Shown piece by piece: positions 1-60,784 of a stretch of DNA of 60,784 nt. Under the pieces are notes generated by a model. It had not been told where the DNA came from, searched no databases, and worked only from the letters and a program-made list of their open reading frames with translations. Positions within the stretch are counted from its first letter, which is position 1; each line of letters starts with the position of its first letter. This DNA comes from Phycisphaerales bacterium (lineage in GTDB: Bacteria; Planctomycetota; Phycisphaerae; Phycisphaerales; UBA1924): positions 1 to 60,784 of the forward strand of contig DASPKU010000018.1 of the NCBI GenBank assembly GCA_035627955.1, in the 5' to 3' direction. A program made the position numbers and the translations under genes.

Positions 1-852
1 CATGGAGTCCTTCACCCACGCGAGGGTCTGCCGCCAGACCTTGAGCTCTTCGAGCACGCTGGCGAACACGGCGAACTGCGGCCCCGCAGGCGCGGCCACG
101 TACCAGACCGCCCCGGGTCGGGAGTTTGCCGCCGCAAGGCCCAGGGCGGGCCGTAGGAGCCCCGCTAGGCCCTCCACGCCGTCGTTGGCGATCTCCAGGG
201 CCTCCTCGGTCTTGCCGACGTAGGCCACGCCGTAGGGCGGGTCCGTGAGGATGAGGTCGGCGCGGGAGCCGGCGAGCACGCGGGCAACGTCGGCCTCCTT
301 GGTGCTGTCGGCGCAGAGCAGGCGGTGCTCGCCCATGATCCAAACGTCACCGGCGCGGGAGGTGGCGGTGGTGGGGGGCTCGGGCGTCTCGTCGTCCTCG
401 ACCTCGGCAGGCCGTAGCTCATCGATGAGGTCGTCGAGCTCTGCCTGAGAGAAGCCGGTCACCTCCAGTATGTCGGAGGGCAGCGCTTCGAGGAGCCGCG
501 TCAGCGTCTCGTCATCCCACTCAGCGAGCTCGCTCGTGCGGTTGTCTGAAATGGCGAAGGCGGTTGCCTCAACCTCGCTCTCGTCCACGACCACGCAGGC
601 GAGGTGCGACCAGCCGAGCTGCTTCGCGGCCATCAAGCGGCCGTTGCCCGCGCGGACCACCATGCCCTGGCGCTGCACCACGATCGGGAGCCGCTGGCCG
701 AAGCGCTTCAGCGAGCCTGCGATGGCGGCGAGGTTCCGCTCGTTGTGCTTGCGGGCGTTGGAGGGGTCGAGGGTGAGCTCAGTGAGAGGTACAGCGAGAT
801 GCCTCAGGGGCTCGGCGATGTACGTGAGGTATGCGCGTGCGTCCTGCACCAT
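1..852 (-). CDS. ParB-like / DNA methyltransferase fusion, C-terminus beyond window
   Basis: Open frame of 284 codons entering from the left edge, so the C-terminus is missing. Residues about 15-105 look like a ParB-type nuclease domain: a PLTELTLDPSNARKH start, FGQRLPIVV, and the RAGNGR motif at 68-72. After an acidic linker, residues 168-208 carry GDVWIMGEHRLLCADST and the amino-methyltransferase motif DPPYG at 204-208. This domain order is known from phage and island adenine-specific methyltransferases; it probably modifies DNA. The start is the ATG at 852, since a stop lies 8 codons upstream and GGAG sits 7 bases before it. Target specificity cannot be read. Confidence 0.85.
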   Translation of the reverse strand, partial: MVQDARAYLTYIAEPLRHLAVPLTELTLDPSNARKHNERNLAAIAGSLKRFGQRLPIVVQRQGMVVRAGNGRLMAAKQLGWSHLACVVVDESEVEATAFAISDNRTSELAEWDDETLTRLLEALPSDILEVTGFSQAELDDLIDELRPAEVEDDETPEPPTTATSRAGDVWIMGEHRLLCADSTKEADVARVLAGSRADLILTDPPYGVAYVGKTEEALEIANDGVEGLAGLLRPALGLAAANSRPGAVWYVAAPAGPQFAVFASVLEELKVWRQTLAWVKDSM

Positions 853-1609
853 GTGCGTACTCCATGTGTGTAATCAATACGCACACATGTTTCCAAGAAC
901 AACCAGGTCGGCAAAGGGCTCAAGGCTTACCGCAACATTGTGCGAGACCATGCAACTCGATGCAGACACTTGCAATCCAGAAAAGGTAGATTTTGGCGGT
1001 GCGTATGCGAAACTGGGTCCCACAGCATCTGTCACTGTTTTGCGCTGCGGCTCGGTCGATCCAGCTTGTGTTTGTGGGCCTTCGCGGCGATAAAGGTCAT
1101 CAGTGATTCTCCGCATGATCGCGCTCGAGTGGCCGCGATGTGCGTCCAACCCATCTGACGAGCCCCGATTGCGCTGCCGTTATCGGCTGGCACCACCAGA
1201 CCCTGCTTGAAGCGATGATCACCCAAACGCTGGCCCCAGCTTGAGCAAGCCTGCGATGGCGTCGAGGTTGCCGTGTGCTTTCTGGCCTTGGAGGCCGAGG
1301 GTGGCATCCCAATCGGAACGGCGAGATGCTCCGGGGGTGTCCGATGTGCGCGAGCGTGGATGCCTGTAGCGTCCAGCATCATGAACTGGTCCACCGAACT
1401 GCGAGCGTGACCCTTGACGCCACAGATCGCGGTCGAGCATAGCTGAGACGAGCCCTGTTCGGCACGTAAACTCGCGACTGCTCTTGGATTACGACACATT
1501 TGGTGCGGCGATGCATGGATTGAGCTCGCGATAGGGTGCACCGAACTCGACGGCGCAGTAATCTCAACACCGACGACTAGGTGGAGCTGTCCTGGACTAG
1601 AGAGGTCTT
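853..1609. other. intergenic stretch with no intact gene
   Basis: Apart from the ParB relic at 1065-1360, I see no supported gene here. Composition is less GC-rich than the core genes to the right. Short open frames on both strands lack ribosome sites and recognisable domains. Confidence 0.6.
1065..1360 (-). pseudogene. decayed copy of the ParB-like domain
   Basis: The minus strand resembles residues about 8-105 of the neighbouring ParB/methyltransferase, but only if the reading frame is changed. One frame gives PEHLAVPI (compare LRHLAVPL), another gives KAHGNLDAIAGLLK (compare NERNLAAIAGSLK), and the first frame resumes with WGQRLGDHRFKQGLVVPADNG and ARQMGWTHIA (compare FGQRLPIVVQRQGMVVRAGNG and AKQLGWSHLA). 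No methyltransferase part follows; the intact gene starts about 200 bases further on. I read it as a broken relic of an earlier duplication or insertion. Confidence 0.7.
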
Positions 1610-1897
1610 ATGGCAAAAAAAGTCGCATGGGCTGGAACGGTCGAGATGCGCGGCGGCAGGCCCGTCTGTGAAGTCTGCGCGGACGTGATGGAACCTACAG
1701 GGGTTCAAACGATGGCAGAGGGCAAGGCCCTCTTCCGGTGCGCGCGCTGCAAGACCGAATTCCCACCGTTGGAGGCTCGTCAATGGCTAGCGACCGCAAG
1801 GGGGGAAAGGACCCGACGCCGTTGGACCTGGGCATTCATCGCGTTGGCTGTAGTCGTGCTCGTTACCGTTACTGCCGTGATGCTACTGAGTAAGTAG
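1610..1897 (+). CDS. small zinc-ribbon protein with C-terminal membrane helix
   Basis: A 95-residue protein. Residues about 19-60 hold two CxxC pairs (CEVC and CARC), as in a zinc ribbon. Residues about 73-92 form one strong hydrophobic helix after an arginine-rich stretch (RTRRRW), so it is probably tail-anchored with the ribbon in the cytoplasm. AGAGG precedes the ATG. It converges on the CHAT protease gene, with only 12 bases between the two stops. Function unknown; it may be island cargo. Confidence 0.6.
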   Translation: MAKKVAWAGTVEMRGGRPVCEVCADVMEPTGVQTMAEGKALFRCARCKTEFPPLEARQWLATARGERTRRRWTWAFIALAVVVLVTVTAVMLLSK

Positions 1898-1909
1898 TAC
1901 CACCCTAAG

Positions 1910-4900
1910 TCAGTTTCGATTCGTCCCCATAAGACATTGGACCGGTCCAGGATCTCCCAAACAGACGAAACCGGCCCATGCGACGGTCTCGGGATACTGC
2001 CTGCGGAGAGCAAGCTTCGCACCCCGCAGAGCCTCGGCCAAGGGGGTCCCTCTCAGCAACCGCCGGTAAAGTTCTTGCATCAGCAACAACGTCGGCTCGT
2101 CCGGAACAGACCAAAGGCTCATCAGCAATGCCCGTGCGCCCGCGATTGTGATGGCACGTCGCAACCCGACGACACCTTCGGCCCGCAGAATCGCCCCCAA
2201 GCCGGTTTCGCAGGCCGACAAAACGACAAGCTCGGTCGCTCTTAGGTCAAGGCTCCGCATTTCTGCTGCAGTCATTACGCCGGAGTGCGGCACAATTCTA
2301 CCGTCCGGACTGAATGCGGCATTGGCTCCGGCGAGAGCGACTCCTGAGCGGGTCGATTGCCCTCTGTCATTGCTGTTTCTTTCATCACTGATGATGTCTT
2401 GTCGATCGAAGAAAGCATGGGAAGCGATGTGAAGCACACCGGGAGATTGGGCAGACCGAAGACGTTCGAACGTGGCATCAGCTCCAACGACAGCCTGAAC
2501 CCCAAGCCTCTCCGCGATCCACCGCACTTCTCTTAGCGTGCTGGGTAGATGGCCGAAACGGCAAGACACTCCTGAAGAGTCGGTGGCCCTTACACCGAGG
2601 TCAAAATCTGGAGCGCCAAACACCAGCGCGCTCGATGGTCTACCTCTAGCCTCGGTGAGCCGCAACAGATCGCGACCGGTGGTCAGATACGAGATGCAAT
2701 ACTGCTCTACCGCAAAAACTCCATTGCCCAATGTCAATGTCAAGGCCTCAAAGGGGAGACCCACAAAGGCTCCCTCGGGAGCTATAAATAGGTGACTGCA
2801 GCCATTGGTCACAGAGTGAATCCTGTCGAACATGGCCCCCAAAGCGGTGCTCACGGCCCTTTCGACGGCAGCAGATCGCGTTGTGCTCCCATCCAGTAGC
2901 GACAATCTCCAGTTCTGAATGGCGGAATCCAACTCATCCGCAAGGCCGAGCAGGATGAGACCTAGCCGATCGGGAGCGGCTGCGGGAAGAACAAAGGCAA
3001 CATAAACGGGCAACTTCTGGCCCCCGCCCTTCAGATTGAAACGCACGAACTCAACCAGGGCCGATCCTGCTGGAAGTGAAGCGGCCATCGCGAGTGTATC
3101 TGCCCTTCTGAGACGCTCTTCGAGTCGCAGCTCCGGTATGGCGGCGATCAACTCGGCTTCAAGTAAGGCCCGACGCTCGGCTGCAGACACGATGGGAGAC
3201 GCTTGCTCTTCGTGACGAGCTTCGTCTAACTCTCGAAGCTTTTTCACCAGATCCGGCTTGCCCATCTCCAGAATAATCTTGCGTGCTGCAAGTGCTGTTT
3301 CGCTGGCCAGGGCTTTGCGGCGAATGACAACCTCGAACGCAAGCCGCCGCAACTCAGCGTCCCTCGGTAATTCAGGAGCGTTCGGGGTTCCTGTAGAGGT
3401 GTACATCATCAGAACGTCCAGCTTGTCTTCGACCAGCTGCTCACCATAAGTGAACTGCTCCTCTTCGGAACTACTCGAAAACATGTCTCCAACATACTTG
3501 TCCTCCATGCGGAAAGCGCTCTCCAGTAGCGGAACTGCATCTTTCACGGCACCTCGGTCGAGCAAACACATACCCACGTTGTAACGGGACTGCGCGACGC
3601 GGGGGTGGCCTTGGGGCCAAGTACGTTCTCGCAAATCGAGGGCTTGTCTGAATGCGGCCTCAGCAGCTTGATGATCACCGCACTGCACGTCCAAGAGAGC
3701 GATGTTATTGAGAACGTCAGCGACGCCTTCATGCCTCCCGTCGTCAGCCTGCTCGTGATAGGTCAAGGCCTCTTTCAAAAGCGTCCTTGCTTCCTCTATC
3801 CGCCCCGAGGAACTGAGCAGCAGTCCCAGATTGTTCAGGCATTTGGCGATGCCGAGTCTTTCATCAAGGCGGCGAAAGGTGGCCAGGGCCTTTCTGAACA
3901 ACCTCTCTGCTTCCCCCTGATTTTCCGAATCACTCAGCGCGTTCGCCAGCCCAAGCTCCGCGGCCGCTACCTCGACAGAATCAGCTGGATGACACTCCTG
4001 GGAGTGCTGCAACGATTCGAACGCGAGGCGTCGGGCCATCTCGTGGTTGCCAAGCCGTTCATGCAGAGTCGAGAGCGTTGTTCGGATGTCCCGACTTTGA
4101 GCCTCGTCGGAGTGTCGAAGGGCACCCTGCAAGGCCAGTTTGGCCTTCGCGTCATTTCCAGCGTCCCTTTCGAGCGTAGCGAGGTTAACCAATGATGTCG
4201 TAGGAGCAGTGTCTCCTGCATTGCCGAGAATTGACTTGATGGCTAGCGACTGCTCGTAGAGAACTCGAGCCTTGTCAGGCTGGTTCATGGTTTGATACGC
4301 GGCAGCGAGATTGTGAAGACCCATTGCCGCGATGGGACTGTGCGGACCCTGTACTCGTATTGAGACCGCGATGCTCTCTTCGAGCGGGGGAACCGCCAAG
4401 TGTGGATCGCCCCGTTCGATGTACAGGAATCCCAAGTTGCACTGGAAGAGTGCCAGCTCCCTCGAATCACCGGCGGGTCGCTCTAGGCGAAGCGTCTCTA
4501 GTAGTAGGGTTTCGGCCTCTCGATAGTGCTTGAGCTTACGCAGGGTCATGGCTGCATTGTTCAAACTGGCTGTCCAGTGTGATCGAGGCGCGTCCTCCGG
4601 GGCCGGCATCCCTGACGCGCTCCACACAGCGACTACATGGCTTAAATGAGCCGGGGGGGCGGCGGAAGTTCCAAGGAGCGCAAAATACGAGGCTGTGTAG
4701 GCGGCTACCCCGGCCTTGTCGCCGGCGTTTGAGCATTCGTTTATAAGTTCAAAACAGCTCGCTTGCGCAAGAGCGGAGTTGCCGGACAAGGCATGGGCCG
4801 TTACTAGTCGTCCCTTGATCACGCGACCTGTTTGGGCTGCAACGGGCCCGGTGAGACGTGACAGGAGCAGGGCGGCTGCGTTCAGCGATTTGATTGAGCT

Positions 4901-5065
4901 TAACGGATCACTCTCTAGATGTGCATCAGACTCATGTAGCAGGCGTGATAACTCATCCAAGAGTCGTTCGGCGGGAATGTCAGGAGGTAGGTTCAGCGTC
5001 ACCGGGTGAGAACGTAAGCGCCCCAAGATCCGAGAAGCCCACTTCCGCAAAGAGTTCGGGGCCAC
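1910..5065 (-). CDS. TPR-CHAT domain protease
   Basis: A protein of about 1051 residues. The first two thirds are helical with many tetratricopeptide repeats (for example NLGFLYIERGDPHLAVPPLE and NVGMCLLDRGAVKDAVPLLE). The last 350 residues are a CHAT domain, a caspase-like cysteine peptidase fold: the catalytic His is in HIASHA (H883) and the Cys in LSACETG (C952), both intact. CHAT proteins with TPRs act in bacterial defence and regulated cell death, usually cleaving a co-encoded partner. I prefer the GTG at 5065, with GAGGAG 10 bases upstream, over a TTG at 5140. The gene overlaps the upstream ORF by 86 bases, implying translational coupling. Lower GC than the genes right of 5911 suggests transfer. 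Confidence 0.88.
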   Translation of the reverse strand: MAPNSLRKWASRILGRLRSHPVTLNLPPDIPAERLLDELSRLLHESDAHLESDPLSSIKSLNAAALLLSRLTGPVAAQTGRVIKGRLVTAHALSGNSALAQASCFELINECSNAGDKAGVAAYTASYFALLGTSAAPPAHLSHVVAVWSASGMPAPEDAPRSHWTASLNNAAMTLRKLKHYREAETLLLETLRLERPAGDSRELALFQCNLGFLYIERGDPHLAVPPLEESIAVSIRVQGPHSPIAAMGLHNLAAAYQTMNQPDKARVLYEQSLAIKSILGNAGDTAPTTSLVNLATLERDAGNDAKAKLALQGALRHSDEAQSRDIRTTLSTLHERLGNHEMARRLAFESLQHSQECHPADSVEVAAAELGLANALSDSENQGEAERLFRKALATFRRLDERLGIAKCLNNLGLLLSSSGRIEEARTLLKEALTYHEQADDGRHEGVADVLNNIALLDVQCGDHQAAEAAFRQALDLRERTWPQGHPRVAQSRYNVGMCLLDRGAVKDAVPLLESAFRMEDKYVGDMFSSSSEEEQFTYGEQLVEDKLDVLMMYTSTGTPNAPELPRDAELRRLAFEVVIRRKALASETALAARKIILEMGKPDLVKKLRELDEARHEEQASPIVSAAERRALLEAELIAAIPELRLEERLRRADTLAMAASLPAGSALVEFVRFNLKGGGQKLPVYVAFVLPAAAPDRLGLILLGLADELDSAIQNWRLSLLDGSTTRSAAVERAVSTALGAMFDRIHSVTNGCSHLFIAPEGAFVGLPFEALTLTLGNGVFAVEQYCISYLTTGRDLLRLTEARGRPSSALVFGAPDFDLGVRATDSSGVSCRFGHLPSTLREVRWIAERLGVQAVVGADATFERLRSAQSPGVLHIASHAFFDRQDIISDERNSNDRGQSTRSGVALAGANAAFSPDGRIVPHSGVMTAAEMRSLDLRATELVVLSACETGLGAILRAEGVVGLRRAITIAGARALLMSLWSVPDEPTLLLMQELYRRLLRGTPLAEALRGAKLALRRQYPETVAWAGFVCLGDPGPVQCLMGTNRN

Positions 5066-5759
5066 TGGGTTGCCTCTCCTCTCGGTTTTCACCGCGCATA
5101 CGGAACTCGGACCCCAAGAAGCGCCGACGCAGGCGGCCAATCTTGAATAGCGGGGTCAGTTGCCCATTCGCTTGAATCCTGAGCGATAGTCCCGATGAGC
5201 GCTGAATGTGCGCCCCGACGGCTGCGTTCACGAGGTCCACCGCGTCTATAGGCATGCTCCCCTTAACGCTCGCCGCAAAAGACGCGCCACTCTCGCTAGC
5301 CATCAGAATGATAGCTCGCTCTGCGGACAGGATTTCTGTGACAACCAGATACTCCCGGTCCCATTTCCCAGCTTCAGCCAACTGGACAATCGAGTTGCCA
5401 ACCTGCGAGAGATCATCGATCGATGTCCCGACACATTGCTCGGCTCGAAAAAAAACCGCATGCTTGGCTTTGAACCCGACCGTGAGAATGCCATCGGTGC
5501 CTGGGCCGACCGGCGCAGCTGCACCTGATTCCAACTTTAGTTCAACCTTTCCCTCAGAAGCGTGTTGAAGTTCGGCGTGAACGTTGGCCTTGGCGACCGC
5601 GAACTTCACCCCATAGTCATCGAGCTTGCCCAGTCGTTCGAACTGTTTTCCGCGAAGCCGGCCCACCTCGCCTAGGGCAACAGGTGCAGTGGGCAACCAG
5701 GTAGCGAAGTAGCCGAAGGCGTCATGTAACTCGCGTGCATAGGCGTCGTGCGCACTCAT
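4980..5759 (-). CDS. unknown beta-rich protein, operon partner of the CHAT protease
   Basis: A 259-residue protein with no signal peptide and no family I can name. It begins with a short helix (HDAYARELHDAFGYFATWLP), then LGEVGRL, then alternating strand-like stretches (VHAELQ, KVELKL, GILTVGFKAKHAVFF), a helix near DDLSQVGNSIVQLAE, and the strand pair EYLVVTEIL and AIILMASE. The last 60 residues are charged and arginine-rich. The VVTE strand recalls the gasdermin pore-forming N-domain, but only by eye, and the N-terminal cysteine of bacterial gasdermins is absent. Position directly upstream of, and overlapping, a CHAT protease makes it the likely substrate or regulator. The start ATG follows GGATGATGGG. 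Confidence 0.65.
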   Translation of the reverse strand: MSAHDAYARELHDAFGYFATWLPTAPVALGEVGRLRGKQFERLGKLDDYGVKFAVAKANVHAELQHASEGKVELKLESGAAAPVGPGTDGILTVGFKAKHAVFFRAEQCVGTSIDDLSQVGNSIVQLAEAGKWDREYLVVTEILSAERAIILMASESGASFAASVKGSMPIDAVDLVNAAVGAHIQRSSGLSLRIQANGQLTPLFKIGRLRRRFLGSEFRMRGENREERQPSGPELFAEVGFSDLGALTFSPGDAEPTS

Positions 5760-5800
5760 CCCATCATCCTCATAGTGAGCCCGAGACGGCCTGCATCCGT

Positions 5801-6658
5801 CTAGAGAACCTTGGGAAAGTCGTGAACAGCATATGCCCTGCCCTTGAGACTGGGGCGATCGCCGTTTCCTACTACTAAGGCGTTACGGTGACGGTCACTT
5901 GCCCACAATCCCAGCAGGTTGTGCCCGCCCGCGGCGGCGATCACGATGGCCCGCTTCACCGCCTCCTGCCCGCGGACCTCCGCGAAGTCGATCGGGGCCG
6001 CGGCGTTCGTGAGCAGCGACACGATGTCGGGCGTGGGCACGGGCGAAGGCTCGAGGTCGCCGTTGAGCAGGCCCACGACCTCGGTGAGCGTGTGCACGCC
6101 GTAGACCTCGATGCCCGGGACGACCGCGGCCTCGGCGGCGTTGTGGGCGGGGATGATCACGCCGGTGGCGCCCTTGCTCTTGGCCAGGGCCGCGAGCGCG
6201 ATCGCGCCTTTGACCGGCCGCAGGCGGCCGTCGAGGGCGAGCTCGCCCGCGAACAGCAGCTTGCGGTAGTCCAGCCCCTCGGGCTCCAGCGTGGTGGTGG
6301 CGGCGGGGCCCTTCAGACCCTGGCGGGGGGGGATGGGGGCGACGCCGCGCGGGCGCACGATGCCCATGGCGACCATCATGCCCACGGCGATGGGCAGGTC
6401 GTAGACGGGCCCCTCCTTGCGGACGTCGGCGGGGGCGAGGTTGATGAGCGTCTTGCCGCTGGGGTAGCGGTAGCCCGCGTTCTTGAGGGCGGCGCGGACC
6501 CGCTCGTGCGACTCCTTCACGCCCGCGTCGGGCAGGCCGACGGTGACGAAGACCGAGTCGCCGTTCTCGTTGCTGGCCTCCTGATCGCAGTTGACCTCGA
6601 CCTCGCAGGGGAGGGCGTCGATGCCTTGCAGCAGGTAGGACTGGATTCTGGAGAGCAT
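5801..6658 (-). pseudogene. comM: 5' fragment of comM (Mg-chelatase-like AAA ATPase), interrupted
   Basis: From MLSRIQSYLLQG the frame is an excellent ComM/YifB N-terminal ChlI domain (VTVGLPDAGVKESHERV, LINLAPADVRKEG, LLFAGELALDG). It then enters the AAA module with DFAEVRGQEAVKRA and GGHNLL, where family members continue into the Walker A GPPGSGKT. Here homology stops at about 5912 and 36 unrelated residues lead to a stop, leaving 285 residues of about 500. ComM is a helicase that assists branch migration in natural transformation. The remainder was presumably displaced by the island to the left and would lie outside the window. The start chosen is the ATG at 6658; longer starts are low-complexity. 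Confidence 0.85.
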
Positions 6659-6749
6659 CACGCCAGCGTACCGCAACCCGGGGAGGGGGGGAAGCGGTAG
6701 ACGGGTGGCCGGGGGGGCGAGCCCGCCCCGCGCGATGAGGGGGGCCACG

Positions 6750-7409
6750 ATGCTGGTGATCAGTTACTACACGCCCGACGGCAACTACAGGGCCTACGCG
6801 GACAAGCTGCGGGCCAGCTGCGACCGCTTCGGGATTCGCCACATGATCGAGGAACTGCCCAGCCGCGGCGAATGGGTGCGCAACATTGGCCTCAAACCCC
6901 GCTTCACGCTGGAGAAGCTGCAGCAGACGAGCGGGCCGGTGGTGTGGATGGACGCCGACTGCGAGATCATGCAGAAGCCCACGCTTTTGGAGGACGACCG
7001 CTACGACCTCATGATCTACAACTGGTACGCCGAGCCCAACCCCGGCGTGCGCTTCCTGGACCCGACCAGGCTGGGGGCGGCCAGCGGGGTGTTCAAGATC
7101 GGGCACTCGAGGGCGGCGGTGGAGTTCATGCGCCGGTGGGTGGGGCTGTGCGACCTGAACCCCGGAGCACGCGACGACGTGATCATGTCCTACGTGTTCG
7201 AGACGTCGAGGGGTCTGCGGCTCAGGACGCGGTGGCTGCCCAAGGCCTACAACCGCATGGACAGCCACTGGCCCGGCGTGACCCCGGTGATCAACCACGT
7301 GTACACCGACGGCACGATCTTCACCGATGGGGCGGAGGTGCTGCGGACCACGGGCATCCCGGTGCGGGAGACCGACATCTTCGGGCGGGGGGCGGCGATC
7401 AAGCAGTGA
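6750..7409 (+). CDS. putative glycosyltransferase (GT-A-like, nucleotide-diphospho-sugar transferase type)
   Basis: A 219-residue protein. It has a Rossmann-like opening MLVISYYTPDGNYRAYA, a VVWMDADCE segment resembling the DxD metal/nucleotide site of GT-A enzymes, and a C-terminal half with AASGVFKIGHSRAAVEFMRRW. This pattern fits small putative nucleotide-diphospho-sugar transferases; donor and acceptor are unknown. The ATG at 6750 is preferred because AGGGGGG lies 6 bases upstream. It is divergent from the comM fragment and no sugar-pathway genes are adjacent. Confidence 0.65.
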   Translation: MLVISYYTPDGNYRAYADKLRASCDRFGIRHMIEELPSRGEWVRNIGLKPRFTLEKLQQTSGPVVWMDADCEIMQKPTLLEDDRYDLMIYNWYAEPNPGVRFLDPTRLGAASGVFKIGHSRAAVEFMRRWVGLCDLNPGARDDVIMSYVFETSRGLRLRTRWLPKAYNRMDSHWPGVTPVINHVYTDGTIFTDGAEVLRTTGIPVRETDIFGRGAAIKQ

Positions 7410-7438
7410 GAACGCGGCTCGCGCGGGCGGGCCGCCCT

Positions 7439-7948
7439 TTAGAGCATCAGCTGCCAGAAGCCCACGTCGTGCCACTGGTCGAACTTGCGGCCGACCTCGC
7501 GGAAGGTCCCCGTGTGGGTGAAGCCGCAGGCCTCGTGGAGCTTGACCGAGCCCTCGTTGGGCAGGGCGATGCCGGCGACAAGGGTGTGCAGGCGGCGGGC
7601 TTTGCAGTCGTTGATGAGGGCGGCGTAGAGGGCGCGCCCGACGCCCCTCCTGTGGAAGTCGGGGTGGACGTACAGGCCGACCTCGGCCGTGCGGTCGTAG
7701 GCCGCGCGGGTGCGCCAGGTGTACGCCTTGGCGTAGCCGGCGAACTTGCCCGCGACCTCGGCGGCGAACCAGGGGAACTTCTCGCGCGTCGAGAGCCACC
7801 CATCGCGGAACTCGGCGTCGGTGGCGGGCTGAGTGGCGAAGTGGATGGCGGTGTGCTGGATGTAGTGGTTGGTGAGGGCGTTGGCGGGGGCGACGTCGTG
7901 CTCGGTGAAGGGGCGGACGAGGACACCGGCGGGAGCGGTTGGAGGCAT
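7439..7948 (-). CDS. GNAT N-acetyltransferase, phosphinothricin acetyltransferase (PAT/Bar) type
   Basis: A 169-residue single-domain GNAT enzyme close to the PAT/Bar/YncA group. It shows the VRPFTEHDVAPANALTNHYI opening, a WFAAEVAGKFAGYA strand pair, the acetyl-CoA-binding loop HPDFHRRGVGRALY (Q/RxxGxG/A type), and the typical PNEGSVKLHEACGF segment. Enzymes of this group acetylate small amines such as phosphinothricin or methionine sulfoximine. The start is at or just next to the divergent aldehyde dehydrogenase start. Confidence 0.88.
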   Translation of the reverse strand: MPPTAPAGVLVRPFTEHDVAPANALTNHYIQHTAIHFATQPATDAEFRDGWLSTREKFPWFAAEVAGKFAGYAKAYTWRTRAAYDRTAEVGLYVHPDFHRRGVGRALYAALINDCKARRLHTLVAGIALPNEGSVKLHEACGFTHTGTFREVGRKFDQWHDVGFWQLML

Positions 7949-7964
7949 GGACTATCGTACTTGC

Positions 7965-9482
7965 ATGTCCGACCAGGCCCCGCGCGACATCGGCAGAACC
8001 ATCCACGCCGCCGCGGTGGCGAGGCTCTACTGGCAGCAGCGGGGGACGCGGGCGCGGGCCATGCGTGCCGTCGCAGCAGCGTTGGAATCATCGCGTGCGG
8101 ACGTCCTGTCGGTCGCATCCGGGGAGACCGGCCTCACCGGCGAGGAGCTGCGCGCCGAGTTCGAGCGCATGGTCCGCACCATCTCGATGTTCGCGGATCT
8201 GGTCGAGGAGGGCTCATGGGTGCGGGCCGCGGTGGACCGCCCGGTCGCGCCGCCGCGCACCCCGATCGGGCCCAACCACGACCTGCGCTCCATGCTCATG
8301 CCGCTGGGCCCCGTGGTCGCGGTTTTCGGGGCGAGCAACTTCCCGCTCGCCTATGGCGTGTGCGGGGGCGACACGGCTAGCGCCTGGGCCGCGGGCTGCT
8401 CGGTGGTGGTGAAGGAGCACCCCGGTCATCCCAGGACGGGGCGTCTGCTCGCGAAGCTGGCGCGGGAAGCGGTGTGGAGCGCCAAGGTGAACCTCGACGT
8501 CCTCTGCTATCTGGAGGACGACGGGGGCGCGGGCCACGCGGTCGCGGAGGCTCTCGTAACGCACCCGCTCGTGTGCGCGGTGGGGTTCACGGGGTCCATC
8601 CCCGGCGGGCTCGCGATCGAGAAGCTGGCCAGCGGGCGCGAAACGCCCATTCCTGTTTACGCAGAGATGAGCAGCGTCAACCCGGTCATCATCACGCGGG
8701 CCGCGCTCGAGCAGCGCGGGCCGGAGATCGCCCGCGAGCTCGCCGCCTCGATGCTCGCACGCTACGGGCAGCAGTGCACCTGCCCCGGCGTCTACCTGGT
8801 CGACGACGACGGTCCCGCAGGCAAGGCGTTCAAGCGCGAACTGGGCGCCCTCGTGCGGGCCGCGGCGCCGCGCACGATGCTCACCGGGCGAGTGCGGGAG
8901 GAGTTCGAGCGTCGGGTGCGTGAGGTGAGCGCCGTGCCGGGCGTATCGGTGCTGGCCGCCGCTCAGGGCGGCGCGGCCGACACCCAGCGGCCGACCGTCT
9001 TCATCGCTGACGCGGCCGCGCTGCGGAGCAACGACACGCTCATCCCCGAGCTCTTCGGCCCCGCGGGGGTTCTGACCACCGCCCATGTCCTGAGCGCCAC
9101 CCCAATGGAAATTGTCGAGCACCTCCGCGGCCAGCTGACGGCGACCATTTATTGCGGTCCCAGCGACCAGGAGTTCCCGGAACTCGGCGAGTTGGTGAGT
9201 CAACTCACCGGCTGCGTCGGCCGCCTCATCTTCAACGGCCCGCCCACCGGGGTGCGCGTGTGCACCGCCATGGTGCACGCCGGGCCCTTCCCCGCGACCA
9301 ACCGGCCGCACACGGCCGTCGGGCCCCTCGCGATCGAGCGGTGGTGCCGGCGGGTGTGCTACCAGAACGCGCCGGCGGAGTTCCTGCCGGACGAGCTCAA
9401 GGACAGCAACCCGCTGGGCATCGGGCGGTTCGAGGATGGGGTTTGGGTGGGAGGCCGCTCGACGGCTGCGGCCGGCAGCTAA
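7965..9482 (+). CDS. aldehyde dehydrogenase, alpha-ketoglutaric semialdehyde dehydrogenase-like
   Basis: A 505-residue NAD(P)-dependent aldehyde dehydrogenase. Visible signatures are the cofactor-site FGASNFPLAYGV, the nucleotide loop GFTGSIPGG, the general-base Glu region PVYAEMSSVNP, the catalytic Cys in ARYGQQCTCPG, and a C-terminal FLPDELKDSNPLGIGR typical of the 2,5-dioxovalerate/KGSA subgroup. The family oxidises alpha-ketoglutaric semialdehyde to 2-oxoglutarate in pentose, glucarate or hydroxyproline breakdown. No such pathway genes flank it. Start at ATG 7965 or 7947; neither has an ideal ribosome site. Confidence 0.88.
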   Translation: MSDQAPRDIGRTIHAAAVARLYWQQRGTRARAMRAVAAALESSRADVLSVASGETGLTGEELRAEFERMVRTISMFADLVEEGSWVRAAVDRPVAPPRTPIGPNHDLRSMLMPLGPVVAVFGASNFPLAYGVCGGDTASAWAAGCSVVVKEHPGHPRTGRLLAKLAREAVWSAKVNLDVLCYLEDDGGAGHAVAEALVTHPLVCAVGFTGSIPGGLAIEKLASGRETPIPVYAEMSSVNPVIITRAALEQRGPEIARELAASMLARYGQQCTCPGVYLVDDDGPAGKAFKRELGALVRAAAPRTMLTGRVREEFERRVREVSAVPGVSVLAAAQGGAADTQRPTVFIADAAALRSNDTLIPELFGPAGVLTTAHVLSATPMEIVEHLRGQLTATIYCGPSDQEFPELGELVSQLTGCVGRLIFNGPPTGVRVCTAMVHAGPFPATNRPHTAVGPLAIERWCRRVCYQNAPAEFLPDELKDSNPLGIGRFEDGVWVGGRSTAAAGS

Positions 9483-9546
9483 CCCGAACGGACCCCTTCG
9501 CAGGCGGTGCCGACGAGCCCGCCCACCGTCCAGGAGCGCTGTCCAA

Positions 9547-9778
9547 CAGGCCTGCGCAGTCCTCTGACAGGCCTGCGAGGCGATCGCGCAGGCCTGCGCG
9601 AGTCCTTGTCTGGCCTGCGCAATCCTCTAACAGGCCTGCGCGGCGACCGCGCAGGCCCGCGCGCTTCCTTGTCTGGCCTGCGCGATTCGTTGTCAGGCCT
9701 GCGCGACGAGCGCGCAGGCCATACGGACGAGCGCGCAGGCCTGCGCGACGAGCGCGCAGGCCCATATTGGACCTTGCG
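9547..9778. repeat. 21-bp tandem repeat array, ten units
   Basis: Ten head-to-tail 21-base units start at 9547, 9568, 9589, 9610, 9631, 9652, 9673, 9694, 9715 and 9736, with a decaying unit at 9757. Each starts with a form of CAGGCCTGCG followed by 11 variable bases; several pair GCCTGCGCG with CGCGCAGGC and can fold into hairpins. As 21 is divisible by 3, both strands stay open; the plus strand would encode heptads such as GLRDERA and GLRESLS. It fills the gap between the aldehyde dehydrogenase and ftsK (9483-9953), where I see no other gene. Confidence 0.93.
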
Positions 9779-9953
9779 GAGCGCACGAACTGCCGGTGAT
9801 CCGCGTTCCAGCGCTGCAAACGCGGTTGCTGACGCATTCGCAGGAGACGAACACCGTGGTCCCGCACGCCCTCCGAACGCCGGCCCCCGCCCCCATCCTC
9901 CGACGCGCAACTTCTGACCGGTCTTCCCGTCGCCGGTCGATAACAGGCCCCGT

Positions 9954-12900
9954 ATGGCATCTTCCAATAGTCGTTCTGCGCGCTCCGCGGGTGGTCTCAC
10001 GGGGAACCTGGCCCGCCGGTCGGTCCTGCTCCTGCTGCTGGCGGTGTGGGCGTTCGTGTTCGCGAGCCTGATCGGGTTCCACCCCGGCGACCCGCCCAGC
10101 CACATGAGCTACCCGCCCAACTCGCCGGTGGTGAACTGGTGCGGCACGTTCGGGGCGACGGTGGCGTACACGCTCTTCAAGATGGTGGGGTTCGGGGCGT
10201 GGGTGCTGGTGGTCATGCTCGGGATCGGGCTGCTGTCCTCGGCCGCGGGGTCCCTGCGGCACGCGCTGGTGCGGTTCATCGGCGTGGTCATGGTCACGGC
10301 GTCCATCGCCAGCCTGCAGCACCTGGTGTTCCCCGGCAGCGGGTCGATGCCCGACCTCGCGGGCGGGCTCGTGGGCACCGTGACAGTGGGGGAGCTGAGC
10401 CTTAGGTTCGGTGGCTTCGGGGCGGGGATCATCCTGATCTGCTCGACGCTGATCGGCGGCGTCGTCGCGTGCGACGAGTGGCTGCTGGCCGCGTTCGGCT
10501 GGATGTGGGAGAAGACCCGCGAGCACGGCGTGCCCGCGGCCCAGTCCGTGGGCGCCGCCACCGGTGAGGTCGCTTTGGCAGCCGGCACGGTCGCCGTGAA
10601 GGCCACCGCCAACGTCGCCAAGAACGCGGGCGAGAGCCTGTACGCGTCCATCATGGCTCGCCTCACCGGCAAGAAGAAGCGGAAGAAGGTCCGCGCCAAC
10701 GACGTGGATGACGACCAGCCCAACACCGCGGCCCTCGCGGAGGGCAAGAAGAAACTGAAGGTCGGGCGCGCCAAGGCGGAGGTTGACGGCGAGGAGACCG
10801 AGGTCACCGCCGAGGCGGTCGGTGTTGCAGACCCCGACCAGGAGCAGGTCGGCCCACCGCCCGAGGCTGAGATCGAGGCCAAGCCCGCCAAGGGGAAGAA
10901 GGGCAAGAAGCAGAACACAGATGACGTAGAAGACCAAGAGGACCAAGAAGCCGTCGAAGTCATCGACGAGGACGAGGACACCGACGAGATCGACGAAGAT
11001 GCCGAGGTCGAAGCCTCCGACGAGGAAGAAGACGACAGCGACGTGCCCGGTGCACCGCAGGTCTTCGACCAAGAGGCCCTGAAGGAGAAGATCGCCAAGC
11101 TCCCCATCGTCTTCGGCCAGCAGAACAAGGCCGTGGCCACCGAGGAGAACCTGCGCGACCTGCAGGTTGTGGAAGAGGGCGAGAACTACCGCTTCCCGGG
11201 GCTGGACCTTCTGGAAGAGCCCGAGGAGAACTTCAGCCTCAAGCTCGAGGAGTACGTCCGCTCGCAGGCCGAGGCCCTGGAGGCCGCGCTCAAGCAGTAC
11301 AAGATCGACGGTGAGGTCGTGGGCATCGAGTCCGGCCCCGTGATCACCATGTACGAGGTGCGGCTGGCGCCGGGGACGAAGGTCGCGGCCGTCAACGCCG
11401 TGTCCAGCGACATCGCCCGCGCCCTCAAGTCGGTCAACATCCGCATCGTCAGCAACATGGCTGGGCGCGACACCGTCGGCGTCGAGGTGCCCAACGAGGT
11501 CAAGGAGAAGGTGCGGCTCAAGGAGCTCATGAGCAAGAGCGACCGCTTCAGCAAGATGAAGCTGCCCATGTTCCTGGGCAAGGACGCCAGCGGCGAGCCG
11601 CTCATCGAGGACCTCGCCAAGATGCCCCACATGCTCATTGCCGGCACCACCGGCTCGGGCAAGTCGGTGTGCATGAACACGATCATCATGGGCTTTCTCT
11701 ACACCAAGAAGCCCAGCGAGCTCAAGCTCGTCCTTGTCGACCCCAAGATGGTGGAGATGTCCCAGTTCAAGGACATCCCGCACCTCATGTGCCCCGTCGT
11801 CACCGAGATGGGCAAGGCCGCGGCCATCCTCGAGTGGGCCACCACGAAGATGGACGAGCGGTACGAACTGCTCGCGGACGCGGGCTGCCGCGACATCGCG
11901 GCGTACAACGAGCTGCCCTTCGAGGAGCTGTGCGAGCGCCTCAACGCCAAGACCCCTGAGGAGCAGGCCCGCGTCCCCCGCAAGCTGCCCTACATGGTGT
12001 TCGTGATCGACGAGCTGGCCGACCTCATGATGACCAACAAGGAGGTCGAGGGCTCCATCATCCGCATCGCCCAGAAGGCCCGCGCCGTCGGCATCCACCT
12101 CATCCTCGCCACGCAGCGCCCGCAGGCCAACGTGGTCACCGGCCTCATCAAGTCCAACATGCCCGCCCGCGTCGCCTTCAAGGTCGCCTCCGGCATGGAC
12201 TCGCGCATCGTGCTCGATCAGAAGGGCGGCGAGCTGCTGCTTGGCATGGGCGACATGCTCTTCCTCTCACCCAGCACCCACAAGCTCATGCGTTCGCAGG
12301 GCACACTGGTGGACGACCGCGAGATCCGGCGCGTCGTCAAGTTCATGAAGGAGATCGCGACGCCCAGCTTCGAGCGGCAGCTGCTCCAGCTCCGCGCTCC
12401 CGGCTCCGCCGCCGAGGCCAGCGACGAGGAGCGCGTGCTCCAGAGCCAGAACAACTCCAGCGCCAGCCTCAAGGCCGCGCAGGAAGATCCGATGTTCAAC
12501 CGCGCGGTGGAGATCGTCCTCGAGACCAAGCGCGGCAGCGTCTCGCTGCTCCAGCGCCGCCTCGCGATCGGCTACACCCGCGCCTCCCGCCTCATCGACC
12601 TCATGGGCATCGCCGGCATCATCTCCGACCACAAGGGCTCGGTCGCCCGCGACGTGCAGATCACGCTGGAGGAGTGGAACGAGATGAAGCGCCTTGCGGC
12701 CGAGCAGGCCAAGGCCCAGGGCATTGCCTATCCGACGGGCGATACGCCGGGCGGCGAGCAGCAGGCGCTGTTCGGCGAGGGAGAAGCGGCACCCGCGGCG
12801 GGTGCGCCCGCGACACCGGCGAGCCCTGCACCCCTCAAGCCCGCCGCGCCCGGCCCTGTGAAGGACCGCGCCGCCAAGAGCCTGGCCGTCGATCACAACG

Positions 12901-13022
12901 CCAACCAGGCCCCACCCTTCGAGCCCACCAACGCCGCCGTCGAGGACGACGAGGACCTCGGCGAGACCAGCTGGGACGCTGAAGAGGACGAGGACGCTCA
13001 GCCGCGCCGGCGCAGCGCCTGA
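9954..13022 (+). CDS. ftsK: DNA translocase FtsK/SpoIIIE
   Basis: A 1022-residue protein that pumps DNA through the division septum and helps dimer resolution. The N-terminus has four to five membrane helices (about residues 20-175). A lysine-rich then very acidic linker follows (about 235-365). The motor has beta-domain text such as GPVITMYEVRLAPG, Walker A GTTGSGKS at 564-571, Walker B VFVIDELADLM, and HLILATQRPQANV. Near 850-905 is a winged-helix gamma domain (RRLAIGYTRASRLIDLM), which normally reads polar KOPS-like sequences. The C-terminal Ala/Pro/acidic tail is not conserved. Start ATG 9954; a terminator follows the gene. Confidence 0.96.
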   Translation: MASSNSRSARSAGGLTGNLARRSVLLLLLAVWAFVFASLIGFHPGDPPSHMSYPPNSPVVNWCGTFGATVAYTLFKMVGFGAWVLVVMLGIGLLSSAAGSLRHALVRFIGVVMVTASIASLQHLVFPGSGSMPDLAGGLVGTVTVGELSLRFGGFGAGIILICSTLIGGVVACDEWLLAAFGWMWEKTREHGVPAAQSVGAATGEVALAAGTVAVKATANVAKNAGESLYASIMARLTGKKKRKKVRANDVDDDQPNTAALAEGKKKLKVGRAKAEVDGEETEVTAEAVGVADPDQEQVGPPPEAEIEAKPAKGKKGKKQNTDDVEDQEDQEAVEVIDEDEDTDEIDEDAEVEASDEEEDDSDVPGAPQVFDQEALKEKIAKLPIVFGQQNKAVATEENLRDLQVVEEGENYRFPGLDLLEEPEENFSLKLEEYVRSQAEALEAALKQYKIDGEVVGIESGPVITMYEVRLAPGTKVAAVNAVSSDIARALKSVNIRIVSNMAGRDTVGVEVPNEVKEKVRLKELMSKSDRFSKMKLPMFLGKDASGEPLIEDLAKMPHMLIAGTTGSGKSVCMNTIIMGFLYTKKPSELKLVLVDPKMVEMSQFKDIPHLMCPVVTEMGKAAAILEWATTKMDERYELLADAGCRDIAAYNELPFEELCERLNAKTPEEQARVPRKLPYMVFVIDELADLMMTNKEVEGSIIRIAQKARAVGIHLILATQRPQANVVTGLIKSNMPARVAFKVASGMDSRIVLDQKGGELLLGMGDMLFLSPSTHKLMRSQGTLVDDREIRRVVKFMKEIATPSFERQLLQLRAPGSAAEASDEERVLQSQNNSSASLKAAQEDPMFNRAVEIVLETKRGSVSLLQRRLAIGYTRASRLIDLMGIAGIISDHKGSVARDVQITLEEWNEMKRLAAEQAKAQGIAYPTGDTPGGEQQALFGEGEAAPAAGAPATPASPAPLKPAAPGPVKDRAAKSLAVDHNANQAPPFEPTNAAVEDDEDLGETSWDAEEDEDAQPRRRSA

Positions 13023-13071
13023 GGCGAGCCCCGACAGTCCGCGAGCGGGTCTTGGAATCATGTCACTCGAC

Positions 13072-13100
13072 AACGGCCGTCCTGAGACGGCCGTTTTCTT
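13072..13100 (+). terminator. rho-independent terminator after ftsK
   Basis: Stem AACGGCCGTC / GACGGCCGTT with a 4-base loop, followed by a T-rich run (TTCTTT). It lies 50 bases after the ftsK stop. Confidence 0.85.
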
Positions 13101-13124
13101 TGGCCATGGCGGTGAGCGGTTAAG

Positions 13125-13559
13125 ATGCCGCCCGTGAACGAAGAACGCGCCAGGCTGGTGCCTCACTTGCGAAGACGGCTCGCGGTGTGGCGGTCGATCG
13201 CCGGTGCATCCGTTTTCGTGGTGATTTTCACGGTGCCCATTTTCTACTTTCTGCTCATAGGCCTCGGGGAGACAAGCGGCGGGGCCAGAACTGGTATGAA
13301 GGTCCTCGCGGCGGTGGGGCTGATTGCACTTGGCGCTTTCTCCATGGGCACCATCGCGGTGATCTGTGCCCTCCTGTCCAAGACCCGCCTGAGCAACATC
13401 GTGCACGCACTCCGCGGCCTGGTCTGCCCGAGGTGCGGCTACCTCATGTTCGAGGGCGCCGAGCGCTGCCCGGAGTGTGGCCGCGCGTGGTTCGGCCCGA
13501 GCAAGGAGTGGCGGGAAGAAACCCTGGTGGCGTTGCCCGACCCTTCCAGCGGTTCATAG
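13125..13559 (+). CDS. two-helix membrane protein with C-terminal zinc ribbon
   Basis: A 144-residue protein with hydrophobic helices at about 24-48 and 62-86, then a zinc ribbon CPRCGYLMFEGAERCPECGR near the C-terminus. The same ribbon style (CPxCGYD...ACPECG) occurs in the proteins at 59248 and 59820, and is common in planctomycete membrane proteins of unknown role. The ATG at 13125 lacks a strong ribosome site; GTG 13134 is an alternative. Confidence 0.7.
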   Translation: MPPVNEERARLVPHLRRRLAVWRSIAGASVFVVIFTVPIFYFLLIGLGETSGGARTGMKVLAAVGLIALGAFSMGTIAVICALLSKTRLSNIVHALRGLVCPRCGYLMFEGAERCPECGRAWFGPSKEWREETLVALPDPSSGS

Positions 13560-13825
13560 TCCGGGAGCCCCACGGTGAGAACCGGATGAGCGCAAGTCTT
13601 GCCGCTCCAGCGGTGTAACGCGGCACGCCCACCCGCGTAAAAACCGCGCGCACTGAAAACGGCGCAGCGCAGCACGCAACACCCGCCGGAAGAGGTGGGA
13701 TTTCGTGCCGAGGAACCTACAGTTGCCGCGCGCTGAAAGGCGCTCGCCGGCTTTCCCCAACAGGTGATTGGCTCACACACGCGGGCGCGACTGACCGCGC
13801 CCCACCATCGAAAGGACCGTTCCGA

Positions 13826-15607
13826 ATGATCAGCCTCAAAGGTCGTACCGCCATGCTCTCCGCCGGGCTCCTCTTCGCGCTCGCCGGGCTGGCCCGGGCG
13901 GACGTGCCCGCGGCCATGGACCGCGTCCCCGTCAATGCCGGGATGGTCATCGCAGTCAAGAACATGGAGCAGACCCGCACCCGCTTCGAAGCCCTCGGCA
14001 AGCGCATGAACGCCCCGGTGGATGAGGTCGGCGACGACAACCCGTTGCACATGGCCAAGAAGCTGCTGGGCACCGCGGGCCTCAACAAGACCGGCTCCAT
14101 GGCGATCGCCATGATGCCCGACGAGGCCGGCAAGCTCGACTTCGAGGGCGAGAACAAGGACGAGGCCCTGGTGATCATCGTCCCTGTCAGCGACTACTCC
14201 GCCTTCGCCAAGGGCATGGGCGCCTCCGACCCCGCCGGCGTCGCATCGATCACCGTCGAGGAGGAGCCGGCGTTCCTCAAGGACATCGGCGGCGGCTACG
14301 CCGTGCTGGGCAAGAACAAGGAGCGCGTGCAGGGCTTCGAGGGCAAGGGCGGCAACGCCACGTCCCACAACAAGGCCTTGGGACGCACCGGCGCCCAGAT
14401 CGCCGACAAGTCGGACATCATCTTCGTGATCAGCGTCGCCGCTCTCAAGGACAAGATCGACGAGGCCGTGGTCTCCATGAAGGAAGAGGCCAAGGACATG
14501 GCCGAGATGGCGGGCCCGCAGGGCGAGCAGCTCCAGGCGTTCATGGGGATGGCCCAGGGCGTGATGGAGGCGTTCGCACGTGACGGCCAGGTCGGCATCG
14601 TGGGCCTTGGCCTGGGCGAGGCCGGCGTGTCGCTGGACTTTGGCGCCCAGTTCAAGGAAGGCTCCGCGACGGCGAAGCAGATGGCCACCCCCGGCAACGC
14701 TGGCACGTTCCTGGCCCGCGTCCCCAACAAGCCCTTCCTCATGGCCTTCGCGATGGACCTCACGAACCCGATGATCAAGGGCTTCATGAAGGACATGCAG
14801 AAGATCAACCAGAACAACCCCATGAGCATGGGGATCGGCGACATCAAGAACATCGACACCACCAACGGCATGGCGATGGTGATGGGCGCGAGCAAAGGCG
14901 GCATCAACGGCGGCCTGTTCGCAAACACGGTCACCTACGTCTCCACCACCGACCCCGCCGGCTACGTCAAGTCGATGAGCGACGCGATGAAGGAAATCAA
15001 CGGCAAGGAGGTCGAGGGCATCAAGTTCACGAGCTCCTACACCGCCGGCGAGGCCGAGGTCTCGGGCGTGAAGGTGGACTCGTGGACGATGTCGATAGAG
15101 GCCGGTGACGACAACCCCGAGGCCGCGATGCTGCCCATGATGCAGCAGATGGCGTTCGGGCCCGACGGCCCGGCGGGCATGCTCGCCCCGGTCGAGGGCG
15201 GCGTGGTGATGACGATGAGCAAGAACACGCCCCTCATGACCGACGCCATCGCCGTCAGCAAGGGCGGCCAGGGCCTCTCCAACGACCCCCAGATCAAGGC
15301 CGTGCAGCAGCACCTGCCCAATGGGCGCATGTTCGAGATGTACCTGGGCACCAAGTCCATCATGGAGGCGGTAAACGGCGTGATGGGCATGTTCGGCGGC
15401 GGCGTGCAGCTGAAGGTGCCGGCACAGGTCTCCCCGGTGGGGATCGCGGCGGGCGTTGAGGGCGGCGGCGTGGACCTGCGGGTCTTCGTGCCGACCGACG
15501 TGATCGACACCATCGCCGCGGCCGTGAAGGAGGCCCAGGAGGCCGAGGGCGAGGACATGGAAGAGGAGCCGGCGGGCGAGGAGCCGGGCAAGGCCCCGCG
15601 GTTCTGA
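13826..15607 (+). CDS. exported protein of unknown function
   Basis: A 593-residue protein with a signal peptide ending near ALAGLARADVPAA (cleavage after about residue 25). The mature part resembles large planctomycete exported proteins with repeated alpha/beta modules (MVIAVKNMEQTRTRFEALG; QLKVPAQVSPVG) and an acidic C-terminus (EEEPAGEEPG). The long, methionine-rich helices lack catalytic motifs I can identify. AAAGGA precedes the ATG. It may be distantly related to DUF3352-type proteins, but that is a guess. The 266 bases upstream (13560-13825) show no gene. Confidence 0.75.
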   Translation: MISLKGRTAMLSAGLLFALAGLARADVPAAMDRVPVNAGMVIAVKNMEQTRTRFEALGKRMNAPVDEVGDDNPLHMAKKLLGTAGLNKTGSMAIAMMPDEAGKLDFEGENKDEALVIIVPVSDYSAFAKGMGASDPAGVASITVEEEPAFLKDIGGGYAVLGKNKERVQGFEGKGGNATSHNKALGRTGAQIADKSDIIFVISVAALKDKIDEAVVSMKEEAKDMAEMAGPQGEQLQAFMGMAQGVMEAFARDGQVGIVGLGLGEAGVSLDFGAQFKEGSATAKQMATPGNAGTFLARVPNKPFLMAFAMDLTNPMIKGFMKDMQKINQNNPMSMGIGDIKNIDTTNGMAMVMGASKGGINGGLFANTVTYVSTTDPAGYVKSMSDAMKEINGKEVEGIKFTSSYTAGEAEVSGVKVDSWTMSIEAGDDNPEAAMLPMMQQMAFGPDGPAGMLAPVEGGVVMTMSKNTPLMTDAIAVSKGGQGLSNDPQIKAVQQHLPNGRMFEMYLGTKSIMEAVNGVMGMFGGGVQLKVPAQVSPVGIAAGVEGGGVDLRVFVPTDVIDTIAAAVKEAQEAEGEDMEEEPAGEEPGKAPRF

Positions 15608-15628
15608 TCGGAGAATCTGAGTTCAATC

Positions 15629-15756
15629 AAAGAGCCGATCGCGCAAGCGATCGGCTTCTTTTTTGGAAAGAGCCGATCGCGCGAGCGATCGAACGGTTGA
15701 TTGGTCTTTCCGTGCGGAAAAGCTAAGACTCGATCGCTTGCGCGATCGGCTCTTTC
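15629..15756. repeat. cluster of three REP-like palindromic repeats
   Basis: Three copies of an element centred on GATCGCGCAAGCGATC flanked by AAAGAGC: 15629-15656, 15668-15696 and, inverted, 15731-15756. The first and third contain perfect inverted repeats; the second and third also pair with each other across about 35 bases. They fill the gap between the convergent ends of two genes and could act as a bidirectional terminator. A fourth copy is at 39735-39763. Confidence 0.88.
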
Positions 15757-15768
15757 TGCGATCGTTCC

Positions 15769-16830
15769 CTACGGCTGCGCGCGTTGGATCAGCGCCGCCA
15801 GCCCGCGTCCGATCCGGTCTCCCTGCGTGATGAGCTGCTGGAGCCACTGCCCGAGCTCCTCCAGTTCCCTCGCATCGGTCGCAGGCGAGAGAGCGGGCCC
15901 CGCAGCAGGCCTCAGGCCCCGCGCTGCTTCGACCTCCACGTGGAGCGCCCCCAGCGCGGCGTTCACCGAATCCAGTTCCCCCGCGAGCCGCTCGGAGAGC
16001 TCGCCCGCCTTCCGCTCCGCCTGCGAGAGCCCCGCGCCCAGCCGTACGCCCGCCTCGGTCACAGTGCTCTCGATCGAGGACTGCACCGCCTCAGCCCGCG
16101 TGCACGCCTCGGCGAGGCGTGTCTCCAGCCCCGCGAGCGACCCCGACTGCCCGTTCGCTCGCGCGATCACCCCCTCCAGCGCACCCGACAGCTCCGCGAT
16201 GCGGGCCTCGTCCGCCGCGAGCTGGGTATGAATGCGGGCCGATCGCTCCTCGAAGCCTTGCACCGCCGCCGCGAGCGAGTCGCTGGCCCGCTGCACCGGC
16301 TCCAGCAGCCGCTGCACCCGCGCCTCAACCTCCCGCTCCACGGCCGCGACCTCGGTATCAATCAGTCGCCGCAGCTGAGGCAGGTGCTCGCGGACGATCT
16401 CGTCCACCGCCGCCGCGGCCTCGGCCCGTAGCTGTGCCGTGATCCGCTCGCGCTCCAGCGGCACGGCCCGCGTGGCCGCCTCCTGGATGGCCGTCACCTT
16501 CGACGCCAGGTCCTTGCCCGTGACCTCCAGCAGCGCCTCGGCCTGCTTCATCCGCTGGTCCAGCGTGGGGATCACCCGCACCGCCGTCTCGACCTTCGCC
16601 TGCAACTGCTGCGTCGCCTCGCGCAGCTGGTCCCCCAGCAGCTTGACCTCGCCCGTGGTGGCGATCAGCGCCCGGCTCTGCCCCGCGGCGTCCTTCATCA
16701 GCGTGCGCAGCGAGCCCGAGAGCTCCTCGTACGCCCGCTCGTCGATCACCCGGGGGCTGAGGAAAACCTGGTCGAGGGTGGAATCGAGCCACTGGTCCGT
16801 TGTCTGAACATCCCTGTTCGCGTCGCCCAT
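15769..16830 (-). CDS. coiled-coil protein of unknown function
   Basis: A 353-residue, almost wholly helical protein without signal peptide or membrane segments. It starts MGDANRDVQTTDQWLDS and continues in long heptad-like stretches (QLREATQQLQAKVETAV; IDTEVAAVEREVEARVQRLL; AERKAGELSERLAGELDSV). The layout recalls apolipoprotein-like or chemoreceptor-like coiled coils, but no signalling motif is present. The start at 16830 is 56 bases from the divergent pseudouridine synthase start, so the two genes probably share a promoter region. Confidence 0.72.
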   Translation of the reverse strand: MGDANRDVQTTDQWLDSTLDQVFLSPRVIDERAYEELSGSLRTLMKDAAGQSRALIATTGEVKLLGDQLREATQQLQAKVETAVRVIPTLDQRMKQAEALLEVTGKDLASKVTAIQEAATRAVPLERERITAQLRAEAAAAVDEIVREHLPQLRRLIDTEVAAVEREVEARVQRLLEPVQRASDSLAAAVQGFEERSARIHTQLAADEARIAELSGALEGVIARANGQSGSLAGLETRLAEACTRAEAVQSSIESTVTEAGVRLGAGLSQAERKAGELSERLAGELDSVNAALGALHVEVEAARGLRPAAGPALSPATDARELEELGQWLQQLITQGDRIGRGLAALIQRAQP

Positions 16831-16885
16831 TTTCAGCCTCCGGCTGGTGCCGCAGGATAACACCGTTCGCCGCATACCGTTGTCC

Positions 16886-17989
16886 ATGGCAGAGGACGGC
16901 CGAAAAGTACGGTTGCAGCGGGTGATGGCGGACGCGGGGGTGGCCGCGCGTCGGGTGTGCGAGGAGCTCATCGAGCAGGGGCACGTGACCGTCAACGGGC
17001 AGGTGGTGCGCAAGCTGCCGGTGTTCGTAGACCCCGAGCAGGACGAGATCATGGTGGAGGGGCGGCGCCTGCCCAAGGCCCAGCGCCGGCTCTACCTGAT
17101 GCTCAACAAGCCCGCGGGCACGATCGTGTCCAGCGCCGACGAGCCGGAGATGGGACGGGCGACGGTCATGGACCTCATCGACCACCCCTCGGCACCGCGC
17201 CTGTTCCCGGTGGGGCGGCTGGAGTACGACACGACGGGGCTGCTGATCCTCACCAACGACGGCGACCTCGCCAACCGCCTGACCCACCCGCGGTACCGCG
17301 TGCCCAAGACCTACCAGGCCTTGGTGCGGGGGACCGTGGACGAGGAGACCAAGGGCGCGATCCAGACCAAGATCCGCGCGGTGGCCGAGCGGGAGCTGGG
17401 GGTCAAGATGCAGGCCCCGCAGATCGACATCATCTCGCGGGATGAGGGGCGCACGCTGCTGGAGCTGACGATGGAGGAGGGGCCGACCCGCCACCTCCGC
17501 GACGCCTTCGAGTTCCTGGGCATGCCGATCAAGAAGCTCACCCGCACGGCGGTGGGGGGGTTGCAGCTCAAGGGGCTGGCGGTGGGCCGCTGGCGGGAGC
17601 TGACGCGCGAGGAGATTTCACGCCTGCGCAAGGCGGGGCCCGGTTCCGCGCGCCGTGGGCACACCGATCAGCCGGTGGGGACGCTGCCGCGGCGCAATCG
17701 CAGGCCGCGGCCTACGAATGCACCCGGCGGGGAGCGCAAGCCGCGGGACGCAGGTGGCAACATGGATCGGGAGCAGATGCCCCGTGTGCGCGGAACTCGC
17801 AAGCCGCAGGATGCCCGCGAGACTCGCGGCGGGAACGCAACCCGCGGCTCGCGTCCGTCCCGCGACTCCCGCGACACTCGCAACACCCGTAGCAGCGGGA
17901 ACCCCCGCGGCCGCAGCGGCCCGCCCCAGGGCGGCCCCCGCAAGCCCGGCGGCCGCCGCCCCGGTCCGCCCCGCGGAGGCCGCCGCTGA
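16886..17989 (+). CDS. rluB: 23S/16S rRNA pseudouridine synthase, RsuA/RluB family
   Basis: A 367-residue protein. An S4 RNA-binding domain (about 5-55, VRLQRVMADAGVAARR and VTVNGQVV) precedes the synthase domain, which has LMLNKPAGTIVSS, the catalytic loop GRLEYDTTGLLILTND with the Asp, and RHLRDAFEFLGMPIKKLTR. The family isomerises one uridine in rRNA. The last 120 residues are a long basic tail rich in Arg, Gly and Pro, far beyond the usual family length and probably disordered RNA-binding. RluB versus RsuA specificity cannot be decided from motifs alone. It overlaps the next start by one base. Confidence 0.9.
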   Translation: MAEDGRKVRLQRVMADAGVAARRVCEELIEQGHVTVNGQVVRKLPVFVDPEQDEIMVEGRRLPKAQRRLYLMLNKPAGTIVSSADEPEMGRATVMDLIDHPSAPRLFPVGRLEYDTTGLLILTNDGDLANRLTHPRYRVPKTYQALVRGTVDEETKGAIQTKIRAVAERELGVKMQAPQIDIISRDEGRTLLELTMEEGPTRHLRDAFEFLGMPIKKLTRTAVGGLQLKGLAVGRWRELTREEISRLRKAGPGSARRGHTDQPVGTLPRRNRRPRPTNAPGGERKPRDAGGNMDREQMPRVRGTRKPQDARETRGGNATRGSRPSRDSRDTRNTRSSGNPRGRSGPPQGGPRKPGGRRPGPPRGGRR

Positions 17990-19506
17990 TGCCCAGCATC
18001 GGCCCAAAGCCCGGCGGCCGCCGCCCGCCACCTGAGCCCTCGGCCTTCTCCAAGGGCCTGGGCTTCCTTGACCGGCTGGCCCAGCGCCTCACCGAGCGCG
18101 GCGAGCGGGCCCGCCGTCTCTTTCACATGGGCCACCTGCTGGTGGTCAACATCCGCCGCACGCAGCTGACGCGCATGGCCGCGGCGTTGTCGTACCGCAC
18201 CATCTTCGGGCTTATCCCGGTGCTGGTGGTGGGGCTGCTGCTGCTGGCCATCTTCGCCAGCCGCGATCAGCTGAAGGACACCATGACCAACCTGCTGCAC
18301 TTCACCGGCTTTGACCGGGTCGTTGTGACAGCTCCTGAGCCCGGCCCACCGCCCGACCCCGACATGGTCGGCCCCTCACCCACCGAGGCCCAGCGTGCCG
18401 CGGCCGAGCTGCGGCTCGACACCTGGATCGCGGATCGCTACGAGAGCATCCGCTCGCTGCCCTCGGGCGCGATCGGGATCATCGGCTTCGTCACGCTGCT
18501 GTACGCGGCCATCTCGATGCTCATCGAGATTGAGAAGGCGTTCAACCAGATCTACAACGCCCCCGAGGGCCGATCGTGGATTCGACGCGTCACCCAGTAC
18601 TGGACGCTACTCACCCTCGGCATGGGCCTGCTCGCGCTGTCGTTCGTCGTCCAGCAGAAGCTGCTGGCACTGGCGGCAATCGACTCCGGTGTGCCCGGCC
18701 TGACCGCCGACGACATCAAGCGCGCCGTGGGCTTTGTGCTCACGGTGCTGATCAGCACGACCGCGCTCTTCATCATCTACATGATCGTGCCCAACACCCG
18801 CGTGCACCCGCTGCCCGCTTTCGTGGGCGCGGCCACCGCCGCGGTGCTGTGGGAGAGCGGCAAGTGGGCCTTCACCGCCTACCTCAGCTTCTCCACGGGC
18901 TACGCCAAGATTTACGGCGTCATCGCCATCCTGCCGCTGTTCTTCCTGTGGATCTACATCACATGGCTCATCGTGCTGCTGGGGTTGCAGCTCGCCTCAG
19001 CACTCCAGACCCAGCGGCTGACCAACGCCGAGGGGTTTAAGTTCTCGCTGCTGGCCACCTTCGGCCTGGTGGATGAGGATGCCGTCGCGCACCGCGTGAA
19101 GATCGTCGACCCCGCGGCGGTGCTGGTCGTCGTCACTGCCGTCGCCGAGCGCTTCGCCACGGGCAAGACCAGCGACCACGCCGCCATCGCTGAGAAGACC
19201 GGCATCGACGAGCAGGCCGTGGCCGAGATGCTCGACCGCCTCGCCGGCGCCGGGCTGCTGGTCCGCGTGGCAGACACGGAGCGCGAGGGCAGCTACACGC
19301 TCGCTCGCCCGCCAGAGGCCCTTCCGGCGGCAACCGTGCTCGCGGTCGCCCGCGAGCTCGTCTCCGTGCGCACGAGCCACACGCCGCTGCTCGACACGCT
19401 CGAGGAATGCCGCATCTCCGCCATGCAGGGCAAGTCCGTGGCGGACCTCATGCAGAAGCCCACGCCCGACCAGATGACGCCGATCACCAAGGCCATCGGA
19501 GTGTGA
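17989..19506 (+). CDS. YihY/BrkB family inner-membrane protein with C-terminal winged-helix-like region
   Basis: A 505-residue protein with about six membrane helices between residues 55 and 340, including the family signatures RTQLTRMAAALSYRTIFGLIPVL and LPLFFLWIYITWLIVLLG. Residues about 345-480 look like a cytoplasmic winged-helix-like extension (KTGIDEQAVAEMLDRLAGAG). The family was once called RNase BN, but its transport or envelope role is unsettled. Its ATG overlaps the rluB-like stop (TGATG), so the two are translationally coupled. Confidence 0.87.
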   Translation: MPSIGPKPGGRRPPPEPSAFSKGLGFLDRLAQRLTERGERARRLFHMGHLLVVNIRRTQLTRMAAALSYRTIFGLIPVLVVGLLLLAIFASRDQLKDTMTNLLHFTGFDRVVVTAPEPGPPPDPDMVGPSPTEAQRAAAELRLDTWIADRYESIRSLPSGAIGIIGFVTLLYAAISMLIEIEKAFNQIYNAPEGRSWIRRVTQYWTLLTLGMGLLALSFVVQQKLLALAAIDSGVPGLTADDIKRAVGFVLTVLISTTALFIIYMIVPNTRVHPLPAFVGAATAAVLWESGKWAFTAYLSFSTGYAKIYGVIAILPLFFLWIYITWLIVLLGLQLASALQTQRLTNAEGFKFSLLATFGLVDEDAVAHRVKIVDPAAVLVVVTAVAERFATGKTSDHAAIAEKTGIDEQAVAEMLDRLAGAGLLVRVADTEREGSYTLARPPEALPAATVLAVARELVSVRTSHTPLLDTLEECRISAMQGKSVADLMQKPTPDQMTPITKAIGV

Positions 19507-19526
19507 GACGCTGAACCGGGGCCCCC

Positions 19527-20570
19527 TCACCGCGGCGTGGTCGGGGCGGGCGCCTCACGCCGCTTGATCTTCAAGCGCACCGTCCGGTCCGCGACATCGA
19601 ACCGCAGCCCCGTCTGATACTCCGAGAACACGGCCTCTTTGCTGGGAATGCCGCGCTCGAGCTCCTCGAAGCTCAGGTGCACGGTCGCCACCACCGGCAG
19701 AGCCTTGTCCTGGATCTGCTTGATCAGGTCGCCGGGGCCGGTGACCGTCACGTCAGTCAGGAACCGGTCCTGCTCGGGAATTTCGATCTCCCACTTGTTG
19801 AGCTCGCCGGGCGCAATCCGCACGTGCACCGGCACGCTCGCAACGCGGATGGTCGACGTCTTGCTCCGCAGGGTCAGCGTCACGTCGATGGTGGCCGGAT
19901 CGATCTTCAGGCGCGGCACCCCCGCGAGCTCGGGCGGCGCCAGCAGCCGCACGCCGGTGACGGCCTCCTTGCGCCCGGGCGTCAGGCGCGTCAGGGCCGC
20001 GGGTTCGACCCGTGCAATCACCGCGGTGCTCTCGTTGATCTTGCCGGCATGAGCACTCGGCAGCGTCACCTGCGCGCTGGTCACCTTGAACTCCGGCGAA
20101 GACTCGAGCTCCGCCCCCGGCACTTCCACGGTGACCTTTACCGTGCGGGTGACCAGCTCATCGACGGTCGCCTCGACCGTCTCGGGCGAGAGGCTCCGGA
20201 AGGTCACGCCGCGCCCCCGCAGCTTGGGGTGGTTCGCGAGGACTGCCCCGAGGTCCACCGTGTGCCGCCCCGGATCGACTGACAGCCCGTCCATCCCCGG
20301 TGAGACCACGATCGGCTGCCGCAGCGTCCGCTCCATCGGTTCCAGCGCCGCCGCCGGCCCCTCGATGATCATGTCCGCACGCACGCTCGTCCCGCGCACG
20401 CCCGGAGTGTCCTGGCTCAACCCGACGACGTACTTCGACCCGGCCTCGGGCTCGAAGGACACCTCCACGCTCCGCACCACCGCCGAGCGCAGGCTCTCTG
20501 CCTCCGCGAAGAACCAGATGATGGCCGTCACGAGGAACACAAGTGCGCCGTTGCGGATCGCACTCCACAT
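19527..20570 (-). CDS. cdaR: YbbR-domain protein, CdaA regulator
   Basis: A 347-residue protein with one N-terminal membrane anchor (NGALVFLVTAIIWFFAEAES) and an extracytoplasmic part built of YbbR-like beta repeats (RTVKVTVEVPGAE; TIRVASVPVHVRI; FLTDVTVTGPGDLI). In Firmicutes CdaR binds and modulates the diadenylate cyclase CdaA. It starts 3 bases after the cdaA stop, so the pair is an operon as in other phyla, although repeat similarity is loose. Confidence 0.82.
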   Translation of the reverse strand: MWSAIRNGALVFLVTAIIWFFAEAESLRSAVVRSVEVSFEPEAGSKYVVGLSQDTPGVRGTSVRADMIIEGPAAALEPMERTLRQPIVVSPGMDGLSVDPGRHTVDLGAVLANHPKLRGRGVTFRSLSPETVEATVDELVTRTVKVTVEVPGAELESSPEFKVTSAQVTLPSAHAGKINESTAVIARVEPAALTRLTPGRKEAVTGVRLLAPPELAGVPRLKIDPATIDVTLTLRSKTSTIRVASVPVHVRIAPGELNKWEIEIPEQDRFLTDVTVTGPGDLIKQIQDKALPVVATVHLSFEELERGIPSKEAVFSEYQTGLRFDVADRTVRLKIKRREAPAPTTPR

Positions 20571-20573
20571 GCC

Positions 20574-21452
20574 TCAGTGCTCCCCCTGCGCGCCGGTCGC
20601 GCTCTGATGAGCATGCTCGTCATGGTGCACCGGCTCGGACTTCCGCGCCCGCAGCGAGCGGGTCAGCCGCACCTCGATCTGCCGCCGCAGCTCGTCAACC
20701 GTCAGCGGCTCCGACAGCCGCCCGCGTTCCGCCAGGCGGATCAGCCCGGTTTCCTCGCTCACCACGATCACCACCGCGTCGCACTCCTTGCTCAACCCCA
20801 CGGCCGCGCGGTGGCGCGATCCGAGCGTGGGGTCGGGCATCTCCGCCGGCTCGGCGAGTGGCAGCTGCACACCCGCGCCCGCAACCGTCCGGCCCTTCAC
20901 GATCACCGCCAGATCGTGCAGGGCCGACCCGGGGAAGAAGATGGTCTGAAGCAGCCGGGCCGTGAGTTCGGCGTTGAGGGTTGTCCCGCCTTCCACCAGG
21001 CCCGCCAGGCCGATGGTTCGCTCAATCGCAATGATCGCGCCGAACTTGGACTTGGACAGGTAGCTCACGGCCGCGACGATCTCGCCGGCTACATATGCGA
21101 TGTCCTTGGGCGTCGAGCGGAAGAAGGGCGTCTCGCCAAGCCGCACCAGCGCACGCCGCAGTTCTGGCTGGAAGATCACGATCAGGGCCACGGCTACCAG
21201 TGCCACGAAGCGGTCATAGAGCAGCCCCAGCCGTTGGAAGCTCGCTCCGCCGCCGATGACGCGCGAGACCACGGTGACCAGCACCAGCAGCACCAGCAGA
21301 CCCTTGAGGGCGCCGGCCGCGCGGGTCCCCCGCACGAAGCGGAACACGGCGTACACGAACACCCCGATGATCAGCATTTCCAGGCCGACCTCGAAGACGT
21401 TGTACGTCTGGAGTCGCTCGATCAGGCTCTGGATGCGCTGCGGCAGTTGCAA
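20574..21452 (-). CDS. cdaA: diadenylate cyclase CdaA (DisA_N domain)
   Basis: A 292-residue membrane enzyme making c-di-AMP from two ATP. Three N-terminal helices (about 22-95) precede the DAC domain, with IFQPELRRAL, the active-site SRHRAAVGLS (canonical T/SRHRAA) and VVIVVSEETG. The usual LHDGAVI motif reads LHDLAVI: the metal-binding Asp is kept but the Gly is Leu. A charged, His-containing tail follows. It is first in the operon with cdaR. Confidence 0.92.
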   Translation of the reverse strand: MQLPQRIQSLIERLQTYNVFEVGLEMLIIGVFVYAVFRFVRGTRAAGALKGLLVLLVLVTVVSRVIGGGASFQRLGLLYDRFVALVAVALIVIFQPELRRALVRLGETPFFRSTPKDIAYVAGEIVAAVSYLSKSKFGAIIAIERTIGLAGLVEGGTTLNAELTARLLQTIFFPGSALHDLAVIVKGRTVAGAGVQLPLAEPAEMPDPTLGSRHRAAVGLSKECDAVVIVVSEETGLIRLAERGRLSEPLTVDELRRQIEVRLTRSLRARKSEPVHHDEHAHQSATGAQGEH

Positions 21453-21599
21453 CGGTCGGTCCCCAGTGGCTCTACGGACGCTTTCGTCCCGCTTGATCGG
21501 TCAGGCGCGGGTGTTCGGCCAACTTTAGTCGGCACTATCCATCGGGCGATCAGGGGTGGCAAGACTTCTACTACCATCGATGCCCCCGGAGCGACCCCA

Positions 21600-21875
21600 T
21601 TGGGCTACGACGTCGTCGAGTTTCAGGACACCCCCAACCCCAACGCCCTCAAGTGCGTGCTCGACCGCCCGCCGCCCGCGGGTGGGAGCGGCATCCGCTC
21701 GTACCAGACCGCGGAGGCCGCGGCCGGTGACCCGCTCGGCGCCGCCATGATGGGGGTGCCGGGCGTGGTGGGGGTGCTGATCGGGGCAGGCTGGGTGACG
21801 GTGAGCAAGGCGCCCGCGGCGGAGTGGAAGGCGATCAAGGCCGGTGTAAAGAAGGTGATGAGTGGGGCGGAGTAG
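21600..21875 (+). CDS. small Nfu/NifU N-terminal-domain protein
   Basis: A 91-residue protein matching the Nfu N-terminal domain: FQDTPNPNALKCVLDRP, then PLGAAMMGVPGVVGVLIG and GWVTVSKAPAAEWKAIK. The CxxC cluster-binding C-domain of full Nfu proteins is absent. I place the start at TTG 21600 because GGAG lies 8 bases upstream; no ATG or GTG in frame is as well placed. It overlaps mutY, which also needs an iron-sulfur cluster, by 14 bases. A role in cluster handling is inferred only. Confidence 0.75.
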   Translation: MGYDVVEFQDTPNPNALKCVLDRPPPAGGSGIRSYQTAEAAAGDPLGAAMMGVPGVVGVLIGAGWVTVSKAPAAEWKAIKAGVKKVMSGAE

Positions 21876-22974
21876 TGTCGCCACGAAGCCGGATCGGAAG
21901 CGGCGCGCCTTGGCGATCCCGGCCGCTGGAGCCGACGACTCTGCGCTCGACCGGGCGCTCGTGGCGTGGTTCCGTGCCAACGCACGCGAGCTGCCCTGGC
22001 GGGCGGTCGACCCTGCGACGGGGCGGCGTGACGCGTACCGCTCGCTCGTCAGCGAGGTCATGCTCCAGCAGACGCAGGTGGCGCGGGTGATCGAGAAGTT
22101 CGACGCGTTCATGCGGCGATTCCCCACCGTGCAGGCCCTCGCGGCGGCGCCGCTGGACGCGGTGCTGGCCGAGTGGTCGGGGCTGGGGTACTACCGGCGG
22201 GCCCGGCACCTGCACGCGTGTGCGCAGGGCGTGGTGGAGCGGCATGCGGGCGTGATCCCGGCCGATGTTCCAGCATTGCTCAAGCTGCCCGGAATCGGCC
22301 GTTACACGGCTGGTGCGATCGCCTCGATGGTGTACCATCGGCCCGAGCCCATCGTGGACGGCAATGTGGCCCGCGTGCTCCTGCGCATCCGCGGCCAGCA
22401 GATGGACCAGAAGTCAGGGATGGCCTGGACGTGGAAAGAGACGGAGCGGCTTGCCCCTCAGTCGCGCGATATCGCGTCGTTCAACGAGGGGCTCATGGAG
22501 CTGGGCGCGACGGTCTGCACCCCCGCGAACCCCCGATGTGACCAGTGCCCGGTGGCATCGCAGTGTGCTGCCCGGGCGCGTGGGCTCCAGGGCCAGATCC
22601 CCGCGCCCAAGGTGCTTGCTCAGCGTTCGGCCCTGCACATGGCCTGCGTCGTCGTGCGTGACCATCGCGGCCGCGTGCTGCTGGAGAAGCGGCCCGACAC
22701 CGGCCTGTGGGCGGGCATGTGGCAGCCGCCGACGCTCGAGTCACCCGGCAAGCTGCCGACCCGCAAGGCCGTGGCGGCGGCGCTCGGTGCGGAAGGGCTG
22801 ACGCGCATCGAGTCCTTCGTGCACACGACCACGCATCGCGACGTGCAATTCACGGTCTACGAGGCCGCGAGTGTCCCTGCCGCCGCACGCCGATGGTTCA
22901 CGCCCGTAGACGCGGCCAAGCTCGCCATGGGCAACCCCCAGCGTCGGATAATCACGCGACGAAGCCGAGACTGA
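21862..22974 (+). CDS. mutY: adenine DNA glycosylase MutY
   Basis: A 370-residue base-excision enzyme that removes A opposite 8-oxoG. It has EVMLQQTQVARV, the helix-hairpin-helix LKLPGIGRYTAGAI, the catalytic Asp in VDGNVARV, and the 4Fe-4S ligands in CTPANPRCDQCPVASQC. A C-terminal NUDIX-like recognition domain starts near residue 250. GTG start at 21862 with GAAGG upstream, inside the end of the Nfu-like gene. Confidence 0.95.
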   Translation: MGRSSVATKPDRKRRALAIPAAGADDSALDRALVAWFRANARELPWRAVDPATGRRDAYRSLVSEVMLQQTQVARVIEKFDAFMRRFPTVQALAAAPLDAVLAEWSGLGYYRRARHLHACAQGVVERHAGVIPADVPALLKLPGIGRYTAGAIASMVYHRPEPIVDGNVARVLLRIRGQQMDQKSGMAWTWKETERLAPQSRDIASFNEGLMELGATVCTPANPRCDQCPVASQCAARARGLQGQIPAPKVLAQRSALHMACVVVRDHRGRVLLEKRPDTGLWAGMWQPPTLESPGKLPTRKAVAAALGAEGLTRIESFVHTTTHRDVQFTVYEAASVPAAARRWFTPVDAAKLAMGNPQRRIITRRSRD

Positions 22975-23078
22975 GGCGGCCTCGCCGGAGACCCGGATCG
23001 GCGGCGAATGGTCGCGCGGTGAGCGGTCTGCCAATCCGCGAATTCACCCAGAGAGGCTCAGCCCCGGTTTCGTCAGCG

Positions 23079-24788
23079 CTACTTGTCATCCTCGTCGTCG
23101 AAGTACTCCGCCGCGTCATCGCCGAGCTCTTCCAACTCCTCACCTTCGACGTTGACGACCTCGGAGAACTCATCGCTGAGCAGCTCTTCGCCGCCCTCTT
23201 CATCAAGCGACTCCTCACCCACCGGCACGCTCTTGCGGGCGCCCATGCGTTCGTGCACGCCCTTGCGGCCGCGGCTGACCCGTGCCTCGCCCTCTTCGCC
23301 CGCATCCGCAAGGTCGCCCTCGCGCTGGCGGCGCTCGCGGATGACGATACGGATCGGCACCTCGCTGAAGGGCAGCTCCTCACGGAAGCGGTTCATCAGG
23401 AAGCGCAGGTAGTTGGGCGTGAAGAGGTCGGGCTTGTTGACCACGAGCGTGATCGTCGGCGGCTCGATGCCGGTCTGAGCGACGTAGTAGACCTTGGCGA
23501 ACGTGCCCTTGATGTCGGTGGGGCCGCGCTTCTCGATGATCGAGCGCACCAGCCGGTTGAGCTTGCCAGTCGTGACGCGCTCACTGGCTTGCTGCCGCAG
23601 CTCGAAGGCGAGCTCGATGGTGTTCCGCACGTTCCGCCCGCTCTGGCCGCTGACGAACGCGATCGGCGCGAACCACAGCCCCTTGAGCTCGTTGCGCACG
23701 TACGTCTGGAACGTCTCGGTGGTGATCGGCTTGCCCTTGCGGTCGGGCTTGCCTTCGACCTGGTCCCACTTGTTGACCACCATGATCACCGGCTTGAACG
23801 CCTTCTGCGCCATCATGGCCAGCTGCTCGTCGACCTGGCTGATCTTCTCCGTCCCGTCGATCAGCAGCAGGATCACGTCCGCTCGGTCCACCGCCCGCTG
23901 CACGCGGTCGAACGCGAAGTGTTCGATCATGTTCTGAAAGGAGCGCTTCCGCCGCAGCCCCGCGGTGTCGATCGCGATGATCGACTTGCCGTCCATTTCA
24001 AAACGCACGTCCACGGCGTCGCGCGTCGTCCCGGCGATCTCCGACACGATCATGCGCGGCTCGCCAGCCAGCGTGTTCACCAGCGTGCTCTTCCCAGCGT
24101 TGCGCTTGCCGATGATGGCGATCTGCAGGTCCGCCGCTGCCCGCTTCTCGTCGTCCTTCGCGGGCTCCGGTAGCATCTCGTAGACCGCGTCGAGGAAGTC
24201 CCGCCGGAAGTAGTTGTTCTTGCTCGAGACCGGCAGCGCTTCGCCGAACCCCAGCCCCGCGAGCTCGGCCGCGTGCGATTCCCACTTGGGGCCGTCAACC
24301 TTGGTCGCCACGATGCGGATGGGCGGCCGCTTCTTGGGCGCGGCCTTGGCCGTCTTCTCCCCCTTGCCGCCCTTCCTGGTCTTGCTCCCGCCCAGCCGCC
24401 CCTCGCGGAGCAGCTTGGCGATCTCCGCGTCCTGGGGTGTGATGCCGGCCTGGGCGTCGATCGCGAACAGCACGAGGTCCGCGTCGCCGATGGCCGCCTC
24501 GATCTGGCTCTCGATCCCCGGCGTCAGCTTCGCAAGGTCCTCGCCTACCTCGTCAAACCGCTGCCCCTCCGCCACATACACGCCGAACCCACCGGTGTCC
24601 ACGAACTCGACCGGCTTGACGACGCCGCCCCGGTACGGCGGCTGCAGGTCCACCAGTGCGGTCACGCGGTCGCGGGTCACGCCGGGGGTAGGGTCCACGA
24701 TCGAGACCTTCGCCCCCGCGATCATGTTCATCAGCGAGCTCTTGCCCACGTTGGGGCGACCGACAATGGCGACACGGGGGATGGGCAT
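23079..24788 (-). CDS. der: ribosome-assembly GTPase Der (EngA)
   Basis: A 569-residue protein with two tandem GTPase domains and a KH-like C-domain, required for 50S assembly. The first G1 is VGRPNVGKSS, with VDTGG; its G4 appears as TKVD rather than NKxD and follows a Lys/Gly-rich insertion. The second domain has GKRNAGKST, DTAGLRRK and NKWD. The KH-like part includes PPTITLVVNKPDLF. A very acidic extension of about 70 residues ends the protein, making it longer than typical Der. Start at ATG 24788. Confidence 0.95.
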   Translation of the reverse strand: MPIPRVAIVGRPNVGKSSLMNMIAGAKVSIVDPTPGVTRDRVTALVDLQPPYRGGVVKPVEFVDTGGFGVYVAEGQRFDEVGEDLAKLTPGIESQIEAAIGDADLVLFAIDAQAGITPQDAEIAKLLREGRLGGSKTRKGGKGEKTAKAAPKKRPPIRIVATKVDGPKWESHAAELAGLGFGEALPVSSKNNYFRRDFLDAVYEMLPEPAKDDEKRAAADLQIAIIGKRNAGKSTLVNTLAGEPRMIVSEIAGTTRDAVDVRFEMDGKSIIAIDTAGLRRKRSFQNMIEHFAFDRVQRAVDRADVILLLIDGTEKISQVDEQLAMMAQKAFKPVIMVVNKWDQVEGKPDRKGKPITTETFQTYVRNELKGLWFAPIAFVSGQSGRNVRNTIELAFELRQQASERVTTGKLNRLVRSIIEKRGPTDIKGTFAKVYYVAQTGIEPPTITLVVNKPDLFTPNYLRFLMNRFREELPFSEVPIRIVIRERRQREGDLADAGEEGEARVSRGRKGVHERMGARKSVPVGEESLDEEGGEELLSDEFSEVVNVEGEELEELGDDAAEYFDDEDDK

Positions 24789-24844
24789 GTCCCATCGTAC
24801 GCGTGCCACGATCATGTTCTCATGATCGTGCCTTCAGGCCCTGA

Positions 24845-25864
24845 TTACCCGAACAGCGGTGGTGCGTTTTCAACTCGGGCCTCGCCGCCCCGCTGCACCA
24901 CATACTGGTACCCCGCGTGCATGGCCGCGGCCCCTACGACGCCGTCCTTGCGCAGGGCGTACAGGGTTACGTTGAACCCGGGCTGGCCCTTGTCGTTGAG
25001 CAGGCGCGGCTCGCGGGTGAAGCGTGCGATCCGCCGCAGCGCTGCCAGGCACGCCTCCACCGGCGCGAGCCCCGCCTCCATGCCACGGACGACCTCGTAC
25101 GCCCCGCAGGTGTGCAGGGTGGACTCGCCGCGTCCGGTCGCGCCCGCGGAGCCCACCGCGTTGTCGACGAACAGCCCCGCTCCCACGATGGGCGAGTCGC
25201 CCACGCGCCCGGGGATCTTGTACGACAGCCCGCTGGTGCTCGTGCACGCCCAGAGGTCGCCCGCCGCGTCCAGGCCTGATACATGGATGGTGCCGAACGT
25301 GAAGGGAGCGGTGGGGGAGCCGCCGCTTGCGCCGGGGGGTGGGTTGTGCGGTGGCCGGCCCGGCTCGGGGTTGTCGACGTGCCCCGCCCAGCGGGCGCGA
25401 CCGAACTCACTCCGCGACTCATCCGCGCTCAGCCACGCGTCCTTGTGCGAGAGCCCCGCCTTCCAGAGCAGCCATGCCTCGCGGCTCATGGGCGTGCTCA
25501 GGTCTCCCTCGGGGAAACCCAGCTGGCGTGCGAACCTGAACGCGCCCTCGCCCACGAGCAGCGCGTGGTCCGTACGCTGGAGCACCTCGTACGCGACCCC
25601 GGCCGCGTGCCGGATGCGGCGCAGCCCCGCGACAGCGCCAGCCTTGTGGCGCGGCCCGTCCATCACCGCCGCGTCCAGCTCGACCTCGCCGTCTTCGTTC
25701 GGCAGCCCGCCGTAGCCGACGGACATCTCCTCGGGGTCGTCCTCCACGATCTGGATGCCCGCGACGATCGCTTTCAAGAGCGGCTCGCCCGCGCGGGCCA
25801 ACTCCAACGCCCGCGCCGCCGCGGGCCCCGCATTCCACGAACCGACCAGGACAGGCGTGCTCAT
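24845..25864 (-). CDS. N4-(beta-N-acetylglucosaminyl)-L-asparaginase (Ntn hydrolase)
   Basis: A 339-residue protein of the aspartylglucosaminidase family, whose precursors self-cleave before a Thr that becomes the nucleophile. Visible are TFGTIHVSGLDAAGDL (candidate cleavage at GT), TSTSGLSYKIPGRVGDSP, and the substrate loop GAGLFVDNAVGSAGATGRGE. The family splits the GlcNAc-Asn bond of glycopeptides. There is no obvious signal peptide; the N-terminus MSTPVLVGSWN starts directly in the fold. It is co-directional with the sigma/anti-sigma genes upstream and der downstream. Confidence 0.88.
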   Translation of the reverse strand: MSTPVLVGSWNAGPAAARALELARAGEPLLKAIVAGIQIVEDDPEEMSVGYGGLPNEDGEVELDAAVMDGPRHKAGAVAGLRRIRHAAGVAYEVLQRTDHALLVGEGAFRFARQLGFPEGDLSTPMSREAWLLWKAGLSHKDAWLSADESRSEFGRARWAGHVDNPEPGRPPHNPPPGASGGSPTAPFTFGTIHVSGLDAAGDLWACTSTSGLSYKIPGRVGDSPIVGAGLFVDNAVGSAGATGRGESTLHTCGAYEVVRGMEAGLAPVEACLAALRRIARFTREPRLLNDKGQPGFNVTLYALRKDGVVGAAAMHAGYQYVVQRGGEARVENAPPLFG

Positions 25865-25898
25865 GCCGGCACGATACCAGCGCCGCCCGCATGCCGGC

Positions 25899-26435
25899 CT
25901 ACTTGGACGCGAACGACATCCCCACCGGCAGCCTCGACATCACAACGTCGATCCCGCGCTGCGTGTCCTCGCTCAGCGCCTGGACCTCGCGCATCAGCGG
26001 CTGCTCGAAGGACGCGACGATCGTGGGCTCGGAGCGTGCCGGCAGCCTGGTCAGCAGCGACAGGTCGATGGGGGCCGACTGCACGGGGCGAACGGGTGTC
26101 GCGTCCGCGTACCGCTGCTGCGGCTGCTCCGGCTGCGGCGTAATCGCCGGCCTGGACGCCTGCAGCACCACCAGCCACGACAGCCCACCCGCCAGTGCCA
26201 CGCCCGCCGCCATCGCCAGCGGCCACCGGCGCGGCTTCGCGGCCGGGCGAACCAGGCTCGCCCGCAGCATGATCCGCGCCCCCAGCTCGGGGCTCGGCTT
26301 GGCCCACGTCAACTGCCGCTTGTTCGAGAGGGCCGCGTGCACACGCTCCTGCTCCGCGAACTCGGGCGGAACGGGGCCGGGGTAGCCCTCATCCAGCACG
26401 GCGGACACAACGTTGGCACTCTGCACTTCGTTCAT
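25899..26435 (-). CDS. probable anti-sigma factor, single-pass membrane protein
   Basis: A 178-residue protein overlapping the sigma gene by ATGA. About 80 N-terminal residues are cytoplasmic (MNEVQSANVVSAVLDEGYPG), one membrane helix lies near LAMAAGVALAGGLSWLVVLQ, and a periplasmic region of about 75 residues follows. No zinc-binding HxxxCxxC motif is present, so it would be a non-ZAS anti-sigma. Function is inferred mainly from context and topology. Confidence 0.7.
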   Translation of the reverse strand: MNEVQSANVVSAVLDEGYPGPVPPEFAEQERVHAALSNKRQLTWAKPSPELGARIMLRASLVRPAAKPRRWPLAMAAGVALAGGLSWLVVLQASRPAITPQPEQPQQRYADATPVRPVQSAPIDLSLLTRLPARSEPTIVASFEQPLMREVQALSEDTQRGIDVVMSRLPVGMSFASK

Positions 26436-27070
26436 GACAAGCTCCCTGCCAGACCCTCGTCGCCGCGGCGCAGCACGGGGGCCCTCATCCCGGCCTTGGC
26501 GTCGTAGACGCGCGATGCCTCCTGCTCCCGCTGCGACTGCTCCGCCAGCAGCTGCCTCGCGCGGAACAGCATCACCCGCACACCGACCTGGCTCTTCTTC
26601 AGCACCGCGGCGATCTCGTCGATCCCCATGTCCTCGGCATAGCGGAGCCACAGGGCCGTGTGCTGCTCGGGCGTCAGCACCTTGCCCGCCAGCCGCCACA
26701 GCTTGGCCCCGCTATTGATGTCGTCATCGCGGTCAAACGGCGTTGGCGCGTCGCTGTCCTCTTCCTCGATCCACCGCAGCGTCGGCCGCCGTTTGCGGTG
26801 GTGGCTCACCGCCAGACGCGCCGCGATCGTGAACAGCCACGTCGAGAACCGCCAGCGCGGCTCGTACCGCTGGATCCGCTCCCACGCCCTGATGAACGCC
26901 TCCTGCGTCAGGTCCTCCGCATCGGCGCGGCTGCCGGTGCGCCGCAGCAGGAAGTTGAACAGCCGCACCTCGAACCGCTTGACCAGCTCGCCGAAGGCTT
27001 CGAGCGAGCCCTCCGCCGCGCGCGCCGCCAGCTGCTCCGGCGTCTTCATCGACGCGGGCTTGGCCTCCAT
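26432..27070 (-). CDS. ECF-type RNA polymerase sigma factor
   Basis: A protein of about 212 residues with sigma region 2 (FGELVKRFEVRLFNFLLRR, DAEDLTQEAFIRAW, RWRFSTWLFTIAARL) and region 4 (TPEQHTALWLRYAEDMGIDE then SQVGVRVMLFRARQ). It directs transcription of an unknown regulon. Starts at GTG 27097, ATG 27070 or ATG 27049 are all possible; none has a clear ribosome site. It follows the exported protein gene closely and overlaps the anti-sigma start. Confidence 0.93.
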   Translation of the reverse strand: MEAKPASMKTPEQLAARAAEGSLEAFGELVKRFEVRLFNFLLRRTGSRADAEDLTQEAFIRAWERIQRYEPRWRFSTWLFTIAARLAVSHHRKRRPTLRWIEEEDSDAPTPFDRDDDINSGAKLWRLAGKVLTPEQHTALWLRYAEDMGIDEIAAVLKKSQVGVRVMLFRARQLLAEQSQREQEASRVYDAKAGMRAPVLRRGDEGLAGSLS

Positions 27071-27104
27071 GCTGGGGCTGGAAGAGTCGAGCGTCACAGG
27101 CGGG

Positions 27105-28208
27105 TTAGGGCTTGGGCGCAGGGCTGCCGACCGGCTCCTTCGTGGCGCCCTTGGCGGTGTTCGCGGCTTCCGGCGCGTCCTTCTCTTCTGCGTCCCTGGT
27201 TTCTCGCTTGATGCCGATCGACGCGCCCTTCTCCGACTTCTCCATCTCCACGATGAACCGCTCGAGCTTGGTGAGCACCGCGTCCGACTTTTCGCGTCCG
27301 GTCACCGAGAGCTTATCGCCGTCCAGCACCACCTTCACACCCTGGAGCGACTCGACAATCCCATCCGCCTTGTTCTCGCGGGCGAGCATGGTGCCCAGCG
27401 CGATCATGCCCTGGCAGGTCTGCCGGAGCTCCTCCGCCACCTTCGCGTTGGTCGCGGTCAGGGTCAGGTTCGCGTACACCTCGCGCGCCCCCTCGCCGGT
27501 CTCTCCGATGTCCACCACCACGCCCTTTGCGTTCCGCAGGAAGTTCGCCTTGGCCTGGGGGTCGTTGGCCATATCGCGCGCCACAACAAACACGATCGAG
27601 GCCCTATCCGGCTCCGCGGTCGCCAGCAGGTTGTTGGCCTGCACCTCCCCGGAGAGGCTGGGCGCCAGGCCAGCCGCAACCTTCAGCCCCTTCTCCAGCG
27701 CTCCGGCGGTGCCGGCGATGAGGACCAGCCGTTCATCGGGCGCGCCCGACGGCCGCACCGCCGCGTGGAAGGTCTGCCCCTCGTGCTTGAAGGAGAAGTA
27801 GTGCACCGCACCCTCGACACGCGTCTTGAAGTCCTCCAGCCCGGCCGTCGGCAGCTTCACCGCCAGCTCGTCGGCCTTTCCCGTGGTCGTGATCACCGCG
27901 ACCCCGTCCTCGGCCACGCTGAAGCCGTAGACCGTCAGCCCCTTGATATCCGCGGGCGTGATGCCGAAGCGCTTGCGGCACTCCTCCAGCTTCGCCTTGT
28001 CGGATTCGTCCAGACGCCTGAGCATGAACGCGTGCAGTGACGACCGCTGCGCCGCCTCGGCGTCAACGTGCACCAGCCAGCTCGCGTCGCGGTCCACAAG
28101 AGCGCGATTCAGCGGCCCGGCCAGCACCGGCAGCGCGGTGCACAGGAGCCCTGCGCAGCCAGCCGCGCCCACAAGTGCCCAGCGCCTCAACTTCCCGTGT
28201 ACCCGCAT
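27105..28208 (-). CDS. exported protein of unknown function, leader of the sigma operon
   Basis: A 367-residue protein with an N-terminal signal or anchor (RRWALVGAAGCAGLLCTALP). The mature part has alternating strands and helices (ASWLVHVDAEAAQRSSLHAF; GFSVAEDGVAVITTTGKADE) and a Glu/Lys/Pro-rich tail. Start at ATG 28208 with GGAGG 7 bases upstream. It lies directly before the ECF sigma gene, so it could be a target or sensor of that system; no family is recognised. Confidence 0.72.
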   Translation of the reverse strand: MRVHGKLRRWALVGAAGCAGLLCTALPVLAGPLNRALVDRDASWLVHVDAEAAQRSSLHAFMLRRLDESDKAKLEECRKRFGITPADIKGLTVYGFSVAEDGVAVITTTGKADELAVKLPTAGLEDFKTRVEGAVHYFSFKHEGQTFHAAVRPSGAPDERLVLIAGTAGALEKGLKVAAGLAPSLSGEVQANNLLATAEPDRASIVFVVARDMANDPQAKANFLRNAKGVVVDIGETGEGAREVYANLTLTATNAKVAEELRQTCQGMIALGTMLARENKADGIVESLQGVKVVLDGDKLSVTGREKSDAVLTKLERFIVEMEKSEKGASIGIKRETRDAEEKDAPEAANTAKGATKEPVGSPAPKP

Positions 28209-28358
28209 CAGCCAACCTCCAGCACCGCCCGCGGCGGTATCCATAGATACGCCCGCGGGCCGCCCATGTTACCCCACGTTTACCCCACGCCCGCCGAACG
28301 CACGCCCCCTCATCGTGGCCCTTGGCATGGTGCTCTGCGTCCGAGTACGCTCTCGCCC

Positions 28359-29087
28359 ATGAAGCACACCACCGTCGCCGTCCTCCTCGCCGCACTGGCC
28401 GCGGGTTCCCTGGCCCTCGCTCAACCCGCCCCCAAGCAGCCTGAGAAGAAGTCCGAGCCCCAGCCCAAGCAGAACGATCCCGCGAAGGCGCCCGCTCAGA
28501 AGGACGCGCCCAAAGACACCCCCAGCAGCCAGCCGACCGACAAGCCCACGCCGAACCCCAAGACCGACGACAAAAAGCCCGACACCAAGAAGTCGGGCCT
28601 GAAGCTCACCAGCCCGAGCATCGAGCACGACAAGCAGATGCCCAAGAAGCACACGGTCGACGGCGACCCCGCGGACCCCACGAAGAAGCACATCTCCCCC
28701 GCCCTCAAGTGGGAGGGCGCCCCGGCCGAGACCAAGGAGTTCGCGCTGGTGATGTTCGACCCCGACGCCGGCAACTTCGTGCACTGGGTGGTGTACAAGA
28801 TCCCGGCGGACGTGAAGGAACTGCCCGAGGGCCTGCCCAACGGCAAGGACAACGCCGAGCTCACCACCCCCGTCAAGATCACTCAGGGCACGAGCAGCTT
28901 CCGCCAGATCGGCTACCTCGGTCCCGCGGCCCGCAAGGGTGCCGGCGTTCACCATTACAACTTCAAGCTCTACGCCCTCGACAAGACTCTCGACCTCAAG
29001 CCCGGCGCCACCCGCAAGGAGCTGGAGGAAGCCATGAAGGGCCACGTCATCGCCGAGGCCGTGCTGATCGGCACCAACGAGCGGTAA
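28359..29087 (+). CDS. YbhB/YbcL-type PEBP (Raf kinase inhibitor-like) exported protein
   Basis: A 242-residue protein. A signal peptide (MKHTTVAVLLAALAAGSLALA) precedes a long Lys/Pro/Gln-rich linker (about 22-85) and a PEBP domain with LKLTSPSIEHDKQMPKKHT, ISPALKWEGAPAETK, LVMFDPDAGNFVHWVVY and HHYNFKLYALDK. Bacterial members are small ligand-binding proteins with poorly known roles. The Lys/Pro linker could let the domain reach the cell wall or membrane. Confidence 0.9.
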   Translation: MKHTTVAVLLAALAAGSLALAQPAPKQPEKKSEPQPKQNDPAKAPAQKDAPKDTPSSQPTDKPTPNPKTDDKKPDTKKSGLKLTSPSIEHDKQMPKKHTVDGDPADPTKKHISPALKWEGAPAETKEFALVMFDPDAGNFVHWVVYKIPADVKELPEGLPNGKDNAELTTPVKITQGTSSFRQIGYLGPAARKGAGVHHYNFKLYALDKTLDLKPGATRKELEEAMKGHVIAEAVLIGTNER

Positions 29088-29172
29088 ACACGACGCCGGG
29101 ACTGAGCCGCCCTGGGCGAAGTCCCGGATTGGCGGCCAACCTCGTCTCAGCAGTCAGCTCATTGCACCGTGT

Positions 29173-29206
29173 GCACCGAGATGCCTTCATCTCGGTGCTT
29201 TTTTTC
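29173..29206 (+). terminator. rho-independent terminator after the PEBP gene
   Basis: GCACCGAGATG / CATCTCGGTGC stem with a short CCTT loop, then seven T. It sits just before the convergent end of the MnmE-like gene. Confidence 0.92.
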
Positions 29207-29213
29207 ACTGGGG

Positions 29214-30167
29214 TCACCAGAACTGCCACGCCTGACGCCGCTCCACCAGTTCCCGCGGAACCAGCCGCTCGCGCACCACCCCCGCGAGCTCGGGCAGCCC
29301 CTCTCCCCGCGCAGCGCTCACCCGCGCCTCGGCCTCGAACCCCGCCCGCCCCATGTCCTCGCGCAGCGCCACCGTCACCCGCGGCAATCCTGCCAGCGGC
29401 AGGGGCAGCTCCACCAGCCCCGACCCCGCATCGCCGCACCACAGCAGCAAGTCCGCGCCCACCGCCAGCTCCACTGCGTTCGCCAGCGCCTCGCGCTCGA
29501 CCGCCCCCGCCCCCGCCCGCACGCCGGGCGTGTCCACGTACCGCACCACCACGCCCCCGAGGTCGAGCATCACGCCTACGTGATCGCGCGTCGTCCCAGG
29601 CTCATCAGCAACGATCGACACGCCCCTTCCAGCCAGCGCATTCACCAGCGTTGACTTCCCGATGTTGCTCGCCCCGAACGCCACCACCAGCGGCGGGTCG
29701 ATGAGCCGCCGCAGCACGCGGTCGCGCTCGGGGTCGCTCGCCGTCCCCGCCTCCGCCCACAACGCGTGCTGGGCCAACAGCAGGTCCACCGCCCACGGGC
29801 TCGCCGCCCTCGCGAGCACCGCCAGCGCCCGCGCCTCTACCTCCGACCGCGCTTCGGGGTACAGCACCCGCGGATCCGGTGATGCCTCCTCCCGAACCCC
29901 GCGATCGACCAGCAGACGGCACAACTCCCGCACCACGGCCACGCCGCCGTGCGGCATCAGCTGGCACACATCCGCACGAACCCGCGCCACCAGCCCCCGA
30001 TCCACGCCCATCAAGTCCCGCAGCGCGATCTGGCCGACGCGCACGCGCGCAAGCCCGCACGCCTGTAGGGCTCCGTCAATATCGCCGTGCAACTGCACGA
30101 TGGCGACTGCCCCGGTGCCTGGCGGCGTGAGCAACGACCACACCGCATCGACACGCCCGGGCGTCAC
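29214..30167 (-). CDS. MnmE (TrmE)-like GTPase, shortened
   Basis: A 317-residue protein. Its start (VWSLLTPPGTGAVAIVQLHG) resembles the MnmE tetrahydrofolate-binding N-domain, and the G domain has G1 FGASNIGKST, EPGTTRD, and G3 VDTPG. MnmE modifies tRNA wobble uridine with MnmG, but family members are about 450 residues and end in the FCIGK cysteine motif; this one ends RRQAWQFW and lacks it. Either a divergent MnmE or a separate GTPase. GTG start at 30167 overlaps the preceding stop (GTGA), with AGGG 5 bases upstream. Confidence 0.78.
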   Translation of the reverse strand: MTPGRVDAVWSLLTPPGTGAVAIVQLHGDIDGALQACGLARVRVGQIALRDLMGVDRGLVARVRADVCQLMPHGGVAVVRELCRLLVDRGVREEASPDPRVLYPEARSEVEARALAVLARAASPWAVDLLLAQHALWAEAGTASDPERDRVLRRLIDPPLVVAFGASNIGKSTLVNALAGRGVSIVADEPGTTRDHVGVMLDLGGVVVRYVDTPGVRAGAGAVEREALANAVELAVGADLLLWCGDAGSGLVELPLPLAGLPRVTVALREDMGRAGFEAEARVSAARGEGLPELAGVVRERLVPRELVERRQAWQFW

Positions 30168-30532
30168 CGCAGCCCTTCGCACCGCACCCGGTGCGTGTAC
30201 CCGGTGCACACGAGGTCATAGCACGGCCCGCCGTGCAGGCACACCCGCAGGTGCCGCAGCTTGGTTGGGTCCTTGCCGTTGAAGTGCTTCTGGGCGCTCG
30301 CCCGCCACCGCGAGTACAGCAGTTCCACTAACCTGTCCTGCGCGTCCAGGGCCCGCCTCCGCAAGCTCGTCACGTGCGTGCACACCGACTGCTCCACACC
30401 TTCGAACGCGATCTCCACCACCGCGTAGGGGTACTCAATCGACAGCGTCTGGCTGCGCCCGCGCAGCACCCGCATCTCCGCGCCCACGCGCGTCGACGAT
30501 GGCTCGGGCAGCTCCCATAGCACCCTGTACAT
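30164..30532 (-). CDS. hypothetical protein coupled to the MnmE-like gene
   Basis: A 122-residue soluble protein with no recognised family. It has strand-like stretches (LSIEYPYAVVEIAFEG), a basic helix (RALDAQDRLVELLYSRWRASA) and a C-terminal part with two Cys (LHGGPCYDLVCTGY). It overlaps the GTPase start by 4 bases and follows coaX by 27 bases, so it belongs to the coaX operon. Confidence 0.6.
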   Translation of the reverse strand: MYRVLWELPEPSSTRVGAEMRVLRGRSQTLSIEYPYAVVEIAFEGVEQSVCTHVTSLRRRALDAQDRLVELLYSRWRASAQKHFNGKDPTKLRHLRVCLHGGPCYDLVCTGYTHRVRCEGLR

Positions 30533-30559
30533 TCCCGCGCCCCCAAAGCACCCCTGCCG

Positions 30560-31444
30560 TCACTCCATCCCGCTCGCCCGCATCTCCTCCACCGCGCGGC
30601 AGACCTCCAGGATCCCGATCAGCTGCAGGTCCGGCACGATCGACTCCACCACCCCCCCGCCCTCGGTGGCCTCCTGCCCGAAGAGCGCCGGCGCATCCCC
30701 GCCGGTCGCCACCACCTGCGGGTAGGCCCCGAAGAACTCAGCGTACTGCTCCGCCGTGTACCGCACCAGACCAATCACGCTGTTGGTGACGCCCAGCAGC
30801 ATCGCGTTCTTCGTGTCCTTGCCGAACGGATTGGGAACGCTGGGCTGCGCAGGCCCCTCGTCAACCACCTCACCCTGCGGGCGCTTGGCGTCCCCGATCT
30901 GCAGCGCCCCGCCGCGCTCGGGCGTCTGGTAGGCGAGGGCGGGCAGCTTGGCCGTCTTCTCGTGCATCGCCTGGAGCATCATGTTTAGCCCCGGGGCGAT
31001 CACCCCGCCGTGGAAGACGCCCTCGCCGTCGACAAAGTCCACCGTCACCGCCGTGCCCGCGTCCACCACCACGCACGCCTGCTTGGCCCGGGCAAAGGCC
31101 CCGAAGGCGCACAGCAGGCGGTCCTGCCCCAGGGTGCTGCCGTCCTCCAGCGAGTGGGTCATGGGGATCTCGATATCCCGCCCGATGCGGAAGACGTTCT
31201 CCTCGCCCGCGTCTTCGAGAGCCTTCTGCAGCTGGTCGGCGACCTTGGGGTTCACGTCGGCGATCACGATCGACACCCCGTGCTCGCCCTCGGCCGCCTT
31301 CAGCACCGCCTGGACCAGGGCCGCCACATCCGCGTTGGGCAACGACTGCTGGTCGGAGAGCTCATCCCCGTGGAAGACGCCGAAGCGCGTCCGAGTGTTG
31401 CCCACCGCCACCGCCAACAGGTGCCCTTGAGAGGTTTCTGCCAT
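30560..31444 (-). CDS. coaX: type III pantothenate kinase CoaX
   Basis: A 294-residue enzyme of the first CoA step. Motifs are LGQDRLLCAFGAFARA (GxDR pantothenate loop), CVVVDAGTAVTVDFVD, and GGVIAPGLNMMLQAM. The first phosphate motif, normally DxGNT, reads AVGNT here, so the expected Asp is Ala. An insertion near GDAKRPQGEVVDEGPAQPS makes it longer than usual. It is divergent from sthA. Confidence 0.88.
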   Translation of the reverse strand: MAETSQGHLLAVAVGNTRTRFGVFHGDELSDQQSLPNADVAALVQAVLKAAEGEHGVSIVIADVNPKVADQLQKALEDAGEENVFRIGRDIEIPMTHSLEDGSTLGQDRLLCAFGAFARAKQACVVVDAGTAVTVDFVDGEGVFHGGVIAPGLNMMLQAMHEKTAKLPALAYQTPERGGALQIGDAKRPQGEVVDEGPAQPSVPNPFGKDTKNAMLLGVTNSVIGLVRYTAEQYAEFFGAYPQVVATGGDAPALFGQEATEGGGVVESIVPDLQLIGILEVCRAVEEMRASGME

Positions 31445-31559
31445 GCCGCGAGGGTAGTGCCTCTGCGTGCCATGGCGACGTCTTCGTCACTATGTCTTGC
31501 CCTCCCGGTGCTCCGCGAACCCGAAACGTCTAAGCCCCCGTTCACGTACACTCGCCCCC

Positions 31560-32993
31560 ATGCGTGCCTTCGACCTCCTCGTGATTGGCAGCGGCCCCGC
31601 GGGCCAGAAGTCCGCCATCCAGGCGGCCAAGCTCGGCAAGTCCGTGTGCGTGGTCGAGGGCTACGGCAGCATCGGCGGCGTCGCCGTCAACACCGGCACC
31701 ATCCCCAGCAAGGCCCTGCGCGAGGCCATCCTCAACCTCGGCCACTGCCGCGTCGGCACGGGCATCGGCCGGCGCGCCGGCACCTCCGAGGCCGCCGCCC
31801 ACTCCAAGGACTCCACCCTCGCCAACCTGTGGGAGGCCTGCCGCCCCATCATCCGCGCCGAGGTCGACCTGGTCCGCGGCCACTTCGCCAGCAACGGCAT
31901 CGCCCTCATCAACGGCTGGGCCTCCTTCGAGGACCCGCACACCATCAAAGTAGTGGGGGAGCACCAGACCGAGCTCATCCGCGCCGAGAACGTGGTCATC
32001 GCCACCGGCACCACCCCCGCCCGCTCGCCCACCATCCCCTTCGACCACGAGGACGTCATCACCTCCGACGAGCTGCTGACCCTCAAGAAGCTCCCGCACT
32101 CCATGATCATCGTGGGCGGGGGCGTCATCGGCACCGAGTACGCCAGCATGCTCGCCATGCTGGGCGTCAAGGTCACGCTCATCGAGGGCCGCCCCCGTCT
32201 GCTCGACTTCGTCGACGCCGAGATCATCGAGGCCCTGCAGTACCACCTGCGGCAGGCGGGCGTCACGCTGCGGATGGGGGAGAAGGTCGTCTCCATCCGC
32301 AAGGTGGACGCCCCCGCCGGCGCCCGCGCCGACAACAACATCATGGCCGAGGCCGTGCTCGAGTCCGGCAAGACCCTCCGCGCCGACTGCCTCATGTACG
32401 CCATCGGCCGCCAGGGCGCCACCGACAGGCTCAACCTCGCGGCCGCGGGCCTCACCGCCGACAACCGCGGCCGCATCAAGGTCAACGAGTGCTTCCAGAC
32501 CGCGGTGCCCCACATCTACGCCGTGGGCGACGTCGTCGGCTTCCCCGCCCTCGCCTCCACCAGCATGGAGCAGGGCCGCCTCTCCGCCTGCCACATGTTC
32601 GGCGCCCGCTTCGAGACTACCGCCGAGCTGCTGCCCTACGGCATCTACTCCATCCCCGAGATCTCGATGGTGGGCTGGACTGAGGAGAAGCTCACGCAGG
32701 ACGGCATCCCCTACGAGGCCGGCATCGCGCAGTACAAGGAGATCGCCCGCGGCCAGCTCCTGGGCGACGACCTCGGCATGCTGAAACTCCTCATCCACCA
32801 GGAGTCCCACGCAATCCTCGGCGTCCACATCATCGGCACCAACGCCACCGAGCTCATCCACATCGGCCAGTGCGCCATGGCCTTCAAGGCCACCGTCGAG
32901 TACTTCGTCAACACCGTCTTCAACTACCCCACCCTCGCCGAGTGCTACAAGGTCGCGGCCCTTAACGGCCTCAACAAACTGCGGCACGTGTAG
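31560..32993 (+). CDS. sthA: soluble pyridine nucleotide transhydrogenase SthA
   Basis: A 477-residue FAD enzyme that exchanges hydride between NADPH and NAD. It has the FAD motif VIGSGPAGQKSAIQAAKLG, the SthA-type NTGTIPSKALREA in place of the redox CxxxxC of lipoamide dehydrogenases, the NAD-binding IIVGGGVIGTEYASML, and IYAVGDVVGFPALAS. The dimerisation domain includes GVHIIGTNATELIHIGQ. Start at ATG 31560. Confidence 0.93.
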   Translation: MRAFDLLVIGSGPAGQKSAIQAAKLGKSVCVVEGYGSIGGVAVNTGTIPSKALREAILNLGHCRVGTGIGRRAGTSEAAAHSKDSTLANLWEACRPIIRAEVDLVRGHFASNGIALINGWASFEDPHTIKVVGEHQTELIRAENVVIATGTTPARSPTIPFDHEDVITSDELLTLKKLPHSMIIVGGGVIGTEYASMLAMLGVKVTLIEGRPRLLDFVDAEIIEALQYHLRQAGVTLRMGEKVVSIRKVDAPAGARADNNIMAEAVLESGKTLRADCLMYAIGRQGATDRLNLAAAGLTADNRGRIKVNECFQTAVPHIYAVGDVVGFPALASTSMEQGRLSACHMFGARFETTAELLPYGIYSIPEISMVGWTEEKLTQDGIPYEAGIAQYKEIARGQLLGDDLGMLKLLIHQESHAILGVHIIGTNATELIHIGQCAMAFKATVEYFVNTVFNYPTLAECYKVAALNGLNKLRHV

Positions 32994-33011
32994 AACTTTA
33001 AGTACCGATCG

Positions 33012-33085
33012 TAACGAGCCCCCAACGAAGTGACCGGGTGCTGCCGTTCGCAACGAGCCCCGAGCGTAAGCGAGCGGGTGCTGCT
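33012..33085. repeat. two copies of a gene-end repeat
   Basis: Two direct copies of an element of the form AACGAGCCCC...GCGGGTGCTGC lie just after the sthA stop (33012-33044 and 33051-33084). A diverged copy follows ftsK at about 13024-13052 (CGAGCCCCGACAG...GAGCGGGTCTT). Confidence 0.7.
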
Positions 33086-33163
33086 CACATCGCCCCTGCC
33101 ACCGATGACCCGTCACCAAGGTTCCGGGCTCGTTCCGAACGTCACTCGCGGTAACATCCCCCT

Positions 33164-33385
33164 ATGCCCCGGCTCCTCCTCGCCATACTCGCCCTTTCTC
33201 TCCTTGTCCTCCCCGGCTGCTACCGCCGCACCGTCGCCACGAAGGGCCTGGGCGGCGTCGGCACCCGCACCCAGACCGAGTACCGCAGCAACACCGCCGC
33301 CGACCGCGCCGTCGACGGCATGCTCGGCCGCAAGCCCAGCACTGCCACAAAGTACGACGAGGTGCGGTACGACGAGAAGCGCTGA
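33164..33385 (+). CDS. small lipoprotein
   Basis: A 73-residue protein with a signal peptide and lipobox LPGC (lipidated Cys at residue 19). The mature 55 residues are polar (TEYRSNTAADRAVDGMLG; KYDEVRYDEKR) with no known domain. Plausible start at ATG 33164. Confidence 0.72.
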   Translation: MPRLLLAILALSLLVLPGCYRRTVATKGLGGVGTRTQTEYRSNTAADRAVDGMLGRKPSTATKYDEVRYDEKR

Positions 33386-33448
33386 AACCCGGGGTCTCGC
33401 CCGGCCCTGTTTCGGGCCACGGCCACCCAAAACTGCTACCATCGGGCC

Positions 33449-35053
33449 ATGACCACCCCGATGCGTGCGTTCGTCCTTGCTGCCGCCGCGCTCCTGCCCA
33501 TGGGAGTCCTTGACCTCGCGCCCGGTGTCTCCTTCGCGCAACGCGCAGAGGCTCAGGAGGACTTCGTCTCCCGCGTCAACAACGAGTACCGCCCCATCTC
33601 CGCCACCAGGCGCAGCGACACCATCCTGCTGCCGCTGCTGGCCAAGATGGACAAGGCCCCCGCGGGCGTGAACACGCCCGACAAGGCGGCGCTGATGCCC
33701 GCCAACAGCCCCGAGTTCGCGGCGGCCGCCGAGTGGGCCCAGGCCCCCGCCCAGAAGGCCGTGCTTGAGGCCCTGCACAAGGTGGCCAGCGAGGCCGACT
33801 GGAAGCAGGCGTACGCCTTCGGACAGCCCTACGGAGCTGACGGCGTCAGCCCCGAGATCATCCGCACCGGCCTGTACACAGAGCTGGGCGACCCGCCCCT
33901 GCTGGCCGCGGCCAAGCACATGTACCTGCCCGCCCTGGACGCAATGGCTGCCCTGGCCAACGTCGAGGCGACCCGCCTCACCGCAGAGGGAAAAGCCGCC
34001 GACGCGGTGACCCTGATGATCGACCTCGCGTACTTCGGGCGGCAGATGGCCGACCGCCAGTTCTTCGCGGAGGTCGCCTGGGGCTTGGGGCTCATCGCGC
34101 ACGCCATGGAGCGGGCCCGCGACATCGCCTACACCGACCTGCGCGGCCAGCAGAAGTACGAGGTCACCCAGGTTCCCGACCAGATCAAGCGCCTCACCGA
34201 GTCCGAGCAGGGCTACATGAACCTCGAGCGGATCAAGTACCCGGTCGCCAACCGTGTCGCCGCCGAGCAGCTCAATGCTCGTCTGTATGGCGAGCGCGGC
34301 GCCATCAACGAGAACGTCTTCGCCGCCACGATGTCGCGCCTGGGTGCGAGCGACTTCCCCCTGCGGCTGTTCTCAGTCGCAGCCCAGTACCAGTCCGCCG
34401 CCAAGGCCCAGCTCAACGGCTTTGACGCCGCCGATAGCGTGCGCTCTGTGCACAACGACTTCCAGCGCCGCTGGACCACGCACTACTTCGACCGTCTCCG
34501 GGACATCAAGAGTGATTACGAGAAGCTCGACCGGGCCCGCGTCGCAGTGGTCGAGACCACCACGCCCAACATGGCACAGCTGATCGAGATGCGTCAGAAG
34601 GCAAAGGTCGAGGCCGCCGGCACCCGCATGTCCCTCGCCCTCGTGGCCTTCGCCGAGCACAACAAGAACCTCCCGCCCACGCTCGCATCGGTCCGCCCCC
34701 GCTGGATCGACCGCCTCGAGATCGACTACTACGACGCCGCCGTCGGACGCGGCGGCACGCCCTTCTTCAGCTACTTCATCCCCATGCCCAAGCCCAAGGA
34801 CCCCCGCGATGTCGCCAAGCCCCACGAGATGCAGGTCTACACCTCCCGCGGCGAAACCAACTTCAAGGTCAACCTCCAGAACGACGTGTGGGTGCTCTTC
34901 TCCATCGGCACCGATCAGCGCAGCAACGGCGCCCGCCGCATCCAGAACACCACCGACGTCGTGCAGGGCGCTGACTACCTCATGTGGCCCCCGGTCCTCA
35001 GCCTCTACCGCCAGCACCTGATCGATCGGGGCGACCTGAAGGTGACCGAGTAA
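33449..35053 (+). CDS. large exported protein of unknown function
   Basis: A 534-residue protein with a signal peptide ending around GVSFAQRAEAQ. The mature part is mostly helical (ADWKQAYAFGQPYGADGVSP; AAAKHMYLPALDAMAALAN) and ends with a strand-rich segment (ETNFKVNLQNDVWVLFSIGT). Proteins of this type appear as uncharacterised exported proteins in planctomycetes. No catalytic motif was seen. Confidence 0.75.
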   Translation: MTTPMRAFVLAAAALLPMGVLDLAPGVSFAQRAEAQEDFVSRVNNEYRPISATRRSDTILLPLLAKMDKAPAGVNTPDKAALMPANSPEFAAAAEWAQAPAQKAVLEALHKVASEADWKQAYAFGQPYGADGVSPEIIRTGLYTELGDPPLLAAAKHMYLPALDAMAALANVEATRLTAEGKAADAVTLMIDLAYFGRQMADRQFFAEVAWGLGLIAHAMERARDIAYTDLRGQQKYEVTQVPDQIKRLTESEQGYMNLERIKYPVANRVAAEQLNARLYGERGAINENVFAATMSRLGASDFPLRLFSVAAQYQSAAKAQLNGFDAADSVRSVHNDFQRRWTTHYFDRLRDIKSDYEKLDRARVAVVETTTPNMAQLIEMRQKAKVEAAGTRMSLALVAFAEHNKNLPPTLASVRPRWIDRLEIDYYDAAVGRGGTPFFSYFIPMPKPKDPRDVAKPHEMQVYTSRGETNFKVNLQNDVWVLFSIGTDQRSNGARRIQNTTDVVQGADYLMWPPVLSLYRQHLIDRGDLKVTE

Positions 35054-35141
35054 AAGGGCAAAGGGCAAAGGTTCAAAGGGCCAATCTGCCGACAGCGACA
35101 GCCCTCCTCATTTTCACTTTTCGCTTTTTACTTTTCGCTTT
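35052..35141. repeat. short purine-rich and pyrimidine-rich repeats before trxB
   Basis: Three AAAGGGC-like units at 35052-35082 and four CTTTTCGC/ACTTTT-like units at 35109-35141, leading into the trxB start. Low-complexity gap filler; it provides no clear ribosome site. Confidence 0.7.
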
Positions 35142-35146
35142 CCCCC

Positions 35147-36124
35147 ATGCCCGATCCCATCCACAAGGTCGTCATCATCGGCTCCGGCCCCGCCGGCTGG
35201 ACCGCCGCCATCTACGCCGCCCGAGCCGCGCTCAACCCCGTCGTCTACATCGGCACCCCCCGCCAGGACCCCGGCCCCGTCCTCCCCGGCGGCCAGCTCA
35301 TGCTGACCACCGAGGTTGAGAACTACCCCGGTTTCCCCCACGGCGTGATGGGCCCGCAGCTGATGGACCTCTTCCGCGCCCAGGCCGAGCGGCTCAAGAC
35401 GACCATCATCGAAGACGACATCAAGCGCTGCGACTTCTCCACACGCCCATTCACGCTCTACCCCGAGAGCGGCCCGCCGGTGAAGGCCATGTCCGTGATC
35501 ATCGCGACCGGCGCCCAGGCCAACTGGCTGGGCCTGGAGAACGAGATGCGGCTGGCCCTCAGCGGCGGCGGCGTGTCCGCGTGCGCTGTCTGCGACGGCG
35601 CGCTCCCCATCTTCCGCAACCAGGAGCTCGCGGTGGTGGGGGGCGGCGACACCGCCATGGAAGAGGCAACCTATCTCACCAAGTTCGCCAGCACCGTGCA
35701 CATCATCCACCGGCGCGACAGCTTCCGCGCCAGCAAGATCATGCAGCAGCGGCTGCTCAGCCGCCCCAACGTCAAGGTCCACTGGAACAAGCAGGTGGCC
35801 GACGTCCTGGGCGGCGAAAAGATCGAGGGTGTGCTCCTCCAGGACACCGTCACCGGCGAGAAGACGCAGCTCACGGTGAAGGGTCTCTTCATCGCGATCG
35901 GCCACACGCCCGCGACCAGGTTCCTCAAGGACACCGGGCTCGAGTTCACCGACAAGGGCTACATCGACCTCAAGCATCGCGGTAGCCACACCAACATCCC
36001 CGGCGTCTTCGCCGCCGGCGACGTCGCCGACGCCGAGTACCGTCAGGCGATCACCGCCGCGGGCATGGGCTGCCAGGCCGCCCTCGACGCCGAGCGCTGG
36101 CTCGCCGCGCAGGGCGTTGACTAG
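35147..36124 (+). CDS. trxB: thioredoxin-disulfide reductase
   Basis: A 325-residue FAD/NADPH enzyme that reduces thioredoxin. Motifs are VVIIGSGPAGWTAAIYAARA, PGGQLMLTTEVENYPGFP, the redox pair in SACAVCDGALP (family usually CATC), VVGGGDTAMEEATYLT and GVFAAGDVADAEYRQAITAAG. The start at ATG 35147 begins directly in the conserved fold. Confidence 0.95.
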   Translation: MPDPIHKVVIIGSGPAGWTAAIYAARAALNPVVYIGTPRQDPGPVLPGGQLMLTTEVENYPGFPHGVMGPQLMDLFRAQAERLKTTIIEDDIKRCDFSTRPFTLYPESGPPVKAMSVIIATGAQANWLGLENEMRLALSGGGVSACAVCDGALPIFRNQELAVVGGGDTAMEEATYLTKFASTVHIIHRRDSFRASKIMQQRLLSRPNVKVHWNKQVADVLGGEKIEGVLLQDTVTGEKTQLTVKGLFIAIGHTPATRFLKDTGLEFTDKGYIDLKHRGSHTNIPGVFAAGDVADAEYRQAITAAGMGCQAALDAERWLAAQGVD

Positions 36125-36246
36125 CCCGCCGCAACCCCTTGCGTCCCAGCAACTTGCCGATATCCTGCAAGCCGCGTGTCACCCGCGACATGCGCCCCGG
36201 GGGCGCCTTCCGCCGCGCCCCATCCGTCCTTCGAGAGAGAGCACAC

Positions 36247-36816
36247 ATGAAGACCGCAGCCCTCACCACGGCTATCGCCGCAGCCCTCGCGGCTCCCGCC
36301 CTCGCCCAACCCCACCACATGAACGAAATGATGCTCGACTGGCACCTCGCCAGCAACCGCATCCACGTTCACGCCCACGGCGAGCCCATGCCCTGGCACG
36401 TGCCGCCGTCAGTGTTCGCCGGCGTCAACGGCTGGGCCGCGGCCGATATCGGCTTCACCTCCGCCGAGACCGCCCACCCGCACCTGGGCACCGACGTCTT
36501 CCCCCCGAGCGTTGATATCCGCGCCATCCTCGTCTCCAGCAGCCCCGGCATCCACGTCTTCGGCGCCGGTGGTCCGCTGCCCGTGGGCGGCGAGATTGTC
36601 CTCGGCTCCCCGGTCATCCACCACATGCCGGTCTGGAACATCACCAGCACCACGCCGGGCGAGATCAAGACAATGACGTGGCGGTTCCGCGACGCCTCCG
36701 GCTTCCTCGCCGACAGCGCCCCCTTCACCATCAGCCTCACCGCCGTCCCAGCCCCCAGCGCCGCCCTAATGCTCACGGCCGGCCTCGCAGGCCTCGCCAC
36801 CCGCCGCCGCCGCTAA
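36247..36816 (+). CDS. PEP-CTERM-like exported protein
   Basis: A 189-residue protein with a signal peptide (MKTAALTTAIAAALAAPALA), a mature domain rich in His and aromatic residues (HHMNEMMLDWHLASNRIHVH) and a C-terminal sorting tail: VPAPSAAL, a hydrophobic stretch, then RRRR. Such tails are processed by exosortase-type systems. Function of the domain unknown. GAGAGAG precedes the ATG. Confidence 0.85.
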   Translation: MKTAALTTAIAAALAAPALAQPHHMNEMMLDWHLASNRIHVHAHGEPMPWHVPPSVFAGVNGWAAADIGFTSAETAHPHLGTDVFPPSVDIRAILVSSSPGIHVFGAGGPLPVGGEIVLGSPVIHHMPVWNITSTTPGEIKTMTWRFRDASGFLADSAPFTISLTAVPAPSAALMLTAGLAGLATRRRR

Positions 36817-36903
36817 GAACCACTACCGATAGGAACCGCGACCGTAGGGGAGCGCTCGGCCCGGCGCGGGCCGACCTCTTCTCTTCTCAACTCAGGAAAC
36901 AAA

Positions 36904-36941
36904 AGAGGCCCGGCGCATCGCGCCGGGCCTTCTCGTTTTCA
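36904..36941. terminator. bidirectional terminator between convergent genes
   Basis: GGCCCGGCGC / GCGCCGGGCC stem with a 3-base loop, then TTCTCGTTTTC on the plus strand and A-rich sequence on the other side. It separates the converging PEP-CTERM and CHRD genes. Confidence 0.88.
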
Positions 36942-36954
36942 GATCCAATCAGCC

Positions 36955-38565
36955 TCAGCAGGGCGTCCCGCCCAGCACGCGGAAGAACGCCTCGATGTCC
37001 TGATCGGTGCCGATGTCCCCGTCACCGTTGAAGTCGCTGCCCTGGCAGAAGCAGGTGTCGCAGCAGTTCCCGCCCAGGCAGGCGAAGAACGCCTCGATGT
37101 CCTGGTCTGTGCCCGAGTCGCCGTCGCCGTTGAAGTCCTGCGGCCCGCACTCGTTGCCGGGGCAGCCGCCGGTAACGGTCAGCTTCGCCGCGGTGCTAGC
37201 CATGCCGCCGCAGGAGTTGCTCACCACGCAGTCATAGCTGCCCTGCTCGGCCGCGGTCGCAGGGTTGATGGTGAGTGTCGCGGAGTTCACGCCAGAGAAG
37301 GAGGCCGCGTTGCTCAGGGGCGAGCCGTTGCGCCGCCACTGGTAGTTGGGCCCGCCGCCGCCGCGGGGGTTGGCCGCCACCGTGAACTGGGCCGAGCCGC
37401 CGCTGGTAACTGTGACGTCCGTGGGGTTGGTGGTCACCAGTGGCGAGCAGGGGAAGAGCGAGGGCCAGAAGATCTGCCCGCGCACCTCGCCGCCGCCGAA
37501 GTTCACCGTGTGAATGTTCACGTACGTGCTGGCATCGAGCACCGCCGCGGCATTGGCCGCGCCGAAGGTCCACGTCCCGCGCTTGGGGCTGCCCGCCGGC
37601 AGCGTGTGCACCACGCCGGCGTTCGCGCCCACCGGGGCGTAGCCATGGATGTGCGCCGCCGTCTCGTTGCTCGAGAGGCTCAGGCGCCGGATGTCGTACC
37701 CGAGAATGTTGTTCGCCCGGTCCAGCGAGATCAGGGCCCCGCCCGTGGCGGGCGTCGTCACCGGCCCGACCTCCTGCTGCCCGTCGATCGGGTTCACGCT
37801 GAACACGATTTGTCCACGCAGCTCGCCCCCGCCATTGTTGACGGTGTGGATGTTGACGTATGTCATCCCGTCGATGATCCGCTGCTCCTGCGCCTCCGTG
37901 TAGTTCCACACGCCCACCTTGGGGTTGGCTGCGGGGAGCCCGTGCAGCACGCCCGAACTGGTCCCCGGCATGCTGAACCCGTGGATGTGCGCGGCTGTCT
38001 CCGCAGACGCGAGGCCGCCGTAAGAGATGTAGTACCGCAGCGTGTTCGCCGTGGCATCGATGTTGAACAGCGCGAACCCGCGCCCAGGCAGCGCCAACGG
38101 GGGCACCTCCTGGCCGGTATCGAGCTCCGCATGCCCCGACACAATCTGGCCGCGGATCTCGCCGCCGCCGAAGTTCGTCGTGTGCACGTTGACGTAGGTG
38201 CGCCCGTTGAGGATGTCGTTCTCCTGGGCCTCGGCGTAGTTCCACACGCCCACCTTCACCGGGCCCGAGGGGAGGGCATGCACCACGCCCGAGTTCACCC
38301 CGGGGTCGCTCATGCCGTGGATGTGGGCGGCCGTCTCTGCGCTGGTGAGGCCCGCGTACACGATCCGGTAGCTCATCGTGTTCGCGACGGTGTCGATCAC
38401 GAAGCGCCCGTAGCCCTGCGCGGTGGACGCGTTGGTGGGCACCTCCTGCATCGCGCTCAACACCGCCACGCGGGTGTATATCTCCGCGTCAGCCATCGGT
38501 GCAAGGGCAGCCAGCGCCAGAGCGGCCGGCGCGAACGTACGAAGTGCAATGGTCCTGATCCCCAT
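36955..38565 (-). CDS. exported protein with three CHRD domains, an Ig-like domain and a dockerin-like tail
   Basis: A 536-residue protein. After the signal peptide (ends ALAPMADA) come three CHRD repeats, each with ETAAHIHG, VVH.LP and YVN.HT...GGGE.RGQI (about 30-380). An Ig-like domain with PTDVTVTSGGSAQF and GSYDCVVSNSCGG follows, then two GDGDxGTDQDIEAFF modules and a final LGGTPC. CHRD domains are extracellular modules; the tail resembles what I recall as GC-type dockerin anchoring. Start at ATG 38565 with AGGAGG upstream. Confidence 0.92.
   Translation of the reverse strand: MGIRTIALRTFAPAALALAALAPMADAEIYTRVAVLSAMQEVPTNASTAQGYGRFVIDTVANTMSYRIVYAGLTSAETAAHIHGMSDPGVNSGVVHALPSGPVKVGVWNYAEAQENDILNGRTYVNVHTTNFGGGEIRGQIVSGHAELDTGQEVPPLALPGRGFALFNIDATANTLRYYISYGGLASAETAAHIHGFSMPGTSSGVLHGLPAANPKVGVWNYTEAQEQRIIDGMTYVNIHTVNNGGGELRGQIVFSVNPIDGQQEVGPVTTPATGGALISLDRANNILGYDIRRLSLSSNETAAHIHGYAPVGANAGVVHTLPAGSPKRGTWTFGAANAAAVLDASTYVNIHTVNFGGGEVRGQIFWPSLFPCSPLVTTNPTDVTVTSGGSAQFTVAANPRGGGGPNYQWRRNGSPLSNAASFSGVNSATLTINPATAAEQGSYDCVVSNSCGGMASTAAKLTVTGGCPGNECGPQDFNGDGDSGTDQDIEAFFACLGGNCCDTCFCQGSDFNGDGDIGTDQDIEAFFRVLGGTPC
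36958..37150 (-). repeat. dockerin-like double module (copy 1)
   Basis: Two units of DFNGDGDxGTDQDIEAFF joined by a CCDTCFC linker. The DNA is close to that of copies at 51959, 54675 and 55571. Confidence 0.9.
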
Positions 38566-38751
38566 GAGTGGTCCTCCTGTAAGGCGGCATGGTACCGCAA
38601 GGTCTGCGGATTCCCATGTGATCTGCACGCCCCGCCATTGCGACTCCCGCGCTGTTTTCCGCGAAGATCGTGCAAGGAACCGCCCTGGTGCGACACATCG
38701 GACGCCACCCCTGTTGGTCCGGATTCCCGCTCTCCGGTACCATGGGCCCCC

Positions 38752-39735
38752 ATGCCCCTGACCCGCGCCCTTGGCGCCCTCATCCTGCTGCTCTCAATCC
38801 TGCTCGCTCACCCGAGCGCCCTCGCCCAGACAACACCCCCGTCGCCCCACACCGACGTCACCGTCGGCATGTACGTCGTGCAGCTCGACGATCCTTCCCT
38901 CAAAGACCGCCAGTTCACGGCCGTGTTCTGGCTGTGGTTCCGCTGGAAGGGCGACAAGGACCTCAACCCCCTGAAGAAGTTCGAGGTCGTCGGCGGGCAG
39001 GTCGAGGGGCTCGAGAATGAGGAGACGGTGGTGGGGGGTGAGGGCGGCGTGCACTACCAGTGCGCTAAGGTCCGCGCCCGCATCACCCAGGAGTTCGACG
39101 TCACCCGCTTCCCCATCGATGACCACACCCTCGAGATCTCCGTCGAGGAGACCAGCGACGGCATCGAGGTCATCCGATACGTGCCCGACGCCCGCAACAG
39201 CAAGCTCCAGGAGTCCATCGCTCTCGCGGGCTGGCGCATCGGCACCACTGCCGCGGTCGTCGCCACCCACAACTACGCCAGTACCTTCGGGGACCCCGCG
39301 CAGCCCGAGGACGGCAAGAGCAGCTACGCCCGCTTCACGCTCCAGGTCCCGGTCGACCGCCCCGGCATCGGCTACCCCATCAAGATGTTCTGGAGCCTCT
39401 ACCTCAGCGTCTTCGTCGCCATCCTCGCCTTCAACATCAAGCCGATCGACCTTGACCCCCGTTTCGGCCTGGGCGTCGGCGCCGTCTTCGCGGCCATGGC
39501 CTCCGCCTACGTCATCAGCTCCAGCCTGCCAGACGGCAACCAGGTCACCCTCGCCGACAAGGTCGTCATGATCGCGATCGGCTTCATCGTGACCAGCATC
39601 ATCCAGTCGATCATCTCGCTGCGGCTGTTCCAGGCCGGCAAGGAAGCAGCGTGCGCCCGCCTCGACCGCCTCTCCTTCTTTGTCTTCACGCTGGCGTACG
39701 CGGGCATCAACGTCTGGCTGCTCCGCGCAGCCTGA
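38752..39735 (+). CDS. pentameric ligand-gated ion channel homologue
   Basis: A 327-residue protein. A signal peptide (LLLSILLAHPSALA) precedes a beta-rich extracellular domain with DVTVGMYVVQLDDPSLKDRQ, AVFWLWFRW, and the family hallmark RFPIDDHTLEISVEE. Four membrane helices follow at about 200-222, 230-252, 260-284 and 300-322. This is the layout of prokaryotic Cys-loop-receptor relatives (GLIC/ELIC type), without the Cys-loop cysteines. Ligand and ion unknown. The stop codon runs into a REP-like repeat. Confidence 0.8.
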   Translation: MPLTRALGALILLLSILLAHPSALAQTTPPSPHTDVTVGMYVVQLDDPSLKDRQFTAVFWLWFRWKGDKDLNPLKKFEVVGGQVEGLENEETVVGGEGGVHYQCAKVRARITQEFDVTRFPIDDHTLEISVEETSDGIEVIRYVPDARNSKLQESIALAGWRIGTTAAVVATHNYASTFGDPAQPEDGKSSYARFTLQVPVDRPGIGYPIKMFWSLYLSVFVAILAFNIKPIDLDPRFGLGVGAVFAAMASAYVISSSLPDGNQVTLADKVVMIAIGFIVTSIIQSIISLRLFQAGKEAACARLDRLSFFVFTLAYAGINVWLLRAA

Positions 39736-39763
39736 AAGAGCCGATCGCGCAAGCGATCGAACG
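39735..39763. repeat. fourth copy of the REP-like palindrome
   Basis: AAAGAGC followed by GATCGCGCAAGCGATC and GAACG, beginning at the end of the channel gene stop codon. Same element as at 15629-15756. Confidence 0.85.
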
Positions 39764-39876
39764 CTCGCGCCCTCAGCGCGTCCCTGCATACGACGTCACC
39801 CTTGCGCGGCGGTACACCGCTCCCCGCCTGCTTACCATTTCCCCTCACTTCTCACTGAACCCCGCGGAGCCCATCG

Positions 39877-41034
39877 ATGAAGACCCTCTGCCTCCTCCTG
39901 CTTCTCGCCGGAACCACCGCCGCGTGCGGCCAGACCAACGCGCCCGCCGCCAAGCCCCAGACGCTTTCCAAGACCGGCATCGACTTCCGCCATCAGGCCG
40001 AGGACGTAGTGACCGGGGTCAAGGTGCCGTGGGCCATCGTGTTCGACCCTGCCGGCCGCATGTTCTTCACCGAGCGCGCGGGGCGCGTCCGCGTGTACGA
40101 GAACGGCAAGCTGCGGGAAGAACCCTACTTCACCGTCCCGGACGTGCTGGTCGCCAGCGAGACCGGCCTCATGGGCATGTGCCTGCACCCGGACTACAAG
40201 ACCAACAAGTACGTCTACCTCGCCTTCGGTTACAAGGGGGAGGGGAGGGACGTGCGCGTGGTCCGCTACGTAGACACCGGCTCGACGCTCCAGCAGGACA
40301 AGGTCATCGTGTCGGGCATCGGCGTGAAGGGCAATCACTCCGGCTGCCAGATCGCCTTCGGCCCCGACGGCAAGCTCTACATCTCCACCGGCGAAATGTT
40401 CGAGCAGGACCGCGCCCAGGACCTCAAGGACCTTGGCGGCAAATTCCTCCGCGTCAATGACGACGGCACCGCTCCCGATGACAACCCCTTCGTGAAGACC
40501 GAGGGCGCCCGCCCCGAGATATGGACCCTCGGCAACCGCAACCCGCAGGGCTTCGACTGGCACCCCGACACCAAGGAGCTCTTCTCCACCGAGCACGGCC
40601 CCTCCGGCGAGGTACGCGATGGCTCCCGCCCCGCTGGCGGTGGCGACGAGTTCAACCACATCCAGAAGGGCAAGAACTACGGCTGGCCCGAGATCTTCTA
40701 TGACCAGAAGAAGGAGGGGATGGAGTCGCCCCTGGTCCTGTGGCGTCGGCCCACCATGGCCCCCGGCGGCGGCTGCTTCTACGACGGGGAAAAGTTCCCC
40801 GAGCTCAAGGGCAAGTACCTCGCCGCGTGCCTGTTGGGGCAGCAGATCCGCTGCATCACCCTCGACGGCAGCAAGGTGACCTCCGATGACACCCTGCTGA
40901 CCGGCTACGGGCGGGTGCGGGCGATCACCGTGGGTCCGGATGGGTTCATCTACTTCTCCACCAGCAACCGCGACGGGCGCGGGCGCGCCGGCGAGACCGA
41001 CGATCGCATCGTGCGGCTTAAGCCTTTATCCTGA
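39877..41034 (+). CDS. PQQ-dependent sugar dehydrogenase (soluble GDH/YliI family), lipoprotein
   Basis: A 385-residue protein with a lipoprotein signal (LLLLAGTTAACG) and a six-bladed propeller. Family motifs are VPWAIVFDPAGRMFFTERAG, GLMGMCLHPDYKTNKYVYL, NHSGCQIAFGPDGKLYIS, IWTLGNRNPQGFDWHP and STEHGPSGEVRDG. It oxidises sugars in the periplasm with PQQ; the true substrate is unknown, and no PQQ synthesis genes are in view. A terminator follows. Confidence 0.92.
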   Translation: MKTLCLLLLLAGTTAACGQTNAPAAKPQTLSKTGIDFRHQAEDVVTGVKVPWAIVFDPAGRMFFTERAGRVRVYENGKLREEPYFTVPDVLVASETGLMGMCLHPDYKTNKYVYLAFGYKGEGRDVRVVRYVDTGSTLQQDKVIVSGIGVKGNHSGCQIAFGPDGKLYISTGEMFEQDRAQDLKDLGGKFLRVNDDGTAPDDNPFVKTEGARPEIWTLGNRNPQGFDWHPDTKELFSTEHGPSGEVRDGSRPAGGGDEFNHIQKGKNYGWPEIFYDQKKEGMESPLVLWRRPTMAPGGGCFYDGEKFPELKGKYLAACLLGQQIRCITLDGSKVTSDDTLLTGYGRVRAITVGPDGFIYFSTSNRDGRGRAGETDDRIVRLKPLS

Positions 41035-41060
41035 AACAGCTTACGGTTTGCTTCCCCGGC

Positions 41061-41091
41061 AACACCCCCTCCTTTGGAGGGGGTGTTTTCA
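41061..41091 (+). terminator. rho-independent terminator after the sugar dehydrogenase
   Basis: AACACCCCCTCC / GGAGGGGGTGTT stem with a 3-base TTT loop, then TTC. Confidence 0.9.
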
Positions 41092-41409
41092 TTCCGGTCG
41101 CCGCAAGCCAGCGCGAACTGGCGCGGCACCCAGCCTCCGTTCAGAAAAAAACCTCGAAAGAACCGGAATGCGCAAGTTTCGCCGCTCCGCACCCTTACAG
41201 GATCCTCGCCGACAAAATCCAGAAACTTGGTGGCATTTCTCAAAACACCACTTCCCTTCCGCCCCCCTGTCTGGTAAAAACCTCCCCTGAGAGACGACTT
41301 TCGCGGTCCAAGGTTCGCTCATGGCCTGTTTCCAAACCGCCGGCCACGGGTGAGACGGCAAGCCGCGATTCAAGAGGTGCTGCCCGCAAGGGCAGAAAGA
41401 GAGAGACAC
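41092..41409. other. gene-free leader region before two PEP-CTERM genes
   Basis: No supported gene. Close to the start of the next gene is a small hairpin (CTGCCCGCAAGGGCAG, 41391-41396 side included) and a GAAAGAGAGAGAC ribosome-site region. Probably a promoter and 5' untranslated region. Confidence 0.45.
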
Positions 41410-42141
41410 ATGAAGCTCAATGGGTTGATGCTGGTTGCTGGTCTGGTGGTCGCGTCGGGGGTGACGACTGCTCGGGCCGATGTTCCCTGGAACGTCCCCA
41501 ACGGCAGCAACACCGTGCTCTCCTGGCAGAACGGGCGCAGCGATAACGGCCTGTTCGGAAGCAACGTGACCGTCATCGGTGACACGTTCTTCTTCGTCAC
41601 CAACGAGAACTTCGACGCCGCCGCGTCCAACGGCGGCCAGATCACCAAGAGCGACACGCTCCGCGTGACCGTGCACGCTCAGCCCGGCCGGTTCTTCACC
41701 GAGGTGATCTTCGCCTCGCAGGGCAACTACTACGTCTACGGCTCCAACTCGTCGGTCGACGTGCAGGGCAACCTCACGATCAACGACCGCAACTCCCCCC
41801 GCACCGTCAGCGACGCGTTCTCGACGGTCGTCGCCCCCGACGCGGGCTCGGCCGGCAACGCTACCACCATGCCCGTCGTGGGCATGGACGCTGACCAGTA
41901 CGGCACCTGGTACGGCGGCTCCACGGTCGACTTCTCGCTCTTCGGCTTCCCGCCGGTGACCAGCCTCGACCTCATCTTCACCAACACCATCATCGCCATC
42001 TCCGCCCCGGGCGAGACGGCCTCCATCATCACCCTGCCGAACACGCAGGGCTCCTTCTCTCTGAGCATCGTCCCGGCCCCCTCGGCCGCAGCGCTCCTCG
42101 GCCTCGCCGGTCTCGGCCTGGCCAGCCGCCGCCGCCGCTGA
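41410..42141 (+). CDS. PEP-CTERM-like exported protein (tandem copy 1)
   Basis: A 243-residue protein with a signal peptide ending VTTARA, a single beta-sandwich-like domain (SDNGLFGSNVTVIGDTFFFV; SDTLRVTVHAQPGRFFTEV) and a sorting tail with VPAPSAAALLG, a hydrophobic helix and RRRR. Its neighbour at 42243 shares the same plan (FGNPVIAGNTFIFTPSNF; TDTLQVTIAAINGPITGVI), so the two are diverged tandem paralogues. Function unknown. Confidence 0.86.
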   Translation: MKLNGLMLVAGLVVASGVTTARADVPWNVPNGSNTVLSWQNGRSDNGLFGSNVTVIGDTFFFVTNENFDAAASNGGQITKSDTLRVTVHAQPGRFFTEVIFASQGNYYVYGSNSSVDVQGNLTINDRNSPRTVSDAFSTVVAPDAGSAGNATTMPVVGMDADQYGTWYGGSTVDFSLFGFPPVTSLDLIFTNTIIAISAPGETASIITLPNTQGSFSLSIVPAPSAAALLGLAGLGLASRRRR

Positions 42142-42242
42142 TCCTGTCGCCCTTGGCGAAACCCGCTTGCTGACGGCGGGGTTCGCTCTTGCTCAAACCC
42201 GTTTGTTCTCGGAACACCTGTAGACGGATGGAGAGAAGAGAG

Positions 42243-42860
42243 ATGAACGCAATCGTCAGGCTGGCCGGCGTCGCGGTGGTGGCCTTCACCATCGCCCCCG
42301 CGGCCCACGCCATCGTCCAATGGACCAACCCGTCGGGCACCGCGCTCGACTTCACCTGGTCCAACGGTTACACCAACAGCGGCTACTTCGGCAACCCGGT
42401 CATCGCCGGCAATACATTCATCTTCACGCCCTCCAACTTTGGCGCCACCTTCAACAGCCCGAAGACCGACACCCTCCAGGTCACCATCGCCGCCATCAAC
42501 GGCCCGATCACCGGCGTGATCATCCGCGAGTTCGGCAACCGCTCCCACACGAGCGGCAACGTGATCAGCGGCAGCCTCTTCGTCCGCGACCTCAACGTCC
42601 CGGACTTCCCGCAGTTCCAAGACCCGCTCGTCGTCACGAACGGCACGGGCTCGCCCATTCCGTGGTCCGCGATCGCTGTCCGCAACGGCATCTCAATGAA
42701 CAGCCTCCAGCTCACGCTCGTGAACAACATGAGCGCCGCCCTCAGCGGCCGCTGGAACGAGAAGACCCGCATCGAGATCGAGATCGTCCCCACGCCCGCC
42801 GCAGCGACGCTGCTCGCCGGGGCCGGCCTCATCGCCTCCGCCCGCCGTCGTCGGCGCTGA
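42243..42860 (+). CDS. PEP-CTERM-like exported protein (tandem copy 2)
   Basis: A 205-residue paralogue of the preceding gene. The signal peptide ends IAPAAHA; the mature part has FTWSNGYTNSGYFGNPVIAG and SGNVISGSLFVRDLNVPDF, and the tail has VPTPAAATLLAGAGL then RRRRR. AGAGAGAAGAGAG precedes the ATG. A strong terminator follows. Confidence 0.86.
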   Translation: MNAIVRLAGVAVVAFTIAPAAHAIVQWTNPSGTALDFTWSNGYTNSGYFGNPVIAGNTFIFTPSNFGATFNSPKTDTLQVTIAAINGPITGVIIREFGNRSHTSGNVISGSLFVRDLNVPDFPQFQDPLVVTNGTGSPIPWSAIAVRNGISMNSLQLTLVNNMSAALSGRWNEKTRIEIEIVPTPAAATLLAGAGLIASARRRRR

Positions 42861-42889
42861 ATCGCACATCACCGCATGTTTCCAATCGA

Positions 42890-42920
42890 ACTCCGGCCCC
42901 TCAGCGGGCCGGAGTTTTTT
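42890..42920 (+). terminator. rho-independent terminator after the PEP-CTERM pair
   Basis: ACTCCGGCCC / GGGCCGGAGT stem with a TCAGC-type loop, then seven T. Confidence 0.93.
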
Positions 42921-43027
42921 TCTGCTCTGATCACTCAACATTGTGTCAGACTGGCCAGAACTTCATTGACAGAACACCGGTTTTCTGCTGCAATTCGCGC
43001 TGGTTCGGGGGAGCTGGGGTAGAGAGA

Positions 43028-44536
43028 GTGAGGCTGGGCACACCGAGCATCTGTTCACTGCTCCTCGCGATGGGCGCTATGTCGCCGCACGCGCCAGCGC
43101 AGCCGAACACCGACGCTCCTGCCAACCTCGGCCCCTGGGGCCCGCCATTCCGCGCGCAGCCCGGGGTCAAGGACTTCTCCGGCCGACTCATCGTGCGCCC
43201 CTGGCCTCTCGACAGCATGAGCGAGTTGCCCCCGCACGAAGCGCGCTCCCGTGACAGCCAGGCCCGCACCCTCGCCCGCACCTTCACGCACGAGTACGTC
43301 GCGCACGTTGACGAGTACTTCATCACCATCCCGCCCGGCTACACGGAGGACTCCCTGGGCGCGATGCTGCTCGAGTCCGGCCTGTACGAGTGGGTCCGGC
43401 CCGACTGGATTCTGTATCCCGTTCAGGCGCACCAGGTCATCCCCGACGATCCGTGGTTCGAGTCGCAGTGGCATCTGGGGCGCATCTCCGCGCCCGCGGC
43501 GTGGGACATCTCTGCCGGCTCGCCCGAGGTCATCGTCGCCGTCATCGACACCGGCGTGGACTTCACCCACCCCGACCTCGCCAGCAACATGGTCCTGGGG
43601 TACTGCTCGTACTGTGCACCGCCCCGCCCGCAGACCATCAATCCGCCCTGGAACACGATCACGCTCGATGCGAACGGGCACGGCACCGGCGTCGCCGGCG
43701 TGCTCGGCGCGGTGGGCAACAATAACCTCGGCATCTCGGGGGTCGCGTGGAACCTGCGGCTCATGCCCATCCGCGCCACCAACACCTCGGGCACGGGCGG
43801 CTCCTTCGGCAGCATCCAGAACGGCGCCATGTGGGCGTCCGCCAACGGCGCGAAGGTCATCTCCGTCAGTTTCTCTGGGGTGGAGGAGCCGCTGGTGGAC
43901 ACCCTCGGCGCCACCATGCGCTCCCGCAACGTGGTGCTCGTGTGGTCCATGGACAACCGCGGCGTCGACACCGCCGCCACCTTCGACCACCCCAACATCA
44001 CCGTGGTCAGCGGCACGGGCGTCAACGACGAACGCTGGTGCTCGGTCGTGAACCCCACTCTCTGCTCGAGCATCGGGGGCGGCGTCGACATCGCCGCGCC
44101 GGCCCACGGCATCCGCATGACCACGATCGGCGGCGAGTACGGCGTCAACGAGGGCGTGAGCTTCGCCGCGCCGCAGGTCGCCGCGGCCATGGGCCTCATC
44201 CGCAGCGTCGCTCCCTCGCTCCTCGCGGGCGAGGTCGAGCAGGTGCTCCTCGCGGCGGCGGACGACGTCGGCCCGCCCGGCGAGGACTCGTTCTCCGGGC
44301 GCGGGCGCCTGAACGTTCGGCGCGCCATGTGGAACGCCATCATCCGTCAGCACGCCAGTTCGATGCAGCTGGGGGACTTCAACCCGCAGGCCTTCAGCAT
44401 GGACGAGGTCTACGAGTTCCTCCTGCGCCCGATGGACGTGACGGGGGACGCGCTGATTGACGAGAAGGACCCACAAGCCGTGCAGGGCTTCATGCGTCGC
44501 AACGAGTTCAAGGACCTCGTCGCCGACCGGCCCTAG
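43028..44536 (+). CDS. secreted subtilase (S8 family serine peptidase)
   Basis: A 502-residue protein. A weak signal peptide (SICSLLLAMGAMSPHAPA) is followed by a propeptide-like region (about 35-135) and the catalytic domain with Asp in VIDTGVD (D174), His in GHGTGVAG (H218) and Ser in GVSFAAPQV (S378), which replaces the usual GTSMAAP. A single dockerin/EF-hand-like segment DVTGDALIDEKDPQAVQGFM lies near the end. Probably an extracellular protease. I use GTG 43028, as GAGAGA lies upstream and no ATG is better placed. Confidence 0.88.
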   Translation: MRLGTPSICSLLLAMGAMSPHAPAQPNTDAPANLGPWGPPFRAQPGVKDFSGRLIVRPWPLDSMSELPPHEARSRDSQARTLARTFTHEYVAHVDEYFITIPPGYTEDSLGAMLLESGLYEWVRPDWILYPVQAHQVIPDDPWFESQWHLGRISAPAAWDISAGSPEVIVAVIDTGVDFTHPDLASNMVLGYCSYCAPPRPQTINPPWNTITLDANGHGTGVAGVLGAVGNNNLGISGVAWNLRLMPIRATNTSGTGGSFGSIQNGAMWASANGAKVISVSFSGVEEPLVDTLGATMRSRNVVLVWSMDNRGVDTAATFDHPNITVVSGTGVNDERWCSVVNPTLCSSIGGGVDIAAPAHGIRMTTIGGEYGVNEGVSFAAPQVAAAMGLIRSVAPSLLAGEVEQVLLAAADDVGPPGEDSFSGRGRLNVRRAMWNAIIRQHASSMQLGDFNPQAFSMDEVYEFLLRPMDVTGDALIDEKDPQAVQGFMRRNEFKDLVADRP

Positions 44537-44545
44537 GTCGGACGC

Positions 44546-45022
44546 TCAGCGACCCTGCAGGTCCGCCTCGCCCAGCAGCCGGTACTCCTTCCGCCGCAGG
44601 ATCTGCCCCGCGAGCGTGAGGTCGTCCACGGCGAGGGCGATGGTGGGGGCGGTGCTGGAGCGCAGCATCAGCGGGTAGGCGAAGTGGATGCTCAGCTCGG
44701 CCGCGAGCAGGCACAGGCACATGCTCGAGAGGCTCTGGCGCGTGCCGATCTCAACCACGAGCACATCGCGCTGGCTGTAGGGCAGGTGCTCGTTGTGCAG
44801 CACCTCCTTGGCGAGGTCCTCGTTGTTGGTGATGATGCGGACAACGGCATGATCGCTGGCCTCGTGCACCGAGATCGCGCAGATCTGCGTGCCCGAGCCC
44901 TCGAAGGCCTTGACCAGGTCGTGCAGCTTGCCGACCTTGTTCGTGAGGAAGACACTGAACTGGGTCACCGTGGGCGGCGAGTACCCGTGGGCGGTCTCCA
45001 GCGGTGTGGCGGACTGGCTCAT
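44546..45022 (-). CDS. ACT-domain protein
   Basis: A 158-residue soluble protein with a ligand-binding ACT-like fold: VTQFSVFLTNKVGKLHDLVK and ICAISVHEASDHAVVRIITN, followed by a second similar half (TIALAVDDLTLAGQILRRKE). ACT domains sense amino acids. Two ACT-type halves without an enzyme suggest a regulator; target unknown. Start at ATG 45022. Confidence 0.82.
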   Translation of the reverse strand: MSQSATPLETAHGYSPPTVTQFSVFLTNKVGKLHDLVKAFEGSGTQICAISVHEASDHAVVRIITNNEDLAKEVLHNEHLPYSQRDVLVVEIGTRQSLSSMCLCLLAAELSIHFAYPLMLRSSTAPTIALAVDDLTLAGQILRRKEYRLLGEADLQGR

Positions 45023-45136
45023 CGTCCTGATTCCGGGTTCCAAGTTCCAGCCTGGCGGCTCCGGGCGAGCGGCACGGCGCGCCCAAGCGCCAAACGAGCG
45101 TAGCGGGGGCGGCAAGGGTCCACAAGGCCACAATTG

Positions 45137-45166
45137 CAAGGGGGCCGGCTGAACCGGCCCTCTTTC
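45137..45166 (-). terminator. likely terminator of the isc operon
   Basis: GGGCCGGTT / AACCGGCCC-type stem just beyond the iscA stop. The T-run on the minus strand is weak, so some readthrough is possible. Confidence 0.55.
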
Positions 45167-45184
45167 ATCAGCACTTTAGGGCTC

Positions 45185-45559
45185 TTAGACGCTGAAGCTG
45201 GACCCGCACCCGCAGGAGCTGGTCGCGTTGGGGTTGTTGAACACGAAGCCCCGGCCCATCACCTCGTCCTTGAAGTCGACCGTGACGCCGTTCAGGTACA
45301 GCAGGCTCTTGGGGTCCACGATCACCCGGATACCGTGCTGGGTGAACACCTCGTCGGTGTCCTTGCGGCTCTCGGTGAGGTCCAGCAGGTAGCTGAACCC
45401 GGAGCAGCCCCCGCCCTTCACACCGACCCGGAGGCACACCTTCTCGGCGTCCAGTTCCTGGTCCTTGATGATGTGGTGGATCTCCTTGGCCGCGGTCTCG
45501 CTCAGGATGACACCGGTCACGGCATCGGACTGCTGGGGCAGGGTGGTGGTTGTGGACAT
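45185..45559 (-). CDS. iscA: A-type iron-sulfur carrier (IscA/ErpA/HesB)
   Basis: A 124-residue protein that accepts and passes on Fe-S clusters. It has VILSETAAKEIHHIIKDQ, the first ligand Cys in GVKGGGCSGFSY and the pair in SSCGCGSSFSV, plus FVFNNPNA. Last gene of the isc operon. ErpA, IscA and SufA cannot be told apart by these motifs. Confidence 0.93.
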   Translation of the reverse strand: MSTTTTLPQQSDAVTGVILSETAAKEIHHIIKDQELDAEKVCLRVGVKGGGCSGFSYLLDLTESRKDTDEVFTQHGIRVIVDPKSLLYLNGVTVDFKDEVMGRGFVFNNPNATSSCGCGSSFSV

Positions 45560-45646
45560 ATCTCGGGCTCCTTCTATCCAACAGTACGCGGTCTGTCCGG
45601 GTCTGGATTCCCGGGATACCGCCCCTGTTTGGAGTCAGCTACGGTC

Positions 45647-46075
45647 TCAGTGGGCGTGCTCGGGCTGCTCAATGGGCAGGTTGTTCTTGGCCTTGTAGTC
45701 ATTGATCGCGGCCCGGATGGCGTCCTCGGCCAGCACGGAGCAGTGGATCTTGACCGGGGGCAGGCTGAGCTCCTCGACGATCTGGGTGTTGCGGATCGCG
45801 AGGCCCTCGTCCAGGCTCTTGCCCTTGAGCCACTCGGTGGCGACGGAGGAGCTGGCGATGGCCGAGCCGCAGCCGAAGCACTTGAACTTGGCATCCTCGA
45901 TCCTGCCGGTCTGCTCGTTGACCTTGATCTGGAGCTGCATGACGTCGCCGCACTCGGGCGCGCCGACGAGGCCGACGCCCACGTCCTTGCGGGCCTTCAT
46001 CTCGGCCTGGGTTCCGAAGTTGCCCACGTTGCGGGGCTTCTCGTAGTGCTCGATGATCTTCTGGGAGTATGCCAT
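45647..46075 (-). CDS. iscU: iron-sulfur scaffold IscU
   Basis: A 142-residue scaffold on which IscS-derived sulfur and iron are assembled. The three ligand Cys are in GAPECGDVMQLQI, FKCFGCGSAIASSS and KIHCSVLAEDAI. LPPVKIHC matches the conserved LPPVKxHC motif that binds the Hsc chaperone. An N-terminal MAYSQKIIEHYEKPRNVGNF is typical. Confidence 0.96.
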   Translation of the reverse strand: MAYSQKIIEHYEKPRNVGNFGTQAEMKARKDVGVGLVGAPECGDVMQLQIKVNEQTGRIEDAKFKCFGCGSAIASSSVATEWLKGKSLDEGLAIRNTQIVEELSLPPVKIHCSVLAEDAIRAAINDYKAKNNLPIEQPEHAH

Positions 46076-46086
46076 TTCTGCCTTCC

Positions 46087-46353
46087 TCAGTGTTCCAGGA
46101 ACACTGTTACTTCTTGCCCGGATCGTTCCTCGATGTCACGCTGGATATCTGTCACTGCCCGGGCCATGTCATAGCCGTCGAACGGCCCATTGGCATGATG
46201 AATGGCGGGAAGGATCCAGATCCCGAACGACAGCTCCAGCCGGTCTTCGAACAGCTGCAGGTGAAAACGGTCCAGCACATCGCGGCGGGACTTCCGGACC
46301 GCGTCCACGGCCTCAGCCACCTTCGTCTTGTCGGGCACGAAGCTCGGGGTCAT
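46087..46353 (-). CDS. unknown protein coupled to the HEPN gene
   Basis: An 88-residue soluble protein (MTPSFVPDKTKVAEAVDAVR; FGIWILPAIHHANGPFDGYD; GQEVTVFLEH). It overlaps the HEPN gene by ATGA, the arrangement of many toxin-antitoxin pairs. It lacks the GSxxxxxxDxD motif of MNT nucleotidyltransferases, so a HEPN-MNT pair is not supported. Within the isc operon, 11 bases before iscU. Confidence 0.65.
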   Translation of the reverse strand: MTPSFVPDKTKVAEAVDAVRKSRRDVLDRFHLQLFEDRLELSFGIWILPAIHHANGPFDGYDMARAVTDIQRDIEERSGQEVTVFLEH

Positions 46354-46769
46354 GACGCCACCATCCTGCCTGCGTAATGCACCAACGCAACCGCTGTGGC
46401 CTTGCAATCTTCAATCTGCTCCACCGAAACCGTTCCCTCAGGCCCATAGTCCGACTGCACCCGCGCCATGTACACCTCGCGCAATCGTACGCGGAGGGTC
46501 TGTGCCGAGGTCTGGCTCACCGAGGCGTAACGCCTCAGCACGGCCACGACACCGTTGATAGTCGCACGGTGATCCCAGTTGCCCTGAGCGGGAAGGTCCG
46601 CCTGAGCCGGCGTGCACAGCATGATGGCGTGCGCCGCCTGGTAGCACGCGTAGTAGAACCGGCTCGCTGACGATCGCGCGCGCCCGTCACGGCGCAGGAG
46701 CTCCGCGTCCTCGCGCGTCATCTGCGCAAGCCGGAGCCAGTCCTTCGCCCTGGGGTGCTGGGTCCCCAA
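46350..46769 (-). CDS. HEPN-domain protein (UPF0332-like)
   Basis: A 139-residue helical protein. It carries the HEPN pattern RFYYACYQAAHAIML (SxaYYAxF type), NWDHRATING and LREVYMARVQSDYG, resembling the R..aDY helix of UPF0332. The clear RNase motif Rx4-6H is not seen, so catalytic activity is uncertain. A TTG at 46769, one base after the iscS stop, is the likely start; TTG 46790 is an alternative. It is translationally coupled to the next small gene. Confidence 0.7.
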   Translation of the reverse strand: MGTQHPRAKDWLRLAQMTREDAELLRRDGRARSSASRFYYACYQAAHAIMLCTPAQADLPAQGNWDHRATINGVVAVLRRYASVSQTSAQTLRVRLREVYMARVQSDYGPEGTVSVEQIEDCKATAVALVHYAGRMVAS

Positions 46770-46770
46770 C

Positions 46771-48024
46771 TCAGTGCACCCCCCACACAACCTTGGAGAG
46801 GTCGATCCCTTCCTTGTGCATGTCGTACAGCGGGCTCAGCTCGCGGAGCTTCTTGACCGACTCGATGATTCGCTCCGCGGCGTGGTCCACCTGCTCCTGC
46901 GTGGTCCACTTGCCCATGCTCAGCCGCAGCGAGGAGTGGGCGAGGTCGTCGCCCACGCCCAAGCCCTTGAGCACGTAGCTGGGCTCGAGGCTGGCGCTGG
47001 TGCACGCGGAGCCGCTGGAGCACGCGATCTCCTTGACCGCCATCATCAGGCTCTCGCCCTCGACGAAGCCGAAGGAGATGTTCGTGATGTGCGGGAGCCG
47101 CTTCTCGCGGTGGCCGTTGACGGCGCAGGTGTCCAGCGCGCTCGTCACCTTCTGCTCCAGCCGCTGCCGCAGGGCGAGCAGGCGGGTCGCGTCCTTGTCC
47201 ATCTCCGCCAGCGCGATCTCCGCGGCCTTGCCGAAGCCGACGATCCCCGGCACGTTGAGCGTGCCCGAGCGGAAGCCGCGCTCCTGCCCGCCACCGTCCA
47301 CCAGCGCCGTCAGCCGCACCCGCGGTTTGCGCCGCCGCACGTACAGCGCCCCCACGCCCTTGGGCCCGTACATCTTGTGGGCGCTCATGCTGAGCAGGTC
47401 GACGTTGTCCCTGTTCACGTCCACCGGCATCTTGCCGACCCACTGGGTGGCGTCGGTGTGGAAGATCACGCCCTTCTCGTGGCACAGGGCGCCGATGGCC
47501 GGCACCTCGTTGATCGTCCCGATCTCGTTGTTGGCCCACATGATGGTCACGAGGATGGTGTCCTCGCGCATCGCGCTCTTCACCATCTCCGCCGTGACGA
47601 TGCCGTCTTTGCCCGGCTCCAGGAAGGTGACGTCGAACCCCTCCTTCTGCAGCCGCTTGCACGGGTCCAGCACCGCCTTGTGCTCGATGATGCAGGAGAT
47701 GATGTGCCCGCGCGGCTGGCCGGAGCCGGCCGGGGCCTTCTCGTACATGTAGGCCGCGCCCTTGATGGCGATGTTGTTGGCCTCGGTGGAGCCGGAGGTG
47801 AACACGACCTCCTTTTCGTCGGCGCCGATGAGCTTTGCGACCTGCTCACGCGCCTTGTCCACCGCGGCCTCGGCCTCCCAGCCGAACCGATGGTTGCGGC
47901 TGCCGGGGTTCCCGAACACCTGGGTGAAGTAGGGGAGCATCGCCTCCACCACCCGAGGGTCGGTGGGGGTGGTGGCGGCGTGGTCAAGATAGATGGGAGC
48001 CTGAGCGGGGGCGGGGTTTGCCAT
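46771..48024 (-). CDS. iscS: cysteine desulfurase IscS
   Basis: A 417-residue PLP enzyme that takes sulfur from cysteine for Fe-S assembly. Motifs are [36 protein letters not shown], the PLP Lys in [17 protein letters not shown], and the active-site Cys in [16 protein letters not shown]. First gene of the isc operon. Confidence 0.96.
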
Positions 48025-48054
48025 AGCGGGAGGATTCTAGGCGCGGGCTGAGTT

Positions 48055-48075
48055 TTAGAATCGTTCTAGAACGCT
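48055..48075 (-). promoter_or_regulatory. palindrome upstream of iscS, possible operator
   Basis: A perfect GTTCTAGAAC palindrome at 48063-48072 with an adjacent TTAGAAT-like half repeat, about 40 bases before the iscS start. It could bind an Fe-S-responsive regulator, but does not match the IscR consensus I know. Confidence 0.35.
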
Positions 48076-48148
48076 GTTCACGCCTATTGCGATTTCGCGT
48101 GCTTTTGACGCCAGCCCGCTGTTTCCTTGGTCAGTCCGCATGCGCATG

Positions 48149-48175
48149 AAAAACGCCGCTCTCGGGCGGCGTCAG
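48149..48175 (-). terminator. terminator after the 27-codon ORF
   Basis: On the minus strand: GACGCCGCCC / GAGCGGCGT-type stem followed by TTTTT. It begins about 30 bases after the small ORF stop. Confidence 0.85.
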
Positions 48176-48200
48176 GGTCACCAGTTGAGGCAGGTGAATG

Positions 48201-48284
48201 CTACTGCAGCAGGTAGGAATCCTTGGGCTCGGTCGCCTTGAACGCGTCGATCCAAGAGAGGACGAGAAGCTTGATGGTCGTCAT
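48201..48284 (-). CDS. 27-residue small protein
   Basis: An ORF of 27 codons (MTTIKLLVLS...KDSYLLQ) with GGAGG 8 bases before the ATG and a strong terminator downstream. The first half is amphipathic to hydrophobic (LLVLSWIDAF), the second half polar. No family recognised; it might be a leader or membrane-active peptide, or a peptide precursor. It lies 91 bases downstream of the GT4 gene on the same strand. Confidence 0.6.
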   Translation of the reverse strand: MTTIKLLVLSWIDAFKATEPKDSYLLQ

Positions 48285-48374
48285 CGGGGGAACCTCCACG
48301 GGCGCAAAGACGCCGCATGAAAGCTGCCACAGGGATCGGCCCGCGGCCAATAAAGCGCGGGAGATTTTTGCGTG

Positions 48375-49535
48375 TTACCGGGCCTTGGCCGCGGCGTAGC
48401 GGATTGCCGCCTCCATCCCATCCACCATCCTGGGGAGGCAGAACTCGGTCTCGACAGTCGCCAGTGCCCCCGAACTGAGGCGGGCGCGGAGGGCGTCGTC
48501 GGTCAGGAGCTGGCGGAGGGCCTGGGTGAGGGCTTCAGCGTCGCCGTCCGGGTAGACCAGGCCGTTGTGGCCATGCCGGAGGGACTCGATCTCGGGGTTC
48601 TGCTGCTCCCGCTTGTCGCTGGTGATGACCGGCAGCGAGTAACCGAAGGCGTGCAGGATGCTCAGGCCGATGTTGGCGGGGTAGCAGAAGACCTGGCTGG
48701 AGAGGAACCAGGGGGCGAGGGAGTCCTCCTCGTAGATGGCCCCGAGGAAGCGGACACGGTCGGCGATGCCCAGGGTGTCCGCGAGGGCGCGAACCTCGTC
48801 CTGACCCTGGCCTTTGCCGATGAGGGCGACGCGCAGGCGCGGGAGGTCCGGCGCGAGCTTCGCGGCGGCGCGGAGGAGCAGGTCGAGGCGGTTCGCGGGG
48901 TCGAAGCGCGAGACGTAGAGGATGGTCTGAGTGCCCACGAGGTCGTTGGTCGCCTGGAATGCGGCGAGGCGCTGCGGGTTGTTCAGCCAGGCGTCGCGGG
49001 CGGCTCGGATGGGCGTCTGGTCGAGACTGTTGAGTGCGACGAAGACGCGCTCGGGGCTGGAGGCGCCCCCGGCGATGTAGGCGCTCGCGGCCGTGCGGTT
49101 GTAGAAGAGGAGGGCCGTGCCCATGTCGGCGATGCGGCGGCGGGTGTCGGCGCGCCAGCCCGTCTCGGTCTTGGAGTAGCCGTGCCCCCAGAGGATGGTG
49201 CCGACCCCGTTGCGGCGGGCGCGGATCAGGGCGGGCACGAGGCTGAGGAAACGCGAGCTCCACGAGAGGATGACGACGTCAGCCCGCTTGAGGGTGGCGT
49301 GCGAGTACTGCGCCTTGTGCCACAAAGCTACAGAGCCCGGCAGGCCAATCGGCGTGAAAGGGACCAGCGTGCCTTTGAACCCCTCGGGCTCAACGTTTGG
49401 GATCAGCGGGTCGTGGCCGTAGAGGAGGTGCAGGTCGATGCCCGGGCGGTGCGCAAGCTCGCGGTAGACCGGGACGCGGTAGCGCGCCAGGCTTGGCTGC
49501 TGGATGACGACATGGATCGGGCTGGGTATCGGCAA
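48375..49535 (-). CDS. glycosyltransferase family 4 (GT-B)
   Basis: A 386-residue GT-B enzyme. The N-domain begins HVVIQQPSLARYRVPVYREL and the donor domain has ILYVSRFDPANRLDLLLRAA, LIGKGQGQDEV, VRFLGAIYEEDSLAPWFLSS and the E-x7-E-like GLSILHAFGYSLPVITSD. It probably transfers a sugar from a nucleotide donor onto a surface glycan; acceptor unknown. No polysaccharide cluster is adjacent. Confidence 0.9.
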   Translation of the reverse strand: MPIPSPIHVVIQQPSLARYRVPVYRELAHRPGIDLHLLYGHDPLIPNVEPEGFKGTLVPFTPIGLPGSVALWHKAQYSHATLKRADVVILSWSSRFLSLVPALIRARRNGVGTILWGHGYSKTETGWRADTRRRIADMGTALLFYNRTAASAYIAGGASSPERVFVALNSLDQTPIRAARDAWLNNPQRLAAFQATNDLVGTQTILYVSRFDPANRLDLLLRAAAKLAPDLPRLRVALIGKGQGQDEVRALADTLGIADRVRFLGAIYEEDSLAPWFLSSQVFCYPANIGLSILHAFGYSLPVITSDKREQQNPEIESLRHGHNGLVYPDGDAEALTQALRQLLTDDALRARLSSGALATVETEFCLPRMVDGMEAAIRYAAAKAR

Positions 49536-49690
49536 ACGCCGGTGTCCTCGTTGCGGCGGTGAAGTGGGCGAACAGTAGAGAAGCGGAGGTTATCAACTGG
49601 CGAAACAGATGGGACGACAGGGGTCAGGTGGGACGACCTGCCCCATACGGATGGAGGTGGCGGCACGATCCTTCGGAGTTTGTGAAAGTC

Positions 49691-50869
49691 TCAGGGAGGC
49701 GCGAGGTAGAGGATGGCGTCATCGAACCGCTCGGCCCAGGCGCCCTCGTTGTGCTCCGCGCCGTCGGCGATGGTGAGCTTGTGCTCGATGCCTGCGCCCT
49801 TGAGGACGGCGCTCAGGCGCTGCGCCATGGCCACGAACTTCTCGGACGTGCCGCCCGCCATGGCCTCTCTGGTGCCCATGTCCAGCCACACGCGCGGGCC
49901 CTTGAAGGGGGACTGGGACTTCTCCAGCGCCGCGGTCAGCGATTCGTTGTCCCACTGGAGCGCGGGTGACATCGCGATGACGCCGCCGAAGACGCCGGGG
50001 TGACGGCGGGCCAGCTCGAGGGAGACGAGCGCGCCCAGGGAGGAGCCGCCGATGAAGGTGTGCTCGGGGCCGCCCTTCACGCGGTAGTTGGAGGCGATGA
50101 AGGGCATGACCTCCTCGAGCAGGAACTTCCCGTACACGTCGCCCTTGCCACCAGCGTTGCGCTGGGTGTCGGGGGCGAAGCTGTACTCGTCGGTGCGGGC
50201 CTTCCCGCCGTGATCGATCGCGACCACCACCATCGGGCGCACCTTGCCGGCGGTGATCAGCTGCGTGAGCGTCTCGTCGATGCGCCACTCCTTGCCGATC
50301 GTGCTGGTCGCCGCGTCGAAGCAGTTCTGGCCGTCGTGCATGTACAGCACGTCGAAGGTCGCCTGCGGGTCCTTGTAGTAGCTGGGCGGCAGCCACACGC
50401 GGAGCATCCGCGAGCCCTTGAGGTGCTCGGAGAGCAGCAGGTCCATGCTGAGGCGGCCGACGATGCTGCTGGGGCTGGCGCTGCCCTCGCCCCACCGCAC
50501 AACGGTGGCCTCGAGGACCTTGGTGTCGTTCTTGATCGCGAAGGAGCGGTTGGGGCGGTCGGAGCCGTCGGCGTTCTTCTCGACCGTGGCCCAGCTGCCG
50601 CGGGTGAACTTGAAGTCGAGAGTCTGGCCGGGGTCGGCCTCGAACTCTCCGGTGAAGGTGGTGGTGGGGTTGGCGGGGTCGCGGAAGAGGCGGAGGCCAT
50701 CGGCCTTCCATCCGCCGACGGTGGGCAGCGAGCCCGCGAGGTACACCGAATCCGACGGCGGCGTGTCCGCCGGTACCTTGAGCACTACCTGCACCGTGAT
50801 CGCGTGGGCAAGGGTGGCGGACATCAGGGCAGCCAGCGCGGCCAGTGTGCGCGAGAGAGTGGTCGTCAT
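49691..50869 (-). CDS. secreted esterase with N-terminal starch-binding-like domain
   Basis: A 392-residue protein. The signal peptide (LAALAALMSATLAHA) precedes a CBM20-like module (SVYLAGSLPTVGGWKADGLR; LDFKFTRGSWATVEKNADG) and an enterochelin-esterase-like alpha/beta hydrolase: VLYMHDGQNCFD, nucleophile Ser in FIGGSSLGALVS, and the His in DGAEHNEGAW. The substrate may be a carbohydrate ester. Confidence 0.9.
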   Translation of the reverse strand: MTTTLSRTLAALAALMSATLAHAITVQVVLKVPADTPPSDSVYLAGSLPTVGGWKADGLRLFRDPANPTTTFTGEFEADPGQTLDFKFTRGSWATVEKNADGSDRPNRSFAIKNDTKVLEATVVRWGEGSASPSSIVGRLSMDLLLSEHLKGSRMLRVWLPPSYYKDPQATFDVLYMHDGQNCFDAATSTIGKEWRIDETLTQLITAGKVRPMVVVAIDHGGKARTDEYSFAPDTQRNAGGKGDVYGKFLLEEVMPFIASNYRVKGGPEHTFIGGSSLGALVSLELARRHPGVFGGVIAMSPALQWDNESLTAALEKSQSPFKGPRVWLDMGTREAMAGGTSEKFVAMAQRLSAVLKGAGIEHKLTIADGAEHNEGAWAERFDDAILYLAPP

Positions 50870-50888
50870 GGCCAGATCGTACCGCGCA

Positions 50889-50921
50889 CGAAAAAGCCCG
50901 CCTTGCGGCGGGCTTCTCGAA
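50889..50921 (-). terminator. terminator after the PEP-CTERM gene
   Basis: On the minus strand: AAGCCCGCCG / CGGCGGGCTT-type stem followed by TTTTCG. Confidence 0.88.
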
Positions 50922-50940
50922 GGACGTGCAGAAGAGTCAC

Positions 50941-51621
50941 TCAGCGACGGCGGCGGGCCAGCGCCAGGCCGCCCAGGCCCAGCAGCGCGATCGAGCCGGG
51001 GCTGGGGATGGTGTAGGCGAGGAACTGGCCGGAACTGGAGGGAACGCCCCAGTCGTTGGTGGCCATGTCGCTGCGGCTGAGGTGATCAACGCCGGGGTCG
51101 TTGCCGCCGCCGCTGCTCATCACGTCGAAGTAGAAGGTGCCGTCGCTGGTAAGGCCCAGCAGCGAGCGGGACAGGGTGACGACCTGCGTGGTGAGGCTGG
51201 AGCCGCTGATGCCGGGGCCGGCGTATGTCGCCGCCAGCAGCGTGTTGCCGCCGAAGCCGTCCATTTGCCGGAGCTCGCCGCCAAAGTTGCTGCCGCCGTC
51301 ATCGGCCCAGGTGCCAACCCAGAAGTCGATGCCCTGGCCGTTCCAGCTGATGGGGCGACCCCAGCCGTTGCCCGCGTCGTTGGCGCCGCCCGCGCCGTTG
51401 ATGGCGATCATGTACTTGCCCCAGGTGGGGTTGGACACATCGCCGCGGGTGGTGATCTCGAAGGTGATAGTGCTCGCGTCGTGGGTCACGAGCACGCTGG
51501 CGATGTCCAGGTGCGCGTGGTTGTTGTCGAAGATCTCGTTCTGAGTGTCGGTGTAGATGGCGCCCTGCGCCATACCAGCCGCCGCGAGCGCGACGGCAAC
51601 AGTGATGCCTGCCAGCTTCAT
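50941..51621 (-). CDS. PEP-CTERM-like exported protein
   Basis: A 226-residue protein. The signal peptide ends LAAAGMAQGA; the mature part is beta-rich (HAHLDIASVLVTHDASTITF; GQGIDFWVGTWADDGGSNF) and the sorting tail is IPSPGSIALLG, a hydrophobic stretch, then RRRR. GGGAGAG precedes the ATG at 51621. Function unknown. Confidence 0.84.
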   Translation of the reverse strand: MKLAGITVAVALAAAGMAQGAIYTDTQNEIFDNNHAHLDIASVLVTHDASTITFEITTRGDVSNPTWGKYMIAINGAGGANDAGNGWGRPISWNGQGIDFWVGTWADDGGSNFGGELRQMDGFGGNTLLAATYAGPGISGSSLTTQVVTLSRSLLGLTSDGTFYFDVMSSGGGNDPGVDHLSRSDMATNDWGVPSSSGQFLAYTIPSPGSIALLGLGGLALARRRR

Positions 51622-51897
51622 CTTGTCTCTCCCTGGGCTTTCGCCCAAATCGGTCTCTGACGCCAGCGCGGTCACGCGCAGGCGGTATCTCCTGATGCCG
51701 CACAGGGTACCAGCACGGCCGGATTCAGCAACAGGGGCGTCGGCAAAATGAGCCGGACGGAGGCCTGGAGTGGTGGCCGATAATGCACGCGATCCCCGAT
51801 TCCGGGGTCAGCGTGGCTCCCGACGGCTGTGACGGTGCGGGCGGGTCTTCAACTCCTCCCGATCTTCGCTGGTTTACCGAGCCGCCGGCCAACGACA

Positions 51898-51927
51898 AGG
51901 GCCCGGAGGTTTGTACCTCCGGGCCCT
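51898..51927 (-). terminator. terminator after the propeller protein
   Basis: GGGCCCGGAGGT / ACCTCCGGGCCC perfect stem with a 4-base loop, then a T-containing run on the minus strand. Confidence 0.8.
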
Positions 51928-51955
51928 ATCTATTCACGAGAGCACGCGCTGTTGC

Positions 51956-54550
51956 TCAGCAGGGATTGCCGCCCAGCACGCGGAAGAACGCCTCGATGTC
52001 CTGATCCGTGCCGAAGTCGCCGTCGCCGTTGAAGTCGCTGCCCTGGCAGTAGCAGGTGTCGCAGCAGGTTCCGCCCAGGCACGCGAAGAATGCCTCGATG
52101 TCCTGGTCGGTGCCGCTGTCGCCGTCGCCGTTGTAGTCCTGCGGGCCGCACTGGTTGCCCGGGCACTCGGGGCCGACGGAGACCTTGTCCAGGGCGTCGG
52201 GGATGGGCTGGGCGATCCACAGCGTCTGCGTGGCGGCGTTGAACGCCATCTCGCAGGGGCTGCCCGAGAGCGGCGTCTCGTCGATGAACGAGCTGGCCGC
52301 GCCCGCGGCGCTCACGCGCCAGAGCTTGCCGCCGGTGTTGTTGTTGAGGCCCGCGGCATAGAGCATGCCGTCGTGCAGGGCCGCGGCCCGCACCGAGCCG
52401 CCCGTGGGGATGGTGGCGACGATGCTGTTGCTGCTGGTGTCGAACACCTGCACGCCGGGGTTGGTGATGTTGGTGCCGATGTAGACGAACTGCCCGGCGG
52501 GGTCGATGTTCATGGTGAGCGGGTAGGGGTTGCAGGGCACGGCCGTGACCTGCGCGCTGGCGGCGCCGTTGATGTTGACCACGGCGATCTTGGAGGCCGT
52601 GGGGCTGAAGTTCATGCCCGCTAGCACGGTGTAGAGCTTCGTGCCGTCGGGGCTGAACACGGCCCGCATGGGGAACTCGGGCGTGGCGAAGCCGGGGATG
52701 GTGCCGACCTCGACGTCGGTGATGATGGTGCGCGTGGCGGTGTTGATGAGGCGGATCTTGTCCTCGAAGCTCACGCACACCGCGAGGATGGAGCCGTCGG
52801 GGGAAAGCTCGATGCCGCTGATGTCGCTGTACGCGGCGTACTGGGCGTTGCCGGTTTGGCCCGCGAGCACGGTGCCGGCGATGCTGCTGGCGGCGCCGGC
52901 GATGTTGATGACGTAGATGGTGTCGGTCCCCGCGAGGGAGAGCACGTAGGCCTTGCTGCCGTCTGGGGAGATCTTCACCTTGCCGGGGCGGGTGGGCGTC
53001 GAGAGATGGGCCACCCGAGTGCGGCTGGCGATGTCAACGATGGAAACGGTGCCCGAGCCGTCGTCGGTGTTGCACACCACGGCGTACTGGCCGTTGGGCG
53101 TAACGGCGAGGTCGAGCACGCGGTCGCCCGTGTTGACGTAGCCCAGCGTGGCGTTGGTGTGGCCGTCGATGATGGTGACGTTGCGGCTGGAGAGGTTGCC
53201 CGCGACCACGACGCTGCCGTCGGCGGAGGTGGCGACGACGCGGGTGCTGTCACCCTCCGGCGGGGGGCCGCTGAGGGCGAAGCCCTCGAACGAGCTGGCC
53301 GCGCCGTTGATGTTGTAGACGTGGATGTCCTCGCGGAAGCGGTTGTTGAGGGCCACGGCCCGCAGCTGCGTGGGGCTGATGGCGGCGTCGGCGCACGCGG
53401 CGAAGGTGAGGTTCGCGACCGCCGACTGGCTGGCGATGCTGATCACACGCGAGGTGAAGTTGGACACGAAGATGTACTGGTTGTCGAAGGACAGCTCCAG
53501 GTCGCCCACGATGCCGGTGGAGACGGTGGCGGTGCGCACGCCGTCGCTGAGGCGGTGGAAGACAGTGTTATTCGAGATCGCGGCCACCGCGTACTGCTTG
53601 TCGGGCGTGATCTTGATGACCTGGCCCTCGAGGCTGTCGGTGAGACCCGACAGCACGGTGGCGGTGCCGTTCACGAGGTCAACCTTGGTGATCTTCCGCT
53701 CGTTGCCCTCGTGCCCGATCACGGCGGTCGTGCCGTCCGGGTGAATGTCGATGGAGCGGCCGCCGGGGGCCGTGGGAATGTTCATCACCATCGCGCCGTC
53801 GCTGACGTTGAAGGCCACCACGCGACCGGGGGCGATGTTGTCGGGGACCACGATGCGGGTGCCGTCGGGCGTGAGGGCCCACTTGCTCCACAGGCCCGAA
53901 CTGATGCCCACCTCGGGCGTGGCGAAGGCGCCGATCGCGCCCATCGACGTGCCGGGGAAGGAGCGAACTTCGCTGAGCGTGCTCAGGCTGACCACCGAGA
54001 ACGTCGCGTTCACGGCGTCGTTGGTGACCGACACCACGGCGAACTGGCTGTCGGGTGTGATGGCGACGCGGAAGGGCTGCGTGCCGGTGATGGGCACGTT
54101 GCCCAGCAGCGTGTGCGTGGGGATGTGCACCACGGACACGGAGTTGCTGAAGACGTTGCTGCACACGGCGTACTGGCCGTTGGGCGAGACCGCGACGTGG
54201 TTGGGGAAGAACTCCACCTCGACCGAGTGCGTCACCGTGCGGGTGTTGACGTTTAAGAACGTCATGAGGCCGTTGGCGACCCCCGTGCCCTGGTTGACGA
54301 TCACGGCGGTGGTGCCGTCGGGCGTGAAGGCGACGTCACGGGGGATGTCGCCGTCGGGCACGCCATTGACGTCGACGAACTCGGCGAGCAAGCGAGACGC
54401 GTAGGGCGCGGGCAGCGGCAGCGGGCGCGGGGCGTCCCAGATCTCGGTGCAGTGCGCGGGCGCGCCCTCGGTGTTCACGGTTTCAACGGGCTGCGCGAAG
54501 GCCATCCCCGCGCTCATCACAAGCACCGCAGCAACAGATCGTGCCAGCAT
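51956..54550 (-). CDS. exported YVTN-type beta-propeller protein with dockerin-like tail
   Basis: An 864-residue protein. After the signal peptide (ends SAGMAFAQ) come many YVTN/YncE-like blades (VAFTPDGTTAVIVNQG; VAVSPNGQYAVCSNVFSN; VAVTPNGQYAVVCNTDDGSG; IELSPDGSILAVCVS), apparently two propellers. The tail has two GDGDxGTDQDIEAFF modules and ends LGGNPC. Start at ATG 54550 with AAAGGA upstream. Probably a surface-bound or secreted scaffold. Confidence 0.92.
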   Translation of the reverse strand: MLARSVAAVLVMSAGMAFAQPVETVNTEGAPAHCTEIWDAPRPLPLPAPYASRLLAEFVDVNGVPDGDIPRDVAFTPDGTTAVIVNQGTGVANGLMTFLNVNTRTVTHSVEVEFFPNHVAVSPNGQYAVCSNVFSNSVSVVHIPTHTLLGNVPITGTQPFRVAITPDSQFAVVSVTNDAVNATFSVVSLSTLSEVRSFPGTSMGAIGAFATPEVGISSGLWSKWALTPDGTRIVVPDNIAPGRVVAFNVSDGAMVMNIPTAPGGRSIDIHPDGTTAVIGHEGNERKITKVDLVNGTATVLSGLTDSLEGQVIKITPDKQYAVAAISNNTVFHRLSDGVRTATVSTGIVGDLELSFDNQYIFVSNFTSRVISIASQSAVANLTFAACADAAISPTQLRAVALNNRFREDIHVYNINGAASSFEGFALSGPPPEGDSTRVVATSADGSVVVAGNLSSRNVTIIDGHTNATLGYVNTGDRVLDLAVTPNGQYAVVCNTDDGSGTVSIVDIASRTRVAHLSTPTRPGKVKISPDGSKAYVLSLAGTDTIYVINIAGAASSIAGTVLAGQTGNAQYAAYSDISGIELSPDGSILAVCVSFEDKIRLINTATRTIITDVEVGTIPGFATPEFPMRAVFSPDGTKLYTVLAGMNFSPTASKIAVVNINGAASAQVTAVPCNPYPLTMNIDPAGQFVYIGTNITNPGVQVFDTSSNSIVATIPTGGSVRAAALHDGMLYAAGLNNNTGGKLWRVSAAGAASSFIDETPLSGSPCEMAFNAATQTLWIAQPIPDALDKVSVGPECPGNQCGPQDYNGDGDSGTDQDIEAFFACLGGTCCDTCYCQGSDFNGDGDFGTDQDIEAFFRVLGGNPC
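51959..52145 (-). repeat. dockerin-like double module (copy 2)
   Basis: Paired GDGDxGTDQDIEAFF units with a CCDTCYC linker, ending the propeller protein. Confidence 0.9.
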
Positions 54551-54672
54551 GATCGTCCTTTCGTTCGAGCGGGGCGCACCGCCGCCGCTGATCCAGAGTC
54601 TTCGAACCGTTCCGACGCACGGCCCCGGCCCGCTACGGCCAGCCGCGGCGGCCAACCACTTCTCGAGCGGTC

Positions 54673-55449
54673 TCAGCAGGGGCTGCCGCCCAGCACGCGG
54701 AAGAAGGCCTCGATGTCCTGGTCGGTGCCGATGTCGCCGTCGCCGTTGAAGTCGGCCCCGCCGCAGAAGCAGGTGTCGCAGCAGGTCCCGCCCAGGCAGG
54801 CGAAGAAGGCCTCGATGTCCTGGTCGGTGCCCGAGTCGCCGTCGCCGTTGAAGTCCTGGGAGCCGCACTCCGGCGGACAGCCGCCCCCACCGACCACGAC
54901 CCGCAGAATGGGCGTGTTCGGGGCGGTCAGGTTGATGACGTTCGGGAAGTTGGGGTTGCTGGTGGGCACCACGCGCACGCCGACGTGCGTGGCCCCGCCG
55001 CTGATCAGCGCCTGGACGGCTGGCGTGGCGTCGATGTTGACGTCGACGAAGGTCTGGGTCGGCGGGTGGTACGTGGCCGTGCCGACGACCGTCGCGGGAA
55101 TATTGAAGTCGCTGAGGGTGACGGTGCCGTCAGCGCCGTAGACCTCGACGTTGAAGTTGCGCGGCCCGTTGTCCTGCGCATTGTTTACCACGATGCGGAA
55201 CAGGATGTTGGCGCTGGCAAGGGTCTGGCCCGCGAGGGCGGTGGTGTCGAACTCGAGCATGGCGCGGTCCTCGGCTGAGCCGGTGCGCCGGATGAGGGTG
55301 TTGAACCCGCCGGTGGTGGTCAGGAGCTCGGGCGACCCGCCCAGCGGGCTGTCGCGCCCGCTGCCGATGGAGACGGGCGAGAGGTCCTGCGCGAGCGCTG
55401 GGAAGGTGACGCCGGCGAGAACGAGGAACGGAATGAGCTTGGACTGCAT
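54673..55449 (-). CDS. exported DNRLRE-like domain protein with dockerin-like tail
   Basis: A 258-residue protein. The signal peptide ends VTFPALAQ; one beta-sandwich domain follows (RAMLEFDTTALAGQTLASAN; VTLSDFNIPATVVGTATYHP; FVDVNIDATPAVQALISGG), which resembles the DNRLRE/DUF7594-type adhesion-associated fold. Two GDGDxGTDQDIEAFF modules and LGGSPC end it. Start at ATG 55449. Confidence 0.85.
   Translation of the reverse strand: MQSKLIPFLVLAGVTFPALAQDLSPVSIGSGRDSPLGGSPELLTTTGGFNTLIRRTGSAEDRAMLEFDTTALAGQTLASANILFRIVVNNAQDNGPRNFNVEVYGADGTVTLSDFNIPATVVGTATYHPPTQTFVDVNIDATPAVQALISGGATHVGVRVVPTSNPNFPNVINLTAPNTPILRVVVGGGGCPPECGSQDFNGDGDSGTDQDIEAFFACLGGTCCDTCFCGGADFNGDGDIGTDQDIEAFFRVLGGSPC
54675..54865 (-). 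repeat. dockerin-like double module (copy 3)
   Basis: Paired GDGDxGTDQDIEAFF units with a CCDTCFCGGAD linker. Confidence 0.9.
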
Positions 55450-55567
55450 GAGGGTCTCCTGGTGACTCGAACTGACATCCCCACCCCCCGCTACAACGAG
55501 CCGAGATTACCGGATGCGAAGGCCGCGCCAAGGGTCACTTGGCAGAAAGCCTGTGGCGGATCAGTGC

Positions 55568-56452
55568 TCAGCAGGCGTTGCCGCCCAGCACGCGGAAGAA
55601 GGCCTCGATGTCCTGATCGGTGCCGGTGTCACCGTCGCCGTTGAAGTCGGCCCCGCCGCAGAAGCAGGTGTCGCAGCAGGTCCCGCCGAGGCACGCGAAG
55701 AACGCCTCGATGTCCTGGTCGGTGCCGCTGTCGCCATCGCCGTTGTAGTCCTGCGGCCCGCAGCCATCCGGGCAGCCGCCCGCGGGAGTAACGGTGAGAC
55801 GCAGGGCGAGCATGCCCTGCGCGTACCAGGAATCAGTCTGCGTATAGCTCGAGACGCCAATGGCCTGCGTGCCCGCGGCACTGGCCGATTCAACATGGCC
55901 GGTGGTGGAGACACCGTTGCCGGTGTGGCGGATCGTGATCAACAGGCTACCGCCGGTGTAGAAGTAGGGGGTGGTGAAGGTGATGTCGGTGCCCCAGGGG
56001 TTCGGGGTTGGCGCGGGCGAGCCACCGGGGAACGCGCCGGGCGCGAGGGTCAGTGAGCCCGAGCGGACCATGACCGCGCCGGCTCCGATGTTGTTCGTGT
56101 ACGTGCTGCTCATCTGACCGGCGATTGCATCGCTGGGGCTGAGGGTCATATCCCAGTTCGCGAAGGTCAGCTGAGTGGTGGGCCAGCTCGGGAACGGGAA
56201 ACTCGGGAGCGTCGCCGGCGGGCGACGGAAGGCGAGCGCCGTGATATTGACGTTGGTGGGCATGCCCGCGGCCTGCAGCGCCGCCTCGTTCATCAGAATC
56301 TGATAGCTGCGGGCGTCACGGTGGAACACCGTGCTGAACCCCCCCGAGGTTCCGCTCGCTTCGATGCCCGCGGGCATCGAGACGGTCTGGGCCGAAGCCG
56401 CGGCCGCGAGGGTCAGGGACGACAGCACGCCGACGCACATCCGGTTCCGCAT
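55568..56452 (-). CDS. exported protein with dockerin-like tail
   Basis: A 294-residue protein. The signal peptide ends LAAAASAQ; the mature domain is beta-rich (FHRDARSYQILMNEAALQA; WGTDITFTTPYFYTGGSLL) and of unknown family, common in planctomycete and haloarchaeal-like surface proteins only by general style. Two GDGDxGTDQDIEAFF modules and LGGNAC end it. Start at ATG 56452, with GGAG upstream. Confidence 0.85.
   Translation of the reverse strand: MRNRMCVGVLSSLTLAAAASAQTVSMPAGIEASGTSGGFSTVFHRDARSYQILMNEAALQAAGMPTNVNITALAFRRPPATLPSFPFPSWPTTQLTFANWDMTLSPSDAIAGQMSSTYTNNIGAGAVMVRSGSLTLAPGAFPGGSPAPTPNPWGTDITFTTPYFYTGGSLLITIRHTGNGVSTTGHVESASAAGTQAIGVSSYTQTDSWYAQGMLALRLTVTPAGGCPDGCGPQDYNGDGDSGTDQDIEAFFACLGGTCCDTCFCGGADFNGDGDTGTDQDIEAFFRVLGGNAC
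55571..55762 (-). repeat. dockerin-like double module (copy 4)
   Basis: Paired GDGDxGTDQDIEAFF units with a CCDTCFCGGAD linker, very close to copy 3. Confidence 0.9.
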
Positions 56453-56616
56453 GGTGGCACTCCAGGTTGGCTGAGGCTCCAGAATACTGGTGTGGTGTGC
56501 TCGTGCAAGCACATCCAGCCCCAACTCGCGGAATCGAAAGCGGAGGCATCGCGGGGCATTTCAGGATGTCACACGCGACGAAAGGTCCGGGCGAGCCACG
56601 CTCAAGCGGCCTGAGA

Positions 56617-57301
56617 TCATGGCCCCTTCGGGGCGGGCGTTTCAGCGCCTGTTGCACCATCGGTCGTGGGCGGTGGCGGGGAGGGTGCTCCAGTATCGCC
56701 GGTGGTCCCGGTTCGGCCGGTCCCCGCGCCAGAACCGCTGCCGCTGCCCGTACCTGTGCCGCCTCCAGGGCCAGGCCCGCCAACCTCGCCGTCGAGGTCG
56801 GTGTCGTCCTGGGTGCCCACCACGCCGTCCTTCCCGGGGAGGATGACGACGAAGGTGGTGGGGGAGTTGACGCGGTAGCCCAGGGTGTTGCCGCGCCGGT
56901 CGGTGATGGTGGTGCCCGGGTACTTAGTGGTGAGCTCGTTCAGGTCGGCAGGGAGGCGGCCATTGGCCTGGTAGAACTGCTGCACGTTCGTGTGCACCTC
57001 GATGGCGCCACGGTACTCCTTGACCAGCGTGAAGATCCCAACACCGATGCCGCCGAAGAAGATCATCACGGCGAGCAGGATGGCGGTGCCGATCAGGCCC
57101 AGGACCAGGCCGGCGATGGCGAGGCCGCGGGGTTCCTTGCGGAGGGCCGCTGCGGAGAGGATCAGCCCCCAGCGGGCAGAGGATGAGCACGCCAAAGCAC
57201 CCGCCCAGGAATCCCACGAGCGAGACAACAAACCCGGCGATGCCGAGGCCGTTGGTTTCGGGCTTCTGGTACGCGTACGGATCGCCTGGGTAGCTGGACA
57301 T
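56617..57301 (-). pseudogene. DUF4190/pseudopilin-like membrane protein with a frameshift
   Basis: Translation starts MSSYPGDPYAYQKPETNGLG and runs through a first helix (IAGFVVSLVGFLGGCFGVLI). At a run of five G on the minus strand (57166-57170) the frame is lost; removing one base restores PLG-LILSAAALRKEPRGLA, a second helix pair and a pseudopilin-like part (YQANGRLPADLNELTTKYPG; ILPGKDGVVGTQDDTDLDGE). A Gly/Thr/Pro-rich tail follows. Corrected, it would be about 228 residues. Either a sequencing/assembly indel or a real recent lesion. Confidence 0.8.
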
Positions 57302-57557
57302 CGAGGGTCCCCCGTGGAGGTGTGGGGCCCCAATCTACGGGAAGGGTGCGGGACCCGCCAGTGGGGGGCGGAGGAGTGGGGTGCCGGAGGCGGTTGCGGG
57401 GCGGCCCGCGGGTCGACGTCTCCGAGTGGTCGACCTAACCTTCCTCCCCTGTCGTCCCCTGCCGGGGTCGGTGGCGGTTTGGGCAGAACGTCCAGAAGGC
57501 TGCAGGTCGGGCTGAAGGCCCGCCCCCCCGCTCCGAGGCTTACTTAAGGGAACACGC

Positions 57558-59138
<1,581 letters not shown>

Positions 59139-59163
59139 GATAGCCCATCAGCGAACAACCCAA

Positions 59164-59196
59164 AGCCCAGGGATCACGATCCCTGGGCTTTTTCGT
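59164..59196 (+). terminator. rho-independent terminator after atpA
   Basis: AGCCCAGGGATC / GATCCCTGGGCT stem with a 3-base loop, then TTTTCG. Confidence 0.93.
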
Positions 59197-59247
59197 TCGT
59201 GCACCATGATCTTCCAACCGGCCCCGTGTGCCAGTACGCTCACCCCC

Positions 59248-59784
59248 ATGGTGCACGAGCGGCGCTGGCGGCGGGCGTTCCGGTGGTCGGCAGCGATCGC
59301 GGGCGTGTGCATGGCGGGGTTCTTCTTGAGCCCCTTTGAGCCCATGTGGGTCTCGCAGCCGCGCATGATCCAGACCAGCCCGCCCGTGAGCTGGATGATG
59401 GGGCTGCGGCGCGGCATGCTGCAGGCCTCGGGCAACTTCGCCGCCGAGCGCCGCGGCTGGCGGGCCCTGGGCGCCTGGGACCACCACAAGCTCGACTACT
59501 TCCCCCGCCGCGCCCCGCTCATCACGCTGGAGCGGATGAAGACCCCCGCGGGCACGCCCGGGGCGTGGTACTTCTGCCTCGACCTGCCGCTGGTGTACCC
59601 CGCGTTCGCCTTCGGCGTGACCGCCCTCGCCACCGGCGCCCGCTGGGCCCGCCTCGCCCACCGGAGGCGCAAGGGCTGGTGCCTGCGCTGCCGCTACGAC
59701 CGCGCGGGGCTGAGCCCCCAGGCCGCGTGCCCGGAGTGCGGGTGGACGCCGGTGAGTGATTCATTAGCGCCGGCCGTGAAGTAA
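59248..59784 (+). CDS. membrane protein with C-terminal zinc ribbon
   Basis: A 178-residue protein. Hydrophobic segments lie near 11-30 and 110-135; the end is a ribbon with CLRCRYDRAGLSPQAACPECG. It is related in style to the two following genes and to the protein at 13125. Role unknown. Confidence 0.72.
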   Translation: MVHERRWRRAFRWSAAIAGVCMAGFFLSPFEPMWVSQPRMIQTSPPVSWMMGLRRGMLQASGNFAAERRGWRALGAWDHHKLDYFPRRAPLITLERMKTPAGTPGAWYFCLDLPLVYPAFAFGVTALATGARWARLAHRRRKGWCLRCRYDRAGLSPQAACPECGWTPVSDSLAPAVK

Positions 59785-59819
59785 GGCGGGCGAGCGAGCC
59801 GCGCTGGTAGGCTGCCGTG

Positions 59820-60473
59820 ATGCTCCGGCCGAGTTTCACCACCTCCGCCACGAATCGATGGGGATTCAAGCTCGCCCGCGTGGGGGTGTGCCTGTTCGCA
59901 GGCGCGGTGGTCACGTGGGGGGTGGCGTGGGGGTGTGCGCTGTGGTTCGCCAGCGGAAGTAAGGTCCAGTACAACCAGCGCTGGGCACGCATGGTGAACA
60001 ACGTGCCGGTCATCGGCAGGCTGAGCGCGGCGATCACAGCGGGGCCCGGCTACCAGTGCTGGACCCTTCTCAGCCCGGCGGAAGCAGGAACGATCATTCC
60101 ACCCACCGCGGACCCGGTACATGTGGAGTTCTGGATGCTTCCGCACAACCCCGGTGATGTCATCACCCAGAGCTTGCGGGTTGGGATGCCCTGCTACGCG
60201 ATGTACACGCATGGACCCGCCTCGAGCGCTCTTGCGTACGACGACCCTCGCGGCATCGACATGTGGGAAGGCGAGCTTCCTACCCGCCTCCTCCCCCTCG
60301 GCTTCACCCTCAACACTCTCCTCTACGCCGGCGTGACGCTGGGCCTCGTCGAGGGCGTCGCGTTCACGCGGCGGCGGAGGCGGCGCAACAAAGGCCGTTG
60401 CCCCTCGTGCGGCTACGACCGCGGCGGGATCGCAGTTGACGCGGCGTGCCCGGAGTGCGGGGGGAAGGCGTGA
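59820..60473 (+). CDS. membrane protein with zinc ribbon, tandem copy 1
   Basis: A 217-residue protein. A first helix (AGAVVTWGVAWGCALWFA) is followed by an extracytoplasmic part (VQYNQRWARMVNNVPVIGRL; FWMLPHNPGDVITQSLRVG), a second helix (LGFTLNTLLYAGVTLGLV) and a ribbon CPSCGYDRGG...ACPECGG. GTG 59817 is an alternative start. Its stop overlaps the start of a near-identical copy. Confidence 0.75.
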   Translation: MLRPSFTTSATNRWGFKLARVGVCLFAGAVVTWGVAWGCALWFASGSKVQYNQRWARMVNNVPVIGRLSAAITAGPGYQCWTLLSPAEAGTIIPPTADPVHVEFWMLPHNPGDVITQSLRVGMPCYAMYTHGPASSALAYDDPRGIDMWEGELPTRLLPLGFTLNTLLYAGVTLGLVEGVAFTRRRRRRNKGRCPSCGYDRGGIAVDAACPECGGKA

Positions 60474-60784
60474 GGAAGAAGCGTTGGGCCATAAAGGTTG
60501 TCCTCTGCTTGCTCGCGGGTGCGGTGGTCACGTGGGGGGTGGCGTGGGGGTGTGCGCTGTGGTTCGCCAGCGGAAGTAAGGTCCAGTACAACCAGCGCTG
60601 GGCACGCATGGTGAACAACGTGCCGGTCATCGGCAGGCTGAGCGCGACGATCACAGCGGGGCCCGGCTACCAGTGCTGGACCCTTCTCAGCCCGGCGGAA
60701 GCAGGAACGATCATTCCACCCACCGCGGACCCGGTACATGTGGAGTTCTGGATGCTTCCGCACAACCCCGGTGATGTCATCACC
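59904..60784. repeat. near-identical direct duplication
   Basis: 59904-60167 and 60521-60784 (264 bases each, offset 617) are identical except for G at 60030 versus A at 60647. The second copy runs to the window edge, so the repeat is longer than seen. Confidence 0.95.
60470..60784 (+). CDS. membrane protein, tandem copy 2, C-terminus beyond window
   Basis: 105 codons from GTG 60470, which overlaps the preceding stop (GTGA) and follows GGGGGAAGG. After a different N-terminus (VRKKRWAIKVVLCLLAG) it matches copy 1 with one amino-acid change (Ala to Thr). The rest lies outside the window. Confidence 0.75.
   Translation, partial: MRKKRWAIKVVLCLLAGAVVTWGVAWGCALWFASGSKVQYNQRWARMVNNVPVIGRLSATITAGPGYQCWTLLSPAEAGTIIPPTADPVHVEFWMLPHNPGDVIT

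Follow-up and report, generated by a model that had tools for sequence, protein, structure and literature searches.

A HEPN-domain gene and a small partner gene lie between iscS and iscU in a Phycisphaerales bacterium, and the same pair recurs in other genomes, mostly at a few fixed junctions inside housekeeping operons. We consider it rather likely, from the sequence comparisons described here, that the two genes form a toxin-antitoxin-like module carried along in such operons, with the operon supplying the partner, and that it has moved as a cassette. The HEPN protein is probably an RNA-cutting toxin with an active site of the H + R..DY type.

The pair was found in the window, that is, the whole stretch of 60,784 nucleotides that was analysed, within a co-linear run of isc genes (Table 1). 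An earlier note on this DNA had described a HEPN gene and an 88-residue gene that overlap by ATGA between iscS and iscU. The open reading frames, the sequence and the Pfam matches agree with this to the base. The iscS stop and the TTG start of the HEPN gene are 1 nt apart, and the partner stop and the iscU ATG are 11 nt apart. Since the junctions of the modules are short, ranging from a few bases to some tens, we infer that the pair is expressed from the transcript of iscS-iscU. A scan of 44500-48600 for sigma-70-like promoters gave no site, but as shuffled sequences gave only 0.2, the scan has no power here. Another TTG at 46790 would give a longer HEPN frame; in the isc-site homologue L017 the HEPN start is equivalent to the TTG at 46769.

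Table 1. Features of the module and its neighbours in the window.
Feature	Position	Strand	Remarks
iscS (cysteine desulfurase)	46771-48024	-	Upstream of the module; Pfam Aminotran_5, E 2.7e-84
HEPN gene, 139 aa	46350-46769	-	TTG start at 46769; Pfam PF05168, E 6.6e-6; PADLOC HEPN_IX, E 5.4e-6
H67 codon, invariant, aligned with catalytic H64 of the retron-Kva2 HEPN	46569-46571	-	Position derived by hand
R103-V-Q-S-D107 codons, R..[AS]D[YH] motif in 40/40; R103 aligned with Kva2 R122	46449-46463	-	Position derived by hand
ATGA overlap of HEPN stop and partner start	46350-46353	-	Sequence
Partner gene, 88 aa, acidic, pI 5.2	46087-46353	-	ORF call
iscU (Fe-S scaffold)	45647-46075	-	Downstream of the module; Pfam NifU_N, E 2.5e-50
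IscA/SufA-like gene, same run	45185-45559	-	Pfam Fe-S_biosyn, E 2.4e-19

The assignment to the HEPN family, also made in that note, was supported. PF05168 matched the window protein with 26.7 bits, above the cut-off of 22, with the best stretch at residues 15-58, and in the homologues L003-L005 the match spans nearly the whole profile. In the PADLOC name HEPN_IX, we take IX to stand for the retron type. The NCBIfam search with the window HEPN gave no match, and the window partner fell into no Pfam and no NCBIfam family. The GC3 of the HEPN and partner genes was 0.80 and 0.74, compared with 0.96 in both iscS and iscU, where codon bias may raise GC3 if the flanking genes are highly expressed. 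At the other loci, the GC content of the module was below that of the flanks in many cases, though not in all. The search for insertion-site repeats gave one chance-like direct repeat of 11 nt with both copies within the module. An 8-bp palindrome at 46088-46106 spans the end of the partner gene just 5' of the iscU start; as judged by eye in folds of 63 bases, it is not repeated in the other seven isc loci.

The distribution of the pair was analysed with profile searches. The first search covered 61 genomes, the window's own and 60 relatives. Outside the window's genome it gave three distant HEPNs; each lies between rpoB and rpoC and is followed by a short gene. A profile of four HEPNs was then run on 301 genomes of the order and gave 16 matches in 15 genomes at E 1e-4. 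When the flanking genes were located by tblastn, 13 of these were found at rpoB-rpoC and 3 at iscS-iscU. Wider HEPN profile searches were done in overlapping samples of 392 genomes of the phylum, 29 genomes of the class of G592 and 397 genomes of the window's class. The E-values in the 397 genomes were two-humped, with 32 matches in 29 genomes at E <=4.3e-20 and the next match at 2.5e-14. Similarly, the 392 genomes gave 6 matches in 5 genomes at E <=2.8e-24, followed by 4.5e-12, and the 29 genomes of the class of G592 contributed no new genome at the strong level. We defined the family as the strong hump of the E-value distribution. Counting one locus per place and setting a fossil copy apart, this resulted in 40 modules of HEPN and partner from 39 loci in 37 genomes, a recurrence that is not due to chance. 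The window's genome itself has two copies, one at the isc and one at the rpo site (L008 and L023).

In all 40 modules the partner adjoins the HEPN gene, and all partners belong to one family. When 17 members were used to build a partner profile, it also detected the other 23 partners, which had no share in the profile. For a control, 27 loci with generic, weaker HEPN matches (L029-L053, L056 and L082) were analysed. None of them had the partner (best E 0.26) or any of the flanking genes known from the rpo, isc and glt sites. The HEPN and partner genes overlap by exactly 4 nt in 23 of the 40 modules and lie within 15 nt of each other, in either direction, in 37; the HEPN gene of L083 is without a usual start codon. 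The earlier note had held that a pair scattered over unrelated places and lacking a constant partner would count against it. The places do differ, whereas the partner is fixed throughout. Run on 382 genomes of the phylum, the partner profile gave matches at 6 places, which lie in 5 genomes already known to carry the module. The window partner alone as a query found nothing in the 60 relatives; only the family profile finds partners. A match of the partner in Thiothrix (L007) was discarded as spurious, being short and in a frame that, by eye, overlaps a larger Sel1-like gene. With single-sequence queries, which reach close relatives only, there was no match to the window partner or the L088 HEPN in phages, to the L028 HEPN or the L085 partner in plasmids, or to the L028 partner or the L088 HEPN in viral contigs.

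The residues R37, H67, R103 and D107 of the HEPN are invariant in all 40 modules, and Y39 is present in 39. An HEPN active-site motif, either Rx4-6H or R..D with a histidine elsewhere, is found in every member through H67, R103 and D107. This corresponds to the variant listed for PF05168 in Table 1 of PMC3710099, in which an aspartate replaces the histidine of the motif and a conserved histidine lies elsewhere. The HEPN profile also matched the HEPN of retron-Kva2 (PDB 36ht) with E 8.1e-7. In one stretch of the alignment (i-E 2.3e-5), H67 corresponds to H64 and Y39/Y40 to Y41/Y42. In a second stretch, R103 corresponds to R122 and D107-Y108 to D126-Y127; this stretch is weak alone, with 2.6 bits, and depends on the R-x3-D-Y word that both proteins have. 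According to the available part of a preprint on retron-Kva2 (PMC13405049), the HEPN substitutions H64A, R122A and Y40-42A each abolish the defence against T5, and the effector reportedly degrades tRNA. By sequence, the nearest solved relatives are AF0298 (UPF0332, PDB 2hsb; E 6.2e-8), 9xbc (1.9e-9) and 9xbd (1.6e-10); papers on the latter two were not found in the open-licence literature. The earlier note had also named the lack of a predicted HEPN fold as a point against it; a single-sequence model of the window HEPN was all-helical but of low confidence (mean pLDDT 59.5). With this poor model, Foldseek gave weak helical matches only (best E 0.64) and VIA-align had no HEPN among the 50 listed matches. 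The HEPN has a median pI of 9.9. The preserved putative active site and the pairing of a basic HEPN with an acidic partner support a toxin-antitoxin or RNA-targeting character, as the earlier note had proposed.

The 40 modules are located between rpoB and rpoC (24), iscS and iscU (8), gltB and gltD (2), and rpsL and rpsG (1, with the S12 and S7 flanks confirmed with Pfam), while five are elsewhere (L083, L088, L089, L090 and L091). The 35 modules at the operon junctions have the operon genes as neighbours, in some cases together with a GNAT gene or with a Uma2 and a protease-like gene. How often the rpoB-rpoC and iscS-iscU junctions are filled was surveyed in 41 genomes each. For rpoB-rpoC, 30 junctions were read from 40 matches. 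Ten were empty (72-145 nt) and 20 had 278-1088 nt, with the module in three (L124, L126 and L152), a fossil module in one (L146) and other frames in 16, in which no HEPN or partner match was better than E 0.15. In this order, the rpoB-rpoC junction is thus a hotspot of insertion, for other genes too, which makes the module count there a weaker indication of specificity than the count at isc. For iscS-iscU, 30 junctions were read from 33 iscU matches with the window included. Here, 29 were empty (19-147 nt) and the window alone was filled, with 695 nt; the other seven isc carriers lie outside these 41 genomes.

Several of these sites had further features. By eye, the 16 other inserts (within L124-L153) contain lipoprotein-like, small membrane and sulfotransferase-like frames, and some could not be placed. 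One of the 13 rpoB-rpoC matches in the order, L022 in genome G038, is a fossil module at 1438-1686 of that locus, in which an internal deletion has brought the beginning of the HEPN and the end of the partner together in one reading frame. Genome G801 (L087/L066) has two modules in tandem in the order rpoB-HEPN-partner-GNAT-HEPN-partner-rpoC, and a GNAT acetyltransferase gene also accompanies the module at rpoB-rpoC in G942 (L062). In G569 (L027/L086), aspartyl-protease-like and Uma2 nuclease-like genes lie between gltB and the HEPN gene, so the gltB-gltD junction also accepts other inserts.

The pair could be passive cargo. It would then be an ordinary pair of accessory or defence genes that inserted at tolerant sites, and its position in an operon would have no functional meaning. 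We regard this as a possible but unlikely explanation. It would account for the five modules outside the four operon junctions, and the recurrence at rpoB-rpoC may partly reflect a permissive junction that is filled in two thirds of the cases, mostly by other frames. However, the iscS-iscU junction is no hotspot, yet it holds eight modules with HEPNs of one lineage, and the modules at rpsL-rpsG and gltB-gltD are placed alike. The HEPN tree also argues against passive cargo. On this tree, 5 changes suffice to explain the five place labels, close to the minimum of 4 and far from the shuffled mean of 14.9; HEPN lineages are faithful to their sites.

The eight isc rows formed one side of a branch of the HEPN tree with a support of 92/83, which was present in 95% of 200 bootstrap trees, and the isc group was one clade (70/87) in the joined tree of HEPN and partner. 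A single clade of all 24 rpo rows was rejected (p-AU 1.7e-6). In the tree of the partner alone, which has several long branches, the isc rows were not one clade (4 changes), and all labels needed 10 changes at a shuffled mean of 15.0. The distances of HEPN and partner were correlated with r 0.52, and none of 2000 permutations was as high. The HEPN distances correlated with those of the N-terminal part of the host RpoC (r 0.49, 24 rows), which fits a partly vertical inheritance, and with those of RpoB (r 0.36, 23 rows). The correlation of the partner with RpoB was weak (r 0.16, reached in 126 of 2000 permutations).

Selection was analysed in six pairs of one genus (g437). The dN/dS was 0.12-0.19 for the HEPN in all six pairs and 0.07-0.12 for the partner in three of them, the other three being saturated; both genes are under purifying selection. 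The HEPN dS was two to five times that of rpoC in five pairs (for L074/L080, 2.5 versus 0.5) and about half of it in one (L072/L079, 0.78 versus 1.68), where values near or above 1 are to be taken as saturated and codon bias may lower the dS of highly expressed flanks. Since the HEPN and rpoC values are unequal, the module and its flanks do not have one shared history. Taken together, these comparisons indicate an old and diverse module that occupies few junctions, is often replaced and lost, and is kept under purifying selection.

The earlier note had further suggested that the place in the isc operon may tie the module to the Fe-S status. The same module is commoner at rpoB-rpoC and also occurs at gltB-gltD and rpsL-rpsG. 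No conserved cysteine is present in the HEPN or the partner family in the 40 modules, so Fe-S sensing by the pair is unsupported, and by eye no IscR-like gene was seen in the ORF list beside the isc run. The suggested tie is not supported by anything beyond the operon position. The missing cysteine likewise speaks against the broader alternative that the pair regulates its operon, with the HEPN as an RNase that cuts its own polycistronic mRNA, or with the partner binding this mRNA, and thereby tunes the dosage of iscU or rpoC. The junctions rpoB-rpoC, iscS-iscU and gltB-gltD each separate genes for subunits or partner proteins of one complex, and the 4-nt overlap and the short junctions suggest coupling. 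However, rpsL-rpsG fits this dosage logic poorly, no hairpin at the partner-iscU junction is common to the eight isc loci, and most relatives manage without the module, with any match at E 1e-4 confined to the 15 of 301 genomes of the order. We therefore judge operon regulation to be improbable.

The partner proteins are mostly acidic, with a median pI of 5.1, but a pI <6 is found in only 29 of 40, which counts against the favoured reading. A single-sequence model of the window partner (mean pLDDT 73) has the order alpha-beta-beta-alpha-beta, and Foldseek found nothing for it at E 0.001. The best VIA-align rows were the C-terminal domain of NFU1 (Z 6.0), a T3SS domain, acyl-CoA ligase domains and KH-like proteins. 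Since all of these are below the trusted level of the tool, we claim no fold family. The partner profile gave a best E of 0.0039 against the PDB sequences, to a ParM hybrid fusion with no stretch passing alone, followed by a 'bracket-shaped' protein (0.024) and AroH chorismate mutases (0.17-0.62). The Pfam search with the 40 partners at E <=0.1 gave 14 families with one member each, the best being DUF7088 with E 4.8e-4, and these were read as chance matches. By these comparisons, the partner is a new small protein family.

That the partner is not an MNT enzyme, as stated in the earlier note, holds at the sequence level. A strict MNT-like motif was found in none of the 40 partners and a loose one in 4, and no nucleotidyltransferase family was among their Pfam matches. 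With this, a decayed or minimal MNT partner, which would make the pair a variant HEPN-MNT (type VII) system, is most improbable, even though VIA-align listed 5yep_A (SO_3166-SO_3165 entry, which we take to be a HEPN-MNT complex of which 5yep_A may be either chain) at rank 45 of 50 listed matches (Z 4.6, rmsd 2.9, 61 residues), below the trusted Z and tied with many unrelated rows.

The pair resembles type II toxin-antitoxin genes in consisting of two short adjacent or overlapping genes, as found here in 40 of 40 modules. A toxin-first order is less usual for type II pairs, and here the HEPN gene precedes the partner. The HEPN-MNT type VII systems, as outlined in the accessible parts of PMC7641770, PMC11586414 and PMC4621449, are alike in that a gene for a candidate HEPN toxin adjoins one for a small companion, but the companion here has no MNT motif or family. 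The HEPN-T family PF05168 (UPF0332; described in part in PMC3710099) shares the Pfam match and the exchanged motif residue, whereas here the partner belongs to a small new family, is not an MNT by its sequence, and is located with the HEPN gene inside core operons. The type IX retron effector (retron-Kva2; available part of PMC13405049) shares the profile match and the aligned H, R and YY residues that were mutated, with the R stretch weak. Unlike the retron, our module includes no reverse transcriptase; its neighbours in the window are iscS and iscU. We file the pair as a HEPN toxin-antitoxin-like module that is neither HEPN-MNT nor retron. In the accessible parts of the open-licence literature, no description of a HEPN and partner module in core operons was found, although it may be described elsewhere, and nothing was found there on a HEPN together with iscS and iscU. 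The terms 'RNA polymerase' and 'planctomycete' are absent from the main text, as available, of the HEPN survey PMC3710099.

The favoured reading, a toxin-antitoxin-like module carried by housekeeping operons, would work as follows. The HEPN would be a ribonuclease related to the retron type IX effectors and toxic to the cell when free. Translation of the small acidic partner would start at the overlapping ATGA, and the partner would bind the HEPN and restrain it. The module would be co-transcribed with iscS-iscU or, in relatives, with rpoB-rpoC, gltB-gltD or rpsL-rpsG, so that the supply of the partner would depend on the host operon. Moved and replaced as a cassette, it would mostly have kept to its fixed junctions.

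A more far-reaching version is that such pairs are operon-anchored sentinels. The HEPN RNase and its restrainer would use the housekeeping operon as promoter and hostage, and lost expression would free the RNase. A phage shut-off, a cleavage of the mRNA or a loss of the cassette might starve the cell of the restrainer, and the freed RNase would then shut down the cell. The operons concerned encode RNA polymerase, ribosomal proteins and Fe-S functions, and separate lineages would have specialised on separate junctions. We put this forward tentatively and consider it rather doubtful. Searches for toxin-antitoxin and abortive-infection genes usually look in defence islands and mobile elements, and they would overlook a HEPN pair that has a new partner family and stays at a few junctions of core operons. 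Such a pair also makes it possible to test cleanly whether the transcription of housekeeping genes can in itself act as the signal that keeps a toxin down. Through this pair, moreover, the H + R..DY active site that has recently been worked out in a retron gains a second setting, one that lacks a reverse transcriptase.

Elsewhere in the window, three secreted-looking proteins (41350-42141, 42189-42860 and 50941-51675) have PEP-CTERM-like tails with a hydrophobic stretch and an arginine run, as seen by eye in the ORF list.
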